From the NCBI RefSeq assembly GCF_017876795.1, contig NZ_JAGIOR010000003.1:248001-312000 (forward strand): 64,000 nucleotides of DNA, read 5' to 3'. Origin of the DNA: Rhizobium leguminosarum. Lineage in GTDB: Bacteria > Pseudomonadota > Alphaproteobacteria > Rhizobiales > Rhizobiaceae. This document shows, piece by piece, positions 1-64,000 of the stretch. The first letter of the stretch is position 1. Each line of letters opens with the position of its first letter. A program made the translations under genes and the position numbers. The notes beneath the pieces were generated by a model. The model ran no database searches. It saw nothing but the letters and a program-made list of their open reading frames with translations, and had not been told where the DNA came from.

Positions 1-769
1 AGGGATCGAGCGTCGGCAGGTTGGGGTTTTCCGGCCGATAGGAGCGGGCCATCTTGATGTGCAGGTCCTGCCACTTCTTGACGCGGTTGGCCTGCATCAT
101 CTGTTCCATCTTCGCCTGGTCAGGCTGGAACTTCTTATGGAACTGCTTGAGATAATGCGCCGGCCCGACGATGACGAGCGGGATAGGGCCGGCCAGCGTC
201 GGTAGGAACATCGGGTTGGGTTTTTCCCAGGTGTAGCGCACCGTCAGCGGATCGAGCATCTCGAAGCGCGGCAGGCTGCCATGCGGGCGAAGCTCCAGCG
301 CGCCGCCGCCGGGCGTCAGCTTGTCGTTCAGGATGACGTCTTCCCACCAGTAGCGGAAATCGTCGGCCGTGAACGGCTGGCCGTCGGACCATTTATGGCC
401 CTCGCGCAGCGTGAAGGTAAAGACGGTGTCGTCCTCCGAGCGGAAATCGGCGAGGATATCCGGCTGGAACTGCAGGTGTTTGTTGTAGCCGACCATGCGG
501 GCATAGCCGTAGATCGTCATGAAGCGGATGTCGCGCTGGCTGCCGATGATGGTGCGCACCGTGCCGCCGTAGCTGCCGGGTACAAGCCCCATTTCCTTCA
601 GGTTGACGATGCGCGGGCGAGCGGGAATGCGCTCGGCCATCGGCGGCAGGCTGCCCGATGTCACCCGCTCCTTGAGGAATTCCGGCTCGCCGGCCTGTTC
701 GGCCCGAAGCACCGCCGGCGCGATCGCCGCGCCGACAAGGCCGCCCAGAAATATGCGACGCGTCACCAT
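1..769 (-). CDS. ABC transporter substrate-binding protein, peptide/nickel family 5 (partial, C-terminus off window)
   Basis: This is the reverse-strand reading frame from the ATG at 769 to the window edge, about 256 codons. The protein begins [10 protein letters not shown], a twin-arginine-like motif (RRxFL) followed by a hydrophobic stretch and a plausible cleavage site near APAVLRA, so export to the periplasm is likely. The following sequence contains a typical family 5 peptide-binding region (FTLREGHKWSDGQPFTADDF), seen in Dpp/Opp-type receptors. Its start overlaps the stop of the upstream dual ATPase gene by 4 bases (ATGA), which indicates translational coupling. The ligand cannot be told from sequence; oligopeptides or related compounds are usual for the family. 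The end of the gene lies outside the window. Confidence 0.85.
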   Translation of the reverse strand, partial: MVTRRIFLGGLVGAAIAPAVLRAEQAGEPEFLKERVTSGSLPPMAERIPARPRIVNLKEMGLVPGSYGGTVRTIIGSQRDIRFMTIYGYARMVGYNKHLQFQPDILADFRSEDDTVFTFTLREGHKWSDGQPFTADDFRYWWEDVILNDKLTPGGGALELRPHGSLPRFEMLDPLTVRYTWEKPNPMFLPTLAGPIPLVIVGPAHYLKQFHKKFQPDQAKMEQMMQANRVKKWQDLHIKMARSYRPENPNLPTLDP

Positions 770-2658
770 CAGCGCAACTCCCTGGCATCGGCGCCTTTGC
801 GGGCGCGCACCAGATGGCCGTCGCCGAGATCGGCATAGGCAAGCTCGGAGGCGTCGTCATGCTCGGCTGTGAAGGTCACGCCCCAGTTCTGCTTGTCGGC
901 GGCGCCGTTTTCCCGGAGCGCCTTGAAATCGAGCGGCCGGTCGAGATCGGGGAAGGGCACGGCGGCGAGCAGCGATTTCGTATAGGGATGCACCGGATCA
1001 CGCAGGATGATCTCGCGCGGCGCGATCTCGACGATGCGGCCCTTGCACATGACAGCGATGCGGTCGGCCATGTAATCGACGACGGCGAGATTGTGCGAGA
1101 TGAACAGATAGGTCAGCCCCAGCTCTTTTTGCAGGTCCTTCAACAGGTTGAGGATCTGTGCCTGGACGGAGACGTCGAGCGCCGAGACCGGCTCGTCGAG
1201 GATGACGAGCTTCGGGCCGAGCGCAAGCGCCCGCGCAATCCCGATGCGTTGGCGCTGGCCGCCCGAAAAACTGTGCGGGTAACGGCTGAGATAACGCTTG
1301 TCGAGGCCGATCGCCGCCATCAAGCCTTCGACCTTTCGCTTGCGCTCGTCACTGTCGCCCCGGTCGTGGATCTCCAGAGGTTCGCTCAGGATGTTGCGCA
1401 CCGTCATGCGCGGCGAGAGCGAGGAGACCGGATCCTGGAACACCATCTGGATCTTGGTGCGCATATCCTGCAGTGCTTCGCCGCGCACTGAAAGCACGTC
1501 GATCACGTCCTTCCCGTCGTTGAACACCACCGCACCGCTGTCGGGTGTGATGGCGCGCATCAGGATCTTGCTGAGCGTCGTCTTGCCGCAACCGGATTCG
1601 CCGACCAGGCCGAGGCATTCGCCGCGGCGGATGTCGAAGCTGACGTCGTCGACGGCGTGCACGACGGCGGCTTCGTGCTTGCCGAGGAAACTGCGCTTGC
1701 GCGTCTTGTAGGTTTTCGAGAGGTTGGCGACCGAAAGCAGTGTGCCCGGCGCCTCCGCCTGCAGCGGCTTCTTCTTGCCGACGAGGGTCTCGAGATTGAC
1801 CGGCACGTCGCGCAGCGCCTTCAGCCGCTCGCCGGGTTTCATGTCGAAATGCGGGACGGCGGCCATCAGCGCCTTGAGATAGGGATGCTGCGGATTGCGG
1901 AAGATCGCCTCGACCGGCCCGGCCTCCATGATCTCGCCGTGATAGATGACGACCACCTCGTCGGCCATATTGGCAACGATGCCGAGATCGTGGGTGATGA
2001 GCAGCATCGCCATGCCGAGCTTGGCCTGCAGATCGCGCAGCAATTCGAGGATCTGCGCCTGGATCGTCACGTCGAGCGCCGTTGTCGGCTCGTCGGCGAT
2101 CAGCAGCGCCGGCTTGCAGATCAGCGCCATGGCGATCATGGCGCGCTGGCGCATGCCGCCGGACAGTTCGAACGGATACATGTCGTAGGTGCGGCGCGGA
2201 TTGGAGAAGCCGACGAGGCCGAGCATCTCCTCGGTCTTCTCCCGTGCTTCCTGCTTGTCGGCTTCGGTATGGATCAGCAGCGCTTCGCTGATCTGGTTGC
2301 CGACGGTGTGCAACGGCGAGAGCGAGGTCATCGGCTCCTGGAAGATCGTCGCCATGCGCCGGCCGCGCAAGTCGCGCATTTCCTCACTGTCGCGCCTGAG
2401 CGACAGAATGTCGGTCGCGGTGCCGTCGAGCGGATCGGTGAAGAGGATGCGGCCGGAGGCGCTGGCCGGGTTGGGCAGAATGCCCATGACCGACTGGCTG
2501 ATCACTGATTTGCCGGACCCGGATTCACCGACGAGTGCGGTGACCTTGCCCGGAAGGATGCGAAGATTGGCTTCCTTTACGACGCGCAGCCGGTCGCCGA
2601 AAACCGAGAAGGAAACGTCGAGATTTTCAATACGCAACAAGTCGGCTGCAGACGCCAT
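769..2658 (-). CDS. Dual-domain ABC transporter ATP-binding protein (DppD-DppF / YejF type)
   Basis: A 629-residue protein with two complete ABC ATPase domains in one chain. The first has Walker A GESGSGKS at about residues 44-51, signature LSGGMRQR and Walker B ending in DEPTTALD. The second has Walker A GESGCGKT near residue 355, signature FSGGQRQR and DEPVSALD. The region after each domain ([15 protein letters not shown]) is the oligopeptide/dipeptide-transporter C-terminal motif. It would energise import of peptides or similar solutes together with the binding protein encoded next (4-base overlap). Permease genes are not visible and may lie to the left of the window. The start ATG at 2658 gives the usual family N-terminus. 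Confidence 0.93.
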
Positions 2659-2812
2659 ACCAATGAAATTCCCCAGTCTTCTATGTTCCCGTTAAGGCAC
2701 ACTATCGTACCGCAAACGGGGTGTCTAGCAGATGACAATCAAGGGAAAACTGCCACGTCCCGCCGAAGTTCCCCAGGCGAGATGCGCAGATTATGGCAGG
2801 AGTTTCGTGACT

Positions 2813-4156
2813 TTACTGGATGAACTTCTCCATGGTCGTGCGCTCGACTTGTTTCTTGGCGTCACGGTGCAGGAGAATGACCTGTTCGGCTTCGGAAAGT
2901 CCGTTCTGCACCGCCTCGCGGAAGCTCTCGTCGACGTTGATCGCGGGGGCCGGCGCATGCGGCTGCAGCACCGTCACCTTCTGGCGGATGCCGCGCAGCT
3001 TTTCCTCGCCGAGCGTCGTCCATTCGCCGCCGCAATAACCGGCGAAGGCCTGGCTGGCGACGACCTCGCGGCCGTATTTCTTCGTCAGGATCTGCAGGCG
3101 CTGCACCTCGTTGACCGCCGAGCCGAAGGCCGAGAAGGTCAGCCGGTCCTTGAGGCCGACATTGCCGAACATGACGTTGCCGACATGCAGGCCGATGCCG
3201 TAGCCGACTTTGCTAAGGCCTTTCGCCTCGCGATCCCTGTTGAGCTCCGCGACCCGCGCCTGCGCCTGATGGACGGCGGAAAGTGCTGCCTCGCAGGCGA
3301 TTTTCGACGGATCCTTGTGGCGCCCGCAGGGATAGACGGCGAGGAAGCCGTCGCCGAGGAAACTCAGGATCTCGCCGCCATTGCGGTTGAAGGGCGCGGC
3401 GATCGCGTCGAAGAACTGGTTCAGCGTGTCGATATAGGCCTGCCGGCCCTCCTTTTCGGCATACATGGTGGATTCGCGCATGTCGCCCATAACAAGGGCG
3501 GCGCGGATCGTCTCGCCGTCGCCGCGGCGGATTTGGCCGTTCAGCACCCGCTTGCCGGCATCGCCGCCGAGATAGGTGGTCAGCATGTTGTTGGCGAGCT
3601 TGCCGAGCACCGCCATCTTGGCGGCGACCGCCAGATGGTTCTGCATCTTCAGCAGCGCATCGATCATATCGTCGGAAAAGCCGCTATGGTGGTCGGTCGA
3701 CCAGGAGCCCATCATGCCCTGCACCGAGCCGTCGCTGAAGGGCTGCACGAAGGCCAGGTAATCGGTGATCTTGTCCTTGCGCAGGTCCTCGAAGATCGGG
3801 AATTCGGCCGGCCCTTCCTGCATCAGCCGGCGGCGGATGTGCTGCAGATTGTTGTCGAGCAGGTAGTAATAAGGGCTCTGCAGGAAGCGGTCCGGCTTTT
3901 GCCCTGCCGGCATGCGAAAGCCTTCGATGGTGACGCCGCTGGCGCGCCGCCAGGTGAAGCTGAGTGCGTCGTAGAGCGGATGCAGCATCGAAAAGGTCAG
4001 ATGCACGCGGGCGATGGGCAGGCCGGCGGAGGCGAGCCGTTCGCAGAAACCGCGCACGATGTTTTCCAGCTCGTCTCCTGCCAGCGAAGAGTTCGTCAGC
4101 CATTCAGCGACCCGGTCCAACAGGATGGAGGAGACGCTGGATTCGATCGTGCTCAT
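2813..4156 (-). CDS. Class III adenylate/guanylate cyclase
   Basis: A 447-residue predicted cytoplasmic protein. The C-terminal half carries a class III nucleotide cyclase domain: the metal-binding segment MGDMREST, the FLGDGFLAVYP segment with the second metal aspartate, and GIGLHVGNVMFGNVG further on. The N-terminal 220 residues form an alpha/beta region I do not recognise, of the kind fused to many rhizobial cyclases and presumably sensory. The start is set at MSTIESS because a GAGG sequence lies 12 bases upstream; an in-frame ATG 18 bases earlier is possible. The gene stands alone between two non-coding stretches. The substrate (ATP or GTP) and the signal are not deducible. Confidence 0.85.
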   Translation of the reverse strand: MSTIESSVSSILLDRVAEWLTNSSLAGDELENIVRGFCERLASAGLPIARVHLTFSMLHPLYDALSFTWRRASGVTIEGFRMPAGQKPDRFLQSPYYYLLDNNLQHIRRRLMQEGPAEFPIFEDLRKDKITDYLAFVQPFSDGSVQGMMGSWSTDHHSGFSDDMIDALLKMQNHLAVAAKMAVLGKLANNMLTTYLGGDAGKRVLNGQIRRGDGETIRAALVMGDMRESTMYAEKEGRQAYIDTLNQFFDAIAAPFNRNGGEILSFLGDGFLAVYPCGRHKDPSKIACEAALSAVHQAQARVAELNRDREAKGLSKVGYGIGLHVGNVMFGNVGLKDRLTFSAFGSAVNEVQRLQILTKKYGREVVASQAFAGYCGGEWTTLGEEKLRGIRQKVTVLQPHAPAPAINVDESFREAVQNGLSEAEQVILLHRDAKKQVERTTMEKFIQ

Positions 4157-4769
4157 TCTCGGTATGATCCTCATAAGCCACGCCATCCCCAAGAGCCAAA
4201 AATCCCCCGGCCGGCACATTTTCATGCGCAGGACACAAGGAAATCAGGATGTACGAGCGGTATTATTTGTCAACGATCTGCCGAGAGCCCGGCAGCGGCA
4301 CCCCTTTGCTCCCAATCGGGGGATCGGACGGGCAGTCCTTTCACGGCGGTTCATTATCAAAAATCAAAATAGGGATGCTGCGAATGCGAAACAATGGGAT
4401 CGGGATTATTTTGTGCCCTCAAGTTGCAGCAAAGGCGGGTGCCGGGGCATTTCGGCCACACCCGGCTAAGGGTTCTCTCGGCCAAGAGATCGGCGAAACC
4501 GGCCCCTGCCGCCTACCGCTCACCTCTCACCTCTCCCCAACCTCTCCCAGAAGGGGGAGGGCTTAACTTGCCGCATCGCCCCACTAAAAAATCATCGCCG
4601 AGAACGCTGAGGTCGATAGAGGGCGGGCCGCCGCCGCGGGTTAGCCCCTCCCCCTCGGGAGGGTTTGAGGAGGGGTCTTGGGTCGTCGACCGAACGGCAT
4701 TGCCGCCGGGGAGAAGAGGAAGATCCGCGCCCGGGTTTAATTTGCCGAAGTCATGCATTAGATCAGCGT
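4157..4769. other. Intergenic region with REP-like palindromes
   Basis: About 610 bases with no convincing gene. It separates the divergent cyclase and nucleotide-sugar dehydrogenase genes. The left half is moderately AT-rich and should hold promoters for the leftward cyclase. Between about 4525 and 4690 there are stretches of the CCTCTCCC / GGGGGAGG type found between genes in many rhizobia, including a hairpin listed separately. Open frames through it have the low-complexity Pro/Arg/Ser composition expected of translated repeats, not of a protein. Confidence 0.6.
4646..4663. repeat. GC-rich hairpin, REP-like
   Basis: CCCTCCC (4646-4652) and GGGAGGG (4657-4663) form a 7-bp stem around a 4-base loop. 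A related palindrome (CCCTCTCCCC/GGGGAGAGGG) occurs at 39247-39268, which supports a dispersed repeat family and not a gene-specific site. Its role (mRNA 3' end, DNA-binding site or a parasitic repeat) is unknown. Confidence 0.55.
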
Positions 4770-6134
4770 ATGATTTCCCGTTTGAAAGATCCCGCCTTGG
4801 CCCTCTCCACCTTCGATACGCTTTTGCAGAAGATCGAAACCCGAAACGCCCGTGCCGGCATCATCGGGCTCGGTTACGTCGGCCTGCCGCTGGCGATGGC
4901 GGTGGCGCGTAGCGGCTTTGCGGTCACTGGTTTCGACATCGATCCCTCCAAGATGGTGGCGCTTGACGCCGGCCGCTCCTATATCGACGCCGTCAGCGAC
5001 GCAGCGCTTGCCGCCGAGATCGAGGCCAGGCGTTTCGAGGCGACGACCGATTTCGCTGGGCTTGCCGCCTGCGACGTCATCATCATCTGCGTGCCGACGC
5101 CGCTGACCAAACACCGCGATCCCGACCTTTCCTTCGTCGAGGCGACGTCACGCTCGATCGCCGCGCATTTGCGCCCCGGTCAGCTCGTCGTGCTGGAATC
5201 GACCACCTATCCCGGTACGACCGATGATATCGTCAAGGTCATTCTCGAAGGCACCGGGCTGAAGTCCGGTTCGGATTTCTTCGTCGGCTTCTCGCCGGAG
5301 CGCGAGGATCCCGGCAACCAGAATTATCATACCGCCACCATCCCGAAGGTCGTCGCCGGCGATGGCACTGAAGCGCTGGCGCTGATGAAGGCCTTCTACG
5401 GCGCGGCGGTCTCGACCGTCGTTCCGGTCTCCTCGAATGCGACGGCCGAGGCGGTGAAGCTCACCGAAAACATCTTCCGCTCGGTCAATATCGCCCTCGT
5501 CAACGAGCTGAAGACCGTCTATGCGGCAATGGGCATCGACGTCTGGGAAGTGATCGATGCGGCCAAGACCAAGCCCTTCGGCTACATGCCCTTCTATCCA
5601 GGCCCCGGCCTCGGCGGCCATTGCATCCCGATCGATCCCTTCTACCTCACCTGGAAATCGCGTGAATACGAGCTGCCCACCCGCTTCATCGAGCTGGCCG
5701 GCGAGATCAATTCGGCAATGCCGCGTTATGTCGTCGGCAAGCTTGCCGAAGCGCTCGACATCCGTGCCGGCAAGGCACTGAGCCGCAGCCGGGTGCTGGT
5801 GATCGGGCTCGCCTACAAGAAGAACGTCGCTGATATAAGGGAGAGCCCCTCGCTGCGGCTGATCGAGATCATCGAGGAACGCGGCGGACGGGCCGATTAT
5901 CACGATCCTTTCGTCGCCGAGATCCCGCCGACGCGCGAGTACCAGGCGCTGAAGGGCCGCCGATCGGTGGCGCTGACGCCGGAAGCGGTCGCCGGCTACG
6001 ATGCGGTGCTGGTCGCCACCGATCATGACAGCGTGGATTATCCGGCGCTCGCAAAAAGCGCCGCGCTGATCATCGACACGCGCAACGTCTTCAACCGGCT
6101 TGGGCTTTCGGCCGATCACGTCATCAAGGCATAA
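4770..6134 (+). CDS. UDP-glucose/GDP-mannose dehydrogenase family nucleotide sugar dehydrogenase
   Basis: A 454-residue NAD-dependent enzyme that would oxidise a UDP-sugar (probably UDP-GlcNAc or a related sugar) at C6 to the uronic acid for surface polysaccharide synthesis. It has the N-terminal Rossmann motif GLGYVGLPLA (about residues 33-42), the central helix with EAVKLTENIF, the catalytic cysteine in GGHCIPIDP, and a C-terminal UDP-binding domain with GLAYKKNVADIRESP. The last motif is typical of the WbpA/TviB group more than of UDP-glucose dehydrogenase proper. The ATG at 4770 was chosen because the frame upstream is translated repeat sequence. No other polysaccharide genes adjoin it; FkbM, glycosyltransferase and deacetylase genes lie 10 kb on. 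Confidence 0.9.
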   Translation: MISRLKDPALALSTFDTLLQKIETRNARAGIIGLGYVGLPLAMAVARSGFAVTGFDIDPSKMVALDAGRSYIDAVSDAALAAEIEARRFEATTDFAGLAACDVIIICVPTPLTKHRDPDLSFVEATSRSIAAHLRPGQLVVLESTTYPGTTDDIVKVILEGTGLKSGSDFFVGFSPEREDPGNQNYHTATIPKVVAGDGTEALALMKAFYGAAVSTVVPVSSNATAEAVKLTENIFRSVNIALVNELKTVYAAMGIDVWEVIDAAKTKPFGYMPFYPGPGLGGHCIPIDPFYLTWKSREYELPTRFIELAGEINSAMPRYVVGKLAEALDIRAGKALSRSRVLVIGLAYKKNVADIRESPSLRLIEIIEERGGRADYHDPFVAEIPPTREYQALKGRRSVALTPEAVAGYDAVLVATDHDSVDYPALAKSAALIIDTRNVFNRLGLSADHVIKA

Positions 6135-6291
6135 AAGCAACGCGACTGCACAAGTGGAGTCGATCTAAGGATAGATCATGCAGCACTTTAAACATGCTGA
6201 GCACGCCACAACCATTTCGGAGGCGGATTGGATCAGTTCCGAGGGAGGAATATCTTGAACAGTTTTGCTGCGGCTTTCTTCGCTGCGCGTC

Positions 6292-7467
6292 TCACATGAC
6301 GGGCGGCGCTGCAGAAAGCGACTTGCCGGTCATCCGGCTGGCAGCCACCGCATAACCGCCTGATGCACCGTCGATGAAATGCATGTGGTCGCGCGAAATC
6401 GGCGTCGGCACGAAGCAGGTCATCAGCGCCGAGGCCTGCCGATGCAGGCCGTAGCGGGCAATGCCCTTGGCCCGCGCCGCTTCCAGCAGCGTCTCGATCC
6501 GTTTCAAATGTTCGGCATCGACGTCGACTGTCATCTTGAGCCCGTCGTCGAATTTGCGGAAGTCGGAATTGTCAGCGACGTCGCGCTTGTAGCGGCGCGC
6601 ATCGAAGCGGCCGAGCGGAATGCCGAGCCTGTAGAACACCACGGTAACGGCGAGTTGCAGGAAGATGAAGAGCTTCTGCCGCAACCGCCGGCCGGCCGGC
6701 GCGGTGGCCTTGGCCTCGCGATTGATGCCGTGCAGCGAGAAAGCGAAGTTTGGGCCGCCGGCCGGCACCGGATGGCTGCCGCGGTTCTGCTCGGTGGTGA
6801 TGGCGACTATGCCGTTGACGAGGTCGCGGAATTCTTCGCCCGGCCGGCCTTCGCCGGGAACCGCGATGATCGAGACGATCTCGCCGTTTTGCGCATCGAT
6901 CGGGCTCCAGCGGCAGGAGAGGCCGGTGAGATCCGGGCGTGTTCCGGCCGCCGCCCGCTCGACGGCGTAATGGCCGAGCTTCATCTGCCGTTCCGCCCAG
7001 CTCGTGCCGCCGCCCCAGAACATCGCATAGGTGACATGCGGGCTTGCCGAGTAACGCGCGACGCGGACGTCGAGGCCCTCGGCGCGGGTATCGGCGACCG
7101 GGACGATGGCGATGCGCAGCACCAGGCTGAGGTCCTCCTCGACCCAGACCTGCACGGCGGCAAGGGCATCGCGCGCCGCCTGCTCCAGCGAACCCGGAAG
7201 CGCGATCAGCGCCCCGTCGCCGCCGAAGACGAAGGGATAGTCGCCCTTGCCGACGGCATTCAGCACCGCCGAAATGACGCTGGCGCCCGCCATATTGACG
7301 TCCTTGTAACGGCCGCCGGCGATCGCCTGCGTCGAGCCGACGATATCGGCGAGCGCCAGCACCCATCCCTCCGGCAGCGGCCGATAATTGGCGGCATCGG
7401 TCACGCCCTCGAAGGCGCTGAACAGCGGTACGGCGGCAAAGAATTCTTCGTCGGTCACGGTTTTCAT
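6292..7467 (-). CDS. DUF3095 family protein (cyclase-fold homologue)
   Basis: A 391-residue protein that I assign to DUF3095 from memory of the family. The segment ALADIVGSTQAIAGGRYKDVN, followed by FVFGGDGALIALP, mimics the two metal-binding aspartate segments of class III cyclases, but the rest is divergent. No catalytic activity is established. The start is placed at MKTVTDEEFF; the upstream 17 codons of the open frame look non-coding. It lies opposite to the methyltransferase gene at 7592. It is the second of three cyclase-fold genes within the first 19 kb. Confidence 0.7.
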   Translation of the reverse strand: MKTVTDEEFFAAVPLFSAFEGVTDAANYRPLPEGWVLALADIVGSTQAIAGGRYKDVNMAGASVISAVLNAVGKGDYPFVFGGDGALIALPGSLEQAARDALAAVQVWVEEDLSLVLRIAIVPVADTRAEGLDVRVARYSASPHVTYAMFWGGGTSWAERQMKLGHYAVERAAAGTRPDLTGLSCRWSPIDAQNGEIVSIIAVPGEGRPGEEFRDLVNGIVAITTEQNRGSHPVPAGGPNFAFSLHGINREAKATAPAGRRLRQKLFIFLQLAVTVVFYRLGIPLGRFDARRYKRDVADNSDFRKFDDGLKMTVDVDAEHLKRIETLLEAARAKGIARYGLHRQASALMTCFVPTPISRDHMHFIDGASGGYAVAASRMTGKSLSAAPPVM

Positions 7468-7591
7468 GTCATCCAGCTTAGCACAGACCCATGTTGCCAC
7501 TGCAACGCCATTTCCCATTTACGGCAATCGACTTGGCAAGGTTTCATGTGTTAGCACCCGCTGACGATTTTTCATGACGGATACGGATTAG

Positions 7592-8071
7592 ATGAGCCGC
7601 CTCGACAGCTTCATTCGCCGGTTGACGGCCCAACGCGACATTTTGAACGCGATCATCGATCTGGTCGGCGAAACAGAAGGTCCGGTGCTGGAATTCGGCC
7701 TCGGCAACGGCCGCACCTATGATCACCTGCGCGAGAATTTCCCCGGCCGCCGCATCGTCGCCTTCGACTGGGAAGTCCGCTCCTATTCGGCCTCGACACC
7801 AGAGGCACAAGACATGGTGACCGGCAATATCCGCGAATCCGGCCAGGCCTTCCTCGGCATTGGTGCCGCCCTTGCCCATGCCGATATCGGCACAGGCCAT
7901 GACGAGATCGACGCGGTGACCCTGACCTGGCTGCCGCAACTGATGGCCGGCGTGCTGGCCCCAAACGGCATCGCCGTCAGCGGCCTGCCGCTGGAGCATG
8001 CCGAGCTAGTGGCGCTGCCGCTGCCTGAGGGGATCAAGGAAGGGCGGTATTTTTTGTATCGCAGGGGATAG
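7592..8071 (+). CDS. Small class I SAM-dependent methyltransferase (Methyltransf_17-like)
   Basis: A 159-residue protein with a compact Rossmann-type SAM-binding core. Motif I is VLEFGLGNGRTYDHL (about residues 31-45), then an acidic residue at the end of strand 2 (IVAFDWEV). The length and order of motifs match the short Methyltransf_17 family, whose substrates are unknown to me. It is expected to be cytoplasmic. A degraded copy of its 3' half follows directly downstream (8098-8305), so the locus has undergone a tandem duplication. Confidence 0.75.
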   Translation: MSRLDSFIRRLTAQRDILNAIIDLVGETEGPVLEFGLGNGRTYDHLRENFPGRRIVAFDWEVRSYSASTPEAQDMVTGNIRESGQAFLGIGAALAHADIGTGHDEIDAVTLTWLPQLMAGVLAPNGIAVSGLPLEHAELVALPLPEGIKEGRYFLYRRG

Positions 8072-8097
8072 GCGGTTTCGGGCGGCGGCTATCCGCC

Positions 8098-8305
8098 TAA
8101 AGCTTTGCATTGCTTGAACTCGGTGGGCAGCAAAGGAGACGGGATTTCGCGGTGACACTGACCCGGCCGCCGCCGCTGATGGCCGTCATGCTCGCCCTAA
8201 CGCCATCACCGTGAGCCGCCTGCCGCTGGACTATCCCGAGCTCACGCCTCTGCTGCCGCCGATGGCAGCAATGAAAGCGATTATTTCCTGTACCGAAGGA
8301 GATCA
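8098..8305 (+). pseudogene. Decayed partial duplicate of the upstream methyltransferase gene
   Basis: From the GTGACACTGACC at 8152 the DNA follows the 3' part of the gene at 7592-8071 (from GTGACCCTGACC at 7916) almost step by step. Shared blocks include CTGATGGCCG, CGCC(G)TCA(C), GCCTGCCGCTGGA and TTTCCTGTACCG versus TTTTTTGTATCG. The copy has lost its reading frame by indels and substitutions, and an in-frame TGA follows the 'ATCACCG' segment. Weaker similarity begins near 8098. It has no start and no intact frame, so it is a remnant. It ends just before the convergent Rrf2 gene. Confidence 0.75.
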
Positions 8306-8312
8306 TCTCCCC

Positions 8313-8768
8313 TCATGAGGCACAAGAATACGACGTTGCCGAGCGCGAGGTCAGTTTTGCTTCGAAGTCGGCGGCGATTTCTTCCAGGGTTACGCTGCCC
8401 AACCGCCGCAGGAGCAGGGCCTCCGCCTCCTTCATCGCATCTCCGAGGACGGTATTCACCGCCTGTTCCACAAGGCATTTCGGCTGATCGTCGGCTGGGC
8501 CGATGGCGAAGAGATGCGGCTCGCCGAGCGCGTTGTAGACATTAAGCAGGGTGATTTCCGACAACGGACGCACCAGTGTCCAGCCGCCGCCGTGACCCTT
8601 TTCGGAGCGGACATAGCCCTGTTCGCGAAGGCCGGCCATGGTGCGGCGGACGACGACGGGATTGGTGTTGAGCATCTTCGCAATCATGTCGGAGGTCGCC
8701 GACTGCTCCTGCCGGTCCATATGGATCAGCACGTGCAGCATGCGGGAGAGGCGGCTGTCATTGCGCAT
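8313..8768 (-). CDS. Rrf2 family transcriptional regulator
   Basis: A 151-residue Rrf2-type repressor with an N-terminal winged helix (LSRMLHVLIHMD, then IAKMLNTNPVVVRRTMAGLREQGYVRSEKGHGGGW, residues 8-63) and a dimerisation helix. It has a single cysteine (C98 in PKCLVEQ) instead of the three cluster-ligating cysteines of IscR/NsrR. This resembles the YwnA/CymR-like subgroup, which senses thiols or redox state without an iron-sulfur cluster; that assignment is inference. It is divergent from the flavoprotein gene at 8903 across a short region with an inverted repeat, so it probably controls that gene and itself. Confidence 0.88.
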   Translation of the reverse strand: MRNDSRLSRMLHVLIHMDRQEQSATSDMIAKMLNTNPVVVRRTMAGLREQGYVRSEKGHGGGWTLVRPLSEITLLNVYNALGEPHLFAIGPADDQPKCLVEQAVNTVLGDAMKEAEALLLRRLGSVTLEEIAADFEAKLTSRSATSYSCAS

Positions 8769-8823
8769 GGTTTTCTTCCTAGCGGTCGGGCGGGAGATTA
8801 TCGCAACCTAACCGTAACAAGAC

Positions 8824-8862
8824 AAGTAACATGATGCTTGACTGGGCCGCTTCATGTAACTT
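8824..8862. promoter_or_regulatory. Candidate operator between Rrf2 gene and flavoprotein gene
   Basis: AAGTAACATGA (8824-8834) and TCATGTAACTT (8852-8862) form an inverted repeat with one mismatch and a 17-base spacer, centred in the divergent promoter region. Additional GTAAC elements flank it. Rrf2 regulators usually bind such dyads near their own promoter, so this is a likely autoregulatory site; binding is not shown. Confidence 0.45.
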
Positions 8863-8902
8863 ATGTTGAGTCGTGAGTGAGGCAGCGCCAAAGGAGGGTT
8901 CC

Positions 8903-9798
8903 ATGTCGTTCGACGTCATCATCATCGGCGGAAATTTTGCCGGCCTGTCGGCAGCCATGCAGCTTGCCCGGGCGCGACGGCGGGTTCTGCTCGTTGACGC
9001 AGGGGCGCCGCGAAACCGGTTTTCGCAGGCCTCGCACGGTTTTCTCGGCCAGGACGGCCAGACGCCGGTTGGCGATCATGCGGGAGGGGAAACGGCAGCT
9101 TTCGCTTTATCCGAGCATCACCATCCGCGCAGGCAAGGTCATCAGGGCGCAGAGCGAAGGTGACGAATTCATCGTCGGTATCGAAGACGGCGGCGAAGAG
9201 CGAGCCGCGCGCCTCGTTCTGGCAACCGGGGTAAACGACACGCTGCCCGAGATCCCAGGCCTGCAGGAGAGGTGGGGGCCGCTCCGTGCTGCATTGCCCT
9301 TATTGCCATGGTTATGAGGTGCGCGGCGGCAAGCTCGGCGTTATCGCAAACCATCCGCATTCGGCGCATTCGGCCATGCTGATTCCCGACTGGGGAGCGA
9401 CGACTTTTTTCACCCAGGCGCGGTTCGAGCCCGATGAGGAACAGCTCGTGCGGCTGCGTGCCCGTGGCGTGCGGATTGAACGCAGCCCTGTGGTGGAATT
9501 GTTGGGCGACAATCCGAAGCTTGAGGCCGTTCGCCTCGCCGATGGCCGCGTTCTGCCGCTGGACGCCGTGTTCGTCGCGCCGAAAACGGCGATGGCGAGC
9601 CCGCTGGCCGAACAGCTCGGCTGCGTCTTCGAAGACGGCCCGCTCGGGCCGGTCATCCGCACCGGCGACAGCAAGGAAACCACCGTCAAGGGCGTCTTTG
9701 CCGCCGGCGATGCGGCAAGCGCCATGCACAATTCCACACTCGCCTCCGCCGCGGGCGTGCTCGCCGGCGTGCATTGCCATCAATCGCTGGTGATGTAG
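8903..9798 (+). pseudogene. NAD(P)/FAD-dependent oxidoreductase, thioredoxin-reductase-like, two frameshifts
   Basis: Read through two frame changes, this encodes a thioredoxin-reductase-like flavoprotein of about 298 residues. It begins MSFDVIIIGGNFAGLSAAMQLA (FAD motif), has the redox CPYC motif in LHCPYCHGYE and ends with the FAD-binding GVFAAGDAA segment. One extra base near 9069 (GTTGGCGATC, expected GTTGCGATC) and one extra G in the GGGGG run near 9273 put the three parts in different frames. Both are single-base insertions next to G tracts, so sequencing error is a real alternative to gene decay. The ATG at 8903 has GGAGG upstream. The divergent Rrf2 regulator suggests a thiol or redox stress role. 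Confidence 0.8.
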
Positions 9799-9885
9799 TT
9801 GGCCCGATAGGCGCGCGCCAAGCTAGCCGGTGGGGTTGATCGGGTATATAATTGCCGGTCACCATATTGGCGGAGGGAGAGCCGG

Positions 9886-10797
9886 ATGCGTGAGCTGATC
9901 GGAAGCGTGCTCCTCTATTTGGGTGCTCTTACAGCCGCTGAAGGTGGACCGCTTCACGAGGCGGTGAAGAGCGGCGACCTGACTGCCATCGCGGCGGCCC
10001 TTGATGCAGGCGCCGACATTGAGGAGCAGGACAAGGGAGCCACGCCTCTCTTCCTGGCAATTCGCAGCGGCCATCCCGAAGCTGTGGAGTTGCTGATTGA
10101 GCGCGGGGCCGGTGTGAACAACCAGTCGGCGATGGGTCTGCCGCTCACCGGCGCTGTCCTGACCAACTCCGTCGACCTTATGCGCCTGTTGTTGGCGCAT
10201 GGTGCTGATCCGAACGCCGCAGCCAGGGGCGAGCGCATGCTGCACTTCGCGGTCGCGAACGGCTGTCTCGATTGCGTCAAGGTGCTCGTGGAAGCCGGCG
10301 CAGACGTCAACGCGATATGGGTCCGGGGTGATCCCGCCCGTCTTCCGGGCATTATTACGCCCTATCACCTTGCAAAGCACGATGATCATGCCGACATCGC
10401 CGCCTACCTGCTGGAGCATGGCGTCACCATTTCAAAACCCGAGCCGATTTCCGCGAAACTGGCCACGGGTGATCCGGCAAAGGGCAAGGCGTTCTTTGCC
10501 CCCAACTGCTCCTCCTGTCACGTCACCCGGGCGCAGGATATCCCCACCAGGGCGCCGAACTTGTGGAATGTCGTCGGACGCGACAAGGCCTCGACGAAGT
10601 TTAGCGGCTACTCCCAGACCTTGTCGGCCTGGGAGGGGTCCTGGACATACGAGGACCTCAACATTTTTCTCGCCGGCCCTACTCTGACAACGCCTGGCGT
10701 CAATATGGACGTTCGCGGCGCGCCAGATGAAGCTGATCGGCTTGATGTGATCGCCTATCTCAGAACACTCGCCGACACGCCGGTTCCTCTGCCCTGA
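9886..10797 (+). CDS. Ankyrin-repeat / c-type cytochrome fusion protein
   Basis: A 303-residue protein. Residues 1-18 look like a signal peptide (MRELIGSVLLYLGALTAAEG). Residues 21-180 contain four or five ankyrin repeats (PLHEAVKSGDLTAI, TPLFLAIRSGHPEAVELL, MLHFAVANGCLDCVKVL, YHLAKHDDHADIAAYLL). Residues 190-300 form a class I cytochrome c domain with haem-binding CSSCH at 208-212, a likely axial methionine at 274 (GVNMDVRG) and the C-terminal helix DRLDVIAYLRTL. It should be a periplasmic haem protein with an internal protein-interaction module. The partner is unknown. No gene in the immediate neighbourhood encodes an obvious oxidoreductase partner, apart from the broken flavoprotein. Confidence 0.88.
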   Translation: MRELIGSVLLYLGALTAAEGGPLHEAVKSGDLTAIAAALDAGADIEEQDKGATPLFLAIRSGHPEAVELLIERGAGVNNQSAMGLPLTGAVLTNSVDLMRLLLAHGADPNAAARGERMLHFAVANGCLDCVKVLVEAGADVNAIWVRGDPARLPGIITPYHLAKHDDHADIAAYLLEHGVTISKPEPISAKLATGDPAKGKAFFAPNCSSCHVTRAQDIPTRAPNLWNVVGRDKASTKFSGYSQTLSAWEGSWTYEDLNIFLAGPTLTTPGVNMDVRGAPDEADRLDVIAYLRTLADTPVPLP

Positions 10798-11337
10798 TGG
10801 CATAAAGCCCACGATCCGCAAGCATGCGGCAGCGTCGCTGTGGTGCCAGCTGCCGCGAAGCCACCAAGGTCGATCTTCCGCGTCGGCCGCGCAGGCGCGG
10901 GCTCCCGCAGACCGCGTCTCCTGCTCATCACAGCGCGACCACTGTTCCAAATCGTCGCGGAACGAGTTCGGAGGCTGTCGCGCAGTGAGGCGGCGAACCT
11001 GGAAGTTTCAAACCGGGTGAACTTGCGTCCGAACGACTTCCACCAACCTGTCGTCGGGACAGGCGCTCGCCTGACGCAGTTCTGCCATCGGGCGAGTTGA
11101 TCAGGGCGCTGTTCAAAGACGCGCAGGCTGTCTTTGGGGCACGCTCAACGAGTTCGTAAGTTGTGGATTTCGCGGCAGACAGTCCTCCTCCCGGTCGACA
11201 AATGCGACGCGCATTGGTGACCTGATGCCATTGTCGACTCACGCCCTCGATAGCGTGTCGGCCGTGCGCGACCTTTGCCGCCTGGAACCCGGTGGGTTGG
11301 TTGCGCATTCAATCTCTTAGCTCTGAGGATATCGCCC
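10798..11337. other. Long intergenic region, nothing recognised
   Basis: About 540 bases without a gene I can support. Short open frames exist on both strands (for example reverse 10928-11308), but they have no start signals, no recognisable domain and atypical composition. The stretch could be the remnant of a lost gene; I could not match it to anything. Promoter elements for the CopC-like gene at 11338 should lie in its right end. Confidence 0.5.
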
Positions 11338-11676
11338 ATGCTGCGGAGAATTACGATCTGGGCAATCATTGCCGGTGTCTCGCTGGTGCCGCATGCCGCC
11401 TTTGCAGGTGTTGCCCAGACCTTGCCTGTAACAGGCTCTGACGTCTCACTGTCCTTTTCCTATCAGATCGATTTGTCCCGCTCTGTCTTCGAGCTGCGCG
11501 ACGAACGGAACCATCTGGTCGCCTGCGCAGGCGCCAAGGAAGGCCCTGCTCAAGGAGAGGTCATTGTTTCTACTCGCGACAGGCTGCGGCCAGGCAATTA
11601 TACGCTCAGGTGGAGCACACCGACGACTGATGGCGATACCGAAGAAGGCTTCGTATCCATTGAAGTTGGCCAATGA
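11338..11676 (+). CDS. CopC-like periplasmic protein
   Basis: A 112-residue protein with a clear signal peptide (MLRRITIWAIIAGVSLVPHAAFA) and a mature part of about 90 residues. The pattern VSLSFSYQIDLSRSVFELRD ... RLRPGNYTLRWSTPTTDGDTEEGFVSIEV matches the short CopC beta-sandwich. The histidine that normally follows the signal peptide in copper-binding CopC is absent, so copper binding is doubtful. The start at 11338 is the only one placing a proper signal peptide at the N-terminus. It lies 220 bases before an ABC cassette, and may be independent of it. Confidence 0.6.
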   Translation: MLRRITIWAIIAGVSLVPHAAFAGVAQTLPVTGSDVSLSFSYQIDLSRSVFELRDERNHLVACAGAKEGPAQGEVIVSTRDRLRPGNYTLRWSTPTTDGDTEEGFVSIEVGQ

Positions 11677-11898
11677 AATCGCCGTAGAGCTACCATGCTC
11701 GTGCCCGAATTTATGAGCGATACGAGAGCTTGAAGGACGGCGGTGCCAGTGAAGACCGCTGCGATCCATTGTTCGAGAACTTTGGAGGGCTCTGGCGGCG
11801 AGAAACTATCATCGATCAGCCGGTTTTCGGACCTTGTCGTGAAGTAGAACCTCGCCTAGTTGAGGATAACGCGCCGATCAATGCCGCTTCCAGAGTTC

Positions 11899-12561
11899 AT
11901 GATGATCCTAACCCTGTCCGGCGTCAAAAAATCCTATTTGACCGCCGAAGGCCCGATTGAGATACTGAGGGGCGTCGATCTGGACGTCGCAGCTGCCGAA
12001 AGCGTCGCCCTGACGGGAGAGTCCGGCAGTGGCAAAAGTACGCTGCTGCATCTGGCGGGAGGGCTGGACCATGCAGATAGTGGCTCTGTCGTCATGAACG
12101 GCCGAGATCTTAAGCAATTCAGTGAAAACGAACGCGCACATTACCGCAGGACCAAGGTCGGACTCATCTTCCAACAGTTCAATCTCATTCCGTCACTGGC
12201 TGTCGCGGCCAATATCTCATTCCACGCCAAACTCGCGAACCGGTACGACCGCGCTTGGGAAAAAGAGTTGGTCGATAGATTGGGGCTGGGCGATTACACC
12301 GCCAGATACCCCGAGCAGCTTTCTGGAGGGCAACAGCAGCGCGTCGCAATCGGACGAACCTTGGCCGCTCGACCGCCACTCATTCTCGCCGACGAACCAA
12401 CGGGCAATCTAGATGAGCAGTCCGGGGATGTCGTCCTTGACCTGATGGTCAGTCTGGCGCGGACAGCGGGATCGGCTCTCCTGCTTGTCACTCACTCTGC
12501 GAGGCTTGCAGAGCGTCTGGACCGAACAGTGGTCCTTCGCGGCGGGAAGATTGTCGGATGA
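11899..12561 (+). CDS. ABC transporter ATP-binding protein, LolD/MacB type (AttE-like)
   Basis: A 220-residue ATPase. Walker [10 protein letters not shown] lies near residues 40-48, signature [13 protein letters not shown], Walker B LILADEPTGNLDE, and a downstream switch histidine in LLVTHS. The FQQFNLIPSLAVAANI segment after the Q-loop is typical of ATPases that pair with FtsX-like permeases, not of importers. It overlaps the permease start by 4 bases (ATGA), so they form one unit. The start was taken at the methionine pair MMILTLSGVKKSY; 11881 is an alternative. With the next two genes it matches the AttEFGH-type cassette (ATPase, FtsX permease, AttH), named after Agrobacterium genes. Confidence 0.85.
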   Translation: MMILTLSGVKKSYLTAEGPIEILRGVDLDVAAAESVALTGESGSGKSTLLHLAGGLDHADSGSVVMNGRDLKQFSENERAHYRRTKVGLIFQQFNLIPSLAVAANISFHAKLANRYDRAWEKELVDRLGLGDYTARYPEQLSGGQQQRVAIGRTLAARPPLILADEPTGNLDEQSGDVVLDLMVSLARTAGSALLLVTHSARLAERLDRTVVLRGGKIVG

Positions 12562-14966
12562 ACGTTGTCGCGTTCGCAGCGCTTCTTTCTCATTGGCGCC
12601 GAAAACCGCTTCAGTTGCTCACCCTGGTAATGGGAATTGCGCTCGCTACGGCTCTTTGGTCCGGTGTCCAGGCAATCAACGCCGAGGCCAGGGCAAGTTA
12701 CGCACGGGCGTCATCCGTTTTGGAGGAGGGCAGTCTTCGACAGATCGTCGCCAACAACGGTGGCGGTATCACGACCGAAATCTATGGAAACCTGCGTCGA
12801 GCGGGTTTGCAGGTTTCGCCGGTCATTGAGGGAATTTACCGTCTTGGGACCACGCGAATAAGGCTGGTTGGCATCGAACCTCTGACGATGCCAAGGGACA
12901 CTCCGGGTGCGGCGATCGTCAGCGGTTCGGATCTCTCTGGCTTCTTTTCAGCCGGCGGACAGCTTCTGGTATCGAGCGCGACTGCCGAACGGCTGCGCGG
13001 GGGCCCGGACATGCCTGTCAAAGTCGACGACAATGTCCCCGATGGCGCCGCCTTCGTCGATATATCCGTCGCCGACAGGTTGCTCGAAAAGCACGGGAGG
13101 ATTGACCGCCTGGTGGTCGCTGCCAATCAAGAGCTCAAAGCGCAAGCTCTCGACCGGATTGCACCCGGACTGACGATTCGCGAACCAGCTGACCAGCCAG
13201 ACGTTGCCCGCATTACCGATAGTTTCCATCTCAACCTGACTGCTTTCGGCTTTCTCTCATTCGTCGTTGGGCTTTTCATCGTTTATTCGGCAACAGGCCT
13301 GACCTTCGAGCAGCGTCGTGGCACCTTCCGAACGCTGCGGTCCCTTGGTGTCTCTCTTCGGGCGCTGTCCCTCATGCTTGTGGCCGAACTCTCGGTGCTC
13401 GCGCTGATATCGGGTTTGATCGGCGTCATCCTTGGATACATGATCGCTTCGCTGCTAATGCCGGGTGTGGCTGCCACGCTCCGGGGCTTGTATGGTGCCA
13501 ATGTATCGGGTTCGCTTTCCATTCGGCCGGAGTGGTGGTTGGCGGGACTGGCGATTGCCCTTGGCGGAACCGCTGTCTCGTCAGCGCAGAGCCTTTGGCG
13601 GGTTTGGAAGCTGCCGATCTTGGCTGCCGCTCAACCGCGGGCGTGGGCAAGAGAGTCGGCCAGATTACTGGCTTATCAGGCCGGAGCTGGCGGATTTTTG
13701 CTTGTCCTGGCCGTCGTCGTTGCGATCACGGCATCCGGCCTCGTGGCGGGCTTTGCGGTGCTCGGCTGCCTGCTGCTCGGAACAGCTCTTATGTTAGCTG
13801 GACTTCTTGCCCTCATCCTGACCGCATCTCATCGATTGGCAGGAAGCGCCCTGGTAGAATGGTTCTGGGCAGACACCCGCATGCAACTCCCTGGCTTGTC
13901 GCTGGCTTTGATTGCTCTGCTGCTCGCATTGTCGGCGAACATCGGCGTCGGCACGATGGTTGCCAGTTTCCGGTTGACGTTTATCGGGTGGCTGGATCAA
14001 CGCCTGGCCGCAGAACTTTACGTGACCGCCAAGGATGAGGATCAAGCTGCCCGGCTACGGGCGTGGCTTCCGCAGCGCGCGACAGCAGTCCTTCCAATCT
14101 GGAGCGTCGACGGTGAAGTCTTCGGTAAGCAGATCCAGATTTTCGGCGTTGCGGATGATCCCACCTATCGTGAGCATTGGCCCTTGATTGCTTCAGACAA
14201 GGAGGTCTGGGAAAAGGTCGCCGCGGGGCAGGGCGCTCTGATCAATGAGCAGATGTGGCGTCGCGGCGAAGCTAAGATCGGCCAGCCATTGGTGATGCCT
14301 GGTGGCTGGAGCGCGACTGTCGTCGGCGTGTATTCGGACTATGGCAATCCAAATGGTCAAGTGATCGTGGGGATCAATAGCCTGGTCGATCACTATCCCG
14401 ATGTACCCAAACTTCGTTACGGCGTCCGAGTGCCTCCCGAGCGAGCCTCGGATCTTAAGCGTCAGCTGGTAGAAGATTTCGGTCTGCCTGATACCGCGAT
14501 CGTTGACCAGGCCTCCCTCAAGCGACAATCGAGAGCCATCTTCGACCAGACATTCAAGGTGATGGGTGCGCTGAACGTCCTCACCCTAGCTGTGGCAGGA
14601 TTTGCCATGTTCTCAAGTCTTTTGACGCTGTCAGGTATTCGGCTTCCTCAGCTCGCGCCGGTATGGGCAATGGGCGTGCGGCGACGAAACTTGGCGCTCT
14701 ATGAAGTGGCGCGAACACTTGCGCTCTGGCTTGCAACATTTCTGGCGGCGATCCCGGTTGGTCTCGCCCTGGCCTGGGTGCTGCTGGCGATTGTGAACGT
14801 CGAGGCCTTTGGATGGCGGTTGCCAATGATGGTGTTTCCAATGGACTGGCTTCGGCTGGGAGCAATCGCCCTCCTGGCATCATTGCTGTCGGTGTTGGTT
14901 CCCGTTCGGCGTCTGGCCTCGGTCAATCCCGTCGATCTGTTGAGGATCTTTGCCAATGAACGTTAG
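12558..14966 (+). CDS. FtsX-like ABC transporter permease (AttF/AttG-like fusion)
   Basis: An 802-residue inner-membrane protein. An N-terminal hydrophobic helix (residues 10-35) precedes a large periplasmic domain, followed by three to four helices (about 220-350), further helices (about 370-470), a second periplasmic domain and a final FtsX helix bundle (about 660-790). Two FtsX domains in one chain, as in LolC/E relatives and YbbP-like proteins, suggest it contains both permease halves. Such systems move lipids or lipoproteins out of the membrane or act as mechanotransmitters instead of importing solutes. It overlaps the ATPase (4 bases) and the AttH gene (11 bases). Confidence 0.85.
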   Translation: MNVVAFAALLSHWRRKPLQLLTLVMGIALATALWSGVQAINAEARASYARASSVLEEGSLRQIVANNGGGITTEIYGNLRRAGLQVSPVIEGIYRLGTTRIRLVGIEPLTMPRDTPGAAIVSGSDLSGFFSAGGQLLVSSATAERLRGGPDMPVKVDDNVPDGAAFVDISVADRLLEKHGRIDRLVVAANQELKAQALDRIAPGLTIREPADQPDVARITDSFHLNLTAFGFLSFVVGLFIVYSATGLTFEQRRGTFRTLRSLGVSLRALSLMLVAELSVLALISGLIGVILGYMIASLLMPGVAATLRGLYGANVSGSLSIRPEWWLAGLAIALGGTAVSSAQSLWRVWKLPILAAAQPRAWARESARLLAYQAGAGGFLLVLAVVVAITASGLVAGFAVLGCLLLGTALMLAGLLALILTASHRLAGSALVEWFWADTRMQLPGLSLALIALLLALSANIGVGTMVASFRLTFIGWLDQRLAAELYVTAKDEDQAARLRAWLPQRATAVLPIWSVDGEVFGKQIQIFGVADDPTYREHWPLIASDKEVWEKVAAGQGALINEQMWRRGEAKIGQPLVMPGGWSATVVGVYSDYGNPNGQVIVGINSLVDHYPDVPKLRYGVRVPPERASDLKRQLVEDFGLPDTAIVDQASLKRQSRAIFDQTFKVMGALNVLTLAVAGFAMFSSLLTLSGIRLPQLAPVWAMGVRRRNLALYEVARTLALWLATFLAAIPVGLALAWVLLAIVNVEAFGWRLPMMVFPMDWLRLGAIALLASLLSVLVPVRRLASVNPVDLLRIFANER

Positions 14967-16026
14967 AATGCAGGCAGTTGTCCTGATGGCTGTTGTTATG
15001 AGCTGCGCAAGCGCACATGCCTTCGCACAGGGCTTTGCCGGGCTGGGGTCAGATGCGCAGGGATTTGCGATCCCGAAACATGGCGGCACTCTCTCGTTTC
15101 CCGCCGATCACGGCTCTCATCCTGATTACCGGATTGAATGGTGGTATGTGACTGCCAACCTCACAGGCGAGGATAAAAAGCAGTACGGCGCGCAATGGAC
15201 GCTCTTCCGATCCGCACTGGCCCCGGGAAACAAAGAAGGCTTCGCGGATCCGCAGGTCTGGATCGGACATGCGGCTATCACCACTCAAACCCAGCAGTAT
15301 GTCGCGGAGCGCTTTGGCCGGGGAGGAGTTGGACAAGCGGGCGTTGAGACAATGCCGTTTCGGGCGTGGATCGACGACTGGCAGACGACAGCTGCTGATG
15401 GAGCAGGCTCGCTTGCTCTTGGCAACCTTTCGCTCTCCGCAAACGGGCCGGATTTCCGCTATGAATTGCACCTCAAGGCCGACGGCCCGCTGGTGCTGCA
15501 GGGCGACAACGGCTTTTCCGTGAAGTCGGCTGACGGGCAGGCGAGTTATTACTACTCGCAGCCTTTCTATGAGGTCTCAGGCGCTATTTCGATCTCAGGG
15601 GCGCCGGTTGATGTCACGGGTAAGGCTTGGCTGGATCGAGAGTGGTCGTCGCAGCCGCTTGCGTCCAATCAAACAGGCTGGGACTGGTTCTCACTGCATA
15701 TGGAATCCGGCGATAAGCTGATGGCTTTTCGCCTGCGTGACAACATGGACGGGTTCATCTCCGCAAACTGGATATCCGCGGATGGGCAAACCACACCTCT
15801 GTCGCAAGACGACGTTCAGTTGGAGCCAACACGAGAGGCAACGGTCAATGGGCACCAGATGCCGGTAGAGTGGCGTATCCGCGTGCCGGGTAAGTCACTC
15901 GATATCACGACCAAACCGTTGAACGACCAGTCCTGGATGGCGACTTCGACGCCTTATTGGGAAGGGCCGGTAAACTTCACGGGCACCACGTCAGGTGTCG
16001 GATATCTCGAAATGACCGGGTATTAA
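14956..16026 (+). CDS. AttH/CrtC-like lipocalin-domain secreted protein
   Basis: A 356-residue protein with a signal peptide ending near AHAFAQG and a two-lobed lipocalin-like fold of the AttH / carotenoid 1,2-hydratase (CrtC) family. Diagnostic stretches are DHGSHPDYRIEWWYVTANL, WIGHAAIT, GKAWLDREWSSQPL and GWDWFSLHMESGDKLMAFRLRD. The start ATG at 14956 sits inside the end of the permease gene, so the product is translationally coupled to the ABC transporter. It is likely to act in the periplasm on, or as a carrier for, a hydrophobic molecule handled by that transporter. The actual substrate is unknown and the name does not prove a role in attachment. Confidence 0.82.
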   Translation: MNVRMQAVVLMAVVMSCASAHAFAQGFAGLGSDAQGFAIPKHGGTLSFPADHGSHPDYRIEWWYVTANLTGEDKKQYGAQWTLFRSALAPGNKEGFADPQVWIGHAAITTQTQQYVAERFGRGGVGQAGVETMPFRAWIDDWQTTAADGAGSLALGNLSLSANGPDFRYELHLKADGPLVLQGDNGFSVKSADGQASYYYSQPFYEVSGAISISGAPVDVTGKAWLDREWSSQPLASNQTGWDWFSLHMESGDKLMAFRLRDNMDGFISANWISADGQTTPLSQDDVQLEPTREATVNGHQMPVEWRIRVPGKSLDITTKPLNDQSWMATSTPYWEGPVNFTGTTSGVGYLEMTGY

Positions 16027-16142
16027 GCACTCACCTCTCTCATCGTTGACGAGATTTTTCCGGTTAGCTGTCTTCGCCAGGCGAGCGACCGTCCGCTCGC
16101 CTCCGACTTGCACTCTTTCAGTGCTCCACGTCGTGCAGGAAA

Positions 16143-17027
16143 TCATGTGGTCGGCAGAAACAGCACGTTGTACTGATCGTAATCACCCGGCAGGTCGCAA
16201 ACCTTCATCTCTTGCTCGCGGTCCTCGAAGATGACGAGGCAATCCTCATAGAAGCCGGACAGCATTGTTGTGAAGGCTTCGGTTCCCTCCGCTCCGTAGA
16301 AGAGCGGGGTGAACTCCATATAGAGCGGCACCCGGCGGGCAAGCAGTGGCTGCATTGAGCGGCAGGCGACCGGTTCGTAACCCTCGATATCCATCCAAAC
16401 GAGGCCAATTTCGGCCGGGTCGATCGAAAGTCCGGCGAGGATCTCGGGAACCGGTTTCACAGGCACGCTGATCTTCTTGTCCGTCGTGCTTTGGCGGATG
16501 GCGCTGCTCTTGCCGTGATTGTTGCGGTTGAGGAAAAAGTCGATTTCGCCTTCGTTCTCGCCGGCGGCGCAATTGACGAGGCGGACCTTCTCCTCCAGCC
16601 GGTTCTGCCGGATGTTGAGGGCAAGCAGCGGAAAATTGCGCGGATCGGGCTCAATGCTGACAATATTGGCGTAGGTGGCGCTCAAGGCGAAGTAGACGGT
16701 CTGGGTGCCGATATTGCCGCCGATCTCGAGCAGCGTCGCATCCTTTCGCAAGAGGCCGCGCTCGCGCAGGATGACGATCAGCCGGTCGACCGCCTCGCGC
16801 TCGAAATGGCCCTTCCGGAAGACCTTGCGGCCGATATAGTCGGAAGGCGAAAAGGTCAGCACGTGATCGCCGGCGTCGACCGTCATCGAGACGACGCGCG
16901 GGCCGATATTTTCGATCAGCAGGCGGCGGCCGACGCGGGTATCGAAGAAGCGCGAGGCCGCGGCATTGCGCGCCTTGCGCAGGCGACGGCTCCAATATTT
17001 GGCGGTGAGCCACGGTTTGCCGGGCAT
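16143..17027 (-). CDS. FkbM family methyltransferase
   Basis: A 294-residue protein with the FkbM SAM-binding pattern: motif I LLEIGGNIGTQTVYFAL (about residues 98-114), IVSIEPDPRNFPLLALNI, and VWMDIEGYEPVA in the C-terminal half. FkbM proteins O-methylate sugars or secondary metabolites; the target here is probably a glycan, given the neighbouring glycosyltransferase and deacetylase, but that is inference. Its start codon overlaps the stop of the upstream cyclase gene by one base (TGATG), so the two are co-transcribed despite different apparent roles. Confidence 0.88.
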   Translation of the reverse strand: MPGKPWLTAKYWSRRLRKARNAAASRFFDTRVGRRLLIENIGPRVVSMTVDAGDHVLTFSPSDYIGRKVFRKGHFEREAVDRLIVILRERGLLRKDATLLEIGGNIGTQTVYFALSATYANIVSIEPDPRNFPLLALNIRQNRLEEKVRLVNCAAGENEGEIDFFLNRNNHGKSSAIRQSTTDKKISVPVKPVPEILAGLSIDPAEIGLVWMDIEGYEPVACRSMQPLLARRVPLYMEFTPLFYGAEGTEAFTTMLSGFYEDCLVIFEDREQEMKVCDLPGDYDQYNVLFLPTT

Positions 17028-18745
17028 CAGTCGTTTCCTTTAAGCGGTTCTGCCGCCTTCTCTCTCGGAATGACGTAGACTTTCAAGGGCAGGGCCCGGC
17101 CGCGCACGCTGATTTCACGGCTTTCGATGCCGGCGAGGTCGGCGCCGGAAAGGGTCGCCACCGGTTCGGAAATGACGATCGCCGCTTCGAATTCCTTGGC
17201 AGCACTTTCCAGCCGGCTCGCAACATTGACGGTATCGCCGATCGCCGTCATGCTGCGCACCCGGCCATAGCCCATTGTGCCGACGACGGCCGGGCCGGTG
17301 TGGATGCCGATCGCGATGCGCAGCGGCAGCGCCAGTTCTTCGGCCAATTCCGCTGCGAGTTTATCGATCTCGGCGACGATCGCCGCGGCGGCGCTGAGCG
17401 CCTGGCGGCAGGCTTCCTCCGGCGCGGTGTTGAGGCCGAAAAGCGCCATGGCGCCGTCGCCGATGAACTTGTCGAGCCGCCCGCCCGCCTGCTCCACCGC
17501 CTTGCCGATGATGGCGAAATAGCGGTTCAGCAGGAAGACGACGTCGAAGGGCAGACGCGTTTCCGTCAGCGTGGTGAAATGGCGGATATCGACGAAGAGC
17601 ACGGCGATCTCACGCTCGCGGCCGGGGCTGGTTTCCTGGCTGTTGACGGGAAGGGCCGCTTCGAGCGCCGGCACCAGAAGCGGCGCCACCGCCACATCGC
17701 GGTTCGGGCGAAGCTGGCAGGCCAGCCGAACATCCGGGCCGGCATTGATGCGCCTCAGCGTCGTCTGTTCCATCTTGTCGGGGACGGGCAGGCTGTCGTA
17801 ATCGCCGAGGATCTGCACACGGCAGGTGGAACACTGGCCCTTGCCGCCGCAGACGGAATAATGCGGCAGGCCGCCGAGCCGGCTTGCTTCCAGCACCGAG
17901 AAGCCGCGCGGCACACGGATGACCTCGCCACCCGGATAATGCACGGCCACCTGGTCGAGGCGCTCCTTCAGCCTGCGCCGGGCGCGGGCGGCAACGACGA
18001 TCAGCAGCGAGGCCGAGAAAGCGCCGTAGAGCCCGGCGCGGATCGCCGAGACCTGACGGATAACCTCCGGGTTCGAGGCGTAACGGGTGTTGACCGTCGC
18101 CTTATAGGGGCTGTTGGCGATCGCCTGCTGATAGGACGGGTCGGCGAGCGTGCGGCCCATTTCGACGAAGCCGAGCAGCGAGAGCACCGGCACGAGGATC
18201 GCCAGCGCCAGCAGCAGCGGCGCCAGACCCGGATACCAGGAGCGGTAGCGCAGCCAGAAATGCAGGCCGATGCAGCCATGGATCCAGACGGCGACGAGAC
18301 CCAGCGCCTGGCGCAGACCATTCCCCGGAGCCCTGATCCACAGCGAACCGACGACCGTCTCGTAGTCATCGATATAGCCATAGAGCTCGTGGGCGATGCG
18401 CGTGCCGATGACGTGATCGATCAGAAGCAGCGGGATCAGCAGGCCGAGCACGATCTGCGCCATTTCGCCCTTTGGCATGACGAGGCTGCGGCGCATATAG
18501 ATGGCGCGCAGCACCAGCGCGATATGGATGAGAACCGACGAATAGAAGATGGCGGTACCGAGAGGATTGCGCCAGATCGCCATGAACAGCCGGGCGGCTT
18601 TATCGGCGGCGGAAACCGAAATCAGGCCGACCGCATGGTTCGACAAATGCAGCAGGACGAAGACGAAAATGACGAGGCCGGAACCGAGCCTCGCCCTTCT
18701 GATCGTACGCTCTGATAAAATCCCTGTGGCCGAGACCGTCGTCAT
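17027..18745 (-). CDS. Membrane-bound class III cyclase with internal [2Fe-2S] ferredoxin domain
   Basis: A 572-residue, three-part protein. Residues 1-260 hold about six membrane helices with histidines placed as in b-type haem proteins (LLHLSNHAVGL, VLIHIALVLRAIY, VWIHGCIGLHFWLRY). Residues 270-360 form a plant-type ferredoxin domain with CGGKGQCSTC and the fourth cysteine in LACQL. Residues 370-560 are a class III adenylate/guanylate cyclase domain (VLFVDIRHFTTLTE, KFIGDGAMALFG, GDTVNVASRLE). The design implies that electron flow or redox state at the membrane sets second-messenger output. It is translated together with the FkbM gene (TGATG overlap). Confidence 0.9.
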   Translation of the reverse strand: MTTVSATGILSERTIRRARLGSGLVIFVFVLLHLSNHAVGLISVSAADKAARLFMAIWRNPLGTAIFYSSVLIHIALVLRAIYMRRSLVMPKGEMAQIVLGLLIPLLLIDHVIGTRIAHELYGYIDDYETVVGSLWIRAPGNGLRQALGLVAVWIHGCIGLHFWLRYRSWYPGLAPLLLALAILVPVLSLLGFVEMGRTLADPSYQQAIANSPYKATVNTRYASNPEVIRQVSAIRAGLYGAFSASLLIVVAARARRRLKERLDQVAVHYPGGEVIRVPRGFSVLEASRLGGLPHYSVCGGKGQCSTCRVQILGDYDSLPVPDKMEQTTLRRINAGPDVRLACQLRPNRDVAVAPLLVPALEAALPVNSQETSPGREREIAVLFVDIRHFTTLTETRLPFDVVFLLNRYFAIIGKAVEQAGGRLDKFIGDGAMALFGLNTAPEEACRQALSAAAAIVAEIDKLAAELAEELALPLRIAIGIHTGPAVVGTMGYGRVRSMTAIGDTVNVASRLESAAKEFEAAIVISEPVATLSGADLAGIESREISVRGRALPLKVYVIPREKAAEPLKGND

Positions 18746-18925
18746 TCATTCCCGTTCTTGTCGATGCAACCGCAGGCCCATAGAAATTGAGAAAGAGGCG
18801 GAATTGCTTCCATCGCGATCACATTCCATATGCTTATGCGCAAGTTTTAGAGAAATGGACAATAGCGGAGTTTCGCCACCGGGCATGCCGGTTGGAAACT
18901 CTGTGTCTCTACGTGAGGGTTATGC

Positions 18926-20020
18926 ATGCGGGTGGCTTTCTACGCGCCGATGAAATCGCCGAACCATCCGGTGCCGTCAGGCGACCGGCTGATGGCGCGG
19001 CTGTTGATCCGGGCGCTGGAGCTCGCCGGTCATCAGGTCGAGGTCATCTCGGAATTCCGCACCTATGCCGCAACACCGGAGGCGGCAGCCGCGCTCGAAC
19101 CGGCGATCGGTGCCGAACTGAAGCGACTGCGGGAAGGATGGACTTCGACGCCGCGACCTGAGCTGTGGTTCTGCTACCACCCCTATTACAAATCGCCCGA
19201 TCCCTTCGGACCGGTGATTTCTGCCGAATTCGCCATTCCCTATGTCACCGCCGAAGCCTCCTATGCAGCCAAACGCGACAGTACCGGCTGGGCAGGCGTG
19301 CAGAAATCAGTCGGGGAGGCGATCCTGCAGGCGGCGGTCAATATCAGCTTCACCGCGCGTGACCGGGCCGGGCTTTCGGCCGCCTTTCCGCAGGCGCGGC
19401 TTGCCAGTCTCAATCCCTTCATCGACACGGCGCTGTTCGAGAGGGTCTCACCGGCGCCCGATCCGCTGCGGTTGATGACGGTGGCGATGATGCGGTCGGG
19501 CGACAAGATGGAGAGTTATGCGATGCTTGCAAAAGCGTTGCGGCTGATCGAACACCGGCCCTGGACGCTTGCCGTCATCGGCGATGGGCCAATGCGCCAC
19601 GAGGTGCAGGCGCTGTTTGCCGGTTTTACCACCGGCCGCATCGAATGGCTGGGCGAGCGGGATGGGGCCGATATCGCCGAATTGCTTGGACGCGGCGGCG
19701 TCTATGTCTGGCCTGGTTGCGGCGAGGCCTATGGTCTTGCCTATCTGGAAGCCCAGTCTGCCGGCCTGCCTGTCGTGGCGCAGGACACGGCGGGGGTTCC
19801 CGATGTGGTCGAGGCTGGCGTGACCGGCCTGCTGACGGGAGATGGCGATGTCGCCGCCTATGCCGCGGCCGTGGCTGCCCTGCTTGACGACGGGGAAAGG
19901 CGCGACGCCATGGGTAAGGCAGCGCGGCGCTTCGTGCTCGGGCAACGCTCGCTGGCGACGGCGGCGGAGATATTGGACGGAATTTTGCAGGACAATGCTG
20001 CAACAGGAGTAAGGCGATGA
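18926..20020 (+). CDS. Glycosyltransferase family 4 protein
   Basis: A 364-residue GT-B enzyme. The N-terminal domain begins MRVAFYAPMKSPNHPVPSGDRLMARLL and the C-terminal nucleotide-sugar site has the family 4 signature CGEAYGLAYLEAQSAGLPVVAQDTAGVPDVV (E...GLAYLEAQ). It would transfer a sugar from an NDP-sugar to a glycan acceptor on the cytoplasmic side. The donor and acceptor are not predictable. An ATG 4 bases upstream (18922) is out of frame. The gene overlaps the deacetylase gene by 4 bases (ATGA), so they act together. Confidence 0.88.
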   Translation: MRVAFYAPMKSPNHPVPSGDRLMARLLIRALELAGHQVEVISEFRTYAATPEAAAALEPAIGAELKRLREGWTSTPRPELWFCYHPYYKSPDPFGPVISAEFAIPYVTAEASYAAKRDSTGWAGVQKSVGEAILQAAVNISFTARDRAGLSAAFPQARLASLNPFIDTALFERVSPAPDPLRLMTVAMMRSGDKMESYAMLAKALRLIEHRPWTLAVIGDGPMRHEVQALFAGFTTGRIEWLGERDGADIAELLGRGGVYVWPGCGEAYGLAYLEAQSAGLPVVAQDTAGVPDVVEAGVTGLLTGDGDVAAYAAAVAALLDDGERRDAMGKAARRFVLGQRSLATAAEILDGILQDNAATGVRR

Positions 20021-20769
20021 CCGACAAGACGATCTGGGAGCCGCTGCGCCGCGAGCTTGACCGCTGGCACACCGCCGGCCGGGTGGCCCGCTTCTGGCTG
20101 CGGGATGACGATGCCGTCGAGCCGACGCCGGCGCTGGAGAGGCTGCTGGCATCGACGGGCGAGAGCACGGTGCCGCTGACGCTTGCCGTCATTCCGGGCC
20201 TGACCGGCGAGGCATTGGCCGCGCGGCTGGCGGGGGAGGCGGGCGTCACCGTCGCCATGCATGGCTGGTCGCATACGAACCATGCGAGGCCGGATGCGAA
20301 GAAGCAGGAACTCGGCGGTGATCGGCCGGCAGACGTCGTGCTCGGCGAGTTGGGCGAAGGGTTCCGGCTGTTGAAGCGGCTCTATCCCACCCGCTTCCTG
20401 CCGGTGCTGGTGCCGCCGTGGAACCGGATCGACGCGGCCCTCATCCCGGCGTTGCCCAGGCTCGGGTTTGCAGCCCTTTCGGTCTATGGGCGGGCAAGGC
20501 AGGGCGGCCCGATACCGCTTCTCAACACCCATGTCGACATCATCGACTGGCACGGCACCCGCGGCGGGCGGAGCGAAGAGGAACTGGTGGCCGAGTTGGT
20601 GGCGGAGCTTGGCAACCGGTTTACCGGCAGCGACGAGACTATCGGCGTGCTCACCCACCATCTGGTGCATGACGCGGCCGCATGGGATTTCCTGTCGGCC
20701 TTGTTTGCGACGACGGGCCGGCATCCTGCCGTCCACTGGTCGGCGGCATCGGCACTTCTCAAGCCGTGA
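20017..20769 (+). CDS. Polysaccharide deacetylase-family protein
   Basis: A 250-residue protein with a divergent NodB-type (CE4) barrel. The metal-binding aspartates sit in FWLRDDDAVEPT (about residues 27-38), a histidine pair in VAMHGWSHTNH (about 82-92), and a PPWNRID substrate loop follows. No signal peptide is present, so it may act inside the cell. The usual reaction is removal of acetyl from GlcNAc-containing glycans. It is coupled to the family 4 glycosyltransferase by a 4-base overlap. This is a common pair in rhizobia whose product is uncharacterised to my knowledge. Confidence 0.78.
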   Translation: MTDKTIWEPLRRELDRWHTAGRVARFWLRDDDAVEPTPALERLLASTGESTVPLTLAVIPGLTGEALAARLAGEAGVTVAMHGWSHTNHARPDAKKQELGGDRPADVVLGELGEGFRLLKRLYPTRFLPVLVPPWNRIDAALIPALPRLGFAALSVYGRARQGGPIPLLNTHVDIIDWHGTRGGRSEEELVAELVAELGNRFTGSDETIGVLTHHLVHDAAAWDFLSALFATTGRHPAVHWSAASALLKP

Positions 20770-20791
20770 GGCTTGCCGATCAGGTGGCCGA

Positions 20792-21638
20792 TCAGGTGGG
20801 ATGAACGCGCCCGAGGAAATATCGCATCAGCGCGACGACCTCGTCGAGATGCGTCTCGAGCAGCCAGTGCCCACCGCTGAGCGGAGATAGGCTCGCGCCG
20901 ATTTTTCCGACATGTAGTGGTCGTTGGGACCCCAGACGATCAAGGTCGGAGGCCGGTATTGCCTGAGGTATTGCCGGTGCTGCGGAAACCAGGCCCGCTT
21001 CTCCTTCAGCCCGGCGATCAGGTCTATGGCGATTTCCTTGCGCCGCGGCGTCACCAGCGACCAATGCAGCTTCCAGAGATCCGGCGGGATGCTATCGGCC
21101 AGAGCCGGTGGCAGGTCGTTGAGGAATTCCTCTTTGAAGGCCGCCTCGCTGATCGCTTCGGCCAGTAGCTTCCTCATCTCCACTCGCGGAAGCGTCCACG
21201 TCGCCTCGGTATCCGCATATTTCGGTCCGAGCGCATCTTCATAGGGGATATCGCCATTCTGGATGATCAGCGCCACGATGCGCCTGAGGCGCTCTGATTG
21301 CCAGCCGCGCACCGATCGGCGACCCGAAATCGTGGAGGTAGAGGGCGAACCGGTCGACCTCCAGTGCGTCGACGAGGGCCTCTAGCCAGGCGGCATAGCC
21401 ATCGAAGCTGTAGTCGAAATCATCGGGTGTGCCGCTATAGCCCGCGCCGGGGAAATCCGGCGCAATCAGCCGCCAGCGGTTGGCCAGGCGCGGCATGAGA
21501 TTGCGAAATTCATAGGACGAGCAGGTGATACCCGTGCGGCAGCAACAACACCGGAGCATCGTGCCTGCCGGCTTCGCGATAAAAGGTCTCGACGCCTGCG
21601 GCGATGATCCGGCGATGCCGGACGAGGCTGGCCATCGG
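20792..21638 (-). pseudogene. Alpha/beta hydrolase (haloalkane dehalogenase/epoxide hydrolase-like), multiply frameshifted
   Basis: Fragments in three reverse frames add up to one alpha/beta hydrolase. A start MASLVRHRRIIAAGVETFYRE at 21638 leads to LLLPHGY, then a shift near 21527 to SSYEFRNLMPRLANRWRLIAPDFPGAGYS and the nucleophile region LYLHDFGSPIG. A shift near 21300 leads to RLRRIVALIIQNGDIPYEDALGPKY ... TLIVWGPNDHYMS, and a third change near 20895 to GGHWLLETHLDEVVALMRYFLG. About ten residues before GGHWLL also seem deleted. With three shifts and a deletion, true gene decay is more likely than sequencing error. It follows the GFA gene by 20 bases. Confidence 0.82.
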
Positions 21639-21658
21639 AAGGCCTCCGATGTCGCCGC

Positions 21659-22033
21659 TCACCTGCGGTCCTCCTCAAACTGCTCGGCGCCTTCGACCGG
21701 CCGCAGCCACGGTTCGCGGCGCTTGATCCAGAGTTCATAGCCCGGCACGAGGGCCGTCGGAGCTTCGGACAGGATGCCGAGTTTGATTTCCGCCTCTTGC
21801 GCATCGACAGAAAACAGCCGCGAGCCACAGCCGGTGCAGAAATGCCGGCCTTGGAATTCGCCAGTTTCCCCCCAGTGTTCGAACTGGCTGGAAGGCCAGA
21901 TCCCATAGAAGGTAAAGGCCGAACCGCTTTCCTTTCTGCAGTCCATGCAGTGGCAGATTCCAACGCGGAGAGGTTCGCCGCGAACAGAGATGTGCATCTG
22001 CCCGCAAAGGCACTTTCCGGAAAGTACGGTCAT
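21659..22033 (-). CDS. GFA (glutathione-dependent formaldehyde-activating) family protein
   Basis: A 124-residue GFA/CENP-V-fold protein. The zinc ligands are present: C8 and C10 (KCLCG), C27/C29/C32 (CHCMDC) and C66/C69 (CTGCGS). It is cytoplasmic. Members are annotated as glutathione-adduct enzymes, but most have no proven activity. It heads a small leftward unit with the broken hydrolase. Confidence 0.88.
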   Translation of the reverse strand: MTVLSGKCLCGQMHISVRGEPLRVGICHCMDCRKESGSAFTFYGIWPSSQFEHWGETGEFQGRHFCTGCGSRLFSVDAQEAEIKLGILSEAPTALVPGYELWIKRREPWLRPVEGAEQFEEDRR

Positions 22034-22179
22034 AGGGATATCCGCTTCATCGATCTTGCGATGCCGAGGAAACGGTCAGGACCAGCATCTGTTCCGTTAA
22101 GCGCGCTGCTGACGGCGAAAGCGGCCTGCAGCGCGCTGGGGGGCAGGACAAGAGCAGTACAAAGTCCGGCGCTCACCCG

Positions 22180-23079
22180 TTACCCAAGAGCATTTGATCG
22201 TGCATAGGCCCCGGGCGATGTTCCCACGTGCCGGCTAAATGCCACGCTAAACGCGCTTGCCGAGCCATAGCCAACGCGTTGTGCAATCTCTGCCGTTGCA
22301 ACATCACTGCGAAGGAGTTGCTTTGCCAGTGCCATCCGCCAGCCAGTTGCGTATTCCATGGGGGCCACGCCAACCTCTCTCCGGAACCGCTCAAAGAAAG
22401 TTGAACGTGACATGGCTGAATCCTGCGCCAGTGCTTCCACGGTTATACTGCGACCTGGATGTTCGTGAATCCGGCGCAATGTGGGCGCCAGCTGCGGATC
22501 GGCCATGCCGCGCAAGAGGCCCGGTGGCGCAGCCGCACCGCCCGTTGAGCGTAGCGCCTCAATCAACAGCACCTCCAACAACCGGCGAAGCACCATTTCT
22601 CGGGCGGTCCGGTCGTGTCGCGTTTCGTCGTTTATCATCCGGACCAACATGGTTAGGCGGTCTTCACCGCGGACATGAATGACCTCCGGCAACAGCGAGA
22701 CGAGAAGAGCCTTGTCATCCGAGCCAAAAGCACAATGTCCAACCATTGCCTTGATCTCGGCCGGCGCATCAGGGTCTCCCAACCGGAATACACCCGGACT
22801 GGTTTCAAGACGCTGCGCAAGCGCTCCGCGAGGCGGTGGTTCCAAGCTGCTCATCGTGAACGAGAAGACTTCCGGAACCAGCACGAAGTCACCCGCCGTC
22901 AGCAGCATCGGCTCACGGCCAGTGACGGTCATCCGACAACGACCTTCGACCACGGCGCAATAGAAGGGGCTTCCGAGCTCAGTGCGCTCGACGAGCCAAA
23001 GGCCGCCGCCTATCACCAATTTGGATATCGACGGGATTGGCTTCAGCAGGGAAACCACTTCTGCAATTGGGTCGGTCAT
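22180..23079 (-). CDS. AraC family transcriptional regulator with N-terminal cupin
   Basis: A 299-residue regulator. Residues 1-180 form a cupin sensor of the AraC_binding_6 type (PIPSISKLVIGGGLWLVER, then a GDFVLVPEVFSF strand). Residues 195-295 carry two helix-turn-helix units (ITVEALAQDSAMSRSTFFERFRREVG and ATAEIAQRVGYGSASAFSVAFSRHVG). It is divergent from the SDR/hydrolase pair starting at 23175 and probably activates it. The 95-base gap contains two direct TAGTCC elements (in GATAGTCCGG and AGTAGTCCAT) that may be its half-sites. The effector is unknown. Confidence 0.9.
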   Translation of the reverse strand: MTDPIAEVVSLLKPIPSISKLVIGGGLWLVERTELGSPFYCAVVEGRCRMTVTGREPMLLTAGDFVLVPEVFSFTMSSLEPPPRGALAQRLETSPGVFRLGDPDAPAEIKAMVGHCAFGSDDKALLVSLLPEVIHVRGEDRLTMLVRMINDETRHDRTAREMVLRRLLEVLLIEALRSTGGAAAPPGLLRGMADPQLAPTLRRIHEHPGRSITVEALAQDSAMSRSTFFERFRREVGVAPMEYATGWRMALAKQLLRSDVATAEIAQRVGYGSASAFSVAFSRHVGTSPGAYARSNALG

Positions 23080-23174
23080 GAATTGGACTTATGCTAAATG
23101 ATTTCGGACAAACAAATATAGATAGTCCGGTACAAGTAGTCCATCTCTTGGTTGCGTAATCAGGAGACAGACAC

Positions 23175-23933
23175 ATGCCAAAGATCCTCATCACCGGTTG
23201 CTCTTCCGGATTCGGGCTCGCCATCGCGCACACCTTCCTGCAGGCCGGATGGGACGTGGCTGCGACCATGCGCACCCCGCGGACCGACCTGCTACCGGAT
23301 ACTGAAAGCCTTAGAGTGATTGCGTTGGATGTTACCAATGCGGAAAGCATCACAAGGGCTGTTGAAACCGCCGGGCCGATCGATGCTCTGGTCAACAATG
23401 CCGGTGTCGGCATGCTGAACGTGCTGGAAGGCGCTGAGATGTCGAATGTCCGCGACCTCTTCGAGACAAATGTCTTCGGCGCGATCGCACTGACCAAAGC
23501 GGTCCTTCCGCAGATGCGGGTACGAGGTGCGGGCGTCATCGTGAATGTCAGTTCCAGCGTCACCATCAAGCCGCTGCCTGCACTATCCGTTTATAGCGCC
23601 AGTAAGGCGGCTTTGAACGCTTTCACCGAAAGCCTTGCCCTTGAGGCCGCGCTCTTCGGCGTGCGCACCCGGCTGGTGCTGCCCGGCTCGGCTCCGACGA
23701 CCGCCTTCGGGAAGAATGCAGTGGCGCGCATGGGAATTGAGATCCCCCAGCCTTACAGCGCATTCGTTCACGACTATCTCACGGCCTTGCGGACGGGGAC
23801 CGAGGTGACGACGCCGGAAGATGTGGCCCAGGCCGTCTGGCGTGCCGTAACGGAGCCGGACGCGCCGATGCGGAGCCCTGCCGGGGCGGATGCGCAGACC
23901 TGGTTCCGCGAGACAGGCCGTCCTGTGGCGTGA
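23175..23933 (+). CDS. SDR family short-chain dehydrogenase/reductase
   Basis: A 252-residue classical SDR. Its cofactor motif is TGCSSGFGLAIA (TGxxxGxG, residues 7-18), with NNAGVGM, catalytic serine in VNVSSSV, and YSASK holding the catalytic tyrosine and lysine. It would reduce or oxidise a carbonyl/alcohol using NAD(P). The start has an AGGAG sequence 10 bases upstream. The alpha/beta hydrolase gene follows after 39 bases. The divergent AraC regulator points to an inducible pathway for a compound I cannot name. Confidence 0.92.
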   Translation: MPKILITGCSSGFGLAIAHTFLQAGWDVAATMRTPRTDLLPDTESLRVIALDVTNAESITRAVETAGPIDALVNNAGVGMLNVLEGAEMSNVRDLFETNVFGAIALTKAVLPQMRVRGAGVIVNVSSSVTIKPLPALSVYSASKAALNAFTESLALEAALFGVRTRLVLPGSAPTTAFGKNAVARMGIEIPQPYSAFVHDYLTALRTGTEVTTPEDVAQAVWRAVTEPDAPMRSPAGADAQTWFRETGRPVA

Positions 23934-23972
23934 AGGCGACTACTCGGAAACCCAAGCTCAGGATATTCGACC

Positions 23973-24917
23973 ATGAACAATCTGATGAATCTCGCCCGCC
24001 ACATTCCCACGCCTGATGCCACTCTCACTGTGGCCTACACCCCAATCCGTTTGCCAATGGAAGGCCGCCAGCCGCTTGAACTGCGTCTAACCGCACCGGC
24101 AACAGGCAGCCACCTGCCCATCGTGCTCGTGTCGCACGGTTTCGGCCCCTCAAATTACATTCCATCGAAGGACGGCTACGCTCCATTGGCTCAGTTTTGG
24201 GCGGAACGAGGTTTCGCTGTCATTCAGCCAACGCATGCAAGCTCGCGCGTCGGCGGTTTGCCTGCAGGCGCACCTGGCGCGCCTTTCTTCTGGCGCGAGC
24301 GCGTGGAGGAGCTGAAGGCGGTCATCGAGCAATTGGTTGAGGTGGAACGTCAGGCGCCCGCTGTCTCCGGGCGGCTGGATCATTCCCGAATCGCGGCGGC
24401 CGGTCATTCCTTTGGCGGCCATACCGTTGGGCTTCTGTTGGGCGCGCGCGTGGACGGTGAGGATTTCTCCGATCCTCGAATTTCGGCGGGAATTCTGCTG
24501 GCTGCTCCTGGGCGCGGCGGAAAGGACATGACCGAGGAGAACGCAGCCCGGTTTCCCTTCTTCGATGTGGATTTTTCCAGTCTGACAACCCTCAGCCTTG
24601 TCGTCTGTGGTGATCAGGATCATCCGCATTTCACCCCGCACGGCCCCGAATGGCATGCGGATGCTTTTCAGGATGGACCGGGCGCGGAGGCACTGTTGAT
24701 GTTGCACGAGGTTGGACACGGGCTTGGCGGGATTGCCGGCCTTGATGCGCGCGAGACCGAAACCGAGGCTCCGGATGTACTGGAAGCCACGAAACGTTTG
24801 ACCCTCGCCTGGCTTCAGACGGCACTTGCAATCGATGAACGTGCGTGGGCTCGCGCGTGTGGCGCGCTTGAGGGTCTTGCAGCTCCGATTGGGCACGTCA
24901 CCCGCCGTACACGCTAA
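23973..24917 (+). CDS. Alpha/beta hydrolase (dienelactone hydrolase / acetylhydrolase-like)
   Basis: A 314-residue serine hydrolase. The oxyanion segment is IVLVSHGFGPSN, the nucleophile elbow AGHSFGGHT (serine near residue 147), the acid probably in VVCGDQDHPH and the histidine in LHEVGHGLGG. There is no signal peptide. It resembles platelet-activating-factor acetylhydrolase/dienelactone-type enzymes; the substrate is not predictable. It is the second gene of the SDR unit. Confidence 0.85.
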   Translation: MNNLMNLARHIPTPDATLTVAYTPIRLPMEGRQPLELRLTAPATGSHLPIVLVSHGFGPSNYIPSKDGYAPLAQFWAERGFAVIQPTHASSRVGGLPAGAPGAPFFWRERVEELKAVIEQLVEVERQAPAVSGRLDHSRIAAAGHSFGGHTVGLLLGARVDGEDFSDPRISAGILLAAPGRGGKDMTEENAARFPFFDVDFSSLTTLSLVVCGDQDHPHFTPHGPEWHADAFQDGPGAEALLMLHEVGHGLGGIAGLDARETETEAPDVLEATKRLTLAWLQTALAIDERAWARACGALEGLAAPIGHVTRRTR

Positions 24918-24989
24918 GCCACATCCGGCACCCCGGCTGCTAACAAGTCACCTTCTGGCTGCTGAAGCGGAAGGGGTGTTCTTGCGCAC

Positions 24990-25820
24990 CTAGATCACCA
25001 CGATCTGATTGTCGCGGGCGGCAAAGGAATCGGGGAAGGCGGCCTGCGCCTGCGCTTCCATCTGCGCCAGCTGTTCGTCGGTGCGGGAGGGGGCGTGGTG
25101 GAACAGGGCGAAGCGTTTGGCGCCGGCTATCTTTGCAAGCTCGGTGCCATGCTCCCAGGTCGAATGGCCGAAACCCTTGAAACGCTGCATCTCGTCTTCA
25201 TTGTAGGTGCAGTCGTAAACGACGAGATCGGCACCCTTCATCATCTCCAGCGAGACCGGGTCATAAGCGCCTGGAATATGCTCGATATCATAGATCAGTG
25301 CGACCGAACGGCCCTGCCATTCGATGCGGTAGCCGATGGCGCCACCCGGATGGTTGAGCATGAAGGTTTTGATCTCGATGCCCTCATGGGGAGCAAGAAC
25401 CTGGCCGGGATGGAAATCGCGGAAGTTCATCGTCGCCTGGCAGATGTCGGTCTTGACCGGAAACCAGGGCGGGCTGATGAACTGCTCGACCATTTCCCGG
25501 GTGCTCATCTTGCCGTCGAGATGGCCGGACCAGATGTTGACGTTGATCGAGGGATAATAGATCGCCTTGAAGAAGGGCAGGCCGATGATGTGGTCGTAAT
25601 GGCAGTGGCTGAAGAACAGGTCGACGTCGCTGATGCCGTCGGCAAGCAAGGACAGCCCCGCCTCGCGAAGGCCGGAGCCCGCGTCGAAGATCATCCGATG
25701 TTTTCCGCAGCGAATTTCGATGCAGGACGTGTTACCGCCGTAGCGGTCGAACTCGGGGCCCGATACGGGAATACTGCCGCGGACGCCCCAAAATTTTACC
25801 TGAAACAGTTCTGTCGTCAT
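24990..25820 (-). CDS. MBL-fold metallo-hydrolase (cyclic phosphodiesterase / PhnP-like)
   Basis: A 276-residue metallo-beta-lactamase-fold protein. It begins VKFWGVRGSIPVSGPEFDRYGGNTSCIEI, the N-terminus of the PhnP/ElaC-like phosphodiesterase group, and has the metal motif FSHCHYDHIIG, a later aspartate in LVVYDCTYNEDE and HHAPSRTDEQL near the C-terminus. It would hydrolyse a cyclic or diester phosphate in the cytoplasm. The N-terminal pattern is also found fused to or next to signalling proteins in rhizobia, so a role in cyclic nucleotide turnover is possible but unproven. It is a single-gene unit. Confidence 0.85.
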   Translation of the reverse strand: MTTELFQVKFWGVRGSIPVSGPEFDRYGGNTSCIEIRCGKHRMIFDAGSGLREAGLSLLADGISDVDLFFSHCHYDHIIGLPFFKAIYYPSINVNIWSGHLDGKMSTREMVEQFISPPWFPVKTDICQATMNFRDFHPGQVLAPHEGIEIKTFMLNHPGGAIGYRIEWQGRSVALIYDIEHIPGAYDPVSLEMMKGADLVVYDCTYNEDEMQRFKGFGHSTWEHGTELAKIAGAKRFALFHHAPSRTDEQLAQMEAQAQAAFPDSFAARDNQIVVI

Positions 25821-26237
25821 CGTTCTTCAAACCGGCCTTCCCGCATCGCCATCGTAATCATAGTTTATCCCGATGCGAAGCAGTAGAATTCCACGGGTTT
25901 GCCTGTGCCCCTCTCATTCTCCTAACCGCTAGCGGAAGAAGGAGTAGATTTTCCTAAGCAATCGGCTTTCGCTCCGGAAAGCAAGCCAGTATGGTTGGTT
26001 TTCGGTAAACGGGCTGCTGGGGCGGGGACATTTTCCCGTAAGTCATGCCTATTAGATGGTTGCGCGCGATTGAAAAAACAATTGCTGTCACCTCGCGCCA
26101 GAATTCAGCCTGCAAACACCACGAAGTCCACGCCCGAGAAATCAAGCACCCCGCGCAATGGAAGCTGCTTTTGCCGGTCGCCCCGCGCTCATCGCCCGGT
26201 TGAGCGGGCACGACGGAATGAATTGGAGAACTGAGCA
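25821..26237. other. Intergenic region, lower G+C
   Basis: About 417 bases with no supported gene and visibly lower G+C than flanking DNA, especially around 25930-26120. It should hold the promoter of the leftward MBL gene at its left end and that of the C39-like gene at its right end. Short open frames (reverse 25954-26238, forward 25995-26234) show no start signals or domains. Confidence 0.5.
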
Positions 26238-26639
26238 TTGGCGCAACCCAACCCCGCTAAGGTCCGCTTTCAATTTATAACGCAACGCCCAAGGGATGAT
26301 GGTTGCGGCGTTTTTGTCTTGCAGATGCTGACGGGCAGACCCTACGGCCAACTTGCTAGCATGATCAATTGGGAAGCACAGACCAATCATTACACCACGT
26401 GGAAAGAACTAAGCTGCGTCCTGAGCGAGTTGGGGTGGCATATTGGCGAGGTACGCAAGGTGGAGAGCTGGAGTGACGTCATGGGGGTGGCGGTCGTCCA
26501 TGTCGAAGGAGACCACTTTATCCTGTATGACGCTGATAACGGCATTTTCTATGACCCAGGCCAATGGGAAGGTCCCGATCTCGATACCCAGCTTGTTCCT
26601 TTGAGCTATCTTCCTGTGCATTTGCCAGAAAGTGCATAA
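26238..26639 (+). CDS. Hypothetical protein, possible C39-like papain-fold domain
   Basis: A 133-residue orphan. It resembles a minimal C39-like cysteine-protease fold: DDGCGVFVLQMLTGR (cysteine near residue 23 followed by a helix), and later VVHVEGDHFILYDADNGIFYDPG, in which the histidine and aspartate could complete a triad. The start appears to be TTG at 26238 with GGAG nine bases upstream. There is no signal peptide and no toxin or transporter beside it, so a bacteriocin-processing role is not supported. It lies next to an AT-richer stretch, which suggests acquired DNA. The family assignment is tentative. Confidence 0.5.
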   Translation: MAQPNPAKVRFQFITQRPRDDGCGVFVLQMLTGRPYGQLASMINWEAQTNHYTTWKELSCVLSELGWHIGEVRKVESWSDVMGVAVVHVEGDHFILYDADNGIFYDPGQWEGPDLDTQLVPLSYLPVHLPESA

Positions 26640-26823
26640 ACCGCCGACGATCCTTGGATCATCCAGTGCCCGTTGATCTCTGCCGCCGCCATTCCTGAGG
26701 CTGGACACGACAGGCATCCGCCGAGGTCGGGGTGACTCGCATCTGTGACAGAATCGAGAGCCCAAGCCTGACCAAACTCAGGCTATCTGGATCCGCGCGC
26801 ATTCAGTGTCCGCGGAAACCTCC

Positions 26824-26908
26824 ATCATATGAGAAAATTGTGTTCGGTATAGCGCGAATGCTTCCTTGCTTGGCATTGCCGAAAGGCGATATATCCGATG
26901 ATATGAGA
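26824..26908. promoter_or_regulatory. Candidate GntR operators upstream of the first FCD regulator
   Basis: ATCATATGAGA occurs at 26824-26834 and a one-mismatch copy, ATGATATGAGA, at 26898-26908, just before the GntR start at 26926. The exact 11-mer recurs, inverted, at 30336-30346 between quiC and the transporter operon. A shared site in front of the regulator and of its likely targets is the usual layout for a local GntR repressor. Confidence 0.5.
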
Positions 26909-26925
26909 AATATAAGAGACTCGTG

Positions 26926-27594
26926 ATGCTCCAGCCTGTTGTAAACGAGACCATTGCCGAGAGCAGCTACCGGCGCATTCGGGCCGACATCATTTTCGGG
27001 CGGCTGGCGCCCGGACAAAAATTGAAGCTGGAAAGCCTGAAGGAGGCCTACGAGACCAGCATCAGTACACTCCGAGAGGTGCTTAACCGGCTCTCTTCCG
27101 AAGGGCTTGTTGTTGCCGAGGGGCAAAAGGGTTTCGAGGTTTCTCCGGTATCGGTTTCCGACCTCAAGGAGACGGCGGCGCTCAGGCTTCTGCTGGAAAT
27201 ACATGCGCTGGAGCAGTCGTTCATGCATGGCGACGTGGAGTGGGAGGCGCCGCTGGTGTCGGCCCACTACAAATTGGCGCGGATGGAACAGGTGATGGCA
27301 TCCGGCGACACCAGCAGGGCCGAGGACTGGAAGCGCTACGACTGGGAATTCCACCAGGCCTTGATAGCCGCCTGCGGATCGAAACTGCTGATGGAGACCC
27401 ACTCGGTGATCTTCGACCGATATCTGCGCTATCAGATGGTCGCCTTGTCCTATCGGGGCGATGTCGCAGCCAATGAACACCAGCAGCTTCTGGATGCGGC
27501 CCTGCGACGGGATGCGGAGACGGCCAAGCGGGTGCTTGTGTTGCATATCCAAGGCGGGGTCGAACATGCACTGGCCAAAGGGACGCTGAAATAG
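26926..27594 (+). CDS. GntR family regulator, FCD domain (first of two paralogues)
   Basis: A 222-residue FadR-type regulator. The winged helix occupies residues 10-75 (SYRRIRADIIFGRLAPGQKLKLESLKEAYETSISTLREVLNRLSSEGLV) and the all-helical FCD effector domain about 85-215, with the metal-site pattern DWEFHQALIAAC and a later histidine in HIQGG. ATG at 26926 was chosen; a GTG one codon earlier is possible. It lies next to the quinate/shikimate genes and their putative operators, so it probably responds to a pathway intermediate such as dehydroshikimate or protocatechuate; that is inference. The next gene is a paralogue. Confidence 0.88.
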   Translation: MLQPVVNETIAESSYRRIRADIIFGRLAPGQKLKLESLKEAYETSISTLREVLNRLSSEGLVVAEGQKGFEVSPVSVSDLKETAALRLLLEIHALEQSFMHGDVEWEAPLVSAHYKLARMEQVMASGDTSRAEDWKRYDWEFHQALIAACGSKLLMETHSVIFDRYLRYQMVALSYRGDVAANEHQQLLDAALRRDAETAKRVLVLHIQGGVEHALAKGTLK

Positions 27595-27664
27595 CAGTGA
27601 TGCCGATATCGCTTCGCGTCAGGTCCACCACATAGATTGCATCTCGGCGAAACCAGGAAAAGTC

Positions 27665-28339
27665 ATGCTCAAGCACGTCAACGACCCGGCTGAAACAGTA
27701 AGCGATGTCGTCTTTCGGCAGATCCGCGAGGATATCATATCAGGGATATTGCCGCCGGGGGCCAAGATCAAACTGGAGCAGGCAAAGGAGCGCTACTCGA
27801 TCGGCATTTCGTCGCTACGCGAAATTCTGAGCCGCCTGACCACGGAGAACCTCGTCATTGCCGAAGGGCAGCGTGGTTTTGAAGTCAGCCCTGCCTCGCG
27901 GCGGGAGCTGCTGGAGCTTGCCGACCTGAGGATCGTTCTTGAAACGCATGCGATCGGCCTTGCCTTTGCTGCGGGAAATCTCGAATGGGAGGGGCGGATC
28001 GTCGCTGCCCATCACCGGCTGGCTGCTGCCGAGCGCAAGTTGCTGGCAGGCGACGTCTCGCGCACGGTCGACTGGGTCCGGTACGATTGGGAGTTCCATC
28101 AGGCGATCGTCTCGGCCTGCAATTCAGCGACGCTGATGGCGACACTGTCGTCGGTGTTCGACCGCTTCCTTCGTTACCATATGCTGGCCGAAAGCTTTCG
28201 CGGAAAGCCTGTTGTCGATGACCACCGGCTGTTGTTCGAACTGTCCATTCAACGTGACGTCGCTGGCGCGACCGAGGTGGTCAGACGGCACGTTCAAAGC
28301 GGCGTAGAGCATGTGCTGAAGAGCGGCCGCATTCTCTGA
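27665..28339 (+). CDS. GntR family regulator, FCD domain (second paralogue)
   Basis: A 224-residue protein aligned over its whole length with the preceding regulator: VFRQIREDIISGILPPGAKIKLEQAKERYSIGISSLREILSRLTTENLVIAEGQRGFEVSP against the corresponding region, and RYDWEFHQAIVSACNS in the FCD domain. It begins at 27665 with AGGAAAAG upstream. The gene ends 2 bases from the convergent quiC stop. Tandem duplication followed by divergence is evident. The two may form heterodimers or sense different intermediates of the same pathway. Confidence 0.88.
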   Translation: MLKHVNDPAETVSDVVFRQIREDIISGILPPGAKIKLEQAKERYSIGISSLREILSRLTTENLVIAEGQRGFEVSPASRRELLELADLRIVLETHAIGLAFAAGNLEWEGRIVAAHHRLAAAERKLLAGDVSRTVDWVRYDWEFHQAIVSACNSATLMATLSSVFDRFLRYHMLAESFRGKPVVDDHRLLFELSIQRDVAGATEVVRRHVQSGVEHVLKSGRIL

Positions 28340-28340
28340 C

Positions 28341-30236
28341 TTAATAAACGTCTTTCGGAATTCCTTCCGGACGCATCTGTCTTTTCAGCGCGGCGATCCT
28401 AAAAATTGCGTTCGGGGCGCCATATCCGCGGTAGCCGCGGCGCTCGACGATCTCGAAAAAGAAACCCTCTCCATAGGTGCCGCTATAGAGCTGGAAATAT
28501 TCGCCATGCTCGTCTCGGTCATAGAGGATGTTTTCTGCCTTCAGCCGCTCGGTCATGACAGGATCGAGCCCGAAGCGGGCTTCGACGTCGTCGTAATAGT
28601 TCGGCGAAATGTGCAAGGACCTGAAGCCGCAGCCACGAAGTTTTTCGGCGGTTGCGAAGATGTCGTCGGTCGAAAACGCTAGGTGCTGAATACCGGATCC
28701 GAACTTTTCGGCAATGAAATGTCCGGCCAGGGTGCGGCGATTTTCGGCTCCGTTCATGGTGATGCGCAGCGCGCCCGACTGGTTCTCGACGACTTGACTG
28801 CGCACCACCCCGGCGGGATCGATGATGTCGACCATCGGAGTCTTATGGGTCTCGAAGATCGACGTGTAGAACAGCAGCCAGGTGAGCATCTCATCATAGC
28901 CGACCGTCTGGGCGACGTGATCGACGCGAAAAAGGCCGGCGTCCGCCGTCTGGGCGTCGTCGGTGGCCGGCCGGAAGTCGATTTCGGAAAAGCGGCCCAA
29001 GGCGCTCTTGTCGTCGATCAGATAGACGATGCCGCCGCCCACTCCCCGAATGGCCGGCAGCTCAAGCTCGCCCGCCGCGACCGGCTGGCTGAATGCCTCG
29101 GCATCCAGGGCAAGGGCGCGTGCATACGCCTTTGCCGCATCGTCGACGACCAAGGCGATCGCATAGGCAAACGTGCCATGCACAGCGTAGGCGGCATTGG
29201 CAAATCCTGCCTGATCGACATTGATGAGGATCCGGATCTCGCCCTGCTCGAACAGAGAGACTTTCTTGGTGCGGTGGACGGCGGTCTGTTTGAAGCCGAG
29301 GGTGCGCAGCAAAGCCACCAGCTCGACTTCATCGTCCTCGTCCGTGGCAAACTCCACGAAGCCGACACCTTTCACGGCAGCCCGTTCCGGCATCGCCGCC
29401 CCGGTCATGCTGCCGGTGCCGAGATCGCGGCGCACCTGATCGCCGAGATAGATCAGCGAGCGGTGGCCATCGGCAGCGATTGCCCGCGACAGGCCGCCTC
29501 GAAACTGGTCGTTGAAAATCTCCAGGGAGAAATACCCGTCATAACCCGTAGCGGCGACGGCTTCGGTAAACGCCGTGACAGGAAGATCGCCTTCTCCAGG
29601 CATATTTCGGAAGTGGCGGCTCCAATAGAGCAGGTCCATGTCGATCAGCGGCGCATCGGCAAGCTGGACGATGAAGATCTTTTCTTTGGGAATCGAGCGT
29701 ATCGAATTGACGTCAATCTTGCGTGACAAGGTGTGGAAGCTGTCAAGGATGAGGCCGACATTCGGATGATCGGCGCGCCGCACGATCTCCCAGGCGTCGC
29801 GGTGATCGCTGATATGGCGACCCCAGGCGAGCGCCTCGTAGCCTACCCTCAGCCCGCGCCGTGCGGCACGCTCGCCGAGTTCCCGGAAATCCTCAGCCGC
29901 CCGGTCGATGCCGCCGATGGCGGCCGGCGAGACGTTTGAGCAGACGAGCACCAGATCCGTTCCAAGCTGCTGCATTACGTCGAACTTCCGTTCGGCGCGA
30001 TCGAAGGTGCGGCTTCTAAGCGGCTCCGGCATGCCCTCGAAATCACGAAACGGCTGAAACAGCGTGATCTCCAGGCCATGGTCGCGCACGAGTTTTCCGA
30101 CATCGGCCGGGCTTCCGTCGAATGCCAGGAAGTCATTTTCGAAAATCTCGACGCCGTCGAACCCGGCTCGGGCGATTGCCTCGAGCTTTTCCGGCAGTTC
30201 ACCGCTGATCGTCACAGTCGCAATCGAGGTCTTCAT
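28341..30236 (-). CDS. quiC: 3-dehydroshikimate dehydratase, two-domain (QuiC type)
   Basis: A 631-residue cytoplasmic enzyme that converts 3-dehydroshikimate to protocatechuate. Residues 1-280 form a xylose-isomerase-like TIM barrel (FDGVEIFENDF, GYEALAWGRHISDH, NVGLILDSFHTLSR, FIVQLADAPL, GYDGYFSLEIFNDQFRGG) carrying the metal ligands. Residues 290-625 are a 4-hydroxyphenylpyruvate-dioxygenase-like double VOC domain (VDHVAQTV, GIQHLAFSTDDI, FFFEIVERRGYRGYGAPN). This fusion is the known bacterial quinate-pathway form; annotation pipelines often label it HPPD. The start at 30236 has AAGGG at the right distance. It is divergent from the transporter operon. Confidence 0.9.
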   Translation of the reverse strand: MKTSIATVTISGELPEKLEAIARAGFDGVEIFENDFLAFDGSPADVGKLVRDHGLEITLFQPFRDFEGMPEPLRSRTFDRAERKFDVMQQLGTDLVLVCSNVSPAAIGGIDRAAEDFRELGERAARRGLRVGYEALAWGRHISDHRDAWEIVRRADHPNVGLILDSFHTLSRKIDVNSIRSIPKEKIFIVQLADAPLIDMDLLYWSRHFRNMPGEGDLPVTAFTEAVAATGYDGYFSLEIFNDQFRGGLSRAIAADGHRSLIYLGDQVRRDLGTGSMTGAAMPERAAVKGVGFVEFATDEDDEVELVALLRTLGFKQTAVHRTKKVSLFEQGEIRILINVDQAGFANAAYAVHGTFAYAIALVVDDAAKAYARALALDAEAFSQPVAAGELELPAIRGVGGGIVYLIDDKSALGRFSEIDFRPATDDAQTADAGLFRVDHVAQTVGYDEMLTWLLFYTSIFETHKTPMVDIIDPAGVVRSQVVENQSGALRITMNGAENRRTLAGHFIAEKFGSGIQHLAFSTDDIFATAEKLRGCGFRSLHISPNYYDDVEARFGLDPVMTERLKAENILYDRDEHGEYFQLYSGTYGEGFFFEIVERRGYRGYGAPNAIFRIAALKRQMRPEGIPKDVY

Positions 30237-30335
30237 ATCGAACCCTTTCGGCATTCACCGCAAGCCGCGAAAACTCGCTCTCACCTATTATTGCAAATCT
30301 CGTGAGGAATTAAAATAGATTGAGGCATTATAAAA

Positions 30336-30346
30336 TCTCATATGAT
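30336..30346. promoter_or_regulatory. Candidate operator between quiC and transporter operon
   Basis: TCTCATATGAT is the exact reverse complement of ATCATATGAGA found upstream of the first GntR gene (26824-26834). It sits between the divergent quiC and substrate-binding-protein genes, about 100 bases from each start, in an AT-rich stretch that should contain both promoters. Confidence 0.5.
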
Positions 30347-30455
30347 TTTGAAAAACTCTGTTGATTTAGTCGCCCGTCTCTGGCAATCATTCCTCCCACA
30401 GTCAAAAGGTGAGGTGGCTGTCCGGTCGAACGACCGCCAAAGAGGAGGAAACATA

Positions 30456-31286
30456 ATGTTCAAGTCTATGCTGACGCGCCGAAACGCCATGCTCGGAGCC
30501 GCGGCCCTGGTGGCTGCCGTCACCCTGGCGCAGCCGGCCGCCGCGATCACGCCGGATGAAATCAAGGCTCGCGGTAAGATCATCGTCGGAATTCAGGGTG
30601 ACAACCCGCCTTGGGGTTTTGTGACCAGCGGCGGCACACAGGACGGCCTCGACGCCGACATCGCAACGCTGTTCGCCAAGGAATTGGGCGTTTCCGTCGA
30701 GTTCGTGCCGCTTGAAGTCAACAACCGCATTCCGGCACTGACGGCCGGCCGCGTCGACGTTCTGTTTGCAACCATGGCAATGCTGCCGGATCGCGCAAAG
30801 GCCGTGCAGTTCAGCAAGCCCTATGTTGCCAATGCCATCGTTTTGATCGGGCCTAAATCGGCAGAGATCAAGACCAATGCCGACATGGCCAAATTCAGCG
30901 TCGGCGTCGCCAAGGGTGCAGCGCAGGACACGCAGGTGACGAAGAACGCGCCGGAAGGCACGACGATCCGGCGCTATGACGGAGACGCTGCGAGCGTCCA
31001 GTCCCTCGTTTCCGGCCAGGTCGATACGCTGGGCGGTAACATCTTCTACATGGACCGCGTCGAGAAGGCCCGTCCGGGCGAATTCGAAAACAAGCTTGAA
31101 TTCCAGAAACTCTACAACGGCGCTTGCACGCGTCTCGGCGAGAAGGAAATCAATGCGGCGCTGAATACCTTCATCGACAAGATCAAGGCAAATGGCGAGC
31201 TCAAGACCGTCTACGACAAGTGGATGAAGGTCCCGGTCCCGCAATTCCCGGAAAAGCTGGAAGGCATTCCGTTTGCGGTGAACTGA
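30456..31286 (+). CDS. ABC transporter substrate-binding protein, amino-acid (family 3) type
   Basis: A 276-residue periplasmic receptor. The signal region reads MFKSMLTRRNAMLGAAALVAAVTLAQPAAA, with a possible twin-arginine pair. The mature part has the family 3 pattern IIVGIQGDNPPWGFV, DGLDADIATLFAKELG and VDVLFATMAMLPDRAKAVQFSKPY. The start is fixed by a strong AGAGGAGGAAA site; the open frame before it is non-coding. It heads an operon with aroQ, two permeases, an ATPase and two dehydrogenases, so quinate, shikimate or a related hydroaromatic acid is a more likely ligand than an amino acid. That specificity is inferred from context. Confidence 0.88.
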   Translation: MFKSMLTRRNAMLGAAALVAAVTLAQPAAAITPDEIKARGKIIVGIQGDNPPWGFVTSGGTQDGLDADIATLFAKELGVSVEFVPLEVNNRIPALTAGRVDVLFATMAMLPDRAKAVQFSKPYVANAIVLIGPKSAEIKTNADMAKFSVGVAKGAAQDTQVTKNAPEGTTIRRYDGDAASVQSLVSGQVDTLGGNIFYMDRVEKARPGEFENKLEFQKLYNGACTRLGEKEINAALNTFIDKIKANGELKTVYDKWMKVPVPQFPEKLEGIPFAVN

Positions 31287-31508
31287 GCCAACGGTAAAGG
31301 CGGGACGAGGTCCGGCCTTCTGGCTGGTGACAAGGCCCGCCAACCGCTCTTCCGGCATGCTCGGGCTTGTCCCGGGCATCTTCGGCGGCAGATCCTCGGC
31401 ACAAGGCCGAGGATGACGTCTAGCGAGACGAAGCCCCTCACCAAACAAGGCGGGCATGCCGATGCCCGTCAACGCAACCGGCATGCCCAAGGCCCTGAGG
31501 TGCGCGAC

Positions 31509-31958
31509 ATGACCAGAACCATCTTTGTGCTCAACGGACCGAACCTGAACCTGCTGGGTGAGCGCGAGCCTGCCATCTATGGCTCGACGACGCTGGCCGA
31601 TATCAGAGACAAGTGCCTCGTTAAGGCTGGGAGTCTCGGCTTTGCCATCGACTTCCGCCAGACCAATTTCGAGGGCGAGTTGGTGGAAAGCGTGCACCAG
31701 GCCCGCAAACTGGCCTGCGGCATCATTGTCAATCCTGCCGGCTATACCTTCACATCAATCGCCCTTCTCGATGCGCTGAAGATGTTCGACCCGCCGAAGA
31801 TCGAGCTGCACATCTCGAATGTTCATGCGCGCGAAAGCATCTACCACAATTCGCTGATCTCGCGCGTCGCCACGGCGATCATGATTGGCTTTGGCGCTCG
31901 CGGTTATGAGCTCGCAATAGAAGCTATGGCCGACATGGTGGGAGCAGCGAAGGCATGA
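31509..31958 (+). CDS. aroQ: Type II 3-dehydroquinate dehydratase
   Basis: A 149-residue enzyme that dehydrates 3-dehydroquinate to 3-dehydroshikimate. It has the type II signatures LNGPNLNLLGEREPAIYG (arginine and catalytic tyrosine in the lid region) and ELHISNVHARESIYHNSLIS with the catalytic histidine. Type II enzymes are dodecamers in the cytoplasm. Because it lies inside a catabolic operon (4-base overlap with the permease), it is probably the quinate-degrading isozyme and not the housekeeping aromatic biosynthesis copy. The start at 31509 was chosen because upstream sequence in the frame is non-conserved. Confidence 0.93.
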   Translation: MTRTIFVLNGPNLNLLGEREPAIYGSTTLADIRDKCLVKAGSLGFAIDFRQTNFEGELVESVHQARKLACGIIVNPAGYTFTSIALLDALKMFDPPKIELHISNVHARESIYHNSLISRVATAIMIGFGARGYELAIEAMADMVGAAKA

Positions 31959-32623
31959 ATTATAAGTTGGATTTCACCCCGGTTATCGATGGGCTGCCGA
32001 GCCTTCTGCTCGGATGTCTCGGGACATTCCTGCTTGCCATTTGTGGGATGCTGCTGGCGATCGTCATCGGAATTGGCGGAGTTGCCTTGCGCGACTCTCC
32101 TCTGAAGCCGGTACGGTGGCTGGTCATCGCCTTCGTCGAATTGATCCGCAACACCCCGTTCCTGGTCCAGATCTTTTTCATCTACTTCGCGCTTCCGCTC
32201 ACCGGCATCAGGCTGGATCCGACGCCGACCGCGATCATCGCGCTCGGCATCAATGGCGGCGCCTATGCAATCGAGATCATTCGCGGCGGCGTCCAGTCGA
32301 TCCCGAAGGGGCAGATGGAAGCCGGCCTGGCGCTTGGCCTGCACAAGGCGCAGGTCTTCCGGCTGATCATCCTCAAGCCGGCGTTGCGGGCGATCTATCC
32401 GTCTCTGACCAGCCAGTTCGTGCTGTTGACGCTGACCACCAGCATTGCCTCGGCGATCTCGGCCTACGAGCTGACCTCCGTCTCCCAGCGGATCGAATCG
32501 GAGAGCTTTCGGAGCTTCGAAGTCTACTTCACCGTCACGGTTTTCTATTTCGTGATTTCCTGGCTGATGATGCGCCTGTTTGCGCTGTTTTCGGCCCGCT
32601 ACTTCAAATATCCGGTCAAGTAG
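31955..32623 (+). CDS. Amino-acid-type ABC transporter permease (1 of 2)
   Basis: A 222-residue inner-membrane protein of the HisM/GlnP family with about five helices. The family N-terminal segment RWLVIAFVELIRNTPFLVQIFFIYFALP and the coupling loop GGAYAIEIIRGGVQSIPKGQMEAGLALGL (EAA motif) are present. It would form the channel with the second permease. The start overlaps the aroQ stop by 4 bases. Confidence 0.9.
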   Translation: MNYKLDFTPVIDGLPSLLLGCLGTFLLAICGMLLAIVIGIGGVALRDSPLKPVRWLVIAFVELIRNTPFLVQIFFIYFALPLTGIRLDPTPTAIIALGINGGAYAIEIIRGGVQSIPKGQMEAGLALGLHKAQVFRLIILKPALRAIYPSLTSQFVLLTLTTSIASAISAYELTSVSQRIESESFRSFEVYFTVTVFYFVISWLMMRLFALFSARYFKYPVK

Positions 32624-32633
32624 GAGGCATTCC

Positions 32634-33275
32634 ATGGGTCACGACGAGTTCGTCTTCCTCCTGATCGGCCTGAAATGGACCGTGGTTCTGTCCGCCGTCG
32701 GCTTCGTCTGCGGCTGCATTGCCGGTCTCGGCGTCGCTTTGGCCCGCGTCTCGGGCAACCCGCTGTTGGAACGCCTGACCGCCGGCTATATCGCCGTCTT
32801 CCAGGGAACGCCGCTTCTGATGCAGCTTTTCGTGACCTATTACGGCCTCGCTCTGGTCGGGCTGATGCTCGATGCCTGGGTGGCCGTCGCCATCGGACTG
32901 ACGCTGCATGCCAGTGCCTATCTCGGCGAGATCTGGCGAGGCTCGATTGAAGCGGTTCCGCGCGGCCAGACGGAAGCGGCAAAGGCGCTCAGCCTCCGTT
33001 ACATCTCCCGCATGAAGGATGTCATCCTGCCGCAGGCGCTGCGCATCTCGCTGCCTGCCACGGTCGGCTTCCTCGTGCAGTTGATCAAAGGCACCTCTCT
33101 TGCCTCGATCGTCGGCTTCACCGAGCTGACCCGCGCCGGCAACATCATCTCCAACCAGATCTTCCAACCGCTGACTGTCTTCGGCGTCGTCGGCATCTTG
33201 TACTTCCTGATGTGCTGCCCGCTGACGATTCTCGGCGCCCGCCTCGAGCGAAAGTTTGCCGCCTCTGCGCGCTGA
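32634..33275 (+). CDS. Amino-acid-type ABC transporter permease (2 of 2)
   Basis: A 213-residue partner permease. It shows the same family pattern: [21 protein letters not shown] and the EAA loop [38 protein letters not shown] site lies 6 bases before ATG 32634, overlapping the stop of the previous gene. It heterodimerises with the preceding permease, and the ATPase follows 55 bases on. Confidence 0.9.
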
Positions 33276-33330
33276 TCCGAATCCCTTGTTCCTCGATGCG
33301 GCCTTGCCCGCCAATCCCGGAGTTCTACCG

Positions 33331-34095
33331 ATGACCAGTCCCATGCTCGCCCAGGCCGCAGAAACCATGATCTCCATGGCGCAGGTGGAAAAGTGGTACG
33401 GCTCGTTTCAAGCCCTTCGCGATATCAACATGACGGTTCGCAGCGGCGAGAGGATCGTTCTATGCGGGCCTTCCGGCAGCGGTAAGTCGACGCTCATTCG
33501 TTGCATCAACCACCTCGAGACCTACCACAAGGGTGAAATCCGGGTTGGTGGCATCGTTCTGAGCGACCAGGCCAAGACCATCGATGCGATCCGCCGCGAA
33601 GTTGGCATGGTCTTCCAGCAGTTCAACCTGTTTCCGCATCTGACCGTGCTGCAGAACTGCATGCTGGCGCCGATGAAGGCGATCGGCGTCGGCAGGGCGG
33701 AAGCCGAGGAACGGGCACGCGGGCTGCTCGAGCGGGTCAAGATCCTGGAGCAGGCCGACAAATACCCGGTCCAGCTCTCAGGCGGCCAGCAGCAACGCGT
33801 GGCCATTGCCCGGGCGCTCTGCATGCGCCCGAAAGTGATGTTGTTCGATGAGCCGACGTCAGCGCTCGACCCGGAGATGGTCAAAGAGGTGCTGGATACG
33901 ATGATCGCGCTGGCCGATGAGGGCATGACGATGATCTGCGTCACCCACGAGATGGGCTTTGCCCGCCAGGTCGCCGATCGGGTGATCTTCATGGCCAGCG
34001 GCGCGATCGTCGAGGAAGCCCCACCCGCCGAATTCTTCACCAACCCGCAGCACGAGCGCACACGGAAATTTCTCGGAGAAATCCTGCGGAAGTAG
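33331..34095 (+). CDS. Amino-acid-type ABC transporter ATP-binding protein
   Basis: A 254-residue GlnQ/HisP-type ATPase. Walker A is [13 protein letters not shown], the Q-loop region [17 protein letters not shown], signature [15 protein letters not shown], Walker [17 protein letters not shown], and the switch histidine lies in [10 protein letters not shown]. It completes a four-component importer with the receptor and two permeases. The start at 33331 gives a 10-residue extension before the family start; [12 protein letters not shown] is an alternative. Confidence 0.92.
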
Positions 34096-34135
34096 GGGTG
34101 AAGGCCGATACGTCATCAAATTCTGGGAGCCGATG

Positions 34136-35203
34136 ATGAAGCCGCTGGAGATTGCAGTCATGGGAGCCGGCCTGATCGGCAGACGCCATGCCGAGCGCGT
34201 CATGTCCGAACCAGGAACCGTTCTCTCCGCCGTGGTCGATCCGTCTTCCACTGGTCGCGACTTTGCCAGCAATGCCGGCATCCGGTGGTATGCGAAATTT
34301 GAGGATATCCGTGCCGAGGACAGGCCTGACGGCGTCATCGTGGCAACGCCGAACCAGCTTCACGTTAAGAACGGAATTGAGGTTGTCGCCGCGGGCATCC
34401 CTGTTCTCGTCGAAAAACCGATCGCCGACGATGTCGATGCTGCCGCGGCGCTGGTTGCGGCCGGCGAGAGGGCAGGGATCCCGATCCTGGTCGGCCATCA
34501 CCGACGCTACAACCCGATGATCCAGGCGGCCAAACAGATCGTCGATGGCGGCAGGCTTGGCCGGATCATCGTGGTACACGGCAGCTTCTGGGTCGCCAAG
34601 CCTGACGACTATTTCGACATTCCCTGGCGGCGGGAGGCGGGCGCCGGCCCGATCTTCGTCAACCTGATCCACGATGTCGACCTCTTCCGATTTCTGTTCG
34701 GCGAGGTCGATGCCGTCCAGGCGATGGAATCGCACGCCGTGCGCCACCACGCCGTCGAGGATACGGCCGTCGTCTCGTTGCGTTTCGCAAACGGCGTTCT
34801 CGCCACACTCAATGGCAGCGATGCCGTGGCCGCGCCCTGGAGCTGGGAGGCGACCACCGGCGAAAACCCTGCCTTTCCTAGCTACACCAGCCATTGTTAC
34901 CAGATCGGCGGCACCAAGGGTTCGCTCGCAATTCCCGATCTGACGCTCTGGACAGCGACGTCGAAGCCGAATTGGCTGGAGCCGCTTGCCGAGCAGCGGG
35001 TGCCGTTTGAAGCAGCCGATCCGCTTTGCCTGCAGCTCCGACATTTTTGCGACGTCATTCGTGGCCATGCCGCGCCCCTCGTGAGCGGGCGAGAGGGCCT
35101 CGCGACCCTCAGGGTCGTCGAAGCGATCAAGAGATCGGCACGCTCGGGGCAGATGGTCCGCCTCTCCGACGGCGGCGCCTTTTCCGATCCGCAGAAAGTC
35201 TAA
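34136..35203 (+). CDS. Gfo/Idh/MocA family dehydrogenase
   Basis: A 355-residue NAD(P)-dependent oxidoreductase. Its Rossmann motif is VMGAGLIGRRHAERV, the catalytic lysine lies in LVEKPIAD, and HDVDLFRFLFGEV is the C-terminal domain's conserved acid/histidine helix. Family members oxidise or epimerise cyclic polyols, inositols and sugars. Next to aroQ, quiC and an AroE-like gene it is a candidate for oxidising the hydroxyl of quinate, shikimate or a related cyclitol. That role is inferred from context. The second of two tandem ATG codons was taken because it is better spaced from GGGAG. Confidence 0.85.
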   Translation: MKPLEIAVMGAGLIGRRHAERVMSEPGTVLSAVVDPSSTGRDFASNAGIRWYAKFEDIRAEDRPDGVIVATPNQLHVKNGIEVVAAGIPVLVEKPIADDVDAAAALVAAGERAGIPILVGHHRRYNPMIQAAKQIVDGGRLGRIIVVHGSFWVAKPDDYFDIPWRREAGAGPIFVNLIHDVDLFRFLFGEVDAVQAMESHAVRHHAVEDTAVVSLRFANGVLATLNGSDAVAAPWSWEATTGENPAFPSYTSHCYQIGGTKGSLAIPDLTLWTATSKPNWLEPLAEQRVPFEAADPLCLQLRHFCDVIRGHAAPLVSGREGLATLRVVEAIKRSARSGQMVRLSDGGAFSDPQKV

Positions 35204-35207
35204 CCAC

Positions 35208-36038
35208 ATGATCACCGGCACGACCAAACTCATCGCTCATCTCGGTTATCCCACCGAGTCGTTCAAGGCGCCTCTGATCTACAATCCGTATTTCGAAAAG
35301 ACCGGGATCGATGCGGTCGTCGTGCCGATGGGCTGTCGGCCGGAGGACTATCCGGCGTTCCTGAAGCTTGTCTTCCGGCTCTCCAATATCCACGGTGCGC
35401 TGATCACCATGCCGCACAAGATTTCGACGATGGCACTGCTCGACGAAGCCTCGACCAACGCCAAGGTCGCGGGCTCCTGCAACGCGGTGCGTCTCGATTC
35501 CGACGGCAGGCTGATCGGTGACATGTTCGATGGCGAGGGCTTCGTCCGGGGCGTTCTGCGCAAGGGCAAAAAGGTCGAAGGCGCCCATGCGCTGGTCGTT
35601 GGCGCCGGCGGCGTCGGCTCGGCGATCGCGGCGTCGCTGGCGCAGGCAGGTGTCGCGCATCTCGCGCTCTTCGACGCCAACGAGACGACCGCGACCGCGC
35701 TGCTCGACCGGTTGAAGATCTATTATCCGCATCTGCAGGTCACGATCGGCTCTCTCGATCCGGCGGGGTTCGGCATCATCGTCAACGCGACACCGCTTGG
35801 AATGCGGCGGGGTGACCCTCTGCCGATCGATGTCGACCGCATCTCCCCATCGACCTTCGTCGGCGAAGTCGTGATGAGCAAGGAGATTACCCCTTTCCTG
35901 GAGGCGGCCCGGGCTCGCGGCTGCGCCTTTCAAGTCGGGACGGATATGTTATTCGAACAAATCCCCGCCTATCTCGAATTCTTCGATTTCCCGACAACGA
36001 CGGCCGACAATTTGCGGGCAATCGCGAAGCTCGGTTGA
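35208..36038 (+). CDS. Shikimate/quinate dehydrogenase, AroE family (probably NAD-dependent, catabolic)
   Basis: A 276-residue AroE-family enzyme. The substrate domain contains GALITMPHKI, with the catalytic lysine, and GDMFDGEGFV, with the catalytic aspartate. The cofactor domain has VVGAGGVGSAIA followed by LFDANETT. An aspartate at that position, instead of the NRT pattern of biosynthetic NADP-dependent AroE, favours NAD. With its place in the operon this suggests oxidation of quinate or shikimate to the 3-dehydro compound for degradation (compare YdiB). It is the last gene of the transporter operon, 4 bases after the previous stop. Confidence 0.85.
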   Translation: MITGTTKLIAHLGYPTESFKAPLIYNPYFEKTGIDAVVVPMGCRPEDYPAFLKLVFRLSNIHGALITMPHKISTMALLDEASTNAKVAGSCNAVRLDSDGRLIGDMFDGEGFVRGVLRKGKKVEGAHALVVGAGGVGSAIAASLAQAGVAHLALFDANETTATALLDRLKIYYPHLQVTIGSLDPAGFGIIVNATPLGMRRGDPLPIDVDRISPSTFVGEVVMSKEITPFLEAARARGCAFQVGTDMLFEQIPAYLEFFDFPTTTADNLRAIAKLG

Positions 36039-36340
36039 TGACTGAGTGGGTCGACGGGTGAAGAACGGCGGCTATCGCGTAGTGTCGGCGGTTTTTCGCT
36101 GACGTTCTGGGGCTTTGCGATAATATCCCATCCCTGTGGAGCTAGCTCTCCAGGTCTCTGACACATCGCCGATCTGCAGCCACTGTGGAGTCGGATAGCG
36201 TTCTCGTTTGGAGTTAAACCCTCGAGATCACCAATACTGGACTGTGCCGCGACACCGCTTTCCGCCACCTCTTGCGAAATCGGTAAATGGTCATATATGA
36301 TGCAGTAATTATCTTTAGTTGTCGTATATGGATGATTGTT
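36039..36340. other. Intergenic region before hipBA
   Basis: About 300 bases with no supported gene. It becomes AT-rich toward its right end and should hold the hipBA promoter. It contains the 10-bp palindrome TCATATATGA listed separately and a related TCGTATATGGATGA at about 36322. I see nothing else recognisable. Confidence 0.5.
36291..36304. promoter_or_regulatory. Palindromic candidate HipB operator, upstream copy
   Basis: TCATATATGA (36291-36300) is a perfect 10-bp palindrome, followed by TGCA. The same GTCATATATGATGCA 15-mer occurs downstream of hipA (from 37984). It is 40 bases upstream of the hipB start, where an autorepressor would bind. Confidence 0.5.
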
Positions 36341-36718
36341 ATGGGATCTCCGAAATCGAAGTCGGCCCTCGAAAGGCTCGGACACGACGTCCGCGGAGCT
36401 CGTTTGCGGCGCGGCATCGCCGTGGCCGATCTGGCGATGCGCGCGGGCATGTCGCCGAGCACCGTCGCGCGCTTGGAAAAGGGAGATCCCGGTGTCGGAA
36501 TCGGTACGCTCGCAGATATTCTGGTCGTGCTTGGTCTTGTCGACCGGCTGGCCGACCTGATCGACATCCGAAAGGATGATCTGGGTCTGGCGTTGACCGC
36601 CGATCGCCAACCGCGTCGCGGACGGTCTTTTGCGACCACACTGCGCAGGCAGAAGGCGAAGGGTAAGGCGGCGCAGGGGGATCCGGATGTAGTCGATCCG
36701 GACGGCGCGTCATTCTGA
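36341..36718 (+). CDS. hipB: HipB-like XRE antitoxin
   Basis: A 125-residue helix-turn-helix protein: LERLGHDVRGARLRRGIAVADLAMRAGMSPSTVARLEKGDPGVGIGTLADILVVLGL is a complete XRE domain (about residues 8-65), followed by a basic disordered tail. It would neutralise HipA and repress the operon. The ATG at 36341 is preferred; 36332 is possible. It overlaps hipA by one base (TGATG), the usual antitoxin-toxin order. Confidence 0.85.
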   Translation: MGSPKSKSALERLGHDVRGARLRRGIAVADLAMRAGMSPSTVARLEKGDPGVGIGTLADILVVLGLVDRLADLIDIRKDDLGLALTADRQPRRGRSFATTLRRQKAKGKAAQGDPDVVDPDGASF

Positions 36719-37950
36719 TGCCTGACTTCAACGCCCATGTCGTTCTCGGCGAGAGCCTGACATCCGTTGGCCAGCTGCGATTCACGCAGGCCGGGCCGCG
36801 GCAGTTCTCGACCTTCGCCTATGATCCCGCCTGGATCGAGAATCCTCGCGCCTTTGCCGTACAGCCGAGCCTTCTCCTTGAAGCTGGGCCATTTCACACA
36901 TCTGGCCAACCCGGAAACATGCGCGATGCATTGGCGGGCGTTTTCGCTGACGCCGCACCGGACAGCTGGGGCCGCAGGCTTCTCGAACGCACCTATGGCA
37001 ACGGACTTTCCGAGTTCGAGTATTTGACGCTGTCCGATGATGACTGCCGGCAGGGCGCGCTGCGGTTTGTGGACGATAGAGGAGAAATCATCCGGGGTGG
37101 CGCGGCCGGCGCCGTACCACGTCTGGTCGATCTGGAGGCCATCACCGCCATCGCCCGGGCCTATGAGCAGGGCAAGGAGATATCCGCTGAGGACATGCAG
37201 GCGCTCGCTGGTGCGGGCGGTTCCGGCGGTGCGCGCCCCAAGGCCAATGTCCGGGATGGCGACACGCTCTGGCTCGCCAAGTTCACCTCGGTTCATGACC
37301 AGCAGCCAATCGAGTGCGTCGAGGTAGCCACGCTCCGCCTCGCCCGCGCCTGCGGGATCCGCACGCCCGAGGTCAGGCTGGAACTGGCTAACACGCCATT
37401 CCCGGTCGCTCTGATCCGGCGGTTCGACCGGCGCGGGACCGCGCGTATTCCCTACATCTCGGCCCGCACCGCTTTGGAGAAAACGGGAACCGAACTCGGT
37501 TCCTATACGGAGATCATCGACTTCATGCGGGCAAATGCCGCTGATCCTCTGGAAGATTTCCGCGAACTCTTTCTGCGCCTGATCTTCACCATCCTCGTGT
37601 CGAACAAGGATGACCATCTGAAGAATCACGGTTTCCTTTATGTGGGGGCGGGTCGCTGGCGACTGTCGCCGGTTTTCGATGTGAACCCCGCACCTGACCG
37701 CAATCCGCATCTCGAAACGGGAATTCTTGAGGGCGGCGCGCATGACCGGTCGATCCGTCTGGCCTTCGAAGCCTGCGAGTTCTTCGAGATCGCCGAGGCG
37801 GATGCGCGCCAGATGATCCGCGAGACGGCGCAGCGCATTTCCGCCGAATGGCGAGATTCACTTCGACAGGTGGGCGTCTCCGGTACGCTGGCGCGCGAAT
37901 ATGAAGCCGCCTTCGCAAACGACCAGACTGAAATAGCGCTCACCATTTAA
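36718..37950 (+). CDS. hipA: HipA-like serine/threonine kinase toxin
   Basis: A 410-residue HipA-family kinase. The N-terminal subdomain (residues 1-100) ends with AGVFADAAPDSWGRRLLER. An unusual glycine-rich phosphate loop AGAGGSGGARPKANV lies near residues 163-177, the catalytic loop is SNKDDHLKNHGFL, and the Mg-binding segment is LSPVFDVNP. In the characterised E. coli system HipA phosphorylates glutamyl-tRNA synthetase and causes growth arrest; the target here is not known. All key kinase residues appear intact, so the toxin is probably active and held by HipB. Confidence 0.88.
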   Translation: MPDFNAHVVLGESLTSVGQLRFTQAGPRQFSTFAYDPAWIENPRAFAVQPSLLLEAGPFHTSGQPGNMRDALAGVFADAAPDSWGRRLLERTYGNGLSEFEYLTLSDDDCRQGALRFVDDRGEIIRGGAAGAVPRLVDLEAITAIARAYEQGKEISAEDMQALAGAGGSGGARPKANVRDGDTLWLAKFTSVHDQQPIECVEVATLRLARACGIRTPEVRLELANTPFPVALIRRFDRRGTARIPYISARTALEKTGTELGSYTEIIDFMRANAADPLEDFRELFLRLIFTILVSNKDDHLKNHGFLYVGAGRWRLSPVFDVNPAPDRNPHLETGILEGGAHDRSIRLAFEACEFFEIAEADARQMIRETAQRISAEWRDSLRQVGVSGTLAREYEAAFANDQTEIALTI

Positions 37951-37984
37951 ATTCCAGATATGCGCCATTTAACACGATAACTCG

Positions 37985-37998
37985 TCATATATGATGCA
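37985..37998. promoter_or_regulatory. Palindromic repeat, downstream copy
   Basis: TCATATATGA (37985-37994) followed by TGCA repeats the motif upstream of hipB. It lies 35 bases after the hipA stop, between hipA and pcaB, which is unusual for an operator. The pair may instead mark the borders of an inserted module. Confidence 0.45.
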
Positions 37999-38075
37999 TT
38001 ACGCACGCGACGTGGCGGTAAAACGTGCCTCATTCCGCCGGAGGAGCGAGGGGTGAATCTGAAAGATCGCGCGCT

Positions 38076-39122
38076 TTAGACCGCCCCAAGCCTCTTGATA
38101 TTTCCTGCTAGCTCCCCCGCGAGGCGGAGGCTGGCGGCGGTTGCCATCGCTATCTGCGGCAGCAGCAGCCATTCGAGCGTCCAGGCCGCCCCGGAGCGTT
38201 CCTGTTCATGGACGAGGGACTGGTGGATGCCCGAGAGCGCCGTGGCGTTGAAGCGGGCAAGCGAAACCAGCACTTCAGCGGAAACGGGGTTCTGTTTGTG
38301 GGCCATCGCCGACGAGGTGCCGCCGCCTGCGATTTCGATCTCTCCTCCTGCCTGGGCGAGCAGCGCGATATCCTGGCCGATCTTGCCGAGGCTGCCCGAG
38401 ATCGAGGCAAACAGGCCGGCGATATCGGCGATCGGCAGACGCTGGCTCTGCCATTGCGGTGCATCGGTGAGGCCAAGTTCCTGGGCGAGTGAGGCGCGGA
38501 TTGCCAGGCCTTGCGGCCCGAGCTTGTCGAGCGTGCCGGCAGCACCAGCGAGCTGGACGGGAAAACTCTGCTCGGTCAGGCGGTCGCGATAGGTCTCCAA
38601 CGGCGCGCGCCACGCAGTGAGACGGTCGGAGACGCTGATTGGAATTGCCGCCTGCATGCGGGTGTGACCCATCAGCTGGTTGCCGCCGAACTGGCGGTCG
38701 AGCCCACCGAGGCTGGTGATGATGGCGGAAAGCCGACCGGCAAACAGGAAAACCACTGCCTTCAGCCGGATCATCAGGCTGGTATCGATGACATCCTGGC
38801 TGGTGGCGCCGAGATGCAGGCTCTTTGCCGCTTCCTCGCCGGCAGCAACGCGAAGCTGTTTGATGAAATCGGGCACGACGACGCCATCCTGTGCCGTTGC
38901 CGCTCGCAGGCCTGGCAGGTCGGGAGAAAAGCCGGCGCAGATTTCGGCGATCCGCCTTGCGGCTTCGGCAGGGATCAGGCCATGGGTGGCCTCGGCCCTC
39001 GCCAGCGCGGCCTCGAAGGAGAGCATGGCGCGAATATCGGCCTCGGCGGAGAAGTAGGACGCGGTTTCATCGTCGCCGAGTAGGCCGGAGAGGAAGGGGT
39101 GGTCGAAGGGTGATGCGGTCAT
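38076..39122 (-). CDS. pcaB: 3-carboxy-cis,cis-muconate cycloisomerase
   Basis: A 348-residue member of the fumarase/aspartase superfamily. It has the signature GGGTSSAMAHKQNPVSAEV near residue 255 and the LGATSQDVIDTS segment. It converts 3-carboxy-cis,cis-muconate, the ring-cleavage product of protocatechuate, to 4-carboxymuconolactone. The length agrees with rhizobial PcaB, which is shorter than the Pseudomonas enzyme. The start MTASPFDHPF was chosen; the open frame upstream is translated repeat. It is the last gene of the leftward pcaDCHGB set but is separated from pcaG by about 200 bases containing a hairpin. Confidence 0.92.
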   Translation of the reverse strand: MTASPFDHPFLSGLLGDDETASYFSAEADIRAMLSFEAALARAEATHGLIPAEAARRIAEICAGFSPDLPGLRAATAQDGVVVPDFIKQLRVAAGEEAAKSLHLGATSQDVIDTSLMIRLKAVVFLFAGRLSAIITSLGGLDRQFGGNQLMGHTRMQAAIPISVSDRLTAWRAPLETYRDRLTEQSFPVQLAGAAGTLDKLGPQGLAIRASLAQELGLTDAPQWQSQRLPIADIAGLFASISGSLGKIGQDIALLAQAGGEIEIAGGGTSSAMAHKQNPVSAEVLVSLARFNATALSGIHQSLVHEQERSGAAWTLEWLLLPQIAMATAASLRLAGELAGNIKRLGAV

Positions 39123-39246
39123 GGGTGTCTCATTTCTGGTCGCCCCCTCATCCGGCTGCCGCCACCGTCCTTCGGCCCCCCGAGGGGAGAAGGGATTTGA
39201 GGCAGCGCCGGCGCTTTTGAGCTGACGATCTCGTATGGCACTGTTC

Positions 39247-39268
39247 CCCTCTCCCCTCGGGGAGAGGG
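39247..39268. repeat. GC-rich hairpin between pcaG and pcaB, REP-like
   Basis: CCCTCTCCCC (39247-39256) and GGGGAGAGGG (39259-39268) form a 10-bp stem with a 2-base loop. A second CCCCGAGGGG element is near 39178. The element resembles the repeat at 4646. In an operon it could dampen transcription or stabilise the upstream mRNA. Confidence 0.6.
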
Positions 39269-39328
39269 TAGGGTGAGGGGACGCTACTTGCACCGGAGCT
39301 CATGGACAAGCCACTCGCGGCCCGGCTC

Positions 39329-39940
39329 TCAAATATCCAGAAACACCGTTTCCTTCGGACCCTGCAGATAGATGTCGAAATGGCAGGTCGCGCCGTCGCG
39401 GGTGGCGACCATGGTGGCGACACGCTCGCGATGTTCGATGCGCAGAAGCAGCGGGTCGGCGGCGTTGGCCTCCGTCTCCTCCGGGAAATACAGGCGCGTG
39501 TGCAGGCCGATATTGATGCCGCGGGCGACGATCCAGACGGTGATGTGCGGCGCCATTTTGCGGCCGTCCTTGAAGGGGACACGGCCGGGCTTGATGGTCT
39601 CGAAGCTGTAGACGCCGTCTTCGGCGCGGGTCGGGCAACGGCCCCATCCGGTGAAATTCGGGTCAGCCGTGCCGCGCATTTCCGACGGGCTGTTGTAGAG
39701 GCCGGCGCTGTCGGCCTGCCAGATCTCGACGACGGCATCGCGCACCAGTGCGCCGGCGCCGTCGAAGATACGGCCGGTGACGGTGATGCGTTCGCCGAGC
39801 GTCTTGTCGTTGACCATCGCGATGCCGAGATCGCTGTCGTAGACACCCGTGATGTCGCAGAAATTCGGCGTCAGGCCGATATGGACATAGGGGCCTGCCG
39901 TCTGCGACGGCGTTTCCTTGAGGTAGCCGAGCTGCTGCAT
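39329..39940 (-). CDS. pcaG: Protocatechuate 3,4-dioxygenase, alpha subunit
   Basis: A 203-residue intradiol dioxygenase alpha chain: MQQLGYLKETPSQTAGPYVHIGL, then DAVVEIWQADSAGLYN and PFKDGRKMAPHITVWIVARGIN. The alpha subunit lacks the iron ligands and pairs with PcaH. The enzyme opens the protocatechuate ring between C3 and C4. It starts 2 bases after the pcaH stop. Confidence 0.94.
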   Translation of the reverse strand: MQQLGYLKETPSQTAGPYVHIGLTPNFCDITGVYDSDLGIAMVNDKTLGERITVTGRIFDGAGALVRDAVVEIWQADSAGLYNSPSEMRGTADPNFTGWGRCPTRAEDGVYSFETIKPGRVPFKDGRKMAPHITVWIVARGINIGLHTRLYFPEETEANAADPLLLRIEHRERVATMVATRDGATCHFDIYLQGPKETVFLDI

Positions 39941-39942
39941 GT

Positions 39943-40692
39943 TCAGTTGCCCTCCAGCCTGTTTTCGAACATCGTCGAGCGGCGGCCGCGCAGCACGATA
40001 TCGAATTTATAGGCGCGTGAATCCATCGGGATGGTGTTGCCCCAGTCGAGCGGCGCGATCAGCTGTTCGATCGCCGCCTTGTCGGGGATGGTGCCGACGA
40101 TCGGACATTTCCAGATCATCGGGTCGCCCTCGAAATACATCTGGGTGATCAGGCGCTGGGCAAAGCCGTGGCCGAAGATCGAGAAGTGGATATGGGCAGG
40201 GCGCCAATCGTTGACGCCGTTCGGCCAGGGATAGGCGCCGGGGCGAACGGTGCGGAAATGGTAGCGGCCTTCCTCATCGGTGATTGCGCGGCCGCAGCCG
40301 CCGAAATTCGGGTCGATCGCCGCGAGATAGGATTCCTTCTTGTGGCGATAGCGGCCGCCGGCATTGGCCTGCCAGAATTCGATCAGCGCACCGGCAACCG
40401 GTTTTGCCCGCTCGTCAAGCACGCGCCCATGGACGATGATGCGTTCGCCGATGGCGCTTTCGCCGGGGCGGGCGTAATTCAGGATCAGGTCGTTGTCGAG
40501 GTCGCCGATCATCGAATGGCCGAAGACCGGGCCTGTCGTTTCGGAGATCGTGCCGTCGAGCGAGAGCAGCGCACGCTGCGGCGCGCGCAGCACGGATGTT
40601 TTATAGCCGGGCGTCAGCGCCGGCGCGTGCCAGGCGCGGTCTCGGGCGAAGAAGGCGCCGGTCTCGGGCTTGCGGTTCGGTAGTTCGGACAT
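39943..40692 (-). CDS. pcaH: Protocatechuate 3,4-dioxygenase, beta (catalytic) subunit
   Basis: A 249-residue catalytic chain. The iron(III) ligands are visible as tyrosines in [11 protein letters not shown] and GAYPWPNG and histidines in [12 protein letters not shown]. It catalyses oxygen-dependent intradiol cleavage of protocatechuate to 3-carboxy-cis,cis-muconate. It lies between pcaC (9-base gap) and pcaG (2-base gap), so subunit synthesis is coordinated. Confidence 0.95.
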
Positions 40693-40701
40693 TTTCCCCT
40701 C

Positions 40702-41106
40702 TCAGGCTGCCTTTTCGGCGTCCATCTGTTCAAAGGCCTGCTTGGCAATCTTGATCGCGTGATTGGCGGCGGGAACGCCGGCATAGATCGCCACATGTAA
40801 GAGCGCCTCGCAGACATCCTCGCGGGTGGCGCCGGTATTGGCGGTGGCGCGCACATGCATGGCGACCTCGTCATCCTGGCCGAGCGCCGCAAGCAGCGCG
40901 ATCGTGACGATCGAGCGCTCGCGCTTGGTCAGCCCCGGGCGCGACCAGACATGGCCCCAGGCGGCTTCGGTGATCAGCTCTTGGAAGGGGCGGTCGAACT
41001 CGGTCGCAGCGGTTCCGGCGCGGTCGACATGGGCGTCGCCGAGCACGGCGCGGCGGGTCGCCATGCCATGCCGGTAGCGCTCGGAGGAGGACGCAGTATC
41101 GTTCAT
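40702..41106 (-). CDS. pcaC: 4-carboxymuconolactone decarboxylase
   Basis: A 134-residue AhpD/CMD-fold protein. RYRHGMATRRAVLGDAHVDRA is the typical PcaC N-terminus, followed by LLAALGQDDEVAMHVRATANTGATREDVCEALLHVAIYAGVPAANHA. It removes CO2 from 4-carboxymuconolactone to give 3-oxoadipate enol-lactone. The start MNDTASSS is chosen; it overlaps the end of pcaD by 4 bases (ATGA). Confidence 0.94.
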   Translation of the reverse strand: MNDTASSSERYRHGMATRRAVLGDAHVDRAGTAATEFDRPFQELITEAAWGHVWSRPGLTKRERSIVTIALLAALGQDDEVAMHVRATANTGATREDVCEALLHVAIYAGVPAANHAIKIAKQAFEQMDAEKAA

Positions 41107-41936
41107 CGGCTGTTTTCTCCAGTCGGAAGGCCAGTCGGAAGGCCATTCGGTAGGGATGAGAGGAAGGTGCGGATGATTGCCGTCAGCGCTTCCGGCTGCT
41201 CGACGCAGGGAATATGGGCGCAATCGGCGATCACCTCGTAACGGGCGCCTGGGATCAGCTTCGCGGTCGACAGTACCAGATCGGGCGGCGTCGAGCCGTC
41301 CTGGTCGCCGACGATGCAGATCGTCGGGACAGTGATCCTCCTTGCCGCTTCGGTGAAATCGGCATCGCGGATCGCTTCGCAGGCGGCGATATAACCCTCG
41401 ACCGGCTGGCGCGTCAGCATGTTGCAGTAACCTGAATAGGCGGTGCTTTCGGGCCGGCGGAAGGCAGGCGTGAACCAGCGCTCCATGACGGCATCGACGA
41501 TGCTGCCGATGCCGTTTTTCTCGACCGCGGCGATACGGGCATTCCAGCTTTCCGATGTGCCGATCTTGTGGGCGGTGTCGCAGAGGATGAGTGCGCGGAC
41601 CAAATCCGGTCGGCGCTGATAGAGCGACTGGGCAACGAGGCCGCCGACAGAGAGGCCGCAGATCACGGCATCCTTGACGGAGAGCAGATCGAGCAGGCCG
41701 GCGAGATCCGTTGCATGGTCCTCAATCGAAGCGGGGAGCTGGCCGACATCGGAAAGCCCGTGGCCGCGCTTGTCGTAAAGCACGATGGCGCATTCGCCGG
41801 CAAGTCGTACCACGACGTCGCGCCAGATGCGGAAATCCGTTCCGAGCGAATTGGCAAAGACGATCGCCGGCCGGTCGGCAGGCGCACCGATCACCTGATA
41901 ATGGATCGTCACGTCGTTGATGCGGGCAAATTGCAC
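41103..41936 (-). CDS. pcaD: 3-oxoadipate enol-lactonase
   Basis: A 277-residue alpha/beta hydrolase. It begins MQFARINDVTIHYQVIG; the nucleophile elbow is CGLSVGGLVA (serine near residue 98) and the histidine lies in IADCAHIPCVEQPEA. It hydrolyses 3-oxoadipate enol-lactone to 3-oxoadipate. The start is GTG at 41936 with GGAGGAG at good spacing. It is the promoter-proximal pca gene, divergent from pcaQ. Its last residues come from a 12-bp tandem repeat. Confidence 0.94.
   Translation of the reverse strand: MQFARINDVTIHYQVIGAPADRPAIVFANSLGTDFRIWRDVVVRLAGECAIVLYDKRGHGLSDVGQLPASIEDHATDLAGLLDLLSVKDAVICGLSVGGLVAQSLYQRRPDLVRALILCDTAHKIGTSESWNARIAAVEKNGIGSIVDAVMERWFTPAFRRPESTAYSGYCNMLTRQPVEGYIAACEAIRDADFTEAARRITVPTICIVGDQDGSTPPDLVLSTAKLIPGARYEVIADCAHIPCVEQPEALTAIIRTFLSSLPNGLPTGLPTGENSR
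41119..41154. repeat. 12-bp tandem repeat in the 3' end of pcaD
   Basis: CCAGTCGGAAGG occurs twice (41119-41130, 41131-41142), followed by a degenerate third copy CCATTCGGTAGG (41143-41154). In pcaD it encodes the tail GLPTGLPTG. Because the unit is a multiple of three, copy-number change would keep the frame. Confidence 0.8.
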
Positions 41937-42007
41937 GTCACTCTCCTCCTGGAACCAAAATTGATCGGTTGATCCGGTTAAGTAAAATGATATTTTTCAG
42001 CCTTTCG

Positions 42008-42023
42008 ATAACCCTGGAGTTAT
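42008..42023. promoter_or_regulatory. PcaQ-binding site in the pcaQ-pcaD promoter region
   Basis: ATAACC-CTGG-AGTTAT (42008-42023) closely matches ATAACC-N4-GGTTAA, the PcaQ site described for Sinorhizobium meliloti as I recall it. It lies directly upstream of pcaQ (start 42031) and 72 bases from the pcaD start, where a LysR regulator would activate pcaD and repress itself. Confidence 0.7.
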
Positions 42024-42030
42024 GTGATCG

Positions 42031-42948
42031 ATGATCGACAGCCGCGTCAAGTTTCGCCATCTGCAGACCTTTGTCGAGGTGGCGCGGCAAAAGAGCGTCA
42101 TGAAGGCAGCTGAATTGCTGCATGTCAGCCAGCCGGCGGTCACCAAGACGATCCGCGAGCTGGAACAGGCACTGGGTGTCGATGTCTTCGAGCGCGATGG
42201 CCGCGGCATCAAGATCACCCGCTGCGGCGAAGTCTTTCTGCGCCATGCCGGAGCGGCGCTGACGGCGCTGCGCCAGGGTCTCGATTCCGTGTCGCAAGAG
42301 CAGTTTTCCGATGCGCCGCCAATCCGGATCGGCGCGCTGCCGACGGTGTCGTCGCGCATCATGCCGCGAGCAATGGAACTCTTCCTCAAAGAGAGGACCT
42401 GGAGCCGGGTCAAGATCGTCACCGGCGAGAATGCGGTGCTGCTGGAGCAGCTTCGCGTCGGCGATCTCGATGTTGTCGTCGGACGCCTGGCCGGGGCGGA
42501 GAAGATGGCGGGCTTTTCCTTCGAGCATCTCTATTCCGAGCAGGTGGTGTTTGCCGTGCGCGCCGGCCACCCGCTGCTCGACGGCGGGCAATCTTTGTTT
42601 TCAGGTCTCGGCGACTACACGGTGCTGATGCCGACCCGGGGTTCAATCATCCGGCCGGCAGTCGAAAATTTCCTCATCGCCAACGGCGTCTCCAGCCTGC
42701 CGAACCAGATCGAGACGGTGTCGGATGCCTTCGGCCGCGCTTTCCTCAGGGCAAACGACGCGATCTGGATCATTTCCCATGGCGTGGTGGCCGATGATGT
42801 CGCCGATGGACGGCTGGCGCTGCTGCCGATCGATACCGGCGAGACCAAGGGGCCGGTCGGGCTGACGATGCGCGCCGACGCCGTGCCGTCGCTGCCGCAA
42901 TCGATCCTGATGCAGACGATCCGCGAGGCGGCAAGAGAGGTTTCCTGA
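42031..42948 (+). CDS. pcaQ: LysR-family pca operon activator
   Basis: A 305-residue LysR regulator. The N-terminal helix-turn-helix is FRHLQTFVEVARQKSVMKAAELLHVSQPAVTKTIRELEQALGVDVFERDGRGIKIT (residues 8-63) and the C-terminal half is a periplasmic-binding-fold effector domain (IRIGALPTVSSRIMP; GDLDVVVGRLAG). In rhizobia PcaQ responds to 3-carboxymuconate and/or 4-carboxymuconolactone and activates pcaDCHGB. The divergent placement and the site at 42008 support this identity. Confidence 0.92.
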   Translation: MIDSRVKFRHLQTFVEVARQKSVMKAAELLHVSQPAVTKTIRELEQALGVDVFERDGRGIKITRCGEVFLRHAGAALTALRQGLDSVSQEQFSDAPPIRIGALPTVSSRIMPRAMELFLKERTWSRVKIVTGENAVLLEQLRVGDLDVVVGRLAGAEKMAGFSFEHLYSEQVVFAVRAGHPLLDGGQSLFSGLGDYTVLMPTRGSIIRPAVENFLIANGVSSLPNQIETVSDAFGRAFLRANDAIWIISHGVVADDVADGRLALLPIDTGETKGPVGLTMRADAVPSLPQSILMQTIREAAREVS

Positions 42949-42966
42949 CATAATGGAGGTGGGCCG

Positions 42967-43655
42967 ATGGAGGATCAAAAGAAGAATCTCGGCAGGCGGG
43001 CGACGGAAGCGACGGTGAAATTCGTCGCCGTGCTCGCGGTGATGATCTTCGTCGCTGCAGGTTCGCTGTCCTATTGGCAGGGCTGGCTGTTCTTTCTCAA
43101 TTTTTTCGCCTGGATCGTTGCGACGACAGCCTATTTCCTGAAATATGACCGCGCCTTGCTGGAACAGCGGCTGCATGTCGGGCCGGCTGCGGAGCGGGAG
43201 CCGGCACAGAAGCGTATTCAGCTTTTCAACGGCATCGTGCTGATTGCGCTCTTCATCGGCTCGGCGCTCGATTATAGGTTCGGCGGGTCGGCCGTTCCGG
43301 CGTCGGTCGTGATTTTCGGCGATATCCTGGTCGCAGCCGGCTTTGCGGCTGCTTCCTGGTCCTGCGGCAGAACAACTTCGCCTCGGCGACGGTCGAGATC
43401 CGAAGGGATCAGCGGGTCATTTCGAGCGGCCTCTACAGCATCGTGCGTCATCCGATGTATGCGGCGGCGCTGGTGCTCTTCGTTGGCATACCGCTGTCGC
43501 TCGGCTCGTATTGGGGCTTACTTGCCATCCCTCCTGCCTTAGGCGGACTCGTCGCGCGGCTGCTGGACGAGGAGAAGCATCTGGTAAGAGACCTGCCGGG
43601 TTATGCCGAATACCGCCGCAAGGTCCGCTACCGGCTACTGCCTGGATTATGGTGA
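42967..43655 (+). pseudogene. Isoprenylcysteine carboxyl methyltransferase-like membrane protein, one frameshift
   Basis: Reading 42967 to about 43350 in one frame and then the frame ending at 43655 gives a continuous membrane protein of about 230 residues. It has helices VLAVMIFVAAGSLSYWQGWLFF and IVLIALFIGSALDYRF, then LVLRQNNFASATVEIRRDQRVISSGLYSIVRHPMYAAALV and DEEKHLVRDLPGYAEYRRKVRYRLLPG. That is the ICMT/PEMT-type SAM-methyltransferase signature (RHPMY, E..L). One base is missing around GCTGCTTCCTGG. This may be a real mutation or a base-calling error. It follows pcaQ by 18 bases. Confidence 0.8.
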
Positions 43656-43688
43656 CGCCCGAACGGCAGTCGGAAAGACCAGCACTTT

Positions 43689-43715
43689 AAATCTGGTTGA
43701 TATATGCCCAGATTT
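43689..43715. promoter_or_regulatory. Inverted-repeat operator upstream of Xre-RES pair
   Basis: AAATCTGG (43689-43696) and CCAGATTT (43708-43715) form a perfect 8-bp inverted repeat with an 11-base AT-rich spacer, ending 5 bases before the antitoxin start. This is the expected place for an autorepressor site. Confidence 0.6.
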
Positions 43716-43720
43716 GGACT

Positions 43721-44272
43721 ATGTCTAATTCAAGACAGGAGGCCGTTATGCAGCATGCGCGACGCAAAGAGCAACGGGAAGGCCAGGGTCCACAGCGGCT
43801 GGACACAGAGCGGTTTGCTCCGGCAAACCGCAAGAGGTTGAGCGCCCCGGCATTGCGAACCTTCCTGGCGATCGCCGATCTCTGGGGGCTGACCGAAGAA
43901 CAGCGTCTGCTCGTGCTCGGCTATCCCTCCCGCTCGACCTATCACAATTGGGCCAAGCAGGCGCGCGAGCACGGGGCGTTCACCCTTGATGTCGATACGC
44001 TGACCCGGATTTCAGCCGTGCTCGGCATCCATCAGGCGCTCGGCGTGCTGTTTTCGCACGAACGCGCCGGCGTCGCCTGGCTGCGCACGCCACATCAGGC
44101 GCCGGTTTTCGGGGGCCATCGGCCGCTTGAGATCGTGACCAACGGAACCCAGGACGGGTTAATGACCGTACGCCGGTTTCTCGATGGCGCGCGCGGCGGT
44201 CTCTATATGCAGCCGAATATGCTCGACGACGCATTCGCGCCTTACGAAGATGCGGACATCGTCTTCCGGTGA
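43721..44272 (+). CDS. Xre/MbcA/ParS-type antitoxin of RES toxin
   Basis: A 183-residue antitoxin. An N-terminal helical DNA-binding region (SAPALRTFLAIADLWGLTEEQRLLVLGYPSRSTYHNWAKQA) is followed by LDVDTLTRISAVLGIHQALGVLFSHERAGVAWLRTPHQAPVFGGHRPLEIV, the toxin-binding DUF2384 (MbcA/ParS) pattern with the C-terminal helices that plug the toxin active site. It overlaps the toxin start by 4 bases (GTGA). The start at 43721 places the inverted repeat just upstream. Confidence 0.85.
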   Translation: MSNSRQEAVMQHARRKEQREGQGPQRLDTERFAPANRKRLSAPALRTFLAIADLWGLTEEQRLLVLGYPSRSTYHNWAKQAREHGAFTLDVDTLTRISAVLGIHQALGVLFSHERAGVAWLRTPHQAPVFGGHRPLEIVTNGTQDGLMTVRRFLDGARGGLYMQPNMLDDAFAPYEDADIVFR

Positions 44273-44940
44273 GTGATCGTTTCGCTGATGCGCCGCGTCC
44301 GTCCTATCGGCTGATCCCTTCGCGATTTCCGCCGATCGGGCTTTTCGAGACGGTGACGCGGGCGGCCGATCTCGAAGCCGTGATGGATCTTGCCGGCTGG
44401 ACCAACGATCGTCTCGTTGCCGACCGCATCCACAGGCTTCCCGAAGACGAATGGGTCTACGGCACGCCGAACGCTAGCATCGTGATGGCGGCATTCCTGC
44501 ATGTCGCGCCGGGAGGAATGCGGTTCAACGGCCCGGATCTCGGTGTCTGGTATGCCGCCGACCATCTCAAGACGGCCGCCGCCGAGGTCGGCCATCATCT
44601 CCGGCGTGAAGCTGTCGCGCGCGGCGTGGCGACCATGGCGCGTACCTATCGAAGCTACGCCGCCACTCTGGTTGGGAACTATCTCGACATTCGCGGCGAA
44701 CAGACGCTACGGCCCGATGTCTATGACGGCGCGAGTTATGCTGCGTCGCAGATGCTGGGCGAAGAAGTGCGTACGAGCGGCCGCGCCGGCATTCTCTATG
44801 ACAGTGTCCGGCTGAGAGGCGGCGTCAACATCGCTGCGCACCGGCCGCGCAACATTCGCGACGTGGTGCAGGCCGATCACTTCGAGATCACCGTTTTCGC
44901 CACCGACCGGCGCATCGATGTCAGGAAGCTTGCACCCTAG
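44269..44940 (+). CDS. RES-domain toxin
   Basis: A 223-residue RES protein, starting at GTG 44269. The arginine-bearing YRLIPSRFPPIGLFETVT, the central GTPNASIVMAAFLHVAPGGMRFNGPDLGVWYAA with tyrosine/glutamate positions, and the C-terminal SGRAGILYDSVRLRGG (with the conserved serine) are those of RES toxins. Characterised members degrade NAD+ or ADP-ribosylate a target. The paired antitoxin and autoregulatory dyad make a complete type II module. The stop codon lies in a CTAG shared with the stop of the opposite hydrolase gene. Confidence 0.87.
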   Translation: MSDRFADAPRPSYRLIPSRFPPIGLFETVTRAADLEAVMDLAGWTNDRLVADRIHRLPEDEWVYGTPNASIVMAAFLHVAPGGMRFNGPDLGVWYAADHLKTAAAEVGHHLRREAVARGVATMARTYRSYAATLVGNYLDIRGEQTLRPDVYDGASYAASQMLGEEVRTSGRAGILYDSVRLRGGVNIAAHRPRNIRDVVQADHFEITVFATDRRIDVRKLAP

Positions 44941-45575
44941 ACGACGAGGCGTTCGGCCCATGCCTTTACCGCCTTGGCCATGGTGGCAAGGTGATCGGCG
45001 CTGGAGAAGCCGGAAATCGTCTTGCGCGGCTTGAGGTCGTGGTCGCCGTCCTCGAGCCAGAGGATCTCGATCCTGCTTGAGAGATCGTAGCCCGGCACCT
45101 GGTCGCGTGTGCCGAATTCGTCGCGCGTTCCCTGGCAGATCAGCGCGGGCGTCGCGAGCTCCTTGAGATGGGCGGTGCGCAGCTTTTCCGGCTGGTCGGG
45201 CGGATGGAAGGGATAGCCGAGGCAGAGCAGGCCGGCGATCTTTTGCTGACGGTAGAGGTTGTCTGCAACCATGCTGGCAACCCGGCCGCCCATCGACTTG
45301 CCCCCGATGATCAGCGGGCCGCTGGTCCCGAGTTCGGCAATGGCTGCCTCATATTCGGGATTGAGGGTTTCGGCGCGCGGCGGCGGCTTGCTGCCTCCGG
45401 TGCGGCGGGCGGCCATATAGGCGAATTCGAACCTGATGACACGGAAGCCGACGGCAGCTAGCGCGTTCCCCGTTGATGTCATCGATGCGGAATCCATCGG
45501 CGCGCCGGCGCCATGCGCCAGCAGGATGGTGAAGCGCGCATCCTGCGGCCCCTGCAGCAGAAACCTGTCCAGCAT
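44937..45575 (-). CDS. Small alpha/beta hydrolase (KANL3/Tex30-like)
   Basis: A 212-residue alpha/beta hydrolase. ILLAHGAGAPMDS is the oxyanion segment, IIGGKSMGGRVAS the nucleophile elbow (serine near residue 95), and LEDGDHDLKP holds the histidine. The protein is cytoplasmic and of unknown substrate. ATG 45575 has GGAGG 7 bases upstream; an earlier TTG is unlikely. It is convergent with the toxin gene, and their stops share a CTAG. Confidence 0.85.
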   Translation of the reverse strand: MLDRFLLQGPQDARFTILLAHGAGAPMDSASMTSTGNALAAVGFRVIRFEFAYMAARRTGGSKPPPRAETLNPEYEAAIAELGTSGPLIIGGKSMGGRVASMVADNLYRQQKIAGLLCLGYPFHPPDQPEKLRTAHLKELATPALICQGTRDEFGTRDQVPGYDLSSRIEILWLEDGDHDLKPRKTISGFSSADHLATMAKAVKAWAERLVV

Positions 45576-45645
45576 TGGCAATCCTCCATCCCGTCATCGG
45601 AACCATCTCGACGGCCGTGACTTTTTCTTTGAAAGGAGACAGACA

Positions 45646-45828
45646 ATGTCGACGAATGATGAAAACGTAAAGCCCGAGCAGCGACGACCCAAAGATGTCG
45701 CCGCCGTTCCCGAAAAGCCGGAGCCTGCCGACGCAGAATCGCTGGCGCCACCGACGGTGCAGCCGGCTGGAGCGAGCGACAAAAGCGAACGGCCGGTGGT
45801 CAATCCGGTCACTGGAGTGGCCTTCTAA
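45646..45828 (+). CDS. Small acidic, proline-rich hypothetical protein
   Basis: A 60-residue protein starting at 45646 with an AAAGGAG site 7 bases upstream. It is rich in Pro, Glu, Ala and Lys with no predicted fold and ends in VVNPVTGVAF. Composition and codon use fit a translated gene. It is followed after 130 bases by a strong terminator. Function unknown. Confidence 0.65.
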   Translation: MSTNDENVKPEQRRPKDVAAVPEKPEPADAESLAPPTVQPAGASDKSERPVVNPVTGVAF

Positions 45829-45958
45829 CGGTGGACTCGATTTGCCGTGCGGAACAGTCCCTTGAAACCCAGGCTTGGAGGGTCCATATACCCCTCCTGC
45901 CTGAAAAATGGATGCGTGTGGTATCGACGCCGTCGAACCCTTTGCTGTCCGACAGGAT

Positions 45959-45993
45959 AAGGGCGCTCCCCGCAAGGGTCGAGCGCCCTTTTT
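45959..45993 (+). terminator. Rho-independent terminator
   Basis: AAGGGCGCTC (45959-45968) pairs perfectly with GAGCGCCCTT (45981-45990) across a 12-base loop. The run of five Ts (45989-45993) follows on the forward strand. It would end the transcript from the 60-residue gene or a small RNA started between it and the hairpin. Confidence 0.8.
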
Positions 45994-46075
45994 GCTTTTC
46001 AGACATTGCGTTCATCGAGGCGTTTGTTTCGATGTGGGCGATCGTGACGAACTCCCACCATACTCTATATAGCAC

Positions 46076-46192
46076 TTCGGAATCCCGAAATTGGCCGCGA
46101 AATTGAAATCATTGCATATTTTTCCGCCGCGACGCCTCGAAAAACCCGGCGGATTTCGGAATCCCGAAGCGGCAGTCCTTCGGGATTCCGAA
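46076..46192. repeat. Three copies of TTCGGAATCCCGAA, two forming a long hairpin
   Basis: TTCGGAATCCCGAA occurs at 46076-46089 and 46155-46168, and its reverse complement TTCGGGATTCCGAA at 46179-46192. With the flanking G/C, copies two and three form a 15-bp stem around an 8-base loop, followed by GTGGGATTTTTTC, which looks like a terminator on the forward strand. Alternatively the three sites are operators for the DUF899 gene 110 bases on. Confidence 0.6.
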
Positions 46193-46304
46193 GTGGGATT
46201 TTTTCTTGCAGCCGTTTTTTCGCCGGCGCTGTCGATTTTCGCATCCGCCGATCGTCATCCTAACGATGTGCTGCAAGCGTGCGGCATCAGAAGGAGGAAA
46301 TGTC

Positions 46305-47005
46305 ATGGATAAACAGCATCTGGTCCCCGCTGCCGTGCTTGCGGCCAAGAACGGCGTCCGCTTCCCCAATGAAAGCGAGGCCTATCGCAGCGCCCGCGAC
46401 GCGCTGCTCGCCGAAGAGATCGAATTGCGCCGCCACATCGAGCGCGTGGCGGTACAGCGCCGGGCGCTGCCGCCGGGCGGCGCGGTGACGAAAGACTACC
46501 GCTTCGAAGGCGTTGACGGGCCGATAAGCTTCAGCGAGCTCTTCGCCGACAAAGAAACGCTCGTCGTTTACAGCTATATGTTCGGCCGGAGCGCGAGCGC
46601 CCGTGCCCGATGTGCACCTCGCTGCTGTCGGCCTGGGACGGCGAGGTGCCCGATATGCAGCAGCGCGTCGCCCTTGCGGTCGTCGCGCTTTCGCCGATCG
46701 GCCGGCTGCTCGCCTTCAAGAAGGAGCGCGGCTGGCACTACCTGCCGCTTTATTCCGACACGACGGATGAATACAGCCGCGACTATCACGCCATCGGCAG
46801 GGGCGGCGGCGATGACGCGGCCTTCAACGTCTTCACCCGCCGCGACGGTACCATCCGCCATTTCTGGAGCGGAGAGATGGGCGGGGTGACGGCCGATCCC
46901 GGCGAGGATCCGCGCGGCGCACCCGATCTGATGCCGCTCTGGACTGTGCTGGATTCAACGCCAGAAGGCCGGGCGCCGGACTGGTATCCGAAGCTGTCCT
47001 ATTGA
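46305..47005 (+). pseudogene. DUF899 thioredoxin-like protein, one frameshift
   Basis: MDKQHLVPAAVLAAKNGVRFPNESEAYRSARDALLAEEIELRRHIERVAVQRRALPPGG is the typical DUF899 N-terminus. ELFADKETLVVYSYMFG follows, then the frame changes near 46588 to PMCTSLLSAWDGEVP ... GWHYLPLYSDTTDEYSRDY and WYPKLSY. One C is missing from the expected GGCCCGGAG (reads GGCCGGAG). Restored, the protein has about 233 residues and a thioredoxin-like fold. Either a real frameshift or a base-calling error is possible. The start has AAGGAGGAAA upstream. Confidence 0.82.
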
Positions 47006-47030
47006 GGTTAAGGCCAGTCGCGTCCTGGCG

Positions 47031-47660
47031 TCAGCCGGTGGAGCGGTTTCTAGAGGTCTCGGCCCATTCGAGGTTGGCGACTGCGGCCTCCGGCAGCGGT
47101 GACGGATCGACGTCGTAGACATAGCCGGCGAGCATGTCGGCGGCGCGTTCCGTCGCCTTGATCTTCGCCTCGGTTTCCGCGACCGCCTTGCCGATCGCTT
47201 CGATGCGGGCGCGGAACATGTGAGCGAGCACATCGCGGCCGGACTGTTTTTCGAGCCGTTCCAGATGCAGGCCGATGCGCGAGGCGTGGCGTTCCAGCTC
47301 GCTCTTGCTGAACCGCGCCTTGCGCAGTTCCTCGGAAAGGCTTTCCTGCATAACGGCGACGGGATCGAAACTTCCGGGCACGCGCTCGTCGAGCACTGCG
47401 TCGGTGACGAGCTTCTCGATCATGACGAGCGCCTGCAACTCGGCGGCGTCGGCGAGTTCGACGTCGTAGCCGGTATCGTCGTAGACCTTGCGGCGGACGG
47501 GATCGAGAAGCAGCCCATAGGCTTTCTGCAAATTGTCGAAAGCTTCTGTATCCCCGCCCGAATCGGGGTGGGCGACCTTGGCCAGACGCCGATAGGCGGC
47601 CTTCAGCTGCGCCTCGTTCGCATCGCGTTCAACGCCGAGAATATCGTATGGATCCGTCAC
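47031..47660 (-). CDS. J-domain (DnaJ-like) protein
   Basis: A 209-residue protein with an N-terminal J domain (residues 1-65: DPYDILGVERDANEAQLKAAYRRLAKVAHPDSGGDTEAFDNLQKAYGLLLD). It contains the essential HPD tripeptide, which stimulates Hsp70 ATPase. The remainder is helical with no zinc or client-binding domain, so it is a specialised co-chaperone. The start is GTG at 47660, preceded by GGGAG. It is convergent with the DUF899 gene. Confidence 0.85.
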   Translation of the reverse strand: MTDPYDILGVERDANEAQLKAAYRRLAKVAHPDSGGDTEAFDNLQKAYGLLLDPVRRKVYDDTGYDVELADAAELQALVMIEKLVTDAVLDERVPGSFDPVAVMQESLSEELRKARFSKSELERHASRIGLHLERLEKQSGRDVLAHMFRARIEAIGKAVAETEAKIKATERAADMLAGYVYDVDPSPLPEAAVANLEWAETSRNRSTG

Positions 47661-47833
47661 GCCTGCTCCCTTGCTACCCAACGTGGTGGGCAGTCTAGGT
47701 CTTCTTCTGCATCAGAAAGGCGAAGTTTAGACCGAAAGCAGGAATGACGTCCATGGCCCGAAATAGCAACGGTTTGCGCGAATGCCCGGGCCGTTTTTCG
47801 ATTGTCCAATTTTTTCAAGCTGTTGCGCTAAGA

Positions 47834-48409
47834 TCAGCCGGCGGCGATCGAAGCAAGATAGCACGTTGCCTTGCCATCGATTTTGAGGTCAGTTCCCGCC
47901 GCATCCGTCATCAGCAGCGCATCGCCGGCCGCAAGCCTGCCGGTCTCGTCGCCCTGCCGGAATGACAGGCCGCCGCGATGGCAGAGAAGCAGGCATGTCG
48001 ACGACGTCAGCGGCACCGCCTTGCCGCCATCGATTTCGATCCGAACCAGCGTGTGAACAAGGTCGTCGCGGCGGGTCATGACGTTGAGATCGGTGATCGC
48101 TCCGTCCTTGAGCCTGGCGGCGACCGGGATATCGGCCGGGAAGGCAAGGGGATCGCTTGCCGTCGTCAACAGCGCGGGCGTCCGGCCTTCGATGTCGAGC
48201 ACCATGCCGTTGCCGTCGAGGATCGCCAGCGTGCGGTCGATGCCGGGAAAGATCGAAAACGGGCCGTCGGCTGCGACCGTCGCCGTGCTGACACGCCAGT
48301 CGAAGCCGGCAAGGCCGGCATCTTCGGGCGAAACGGCGATCTCCACCGTTTCGCCGCCGCCGTTTTTCCACGGCATGCGCTTGTGATCGCCGGCGCGCAG
48401 GATCTTCAT
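47834..48409 (-). CDS. hutD: HutD family protein
   Basis: A 191-residue cupin-fold HutD. HKRMPWKNGGGETVEIAVSPEDAG and GFDWRVSTATVAADGPFSIFPGIDRTLAIL are characteristic. HutD has no proven catalytic role; in Pseudomonas it is thought to moderate hut expression. It is the last gene of the leftward hutIHGUD set, 5 bases after hutU. Confidence 0.9.
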   Translation of the reverse strand: MKILRAGDHKRMPWKNGGGETVEIAVSPEDAGLAGFDWRVSTATVAADGPFSIFPGIDRTLAILDGNGMVLDIEGRTPALLTTASDPLAFPADIPVAARLKDGAITDLNVMTRRDDLVHTLVRIEIDGGKAVPLTSSTCLLLCHRGGLSFRQGDETGRLAAGDALLMTDAAGTDLKIDGKATCYLASIAAG

Positions 48410-48414
48410 CGAGC

Positions 48415-50088
48415 TCAGTTCCCGAGAATGCCGGGCATGCGCAGGCCCTTTTCCCGGGCGCAGTCGAGGGCGATGTCGTAGCCGGCATCGGCGTGGCGCA
48501 TGACGCCGGTTGCCGGATCGTTCCAGAGCACGCGCTCAAGCCGCCTTGCCGCATCGTCCGTGCCATCGGCGCAGATGACCATGCCCGAATGCTGGGAGAA
48601 GCCCATGCCGACGCCGCCGCCGTGATGCAGCGATACCCAGGTGGCGCCGGATGCGGTGTTGAGCAGGGCGTTCAACAGCGGCCAGTCGGAGACGGCGTCG
48701 GAGCCGTCCTTCATCGCTTCCGTCTCCCGGTTCGGCGAGGCGACGGAACCCGAATCCAGGTGGTCGCGGCCGATGACGATCGGGGCGGAGAGTTCGCCTG
48801 ATCTCACCATCTCGTTGAAGGCGAGGCCAAGCTTGTGGCGGTCGCCAAGGCCCACCCAGCAGATGCGCGCCGGCAGACCCTGGAAGGCGATGCGCTCCCT
48901 GGCCATATCCAGCCAATGGTGCAGATGCTTGTTGTCTGGCAGCAATTCCTTCACCTTGGCATCGGTCTTGTAGATATCCTCCGGGTCGCCGGAAAGGGCT
49001 GCCCAGCGGAAGGGGCCGATGCCGCGGCAAAACAGCGGGCGGATATAGGCCGGCACGAAGCCAGGGAAGGCGAAGGCGTTTTCGAGGCCTTCTTCCTTGG
49101 CGACCTGGCGGATATTGTTGCCGTAATCGAGCGTCGGAATACCGGCGTCCCAGAAAGCGATCATCGCTTCGACATGCTCGCGCATCGAGGCGCGCGCCGC
49201 TTTTTCCACTGCCTTCGGATCGCTCTCGCGCTTGGCCTTCCACTCTGCCATCGTCCAGCCCTTCGGCAGGTAGCCGTTGATCGGGTCGTGCGCCGAGGTC
49301 TGGTCGGTGACCATGTCGGGGCGGATACCGCGGCGGACCATTTCCGGCAGGATTTCGGCGGCATTGCCGAGCAGGCCGACGGACTTGGCTTCGCCGGCCT
49401 TGGTCCAGCGGTCGATCATCTCGAGCGCTTCGTCGAGCGTCTCGGCCTTGGCGTCGACATAGCGGGTGCGCAGCCGGAAATCGATCGAATCCGGATTGCA
49501 TTCGACGGCGAGGCAGCAGGCGCCGGCCATGACGGCGGCGAGCGGCTGGGCGCTGCCCATGCCGCCGAGGCCGCCGGTTAGGATCCATTTGCCCTTGAGA
49601 TTGCCGCCGTAATGCTGACGGCCTGCCTCGACGAAGGTCTCGTAGGTGCCCTGCACGATGCCCTGCGTGCCGATATAGATCCACGAGCCGGCCGTCATCT
49701 GGCCGTACATGGCAAGGCCCTTCTTATCCAGCTCGTTGAAGTGGTCCCAGGTCGCCCAATGCGGCACCAGGTTGGAATTGGCGATCAACACCCGCGGCGC
49801 ATCCTTGTGGGTGCGGAAGACGCCGACCGGCTTGCCGGATTGGACGAGCAGCGTTTCTTCTTCCGTCAGCGTCTTCAGTGTCGCGACGATGCGGTCGAAA
49901 TCCTCCCAGGTGCGGGTGGCGCGGCCGATACCGCCGTAAACGACAAGTTCGTTCGGATTTTCGGCGACGTCGGGATCGAGATTGTTCATCAGCATGCGCA
50001 GCGGCGCTTCGGTCATCCAGCTCTTGGCATTGAGATCATTGCCGCGGGGCGCGCGGATTTCGCGGATATTGTGGCGTGAATTGGTCAT
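48415..50088 (-). CDS. hutU: Urocanate hydratase
   Basis: A 557-residue NAD-dependent urocanase that converts urocanate to 4-imidazolone-5-propionate. Characteristic stretches are [30 protein letters not shown], the NAD-site [16 protein letters not shown] and the C-terminal [23 protein letters not shown], including the conserved histidines and glycines. The length is standard. It belongs to the leftward hut operon, 24 bases after hutG. Confidence 0.96.
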
Positions 50089-50112
50089 GGCGGTTCCCCT
50101 GTCGAGTGATCG

Positions 50113-50916
50113 TTATCGTTTCAGACCTGGCGCAATCTGTTCGATGCGCACCAGAATGTTTTTGAGATGGACGCGAAGTCTGTCCGCCCTCGCGGTGTCG
50201 TAGGCAAAGGGCGGCGTCTCGGTCTGCAGATGCGTCGACTGCGCAAGCTCCATCTGGATCGCGTGGACGCCGGTCTCGGGCCGGCCGTAATGGCGGGTCG
50301 TCCAGCCGCCCTTGAAGCGACCGTTGAGCACACTGTCATAACCTTCTGCGGCTTCGACGACGGTGAGCGTCGCTTGCTCGATGGCGCCGTCGCAGGTTTT
50401 GCCCATATCGGTGCCGATATTGAAATCCGGCAGCTTGCCTTCGAACAGGAAGGGGATGTGAGAGCGGATCGAATGGCAGTCGTAAAGGATCGCCACGCCA
50501 TGGATTGCCCTGACGCGCTCGATCTCGGCGGCAAGGGCGGCGTGATAGGGCGCGTGAAAATCCCGCAGCCGCGCGGCAATGTCAGCCTCGTCAGGCGCCT
50601 GCCCATCCTTCCAGATCGCCTTACCGTCGAAGTCCGTTTCCGGGACGAGGCCGGTGGTGTTCTGGCCGGGATAAAGGCTGACGCCCTGCGGATCGCGATT
50701 GGCGTCGATCACATAGCGGTGGAAGGTGGCGCGCACCACCGTCACATTGTCGAGCAGGCCGTCATAGAGCTGGTGGATGTGCCAGTCGGTATCGGCCAGA
50801 ATCCTGCCATTGTCGTTGAGACGGTCGGCAATCTCCGCCGGCACCTCGGTGCCGGTGTGGGGGAAGGCGAGGATGACGGGGGAGGCGCCCTGACGGATTT
50901 CGGTTGGTGCGGTCAT
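50113..50916 (-). CDS. hutG: N-formylglutamate deformylase
   Basis: A 267-residue N-formylglutamate amidohydrolase: PVILAFPHTGTEVPAEI, LADTDWHIHQLYD, RYVIDANRDPQG and ILYDCHSIRSHIP carry the metal-site histidines and aspartates. It hydrolyses N-formylglutamate to glutamate and formate, the last step of the five-step route, in agreement with the presence of hutF. ATG 50916 is used; GGAG lies 10 bases upstream. Confidence 0.93.
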   Translation of the reverse strand: MTAPTEIRQGASPVILAFPHTGTEVPAEIADRLNDNGRILADTDWHIHQLYDGLLDNVTVVRATFHRYVIDANRDPQGVSLYPGQNTTGLVPETDFDGKAIWKDGQAPDEADIAARLRDFHAPYHAALAAEIERVRAIHGVAILYDCHSIRSHIPFLFEGKLPDFNIGTDMGKTCDGAIEQATLTVVEAAEGYDSVLNGRFKGGWTTRHYGRPETGVHAIQMELAQSTHLQTETPPFAYDTARADRLRVHLKNILVRIEQIAPGLKR

Positions 50917-50983
50917 GGGCAAAGCGCTCCACCGTTTGGGTTCCGGCAGGGCAGAGGGGGTACCAAGTGCACCTCCATCACGA

Positions 50984-52519
50984 TCAACCCTCCAAAACCG
51001 GCAAGATGCCCGATGAAACAGCGGCGTTCAGCGCACCCGTCGCCACCAGTTCGGCGGCGGCGGCGAGGTCGCCCGCCATGTAGCGGTCGGTATCGAGGGT
51101 CGAAACCTTGCTACGGATCGCGGTGATCGCCTTCAAAAGCTCCGGGCTTGTCGACAGCGGCGCACGCAGTTCGACGCCTTGGGCGGCGGTCAGCGCCTCG
51201 ATGCCGATGATGGCGAACAGGTTCTCGGTCATCCCAAGCAGGCGGCGGGCGCCGTGGCAGGCCATGGAGACATGGTCTTCCTGGTTGGCTGAGGTCGGGG
51301 TCGAATCGACCGAGGCCGGATGCGACATCTGCTTGTTCTCGGACATCAGCGCCGCCGAGGTGACCTCGGCGATCATCAGGCCGGAATTCAAGCCCGGCTT
51401 CTTGGCGAGAAAGGCCGGCAGGCCGTAGGAAAGGGTGGGATCGACCAGCAGCGCGATGCGGCGCTGCGAAATCGCGCCGATCTCGCAGACGGCAAGCGCG
51501 ATCTGGTCGGCGGCGAAGGCGACGGGTTCGGCGTGAAAATTGCCGCCGGAGACGACGGAATTGTCAGACAGCACCAGCGGATTGTCGGTGACCGCGTTGG
51601 CCTCGATCTCAAGGGTGTGGGCCACCGAGCGCAGCAAGTCGAGGCAAGCGCCGTCGACCTGCGGCTGGCAGCGGATGCAATAGGGATCCTGCACGCGCTC
51701 GTCGCCCTCGATATGGCTCTGGCGAATGACGGATTGATCTAGCAGGGCCCGCAGGGCGGATGCCGTGTCGATCTGGCCCTTGTGGCCGCGCAACGTGTGA
51801 ATATCCGGATGGAAGGGCGCCGAAGAGCCCATGGCGGCATCGGTCGACATGGCGCCGGTGATCAGCGCCGATTGCCCGGCACGGTGGGCGCGGAAGAGAC
51901 CGGCAAGCGCCAGTGCCGTCGAGGTCTGGGTGCCGTTGATCAGCGCCAGGCCCTCCTTGGCAGCGAGCACCACCGGTTTGAGGCCTGCCCTTTCGAGAGC
52001 TTCAGCGCCCGAGAGACGTTCGCCGGCGAAGAAGGCTTCGGCTTCGCCCATCATCACCGCGGCCATATGGGCGAGCGGGGCAAGATCACCGGAGGCGCCG
52101 ACCGAGCCCTTTTCCGGGATCAGCGGAATGACGCCCTTTTCCAGCATGCCTTCGATCAGCCGCACCAGCTCCAGCCGCACGCCGGAGGCGCCGCGCCCGA
52201 GCGAGACCAGTTTCAGCGCCATGATCAGCCGGACGATATTTTCAGGTAGCGGCGCGCCGACGCCGCAGCAATGCGACAAGATGAGATTGCGCTGCAGGGT
52301 AGCGACATCGGCACTGTCGATCTTGATCGAGGCGAGTTTGCCGAAGCCGGTATTGATGCCGTAGACGGGCGCATTGCCGGCGGCGATCTCGGCGATCCGG
52401 GCGGCGGCCTTGGCGATGCCGGCATCGAAGGCGGGATCGAGCCTTGCCGGCACGCCTGTCCAGTAGATGATTTCGAGGTCCTTGAGTGAGACGGAGCCCG
52501 GATGGAGCGTGATGGTCAT
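50984..52519 (-). CDS. hutH: Histidine ammonia-lyase
   Basis: A 511-residue enzyme that eliminates ammonia from histidine to form urocanate. The MIO prosthetic group forms autocatalytically from Ala142-Ser143-Gly144 in [12 protein letters not shown]. Tyr53 in [15 protein letters not shown] and [10 protein letters not shown] complete the active site. Its start overlaps the hutI stop by 4 bases. A divergent paralogue lacking the MIO triad is encoded at 60283. Confidence 0.96.
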
Positions 52520-53778
52520 CGACCGTTCCTTTCGCCCTTGAAGACGCGTGCGTGAAGCGGGTTGAAGCCGATGCGGTAGACGAGCTCGGCGAGGCTCTCG
52601 ATATTCCAGACGGCAAAATCGGCCGATTTGCCGGGCTCAAGCGTTCCGGTCTCGCCGATGAGGCCGAGCGCGCGCGCACCTTCGCGGGTGGCCCCGGCGA
52701 TGCATTCCTCGACGGTAAGGGCGAAAAGCGTCGCCGACATGTTCATGGTCAGCAGCATCGAGGTGAGCGGCGAGGTGCCGGGATTGCAATCGGTGGCGAT
52801 CGCGATCGGCACGCCGGCCCGGCGCAGCGCCTCCACCGGCGGCTTCTGCTTTTCATGGATGGCGTAGAAGGCGCCGGGCAGAAGCACGGCGACGGTGCCG
52901 GCAGCGGCCATCGCGGCAACACCTTCGTCGTCGAGATATTCCAGATGATCGGCCGAAAGCGCGCCGTATGACGCGGCGAGCCTGGCGCCGCCGAGGTTGG
53001 AAAGCTGCTCGGCATGCAGCTTGACCGGCAGTCCAAGCGCCTTCGCCTTGTCGAAGACGCGGGCGATCTCGGCCGTTGAAAAGGCAATCCCCTCGCAGAA
53101 GCCGTCGACGGCATCGGCAAGGCCGAGATTATACATGTCGTCGAGGCCAGGCAGCACGACCTCATCGAGGTAATCGCCGTTGCGGCCCTTGTATTCCACC
53201 GGCGTCGCATGGGCGCCGAGATAGCTGGTGGCGACGCGGACCGGTCTCAGATGGCCGAGCAGGCGGGCGCTCTGCAGCATCTTCACTTCGCCGGATCGGT
53301 TCAGCCCGTAGCCGGATTTGATCTCGATCGTCGTCACGCCTTCGGCAAGCAGCGTGTCGAGCCGCGGCAGCGCCTCGCTGACGAGTTCCTCGACCGACAG
53401 CGCATTGGTCGCTTTGACAGAGGAAACGATGCCGCCGCCGGCACGCGCGATCTCCTCATAAGTGGCGCCTGCAAGCCGCATCTCGAACTCGCGGGCGCGG
53501 TTGCCGCCGTGGACGATATGGGTGTGGCAGTCGACGAGGCCTGGAGTCACCCAGCGGCCTTCGAGATCGACGATGTCCGAGCGTTCAATGGCGGAAGCCG
53601 GCAACTCGCTTTCGGCGCCGGCAAAGGTGATGCGGCCGTTTTCGGTGAGCACGGCGCCCTTTTCGACGATGCCGAGCCCGTCCTTTTCAGGCGCAAGCGT
53701 GGCTAGGCGCGCATTGCGCCACAGCACCGGCCTGACGTCGGCGGATGGGGTTTCCTCTGAAAAATTGTTCCCGGTCAT
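52516..53778 (-). CDS. hutI: Imidazolonepropionase
   Basis: A 420-residue amidohydrolase-superfamily enzyme that opens imidazolonepropionate to N-formimino-glutamate. The metal site is [20 protein letters not shown], with [12 protein letters not shown] and KLHAEQLSN. The start was set at MTGNNFSEE; the 50 preceding codons run through the hut promoter region and are not coding. It is the first gene of the leftward operon, divergent from hutF. Confidence 0.95.
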
Positions 53779-53807
53779 CAGCTTTGCGCCTTTCCTTACG
53801 TCGAAAC

Positions 53808-53819
53808 ATGTATATACAT
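53808..53819. promoter_or_regulatory. Candidate HutC operator between hutI and hutF
   Basis: ATGTATATACAT is a perfect 12-bp palindrome 30 bases before the hutI start and 82 bases before hutF. Its core, TGTA-TA-TACA, matches the TGTA-N2-TACA site known for Pseudomonas HutC. It could control both divergent operons. Confidence 0.65.
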
Positions 53820-53900
53820 AATAAGCAGGTGACAAGAGAAATTTTGCGCGCTTTTCTGGAAAAGAAAGAGCAGCGGCGCGGTAAGAGGAGAGGGACGGCC

Positions 53901-55247
53901 ATGACCACACTTCACGCAGGCACGGCACTGACGCCGAAAGGCTGGCAGAAGGACGTGCGGCTGACGCTCGAAGCCGGGCGCATTGCCCGGGTCGAGACCG
54001 GGGTTTCGCCTCAGCCCGGCGATGAACGCCACGCTCTTATCGTTCCGGCCATGGGAAATCTGCACAGCCATGCCTTCCAGCGGGCGATGGCCGGTCTTGC
54101 GGAAGTGCGCGGCCCGGCCAATGACAGCTTCTGGAGCTGGCGCACCGTCATGTACAAGTTCGCCCTGGCGATGACGCCTGAACATGTCGAGGCGGTAGCC
54201 GCCAAGCTCTATGTGGAAATGCTGGAGGCAGGCTTTTCCCGGGTCGGCGAATTCCATTATCTCCACCATGACAGGGATGGCGGCACTTACGCCAATATCG
54301 CCGAGCTTGCCGAACGCATCGGTGCTGCCAGCGAAGAGACCGGCCTCGGCCTGACCTTGCTGCCGGTTTTCTACGCCCATTCCGGCTTCGGCGGTGCTCA
54401 GCCGATCGACGGCCAGCGGCGTTTCATCAATTCTCTCGAAAGCTTCGAAAGGCTGATGGAGGGATGCCGGGCGGTAACCAGCCGGCTCGACGGCGCCGAA
54501 CTCGGCCTGGCGCCGCACAGCCTGCGCGCCGCAACGCCTGAGGAATTGGCGAAGCTTGTGCCGATGGCGGGCGACGGCCCCATCCATATCCATGTCGCCG
54601 AGCAGGTCAAGGAGGTCGAGGATTGCATCGCCTGGTCGGGCGCGCGGCCGGTAGAATGGCTGCTCGATCATGCGCCTGTGGATGAGCGCTGGTGCCTGAT
54701 CCACGCGACGCACATGACCGAAGATGAAACGCGGCGGATGGCGAAAAGCGGGGCGATTGCCGGCCTCTGCCCGATCACCGAAGCCAATCTCGGCGACGGC
54801 GCCTTTGCCGCGCCACTCTTCCTCGAAGAGGGCGGGCGTTACGGCATCGGTTCGGATTCCAATGTGCTGATCTCGGTGCCGGAAGAACTGCGCCAGCTCG
54901 AATATTCGCAGCGCCTGGCGCTGCGCGCCCGCAATGTCGTTGCAGCACCCGGCGGATCGACGGCACTTTGCCTGTTCACTCAGGCGCTTGCCGGCGGCGG
55001 TGCCGCTTTGAAGGCGCCCGCAGGTCTTGTTGAAGGCCATTACGCCGATCTCGTTTCGCTCGATACTGCAGCCATTCCCTACCTTTCCGGCGACCAGATC
55101 CTCGATCACTGGCTGTTTGCCGGCGGCATTTCCATCGATTGCGTCTGGGCGCGCGGCCGCAAGCAGGTGGAGGGCGGTCGCCATCTCAAACGCGACGCCA
55201 TCGACCGGCGTTTCCTGGCTGCGATGGATGAATTGCTGGCTGTCTGA
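53901..55247 (+). CDS. hutF: Formimidoylglutamate deiminase
   Basis: A 448-residue amidohydrolase-superfamily deiminase. [21 protein letters not shown] carries the HxH metal motif, with [14 protein letters not shown] and LIHATHMT for further ligands, and [10 protein letters not shown] with the final aspartate. It converts N-formimino-glutamate to N-formyl-glutamate and ammonia. It starts at 53901 after AAGAGGAG. It is divergent from hutI and followed by hutC. Confidence 0.95.
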
Positions 55248-55386
55248 AAAAGAACTTTTCCTGGCCGGATATTGGATTTAGAGCAATTCCGGCAAAGTGT
55301 TGAGCGGTTTTGCCAGGCAAAGCGCAAAGCGCTTTTGCCGGGAATTGCATAAAAACAAAGAGATAGGGACCAATCGGAACGTGGCG

Positions 55387-56109
55387 ATGAATCAAAGCAG
55401 GGATCCCACCTTGCATCAGCGCATCCTCGGCGACATCGAGGGCCGTATCGTCTCGGGCGAATGGCGGCCGGGACATCGCATCCCCTTCGAGGTCGATCTC
55501 GCCACGCAATACGACGTCTCGCGCATGACGGTGAACAAGGTGCTGACCCAGCTCGCCAAGGCCGGCCTCATCGAGCGCCGCAAGAAATCCGGCAGCTTCG
55601 TCACCCAACCGCAGGCGCAATCGGCCGTCCTCGAAATCCACGACATCAAGGCCGAGGTGCAGTCGCTGAACCTGCCCTATTCCTACGCGGTCTCGAAGAA
55701 GACCAGCCGCAAGGCCAAGGCGGACGACAGCCGCCGGCTGGAACTGCCGGTTGCGTCCTCGGTCGTCGAGGTGGTCTGCATCCACAATGCCGGCGCGCGG
55801 CCCTTCTGCCTGGAGGAGCGGCTGATCAGTCTGGCGACTGTCCCGGAAGCCGCCGCCGCCGATTTTCTGACGATGGCGCCGGGTCCCTGGCTGCTCAACC
55901 AGGTGCCGTGGAGCACGGCCGAACACCGGATCCACGCCGTCTCGGCCAATGCCGACGTGGCCGCGGTGCTCGACATCGCCCGCAACACCGCCTGCCTCGT
56001 CGTCGAACGCCGCACCTGGAGCGGTGCCGGCCCGGTGACGCATGTGCGCTTCACCTATCCCGGCGATCGTCACGCGCTGGTGGCGCGTTTCATCCCGGCA
56101 TCACAATAA
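55387..56109 (+). CDS. hutC: GntR/UTRA regulator, histidine utilisation repressor
   Basis: A 240-residue HutC-type regulator. The winged helix (residues 7-72: TLHQRILGDIEGRIVSGEWRPGHRIPFEVDLATQYDVSRMTVNKVLTQLAKAGLIERR) is followed by a UTRA effector domain that in this family binds urocanate. The sequence resembles the HutC of Brucella and rhizobia. A GTG two codons earlier is an alternative start. It lies downstream of hutF and is convergent with a second HutC-like gene. Confidence 0.85.
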   Translation: MNQSRDPTLHQRILGDIEGRIVSGEWRPGHRIPFEVDLATQYDVSRMTVNKVLTQLAKAGLIERRKKSGSFVTQPQAQSAVLEIHDIKAEVQSLNLPYSYAVSKKTSRKAKADDSRRLELPVASSVVEVVCIHNAGARPFCLEERLISLATVPEAAAADFLTMAPGPWLLNQVPWSTAEHRIHAVSANADVAAVLDIARNTACLVVERRTWSGAGPVTHVRFTYPGDRHALVARFIPASQ

Positions 56110-56111
56110 TT

Positions 56112-56133
56112 CCATGTTCCATATACAACATGG
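56112..56133. promoter_or_regulatory. Inverted repeat between the two convergent HutC-type genes
   Basis: CCATGTT (56112-56118) and AACATGG (56127-56133) form a 7-bp inverted repeat enclosing CCATATAC. The stretch CCATATACAAC is also present at 56979. It could be a terminator stem or a regulator site; there is no T run. Confidence 0.4.
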
Positions 56134-56142
56134 TGACTGCTT

Positions 56143-56898
56143 TCAGTCCTCGAACATCTTGCCGCTGCGCGCTTCGAGCCGATAGCGATAGCCGGGATAG
56201 ACGAGGCGGGCGGTCGACACCACCTGTTTTGCCGACCATGTGCGCCGGCGGATCGTCAGGCACGGCTCAGTCTTCAGGATGGTCAGGAGCTTGCATTCCC
56301 AGGCCTGCGGCATCGCCGCCTCGACGACGTGCTCGGAGCCGCTGAGCGGGGCTGCGGCGGTCAGATAGGCATTCGGCGTCAGCGTCGTGAAATCCTGGCC
56401 GAGATATTCGGGAGCAGCCTCCGGATGGACGAAACGGTCCTCGATCTGTACCGGAACGCCGTTTTCGCTGTGGACGATCAGCGAGTGGAAGACCGCCGCA
56501 CCGATCGCGAGCTCCAAAGCGTCGGCGATCTCCGGAGAGGCTGTTTCCTGGGCGAGAACGATGACCGAGGCCTCGTGGACATGGCCGCGTTCGGCGATTT
56601 CTTCGGCGATGTTGCGCACCTCGAACAGTGCCGAATAGCCCTTGCGCTCGGCGACGAAGGAGCCGACACCCTGGATGCGGACGAGTTCGCCTTCATTGGC
56701 AAGTTCGCGCAGCGCCCGGTTGGCGGTCATCTTGCTGACGCCGAGCTCGACGACCAGCTCGTTTTCCGACGGAACGCGGTATTTCGGCGGCCATTCGCCG
56801 CTGTGGATGCGGTCGAGGATCACCTGCTTGACGCCGGCATAAAGCGGCGTGCTATCATTTTCCGCCAACTCGCGCTTCATCTCGCCGGAACGCTTCAT
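56143..56898 (-). CDS. GntR/UTRA regulator, second HutC-like
   Basis: A 251-residue regulator with winged helix STPLYAGVKQVILDRIHSGEWPPKYRVPSENELVVELGVSKMTANRALRELANEG (residues 16-70) and UTRA domain (ALFEVRNIAEEIAERGHVHEASV ... TARLVYPGYRYRLEAR). It resembles Pseudomonas HutC more than the neighbouring hutC does. It is divergent from the transporter and HutH-like operon at 57094, with a perfect 14-bp palindrome between them. It therefore most likely controls that operon, perhaps in response to urocanate or a similar compound. Confidence 0.88.
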   Translation of the reverse strand: MKRSGEMKRELAENDSTPLYAGVKQVILDRIHSGEWPPKYRVPSENELVVELGVSKMTANRALRELANEGELVRIQGVGSFVAERKGYSALFEVRNIAEEIAERGHVHEASVIVLAQETASPEIADALELAIGAAVFHSLIVHSENGVPVQIEDRFVHPEAAPEYLGQDFTTLTPNAYLTAAAPLSGSEHVVEAAMPQAWECKLLTILKTEPCLTIRRRTWSAKQVVSTARLVYPGYRYRLEARSGKMFED

Positions 56899-56970
56899 TG
56901 CCTATTCCTTTTGCACGAATGGAATTCGCTACATAAATCGACTTTCCTCTTGCATATCACAAAATATCTC

Positions 56971-56990
56971 ATATGGTACCATATACAACC
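56971..56990. promoter_or_regulatory. Candidate operator for second HutC-like regulator
   Basis: ATATGGTACCATAT (56971-56984) is a perfect 14-bp palindrome and runs on into ACAACC, giving CCATATACAAC at 56979-56989. It lies 73 bases from the regulator start and 104 bases from the receptor gene start, in AT-rich DNA suited to divergent promoters. Confidence 0.55.
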
Positions 56991-57093
56991 TCCCAAATCA
57001 GTCCGAATGATAAAAAGGACAGGAATGGGCAAGCCGGCGAAGATCGGCCGTGGTGACGCAAGGTCTGTTTCAACTCCAGAGGAGAATTCATCA

Positions 57094-57936
57094 ATGAAAT
57101 TCAGCGCAATCCTATTTTGCGGCGTAGCGGCTTTTTCCGCCTTCGCAGCCCCCGCCTTTTCCAAGGATTGGACGAAGGCGACGATCACGCTTGAAGGCGC
57201 CTATGCGCCGTGGAACCTCACCAATGCCGACGGCACGCTCGGCGGCTTCGAGCCGGAGCTTGCCAAGGTGCTGTGCGAACGCGCCAAGATCGAATGCACG
57301 CTGGTCGCTTCCGACTGGGACGGCATGATCCCGGCGCTCAACGCCGGCAAGTTCGATGTCATCATGGATGCGCTGTCGATCACCGAGGAGCGCAAGCAGG
57401 TCATCGACTTCACCATTCCCTATGCTGCCACCCCTGCCGCCTTCGCCACAGCCAAGGACAGCCCGCTCGCCAAGGCCGCCGGCACCGGCGCCACGATCAA
57501 GATGACGCCCGGCCAGACCGGCGTGAAGGAGATCGATGCGCTGAAGGCCGCTTTCAAGGGCAAGACGATCGGCATCCAGGCGGCGACCGTCTACGCCAAG
57601 TTCGTCTATGACAATTTCGGCGACATTGCCGAGATCCGCGAATACAAGACCGGCGCCGACCGTGACCTCGACCTGCAGAACGGCCGTATCGACCTCGGCT
57701 TCGACGACGCCGTCTATTTCGCCAACGCCTTCCAGAGCGCCAATGGCGCACTCGACTTCACCGGCCCGGAAATCGTCGGTTCGATCTGGGGCGAGGGCGA
57801 AGGCCTCGGCGTCCGCAAGGCCGACACCGACCTGCGCGACAAGTTCAGCGAGGCGATCAAGTCCGCGCTCGCCGACGGCACCGTCAAGAACCTCTCGATG
57901 AAGTGGTTCAAGGTCGACGTCAGCCCGCAGCAATAA
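57094..57936 (+). CDS. ABC transporter substrate-binding protein, amino-acid (family 3) type
   Basis: A 280-residue periplasmic receptor with signal peptide MKFSAILFCGVAAFSAFAAPAFS and family 3 pattern ITLEGAYAPWNLTNADGTLGGFEPELAKVLCERAKIECTLVASDWDGMIPALNAGKFDVIMDALSITEERKQVIDFTIPY. This is the lysine/arginine/ornithine/histidine-type receptor group. The operon context (HutC-like regulator, HutH-like lyase) suggests histidine or an imidazole or aromatic amino acid derivative. The start has AGAGGAG upstream. Confidence 0.92.
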   Translation: MKFSAILFCGVAAFSAFAAPAFSKDWTKATITLEGAYAPWNLTNADGTLGGFEPELAKVLCERAKIECTLVASDWDGMIPALNAGKFDVIMDALSITEERKQVIDFTIPYAATPAAFATAKDSPLAKAAGTGATIKMTPGQTGVKEIDALKAAFKGKTIGIQAATVYAKFVYDNFGDIAEIREYKTGADRDLDLQNGRIDLGFDDAVYFANAFQSANGALDFTGPEIVGSIWGEGEGLGVRKADTDLRDKFSEAIKSALADGTVKNLSMKWFKVDVSPQQ

Positions 57937-58041
57937 GCGTTTCGGCCTTCCGGCCGCAAACGCCTGTCTCCGGCTTTATCGCCGGAGACAGCATGCTATT
58001 GTCAATCTGCAAAACACTGCCACGGACGGGGAACGGACGCT

Positions 58042-58767
58042 ATGGCAAGCTTGGAACTGCTCGGCTTCGGCTCGACCGGATGGGGCGCGCTGCTCATTGC
58101 CGCTACCTTGATGACGCTGGCCGTCACGGCGACGGCGCTGGCAATCGGCGCGGTGCTGGGCGCAATCGTCGCGGCGGCGAAACTCTCCGGCAATCTTGCC
58201 CTCGTCACCCTCGGCAACATCTATACGACCGTGTTTCGCGGCGTGCCTGAACTGCTGATCATCTATCTCATCTATTTCGGCGGCTCCTCGGCCGTCACCT
58301 CGATCGGCAAGGCGATGGGTTACGAGGGTTTTCTCGGCCTGCCCTCCTTCATCGCTGGCGCGCTTGCCGTCGGCATCATCTCAGGCTCCTATCAGGCCGA
58401 GGTGTTCCGCGGCGCCTTCCTCGCCATCTCCAAGGGTGAGCTCGAGGCGGCCTCGGCGATCGGCATGCATCGCGGCTTGCGGCTGCGCCGGATCATCATG
58501 CCGCAGGTGCTGCGGCTGGCCATTCCCGGCCTCGGCAATGTCTGGCAGCTGAGCCTCAAGGATTCTGCGCTGATCTCCGTCACCGGCCTCGCCGAACTGA
58601 TGCGCACCAGTCAGGTGGCGGCAGGCTCGACCCGGCAATATTTCCTGTTCTTCATCGCCGGCGGCTGCCTCTATCTCATCCTGACCAGCCTTTCCGACCG
58701 GATCTTCAACGGTGCGGAACGCCGCGCCAACCGCAGCATGCCGGCCGCTGCCATGGGCCAGGCGTAA
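58042..58767 (+). CDS. Amino-acid ABC transporter permease (HisQ type)
   Basis: A 241-residue membrane protein with about five helices. NIYTTVFRGVPELLIIYLIYFGG is the family N-terminal segment and GSYQAEVFRGAFLAISKGELEAASAIGMHRGLRLRRIIMPQVLRLAIPGLGN the EAA loop. It pairs with the next permease and is 105 bases after the receptor gene. Confidence 0.92.
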   Translation: MASLELLGFGSTGWGALLIAATLMTLAVTATALAIGAVLGAIVAAAKLSGNLALVTLGNIYTTVFRGVPELLIIYLIYFGGSSAVTSIGKAMGYEGFLGLPSFIAGALAVGIISGSYQAEVFRGAFLAISKGELEAASAIGMHRGLRLRRIIMPQVLRLAIPGLGNVWQLSLKDSALISVTGLAELMRTSQVAAGSTRQYFLFFIAGGCLYLILTSLSDRIFNGAERRANRSMPAAAMGQA

Positions 58768-58777
58768 GGAGGCGATG

Positions 58778-59482
58778 ATGGATTTCACCTTTCTTGCTTC
58801 GACCATGGTCACCCTGCTCAAGGCCGTGCCGACGACGCTGATCCTGTTTTCGTTGTCGATCTTCCTCGGCGGCCTGCTGGCGCTCGTCATCGTCTCGATG
58901 CGGGTCAGCGGCAACCCTCTGCTTTCGGGTTTCGCCAAGGGTTATATCTTCATCTTCCGCGGCTCGCCGCTGCTGATCCAGATGTTCTTGGTGTTTTACG
59001 GCCTCGGCCAGTTCGGCGTCATCCGCTATTCCTTCCTCTGGCCGTTCCTGCGCGAGCCGATGGTCTGCGCCGTGCTGTCGCTGGCGCTCTGCACCGCCGG
59101 CTACACGGCGGAGATTTTTCGCGGCGGCATCCGCGCCGTTTCGCCGAAGGAGATCGAGGCGGCCCGCTCGATCGGCATGTCCGGCCCCCTGCTGGTTCGC
59201 CGCATCCTGGCGCCGATCGCCTTTCGCCATGCGCTGCCGGCCTATTCCACCGAGATCGTGCTGATGATGAAATCGACGGCGCTCGCAAGCCTCGTCACCG
59301 TCTGGGAGGTCACCGGTGTGGCCCAGCGGCTGATCTCGCAGACCTACCGCACGATGGAGGTCTTTCTCTGCGCGGCGATCATCTATCTCGTTTTGAACTT
59401 CATCATCCTGCAGGGCATGGCCCTGCTCGAATATTCGCTGTCCCGACACCGCCGCGCCGCCCCGCAGGCGCTGAAGGCGTAA
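58778..59482 (+). CDS. Amino-acid ABC transporter permease (HisM type)
   Basis: A 234-residue partner permease: YIFIFRGSPLLIQMFLVFYGLGQFG and the EAA loop TAGYTAEIFRGGIRAVSPKEIEAARSIGMSG. An AAGGAGG site is 5 bases before the second of two ATG codons. It follows the first permease by 10 bases. Confidence 0.92.
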   Translation: MDFTFLASTMVTLLKAVPTTLILFSLSIFLGGLLALVIVSMRVSGNPLLSGFAKGYIFIFRGSPLLIQMFLVFYGLGQFGVIRYSFLWPFLREPMVCAVLSLALCTAGYTAEIFRGGIRAVSPKEIEAARSIGMSGPLLVRRILAPIAFRHALPAYSTEIVLMMKSTALASLVTVWEVTGVAQRLISQTYRTMEVFLCAAIIYLVLNFIILQGMALLEYSLSRHRRAAPQALKA

Positions 59483-59509
59483 GCGGCCTTTGAACCGATT
59501 GGAGCAACC

Positions 59510-60286
59510 ATGCCAGGCGTAACCCGACTTTCGGTCCGCAATATCCGCAAGAGCTTCGGCACGCACGAGGTGCTGCGCGGCATTTCCCTCGATGCTGAGG
59601 ACGGCGATGTGATTTCGCTGCTCGGCGCCTCAGGCTCCGGCAAATCGACCTTTCTGCGCTGCATCAACATGCTCGAGACCGCAAGCGACGGCGAGATCTG
59701 GGTCGATGGCGAGCACATCGAGATGGTGCACAAAAACGGGCGCAGCAAACCGGCAAGCCAGAAGCAGGTGGACCACATCCGCTCGGAACTCGGCATGGTG
59801 TTCCAGTCCTTCAATCTCTGGTCCCATATGACGATCCTGCAGAACGTCATTGAAGGGCCGATCCATGTGCTCAAACGACCGCGTGCCGACTGCATCGCCG
59901 AGGCCGAAGCGCTGCTCGAAAAGGTCGGCATCGCAGACAAGCGCCACGCCTATCCCGCCCATCTCTCCGGCGGTCAACAGCAACGCGCCGCGATCGCCCG
60001 CGCGCTGGCGATGAAGCCGAAGGTGATGCTCTTCGACGAGCCGACCTCGGCGCTTGATCCGGAACTCGTCGGCGAGGTGCTGCGCGTCATGCGCGCGCTT
60101 GCCGAGGAAGGCATGACCATGCTCGTCGTCACCCATGAGATGAGCTTTGCCCGCAATGTTTCCAACCGCGTCGTCTTCATGCGCGAAGGGCTGATCGAAA
60201 GCAGCGGCAAGCCGGACGACATGTTCACCGGCGGCGCCACACCCGCCTTCCGCCAGTTCATCGGCCATTTCGGAAGCGGTCAATGA
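59510..60286 (+). CDS. Amino-acid ABC transporter ATP-binding protein (HisP type)
   Basis: A 258-residue ATPase. Walker A is [13 protein letters not shown], signature [15 protein letters not shown], Walker [17 protein letters not shown] and switch [10 protein letters not shown]. The insert [39 protein letters not shown] is typical of HisP. It overlaps the following lyase-like gene by 4 bases, tying transport to that enzyme. Confidence 0.93.
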
Positions 60287-61776
60287 CCAAGACCATCGAG
60301 ACCCTGCTGACCTGGCGCGATGTCGCCCGTGTCGGGGCAGGGGAGGCGCTGGCGCTGTCGCCCGCCGCTTGGGCGCGTATCGAGCAGGCAAGCCGCATCG
60401 TCGCCAGCATCGTCGAGACCGGCGTGCGCGCCTACGGCGTCAACACCGGCGTCGGGGCGCTGGCGGATATGGTGGTCGATCGGGCCTCCCAGAGCCTTTT
60501 GTCGCGCAGCATCGTGCTCAGCCATGCGTGCGGCGTGGGGCCGTTGCTGGGCGGTCGCGAAGTGCGCGCCATCATCGCCGCTCAGATTGCCAATTTCGCC
60601 CACGGCCATTCCGGCGTACGGCGCGATGTCGTCAAGCATCTCACAGCTATGCTGGAGCATGACTGCATTCCCGACGTGCCGTCCAAGGGCTCCGCCGGTT
60701 ATCTCGTCCACAATGCCCATATTGCGCTTGTTCTGATCGGCGAAGGCAGCGCCACGCTTGCCGGCCGGCGCATGAGCGGCCGCGAGGCGCTGGCGGTGAT
60801 CGGCCTCAAACCGCTGGTGCTCGGCGCCAAGGAGGGCTTGAGCCTCGTCAACGGCACGGCCTGCGCCACGGGCCTGACCGCCACAGCGCTTTCCCGCGCC
60901 GAGCGGCTGCTCGACTGGGCCGATGCCATCGCGGCGCTGACGCTCGAAGCGGCAGGCTGCCAGATTGCCGCCTTCGACGAAGCGGTGCTGGCGCTGCGCC
61001 CATCGGCGGGGATCGAAAAGGTGGGCACGACGCTGCGGGCCCGGCTTTTCGGCAGCGGCCTTGTCGCCGCCGCCTTCGGGCGGCGCACCCAGGATGCGCT
61101 TAGCCTTCGTTCGGTGCCGCATGCGCATGGCGCCGCCCGCGACGTCTTCGACAATTCAGCCCGTATCGTCGATCAGGAACTTGCCTCGGTGACGGACAAT
61201 CCCGCCGTCTCCGGCACGCCCGAACATCCGATCGTCTCCTCCGAGGCGCATGCGGTCGCCCCGGCGCTCGGGCAGGCGGCCGATAGCCTCGCTATTGCGC
61301 TGGCGCAGATCGGCGCGATCAGCGAACGGCGCATGGACCGGCTGGTCAATCCGCTGGTGAGCGGCCTGCCGCCGTTTTTGGCGAGTGACGCCGGCAGCCA
61401 TTCCGGCTTCATGATCGCCCAATATACCGCAGCCGCACTCAGCAACGACAACCGCCGGCTTGCCGCCCCTGCGGCCATGGATGGCGGCCTGACCTCCGGC
61501 CTGCAGGAAGATTTCCTCGCCCATCCCACAGCTGCCGCCGGCAAGCTGCTCACGGTCATCGACAATGCCGAATATATCCTGGCGATCGAGCTGATGGCCG
61601 CTGCCCAGGCGCATGATTTTCTGGCAGCGACGGCGCCGCGGGCGGCGGGCACGGATCTTCTCTATCAGGCCGTGCGCCAGCGTATCTCCCATTATGGCGA
61701 CGAACGGCCGCTAAACGGCGATATCGAGGCCGTGCGCAACCTGATCCGCGAGACCGCGCCGCCGTCGATCGGCTGA
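60283..61776 (+). CDS. HutH/PAL-superfamily protein lacking the MIO-forming Ala-Ser-Gly
   Basis: A 497-residue homologue of the histidine ammonia-lyase at 50984, alignable along its length. [12 protein letters not shown] (from residue 51), [21 protein letters not shown] and GLQEDFLAH match the enzyme. At the MIO site HutH has [15 protein letters not shown], whereas this protein has [12 protein letters not shown] (residues 135-146), three residues shorter and without Ala-Ser-Gly. It therefore cannot form MIO in the known way, though other active-site segments persist. It is translationally coupled to an amino-acid importer. It may use another mechanism, catalyse a different reaction, or have lost activity. 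Confidence 0.85.
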
Positions 61777-61789
61777 GCCGGGAAGATTG

Positions 61790-62332
61790 TCAGAACGGCT
61801 TGCTGGTTGCCGAATCCTGCTTGGCCTTTTCGCCGGCCCCGAGACGCTTGAGGCACTGGGCGAAGGTGGGGTAGAGCTGATCCACCCGCGAGAGCGGCAG
61901 CGTCCAGTCGCCTTCGTCGCCGGCAAAGGTCAGCTGCACGTCAGGAGTTCCGGCAAAGGAATTCTTGATGATCTTCTTCAGTCCGCCGCTTCCTTTGCTG
62001 GCCGGTGGCCAGAGGCGAAGCGTGGTCTTGTCGAAGAATTCGGCGGCGACCACTTTCGTCATCGCACGATCGGTCAGCGTCACCTCGGTCGTGGTGCCGG
62101 CCGGAATGTCCCAGGTGTCCTTGGTGACCAGCCAGAAAGTCTCGGTGGCGCTCTGGCGGAATTCCACGGTCTTGCCGAGTTCGCTGTTCCACAGCAGCCG
62201 GCAATAGGCAGGGCGCTCGCCGGCAAAGCCGACCGACCATTGTCTTGCGTCTCCCATCCATTCGGTCTCGCCCAAGGCGGCGACCGGCTGCAGGACGGCC
62301 GCCATCAGAACCATCGCGGTCAGAATTTTCAT
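61790..62332 (-). CDS. Secreted hypothetical protein
   Basis: A 180-residue protein with a signal peptide (MKILTAMVLMAAVLQPVAALG). The mature part is beta-rich with one pair of cysteines (AYCRLLW and AQCLKRL) that could form a disulfide. Segments such as WSVGFAGERPAYCRLLWNSELGKTVEFR suggest a periplasmic domain, but I do not recognise a family. The start at 62332 gives the best signal peptide. It is convergent with the lyase-like gene. Confidence 0.7.
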   Translation of the reverse strand: MKILTAMVLMAAVLQPVAALGETEWMGDARQWSVGFAGERPAYCRLLWNSELGKTVEFRQSATETFWLVTKDTWDIPAGTTTEVTLTDRAMTKVVAAEFFDKTTLRLWPPASKGSGGLKKIIKNSFAGTPDVQLTFAGDEGDWTLPLSRVDQLYPTFAQCLKRLGAGEKAKQDSATSKPF

Positions 62333-62521
62333 CGCCGAAACCATCTCCAGGACAATCGGCTCCAGCCATAGCAAAAGAAGGTTGAGCTTTTGCTACCGAG
62401 CCTTCCGCGGGGTGGTAGCGCCCACCGAAATGTCTCCGAATGCCGCACGGTCTTGATTTTGCGGCTGGCCTTGCCGATCTGGCGTAGATCGATATGAAGT
62501 GAAGGGAGCTCGACGGCAGGC

Positions 62522-63259
62522 ATGAGTGAGGTTCAACGACGAAGATTTTTGGCGAGGCTCACCGCATATGAGCCGCTGACGCTGATCATGCTGGCATCGG
62601 TTGCTGGCGGGCTGTTCGTGCTGCAGCGACTGACGAGCGAGGTTCTCGAAGGCGAGACCTTCCATTTTGATGAAACGATCCTGCTGGCGCTGAGGCGGCC
62701 GGGTGAACTTGGCGTGCCGATCGGGCCTGGCTGGCTGACGCATGCCGTCGCCGACATCACCAGCCTCGGCGGCGTCACTGTTCTTTCGCTGATGACGATC
62801 CTCGTCACCGTCTATCTTCTGCTCGACAGGCGTTGGCCGATCGCGATCTTCGTCTTCTCCTCGGTGCTGAGCGGCTGGCTGGCGAGCACGCTCTTGAAGA
62901 TACTCGTTGCGCGGCCGCGCCCTGACATCGTGCCGCATCTCGCCGAGGTCAGCGATCTCAGCTTTCCCTCTGGCCACGCGATGGTCTCGGCGGTGACCTA
63001 TCTGACGCTCGGGGCGCTGCTGGCGCGGACGCAGCGTTATCCCTCGACGCGGATTTTCGTCATGTTCGCCGGCGTCTTCCTGGCCGTCATCATCGGTTTG
63101 AGCCGGATCTATCTCGGCGTCCATTACCCGACGGATGTCCTCGCCGGATGGTGCGCCGGTGCACTCTGGGCGCTTGGCTGCTGGCTGATCTCGAAACGGT
63201 TCATTCCGAGCCGCGCGCCGACCGATGCCGCTGAAGCCGGAAATGGCGACCGCAGATAA
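62522..63259 (+). CDS. PAP2-family membrane phosphatase
   Basis: A 245-residue integral membrane phosphatase with about six helices. The three acid-phosphatase motifs are complete: KILVARPRP, FPSGHAM and SRIYLGVHYPTD. It likely dephosphorylates phosphatidate, undecaprenyl diphosphate or a lipid-sugar phosphate in the membrane. ATG 62522 is preceded by GGGAG at some distance. A long hairpin follows its stop. Confidence 0.92.
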   Translation: MSEVQRRRFLARLTAYEPLTLIMLASVAGGLFVLQRLTSEVLEGETFHFDETILLALRRPGELGVPIGPGWLTHAVADITSLGGVTVLSLMTILVTVYLLLDRRWPIAIFVFSSVLSGWLASTLLKILVARPRPDIVPHLAEVSDLSFPSGHAMVSAVTYLTLGALLARTQRYPSTRIFVMFAGVFLAVIIGLSRIYLGVHYPTDVLAGWCAGALWALGCWLISKRFIPSRAPTDAAEAGNGDRR

Positions 63260-63262
63260 AGC

Positions 63263-63302
63263 TTACAGCGCCGCGCATCTTTTAAGACGCGCGGCGCTGT
63301 AA
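63263..63302. terminator. Strong hairpin between convergent genes, probable terminator
   Basis: TTACAGCGCCGCGC (63263-63276) pairs perfectly with GCGCGGCGCTGTAA (63289-63302) over a 12-base loop. There is no long T run on either side, but the 14-bp stem between convergent genes points to termination in both directions. I recall this sequence type as recurrent in rhizobia. Confidence 0.65.
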
Positions 63303-63360
63303 CACTTTCAATCCTAGCATCGTGCTTTTCGGAAATCGATTCCGATTTCGGGCCGATGCG

Positions 63361-64000
63361 TTAGGTGCGCGGCTTCAGATTTTCCGGGTCATAGATCGGC
63401 TTGTAGCCGACGCCGACGATCTCCATCGGATAACTCTCGGCAAAATACTCGACATTCAGCTTGCGTCCGACCTGGCAATGCGACCAGGGCAAATAGGCCA
63501 GAGCAATGTTCTTGCCGACCGTGGGGCCGTACGCGATCGAGGTCGTGTAGGAGCGGCGGCCGAGCTCGTCGACCAGGACCTCTCCCGTGGCGGGATCGAC
63601 GACCGGCAGGTTGCCGAGGGGATAACGCTGCACGCCCGATTTGTCGGTATTCTCGGTCATCACAAGCGTGCAGAGCATAGCCGGCTGGTGTTCGCGCGCC
63701 TTGTATTCCAGATGTTTTGCCTTGCCGCGGAAATCGGCTTCCTTGACCTTCGGACGGGCGAGATCGGCTTCGATCAGGTTGTACTGGGTCAGGAGGTCGG
63801 CGTTCTGCAGGCGCAGGCTCTTTTCCATGCGGCGCGAGTTTGCATAGGTTTCTACGCCGAAGGCCATCACACCGGTCGAGCGCAGCGCATCCCAGACGGC
63901 AAGGCCGTCTTCGTATTTCATGTGCAGTTCCCAGCCCTGCTCGCCGACATAGGAGATACGGAAGGCGGTGACAGGCTTACCGGCGATTTCGATCGGCTTG
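63361..64000 (-). CDS. GcvT-domain protein, dimethylglycine/sarcosine dehydrogenase-like (partial, N-terminus off window)
   Basis: The last 213 residues of a protein that continues beyond the right edge. The frame is open from 64000 (KPIEIAGKPVTAFRISYVGEQGWELH) to the stop at 63361. GEQGWELHM...GLAVWDALRSTGVMAFGVETYANSRRMEKSLR and the C-terminal beta barrel (SYTTSIAYGPTVGKNIALAYLP) are those of the folate-binding GcvT domain. The size and sequence suggest a two-domain FAD-dependent dimethylglycine or sarcosine dehydrogenase more than the aminomethyltransferase itself; the FAD domain would lie outside the window. Confidence 0.8.
   Translation of the reverse strand, partial: KPIEIAGKPVTAFRISYVGEQGWELHMKYEDGLAVWDALRSTGVMAFGVETYANSRRMEKSLRLQNADLLTQYNLIEADLARPKVKEADFRGKAKHLEYKAREHQPAMLCTLVMTENTDKSGVQRYPLGNLPVVDPATGEVLVDELGRRSYTTSIAYGPTVGKNIALAYLPWSHCQVGRKLNVEYFAESYPMEIVGVGYKPIYDPENLKPRT

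Follow-up and report, generated by a model that had tools for sequence, protein, structure and literature searches.

Enzymes of the histidine ammonia-lyase (HAL) family that lack the MIO cofactor have a precedent in ergothionase, which the available portion of PMC13405746 describes as MIO-less and as releasing trimethylamine from a histidine betaine; the account of MIO-enzyme evolution in the accessible part of PMC9002059 does not mention it. For HAL itself, residues Y52, H82, N194 and E411 of GkHAL are reported to be essential, and MIO reportedly does not form in the F329G variant of the Pseudomonas enzyme (both in the accessible portion of PMC11432326). HutC regulons of Rhizobiales are reported to hold several HutH paralogues, with nothing on MIO in the sections available, and HutXYZ is listed there as a histidine uptake system of some Rhizobiales (PMC5343134). 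Genes like the one described here have thus been noticed before, and in the literature we searched we found no described function for any enzyme of the class called type B below.

The gene lies in a 64,000-nt stretch of the Rhizobium leguminosarum genome, hereafter the window (Table 1), as the last of a run encoding a substrate-binding protein, two permeases, an ATPase and the lyase (57094-61776). Upstream of this operon is a hut cluster with HutU, HutH, HutF, presumed HutG and HutI genes and another HutC-type gene. A preliminary description of this DNA had placed the lyase gene under a HutC-like regulator, in a 4-base overlap with an ABC ATPase gene and beside an amino-acid importer. All of this agrees with our analysis: the regulator matches TIGR02018 and is divergent, the overlap is ATGA with the ATPase frame ending at 60286, and the binding protein is similar to those for octopine, nopaline and histidine. 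The lyase frame is uninterrupted from an ATG start up to its stop (497 aa), and the protein gives a full-length match to PF00221 (464 bits, above the curated cut-off) and an AF2 model with pLDDT 91.9 and pTM 0.92. Against the hutH equivalog TIGR01225 it reaches 453 bits, below the cut-off of 539, whereas the HutH of the window reaches 722. Identity to HutH is 36-39%; the nearest protein among the matches listed in the first protein search, from Rhizobium sp. NZLR5, is 96% identical. At the far edge of the window (63361-64000, minus strand) is the end of a FAD/GcvT oxidoreductase gene. DAO and GCV_T domains are found in its R. etli counterpart, which scores 97 against 1100 bits as a TMAO demethylase, and the gene was ruled out for that role.

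Table 1. Positions of the features discussed, numbered from the first nucleotide of the window.
Feature	Position	Strand	Basis or remark
HutU urocanase, predicted next step	48415..50088	-	TIGR01228 975 bits, cut-off 375
HutG-type gene of hut cluster (presumed; named from its sequence)	50113..50922	-	
HutH, GASGD motif intact	50984..52519	-	TIGR01225 722 bits, cut-off 539
HutI (presumed; named from its sequence), frame as listed	52516..53928	-	true start probably further in
HutF formimidoylglutamate deiminase	53745..55247	+	family profiles; listed frame overlaps hutI, true start probably further in
Palindrome ATGTATATACAT, a different candidate operator	53808..53819	.	between hutI and hutF
Second HutC-type regulator, end of hut cluster	55297..56109	+	TIGR02018 295 bits
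HutC-type GntR/UTRA regulator, divergent from operon	56143..56898	-	TIGR02018 295 bits, cut-off 220
Palindrome ATATGGTACCATAT, candidate operator of divergent regulator	56971..56984	.	between regulator and operon
Periplasmic substrate-binding protein, family 3 (octopine/nopaline/His type)	57094..57936	+	PF00497; nearest solved structures are octopine- and nopaline-binding proteins
ABC permease 1 (HisQ-like)	58042..58767	+	
ABC permease 2 (HisM/ArtM-like)	58778..59482	+	ATG at 58778 taken; start in the frame list is 58712
ABC ATPase (HisP-like)	59510..60286	+	overlaps lyase start by 4 bases
MIO-less HAL/PAL-fold lyase, type B (GSAGYL), predicted hercynine trimethylamine-lyase	60283..61776	+	PF00221; AF2 model
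Codons G136-S-A-G-Y140-L141, site of lost Ala-Ser-Gly	60688..60705	+	Tyr invariant in type B
Codon of Leu273 (HAL Tyr280 position)	61099..61101	+	

Direct comparison with the HutH of the window confirms the earlier claim that the MIO triad has been lost by a three-residue deletion: the net change removes Ala-Ser-Gly, with the exact placement of the gap varying from alignment to alignment. The protein is also altered in the residues after the triad and in the pocket positions of HAL Tyr280 and Phe329, the partner of Phe329 being Ala324 or His323, depending on the alignment. The motifs YGVNTG, SHACGVG and QED, said to be kept, are all three present. We regard MIO as almost certainly absent from this enzyme.

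A genome scan confirmed 552 relatives, the best 80 of which were analysed as orthologous loci. All 80 carry GS(A/V)GYL, at 69-93% identity, while the 28 HutH-type matches within the same loci all keep GASGD. The suggestion that an intact frame reflects a retained protein is thereby borne out, the triad being absent in every one of these loci, and because the same change recurs in 80 of the best 80, a pseudogene, a sequencing error and chance are ruled out as its source. The best 120 of the 7,543 proteins passing in the first protein search had the motif as well. With a Priestia megaterium relative (40% identity) as query, more GS.GYL proteins came up, many from Bacillota and mixed with ordinary MIO enzymes; the GS.GYL/I type occurs also in Burkholderia and Bacillota. 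Judged from these sequences, the loss of the triad is inherited and not peculiar to the window gene. The Priestia relative, itself MIO-less, passes the hutH equivalog cut-off with 592 bits, so that the model score by itself neither marks MIO nor separates the types.

An alignment of 502 distinct HAL-family sequences shows three types of site. The sequences were collected by similarity searches from a few queries and include many near copies, so that the counts do not describe a random or independent sample. Type A (n = 116) has the MIO triad, as ASG or, in 10 cases, SSG; type B (n = 263) has GS.GYL/I; and type C (n = 123), which includes the Treponema ergothionase, has a one-residue deletion such as AAD, EGD or CAD. 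The HAL Tyr280 position holds Tyr in 116/116 of type A, Leu in 262 and Ile in 1 of the 263 of type B, and Leu in 123/123 of type C. At the Phe329 position, Phe is found in 116 type A and 122 type C sequences, and type B has Ala (218), Cys (34) or Pro (11), an assignment that depends on the alignment. Asn195 is kept throughout types A and B and lost in type C, and His83 is likewise kept throughout A and B and present in 2/123 of type C. Specifically, type B keeps HAL Tyr53, His83, Asn195, Gln277 and Arg283 in 263/263 sequences and Glu414 in 262/263, the exception being a gap. Since the counterparts of the four essential GkHAL residues are thus retained and the phenylalanine of position 329 is absent, type B looks like a HAL site minus the electrophile and its contacts, with the substrate-holding groups left in place.

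The phylogeny is less sharp. In a quick tree of 71 representatives, with long-branch warnings for ergothionase and for L083 (the lyase of a separate cluster described below), one branch sets off type B (SH-aLRT 98) and another type C (100). A careful tree, built without the trait columns and without L083, kept type C at 100/100, returned type B as one group in 16% of bootstraps and did not reject a single MIO-less group of B and C (p-AU 0.398). Of the expected clade of KGS(A/V)GYL homologues with a conserved gene order, the recurrence of motif and gene order stands, but type B does not hold together as one group in the careful tree. The different deletions carried by types B and C suggest two separate losses of MIO. 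Two further variants were seen in passing. On pRL12 of R. ruizarguesonis, another MIO-less HAL relative (L087:6953-9460) has GSIGAAD and an Arg replacing His83; its neighbours are a HutC gene and the gene of an OpuAC binding protein. The lyase also occurs in a GYI variant (L125:8161-9684, L126 and L127), which stands near a PhyH dioxygenase gene, with no hut genes in the stretch and with neighbours that we take to be efflux-type and sigma-factor-like genes; this variant may do something else.

The surroundings of the gene bear on what it makes. Among the best 80 of the 552, 52 loci combine HutC with a histidine-type ABC importer, 25 of these having hut enzymes as well and 27 having none in the flanks. 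Nine loci have HutC with an OpuAC importer, three have hut enzymes and HutC only, and one each has an importer only, an importer with hut genes, or hut genes only; the other 13 show no hut genes, HutC or either importer in the available flanks. Because nine of the 80 end early at a contig end, some of these absences are not real tests. In wider sampling, lyase operons containing HutU and HutF were found in several families (L124, L129-L132, L136-L138); in L131 the lyase is followed by HutI and a normal HutH, and in L123 the importer is swapped for ProXWV with HutU and HutC kept. The same association can be counted across the order. Of the 249 genomes sampled, 15 encode the lyase (matches with E up to 1e-110; the GYL/GYI motif was examined in 11), and all 15 have a HutU match of at least 950 bits. 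Among the 234 non-carriers, 110 have any HutU match over the cut-off, and these matches include thio-type and partial ones (Fisher p 2e-5 per genome, 0.016 counted by genus). The lyase and HutU are at most 14 kb apart in 9 of the 15. This co-occurrence and linkage speak for a product that HutU takes, and the function is narrowed by the repeated presence of the gene in operons that also encode HutU, HutF and HutC and, in some relatives, betaine-type importers.

Our preferred reading, to which we would give a probability of roughly 60%, is that the lyase of the window is a MIO-free trimethylamine-lyase that converts hercynine to urocanate; that it acts as a trimethylamine-lyase on some histidine betaine is quite likely. 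The observations behind the hercynine reading are the absence of the triad, the conservation of residues, the gene order, the co-occurrence with HutU and the trimethylamine genes described below. A MIO-less site calls for a better leaving group than ammonia, and this demand, together with the precedent of ergothionase, argues for a betaine substrate. Among the functions first listed for the protein, a MIO-independent lyase is the best supported, and an isomerase, a new activity or a regulatory protein finds no support, the HAL residues being kept.

We infer that trimethylamine, not ammonia, would be eliminated from hercynine (histidine betaine) to leave urocanate. The retained HAL residues Tyr51, His81, Asn190, Gln270, Arg276 and Glu409 would hold the imidazole and the carboxylate and supply the base, in an active site that in HAL enzymes is built by more than one subunit. 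The substrate-activating electrophile of HAL would be dispensable because trimethylammonium is already a good leaving group, and the space of MIO, Tyr280 (now Leu273) and Phe329 would have been refitted, with the invariant Tyr140, to accept the trimethylammonium. Urocanate would then go on into HutU, HutI, HutF and HutG, and trimethylamine would pass to a trimethylamine monooxygenase and a TMAO demethylase encoded elsewhere in the genome. HutC responds to urocanate, and the adjoining HutC-type regulator may do the same.

On contig C2 of the same genome, genes for a trimethylamine monooxygenase, a TMAO demethylase and a TMAO permease lie within about 12 kb (L141:4935-17305), and since all three pass their cut-offs the genome can probably use trimethylamine. 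The monooxygenase is found in 7 of the 15 lyase carriers and 43 of the 234 other genomes (p 0.015); as only 7 of 15 have it, trimethylamine use is not general among carriers. EgtD, which would indicate endogenous hercynine, had no match in the genome at E 0.001. The genome has a separate ergothioneine cluster, which leaves hercynine as the simplest substrate giving urocanate. Literature searches for hercynine, urocanate and trimethylamine together gave no match, and those for names of hercynine degradation or a hercynine lyase gave none.

The importer needs to be read with care. The binding protein of the window has histidine-type features, namely an SIT..R stretch and an invariant Asp, which we take to be the residue that binds the alpha-ammonium in HisJ. 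Since these features are kept, the window importer does not itself indicate a betaine, and its use as proof of a betaine is not supported for the window, where the protein is octopine/nopaline-like with histidine-type ligand residues. Importers of betaine type occur in 9/80 loci, in genome G260 and in Ach5, those of amino-acid type in 54/80 loci and the window. Nor does an OpuAC-type importer next to hut genes necessarily point to a betaine, because HutXYZ, which is presumably of the OpuAC kind, is listed as a system for histidine.

The alternative that survives best, although we consider it unlikely, is a MIO-free betaine lyase with a different trimethylated histidine as its substrate, e.g., ergothioneine or S-methyl-ergothioneine. 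A 53%-identical relative on pAt does sit with an S-methyl-thiourocanate hydratase and ErtD. However, the window has a true HutU, which does not reach the cut-off of either thiourocanate-hydratase model; apart from it, the urocanase family was found in the genome only as the thiourocanate hydratase of a separate cluster on the chromosome, which has a lyase of its own; and the HutU linkage persists across several families. That linkage would also suit a lyase whose substrate is some other histidine derivative, or histidine itself in a MIO-free reaction, with the importer supplying the compound, as would the amino-acid/opine-type importer and the kept HAL residues that hold imidazole and carboxylate. 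We find this distinctly unlikely: for plain histidine, ammonia is a poor leaving group without MIO, and a MIO-type HutH is present in this genome as well as in at least 28 of the 80 loci, so that a second plain histidine lyase is not needed. It is very improbable that the gene encodes an inactive paralogue that is retained to regulate HutH or to serve as its structural partner, as the lost cofactor and the co-location with hut genes might suggest, because the other catalytic residues are invariant, one gap apart, in 263 sequences from at least two phyla, and because there are loci whose flanks encode no hut enzymes (the 27 with HutC and importer only). Finally, an ordinary HAL making MIO from another triad such as Ser137-Ala138-Gly139 is rejected: no support for it was found, S-A-G aligns (in one alignment) on the S-V-G that precedes the triad of normal HutH, and Phe329 is lost, the residue whose change in F329G is reported to prevent MIO formation (accessible portion of PMC11432326).

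In 64 of the best 80 of 552 loci, a HutC-type gene is found no more than 7 kb from the lyase, and ATATGGTACCATAT recurs with at most two mismatches in 50 of the 51 of these 80 loci that share the regulator/binding-protein layout (L065 being the exception) and in 0 of the 29 others. Both ATATGGTACCATAT and ATGTATATACAT are perfect palindromes, mutually different, one per HutC-associated region, which suggests a separate operator for each of the two HutC paralogues.

Extending the hercynine reading beyond the window, we tentatively propose, at somewhat under even odds, an unrecognised branch of histidine catabolism in rhizobia, other Pseudomonadota and Bacillota. Hercynine would be imported and cleaved by MIO-free lyases annotated as a second HAL, which would supply the Hut pathway with urocanate and the cell with trimethylamine as a nitrogen source, with a MIO deletion unlike that of ergothionase and a convergence on Leu at the Tyr280 position. 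Many proteins named histidine ammonia-lyase may then run a different reaction (the best 120 of one search were all type B), in which case models of histidine use and trimethylamine production would be wrong for those proteins. Fungi and actinobacteria make hercynine, and the proposal, if true, would give soil and plant bacteria a route for using it. Sites with MIO, with a three-residue deletion and with a one-residue deletion also form a natural comparison set for what a fold must change to drop an electrophilic cofactor.

Compared with known systems, the lyase shares with HutH its fold, its length, most active-site residues and the hut setting; it differs in lacking Ala-Ser-Gly, in having Leu for Tyr280, in the loss of Phe329 and in failing the hutH equivalog cut-off. 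With the Treponema denticola ergothionase (PDB 6s7j/6s7q) it shares the HAL fold without the MIO triad, Leu at HAL Tyr280, and the retention of Tyr53, His83, Gln277, Arg283 and Glu414. However, ergothionase lost the triad by a one-residue deletion (SSIGEGD) and the window lyase by three residues (GSAGYL); ergothionase has Ser for Asn195 and keeps Phe329, whereas type B does the reverse; and the thiourocanate hydratase and desulfurase genes of the ergothionase cluster are not beside the window lyase, the thio cluster being on another contig. The lyase is 30% identical to ergothionase and 39% to HutH, so that type B, being closer to HutH, is not a relative of ergothionase in particular.

The pAt lyase of A. 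tumefaciens Ach5 (L085), which belongs to a cluster of S-methyl-ergothioneine type, shares the GSVGYL type and is 53% identical to the window lyase, but is found with an S-methyl-thiourocanate hydratase, ErtD, an ErtE-like hydrolase and ProXWV, and not with HutU. Its ProXWV-lyase cassette resembles that of L123 (ProV 79%, ProW 81%, ProX 65%), and the genes replacing HutU score 975.8 against 880 (S-methyl-thiourocanate hydratase) and 783 against 600 (ErtD), the ErtE-like hydrolase reaching 294 against 520 as a fragment cut by the end of the stretch. The same stretch also holds a BisC/TorA-family molybdenum S/N-oxide reductase. Within the genome of the window itself, contig C1 has a probable ergothioneine-utilisation cluster, separate from the window (L121:9883-17274), with a thiourocanate hydratase (1055 against 930), a thiohydantoin desulfurase (600 against 440), ErtD (778 against 600) and ErtE (639 against 520). 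Its lyase, L083, is of type C (GSIGCAD), has ergothionase as its closest solved structure and is only 25% identical to the window lyase, and its downstream enzymes are thio-specific. What this cluster has in common with our proposal for the window is the arrangement itself, a MIO-less lyase feeding a hydratase of the urocanase family.
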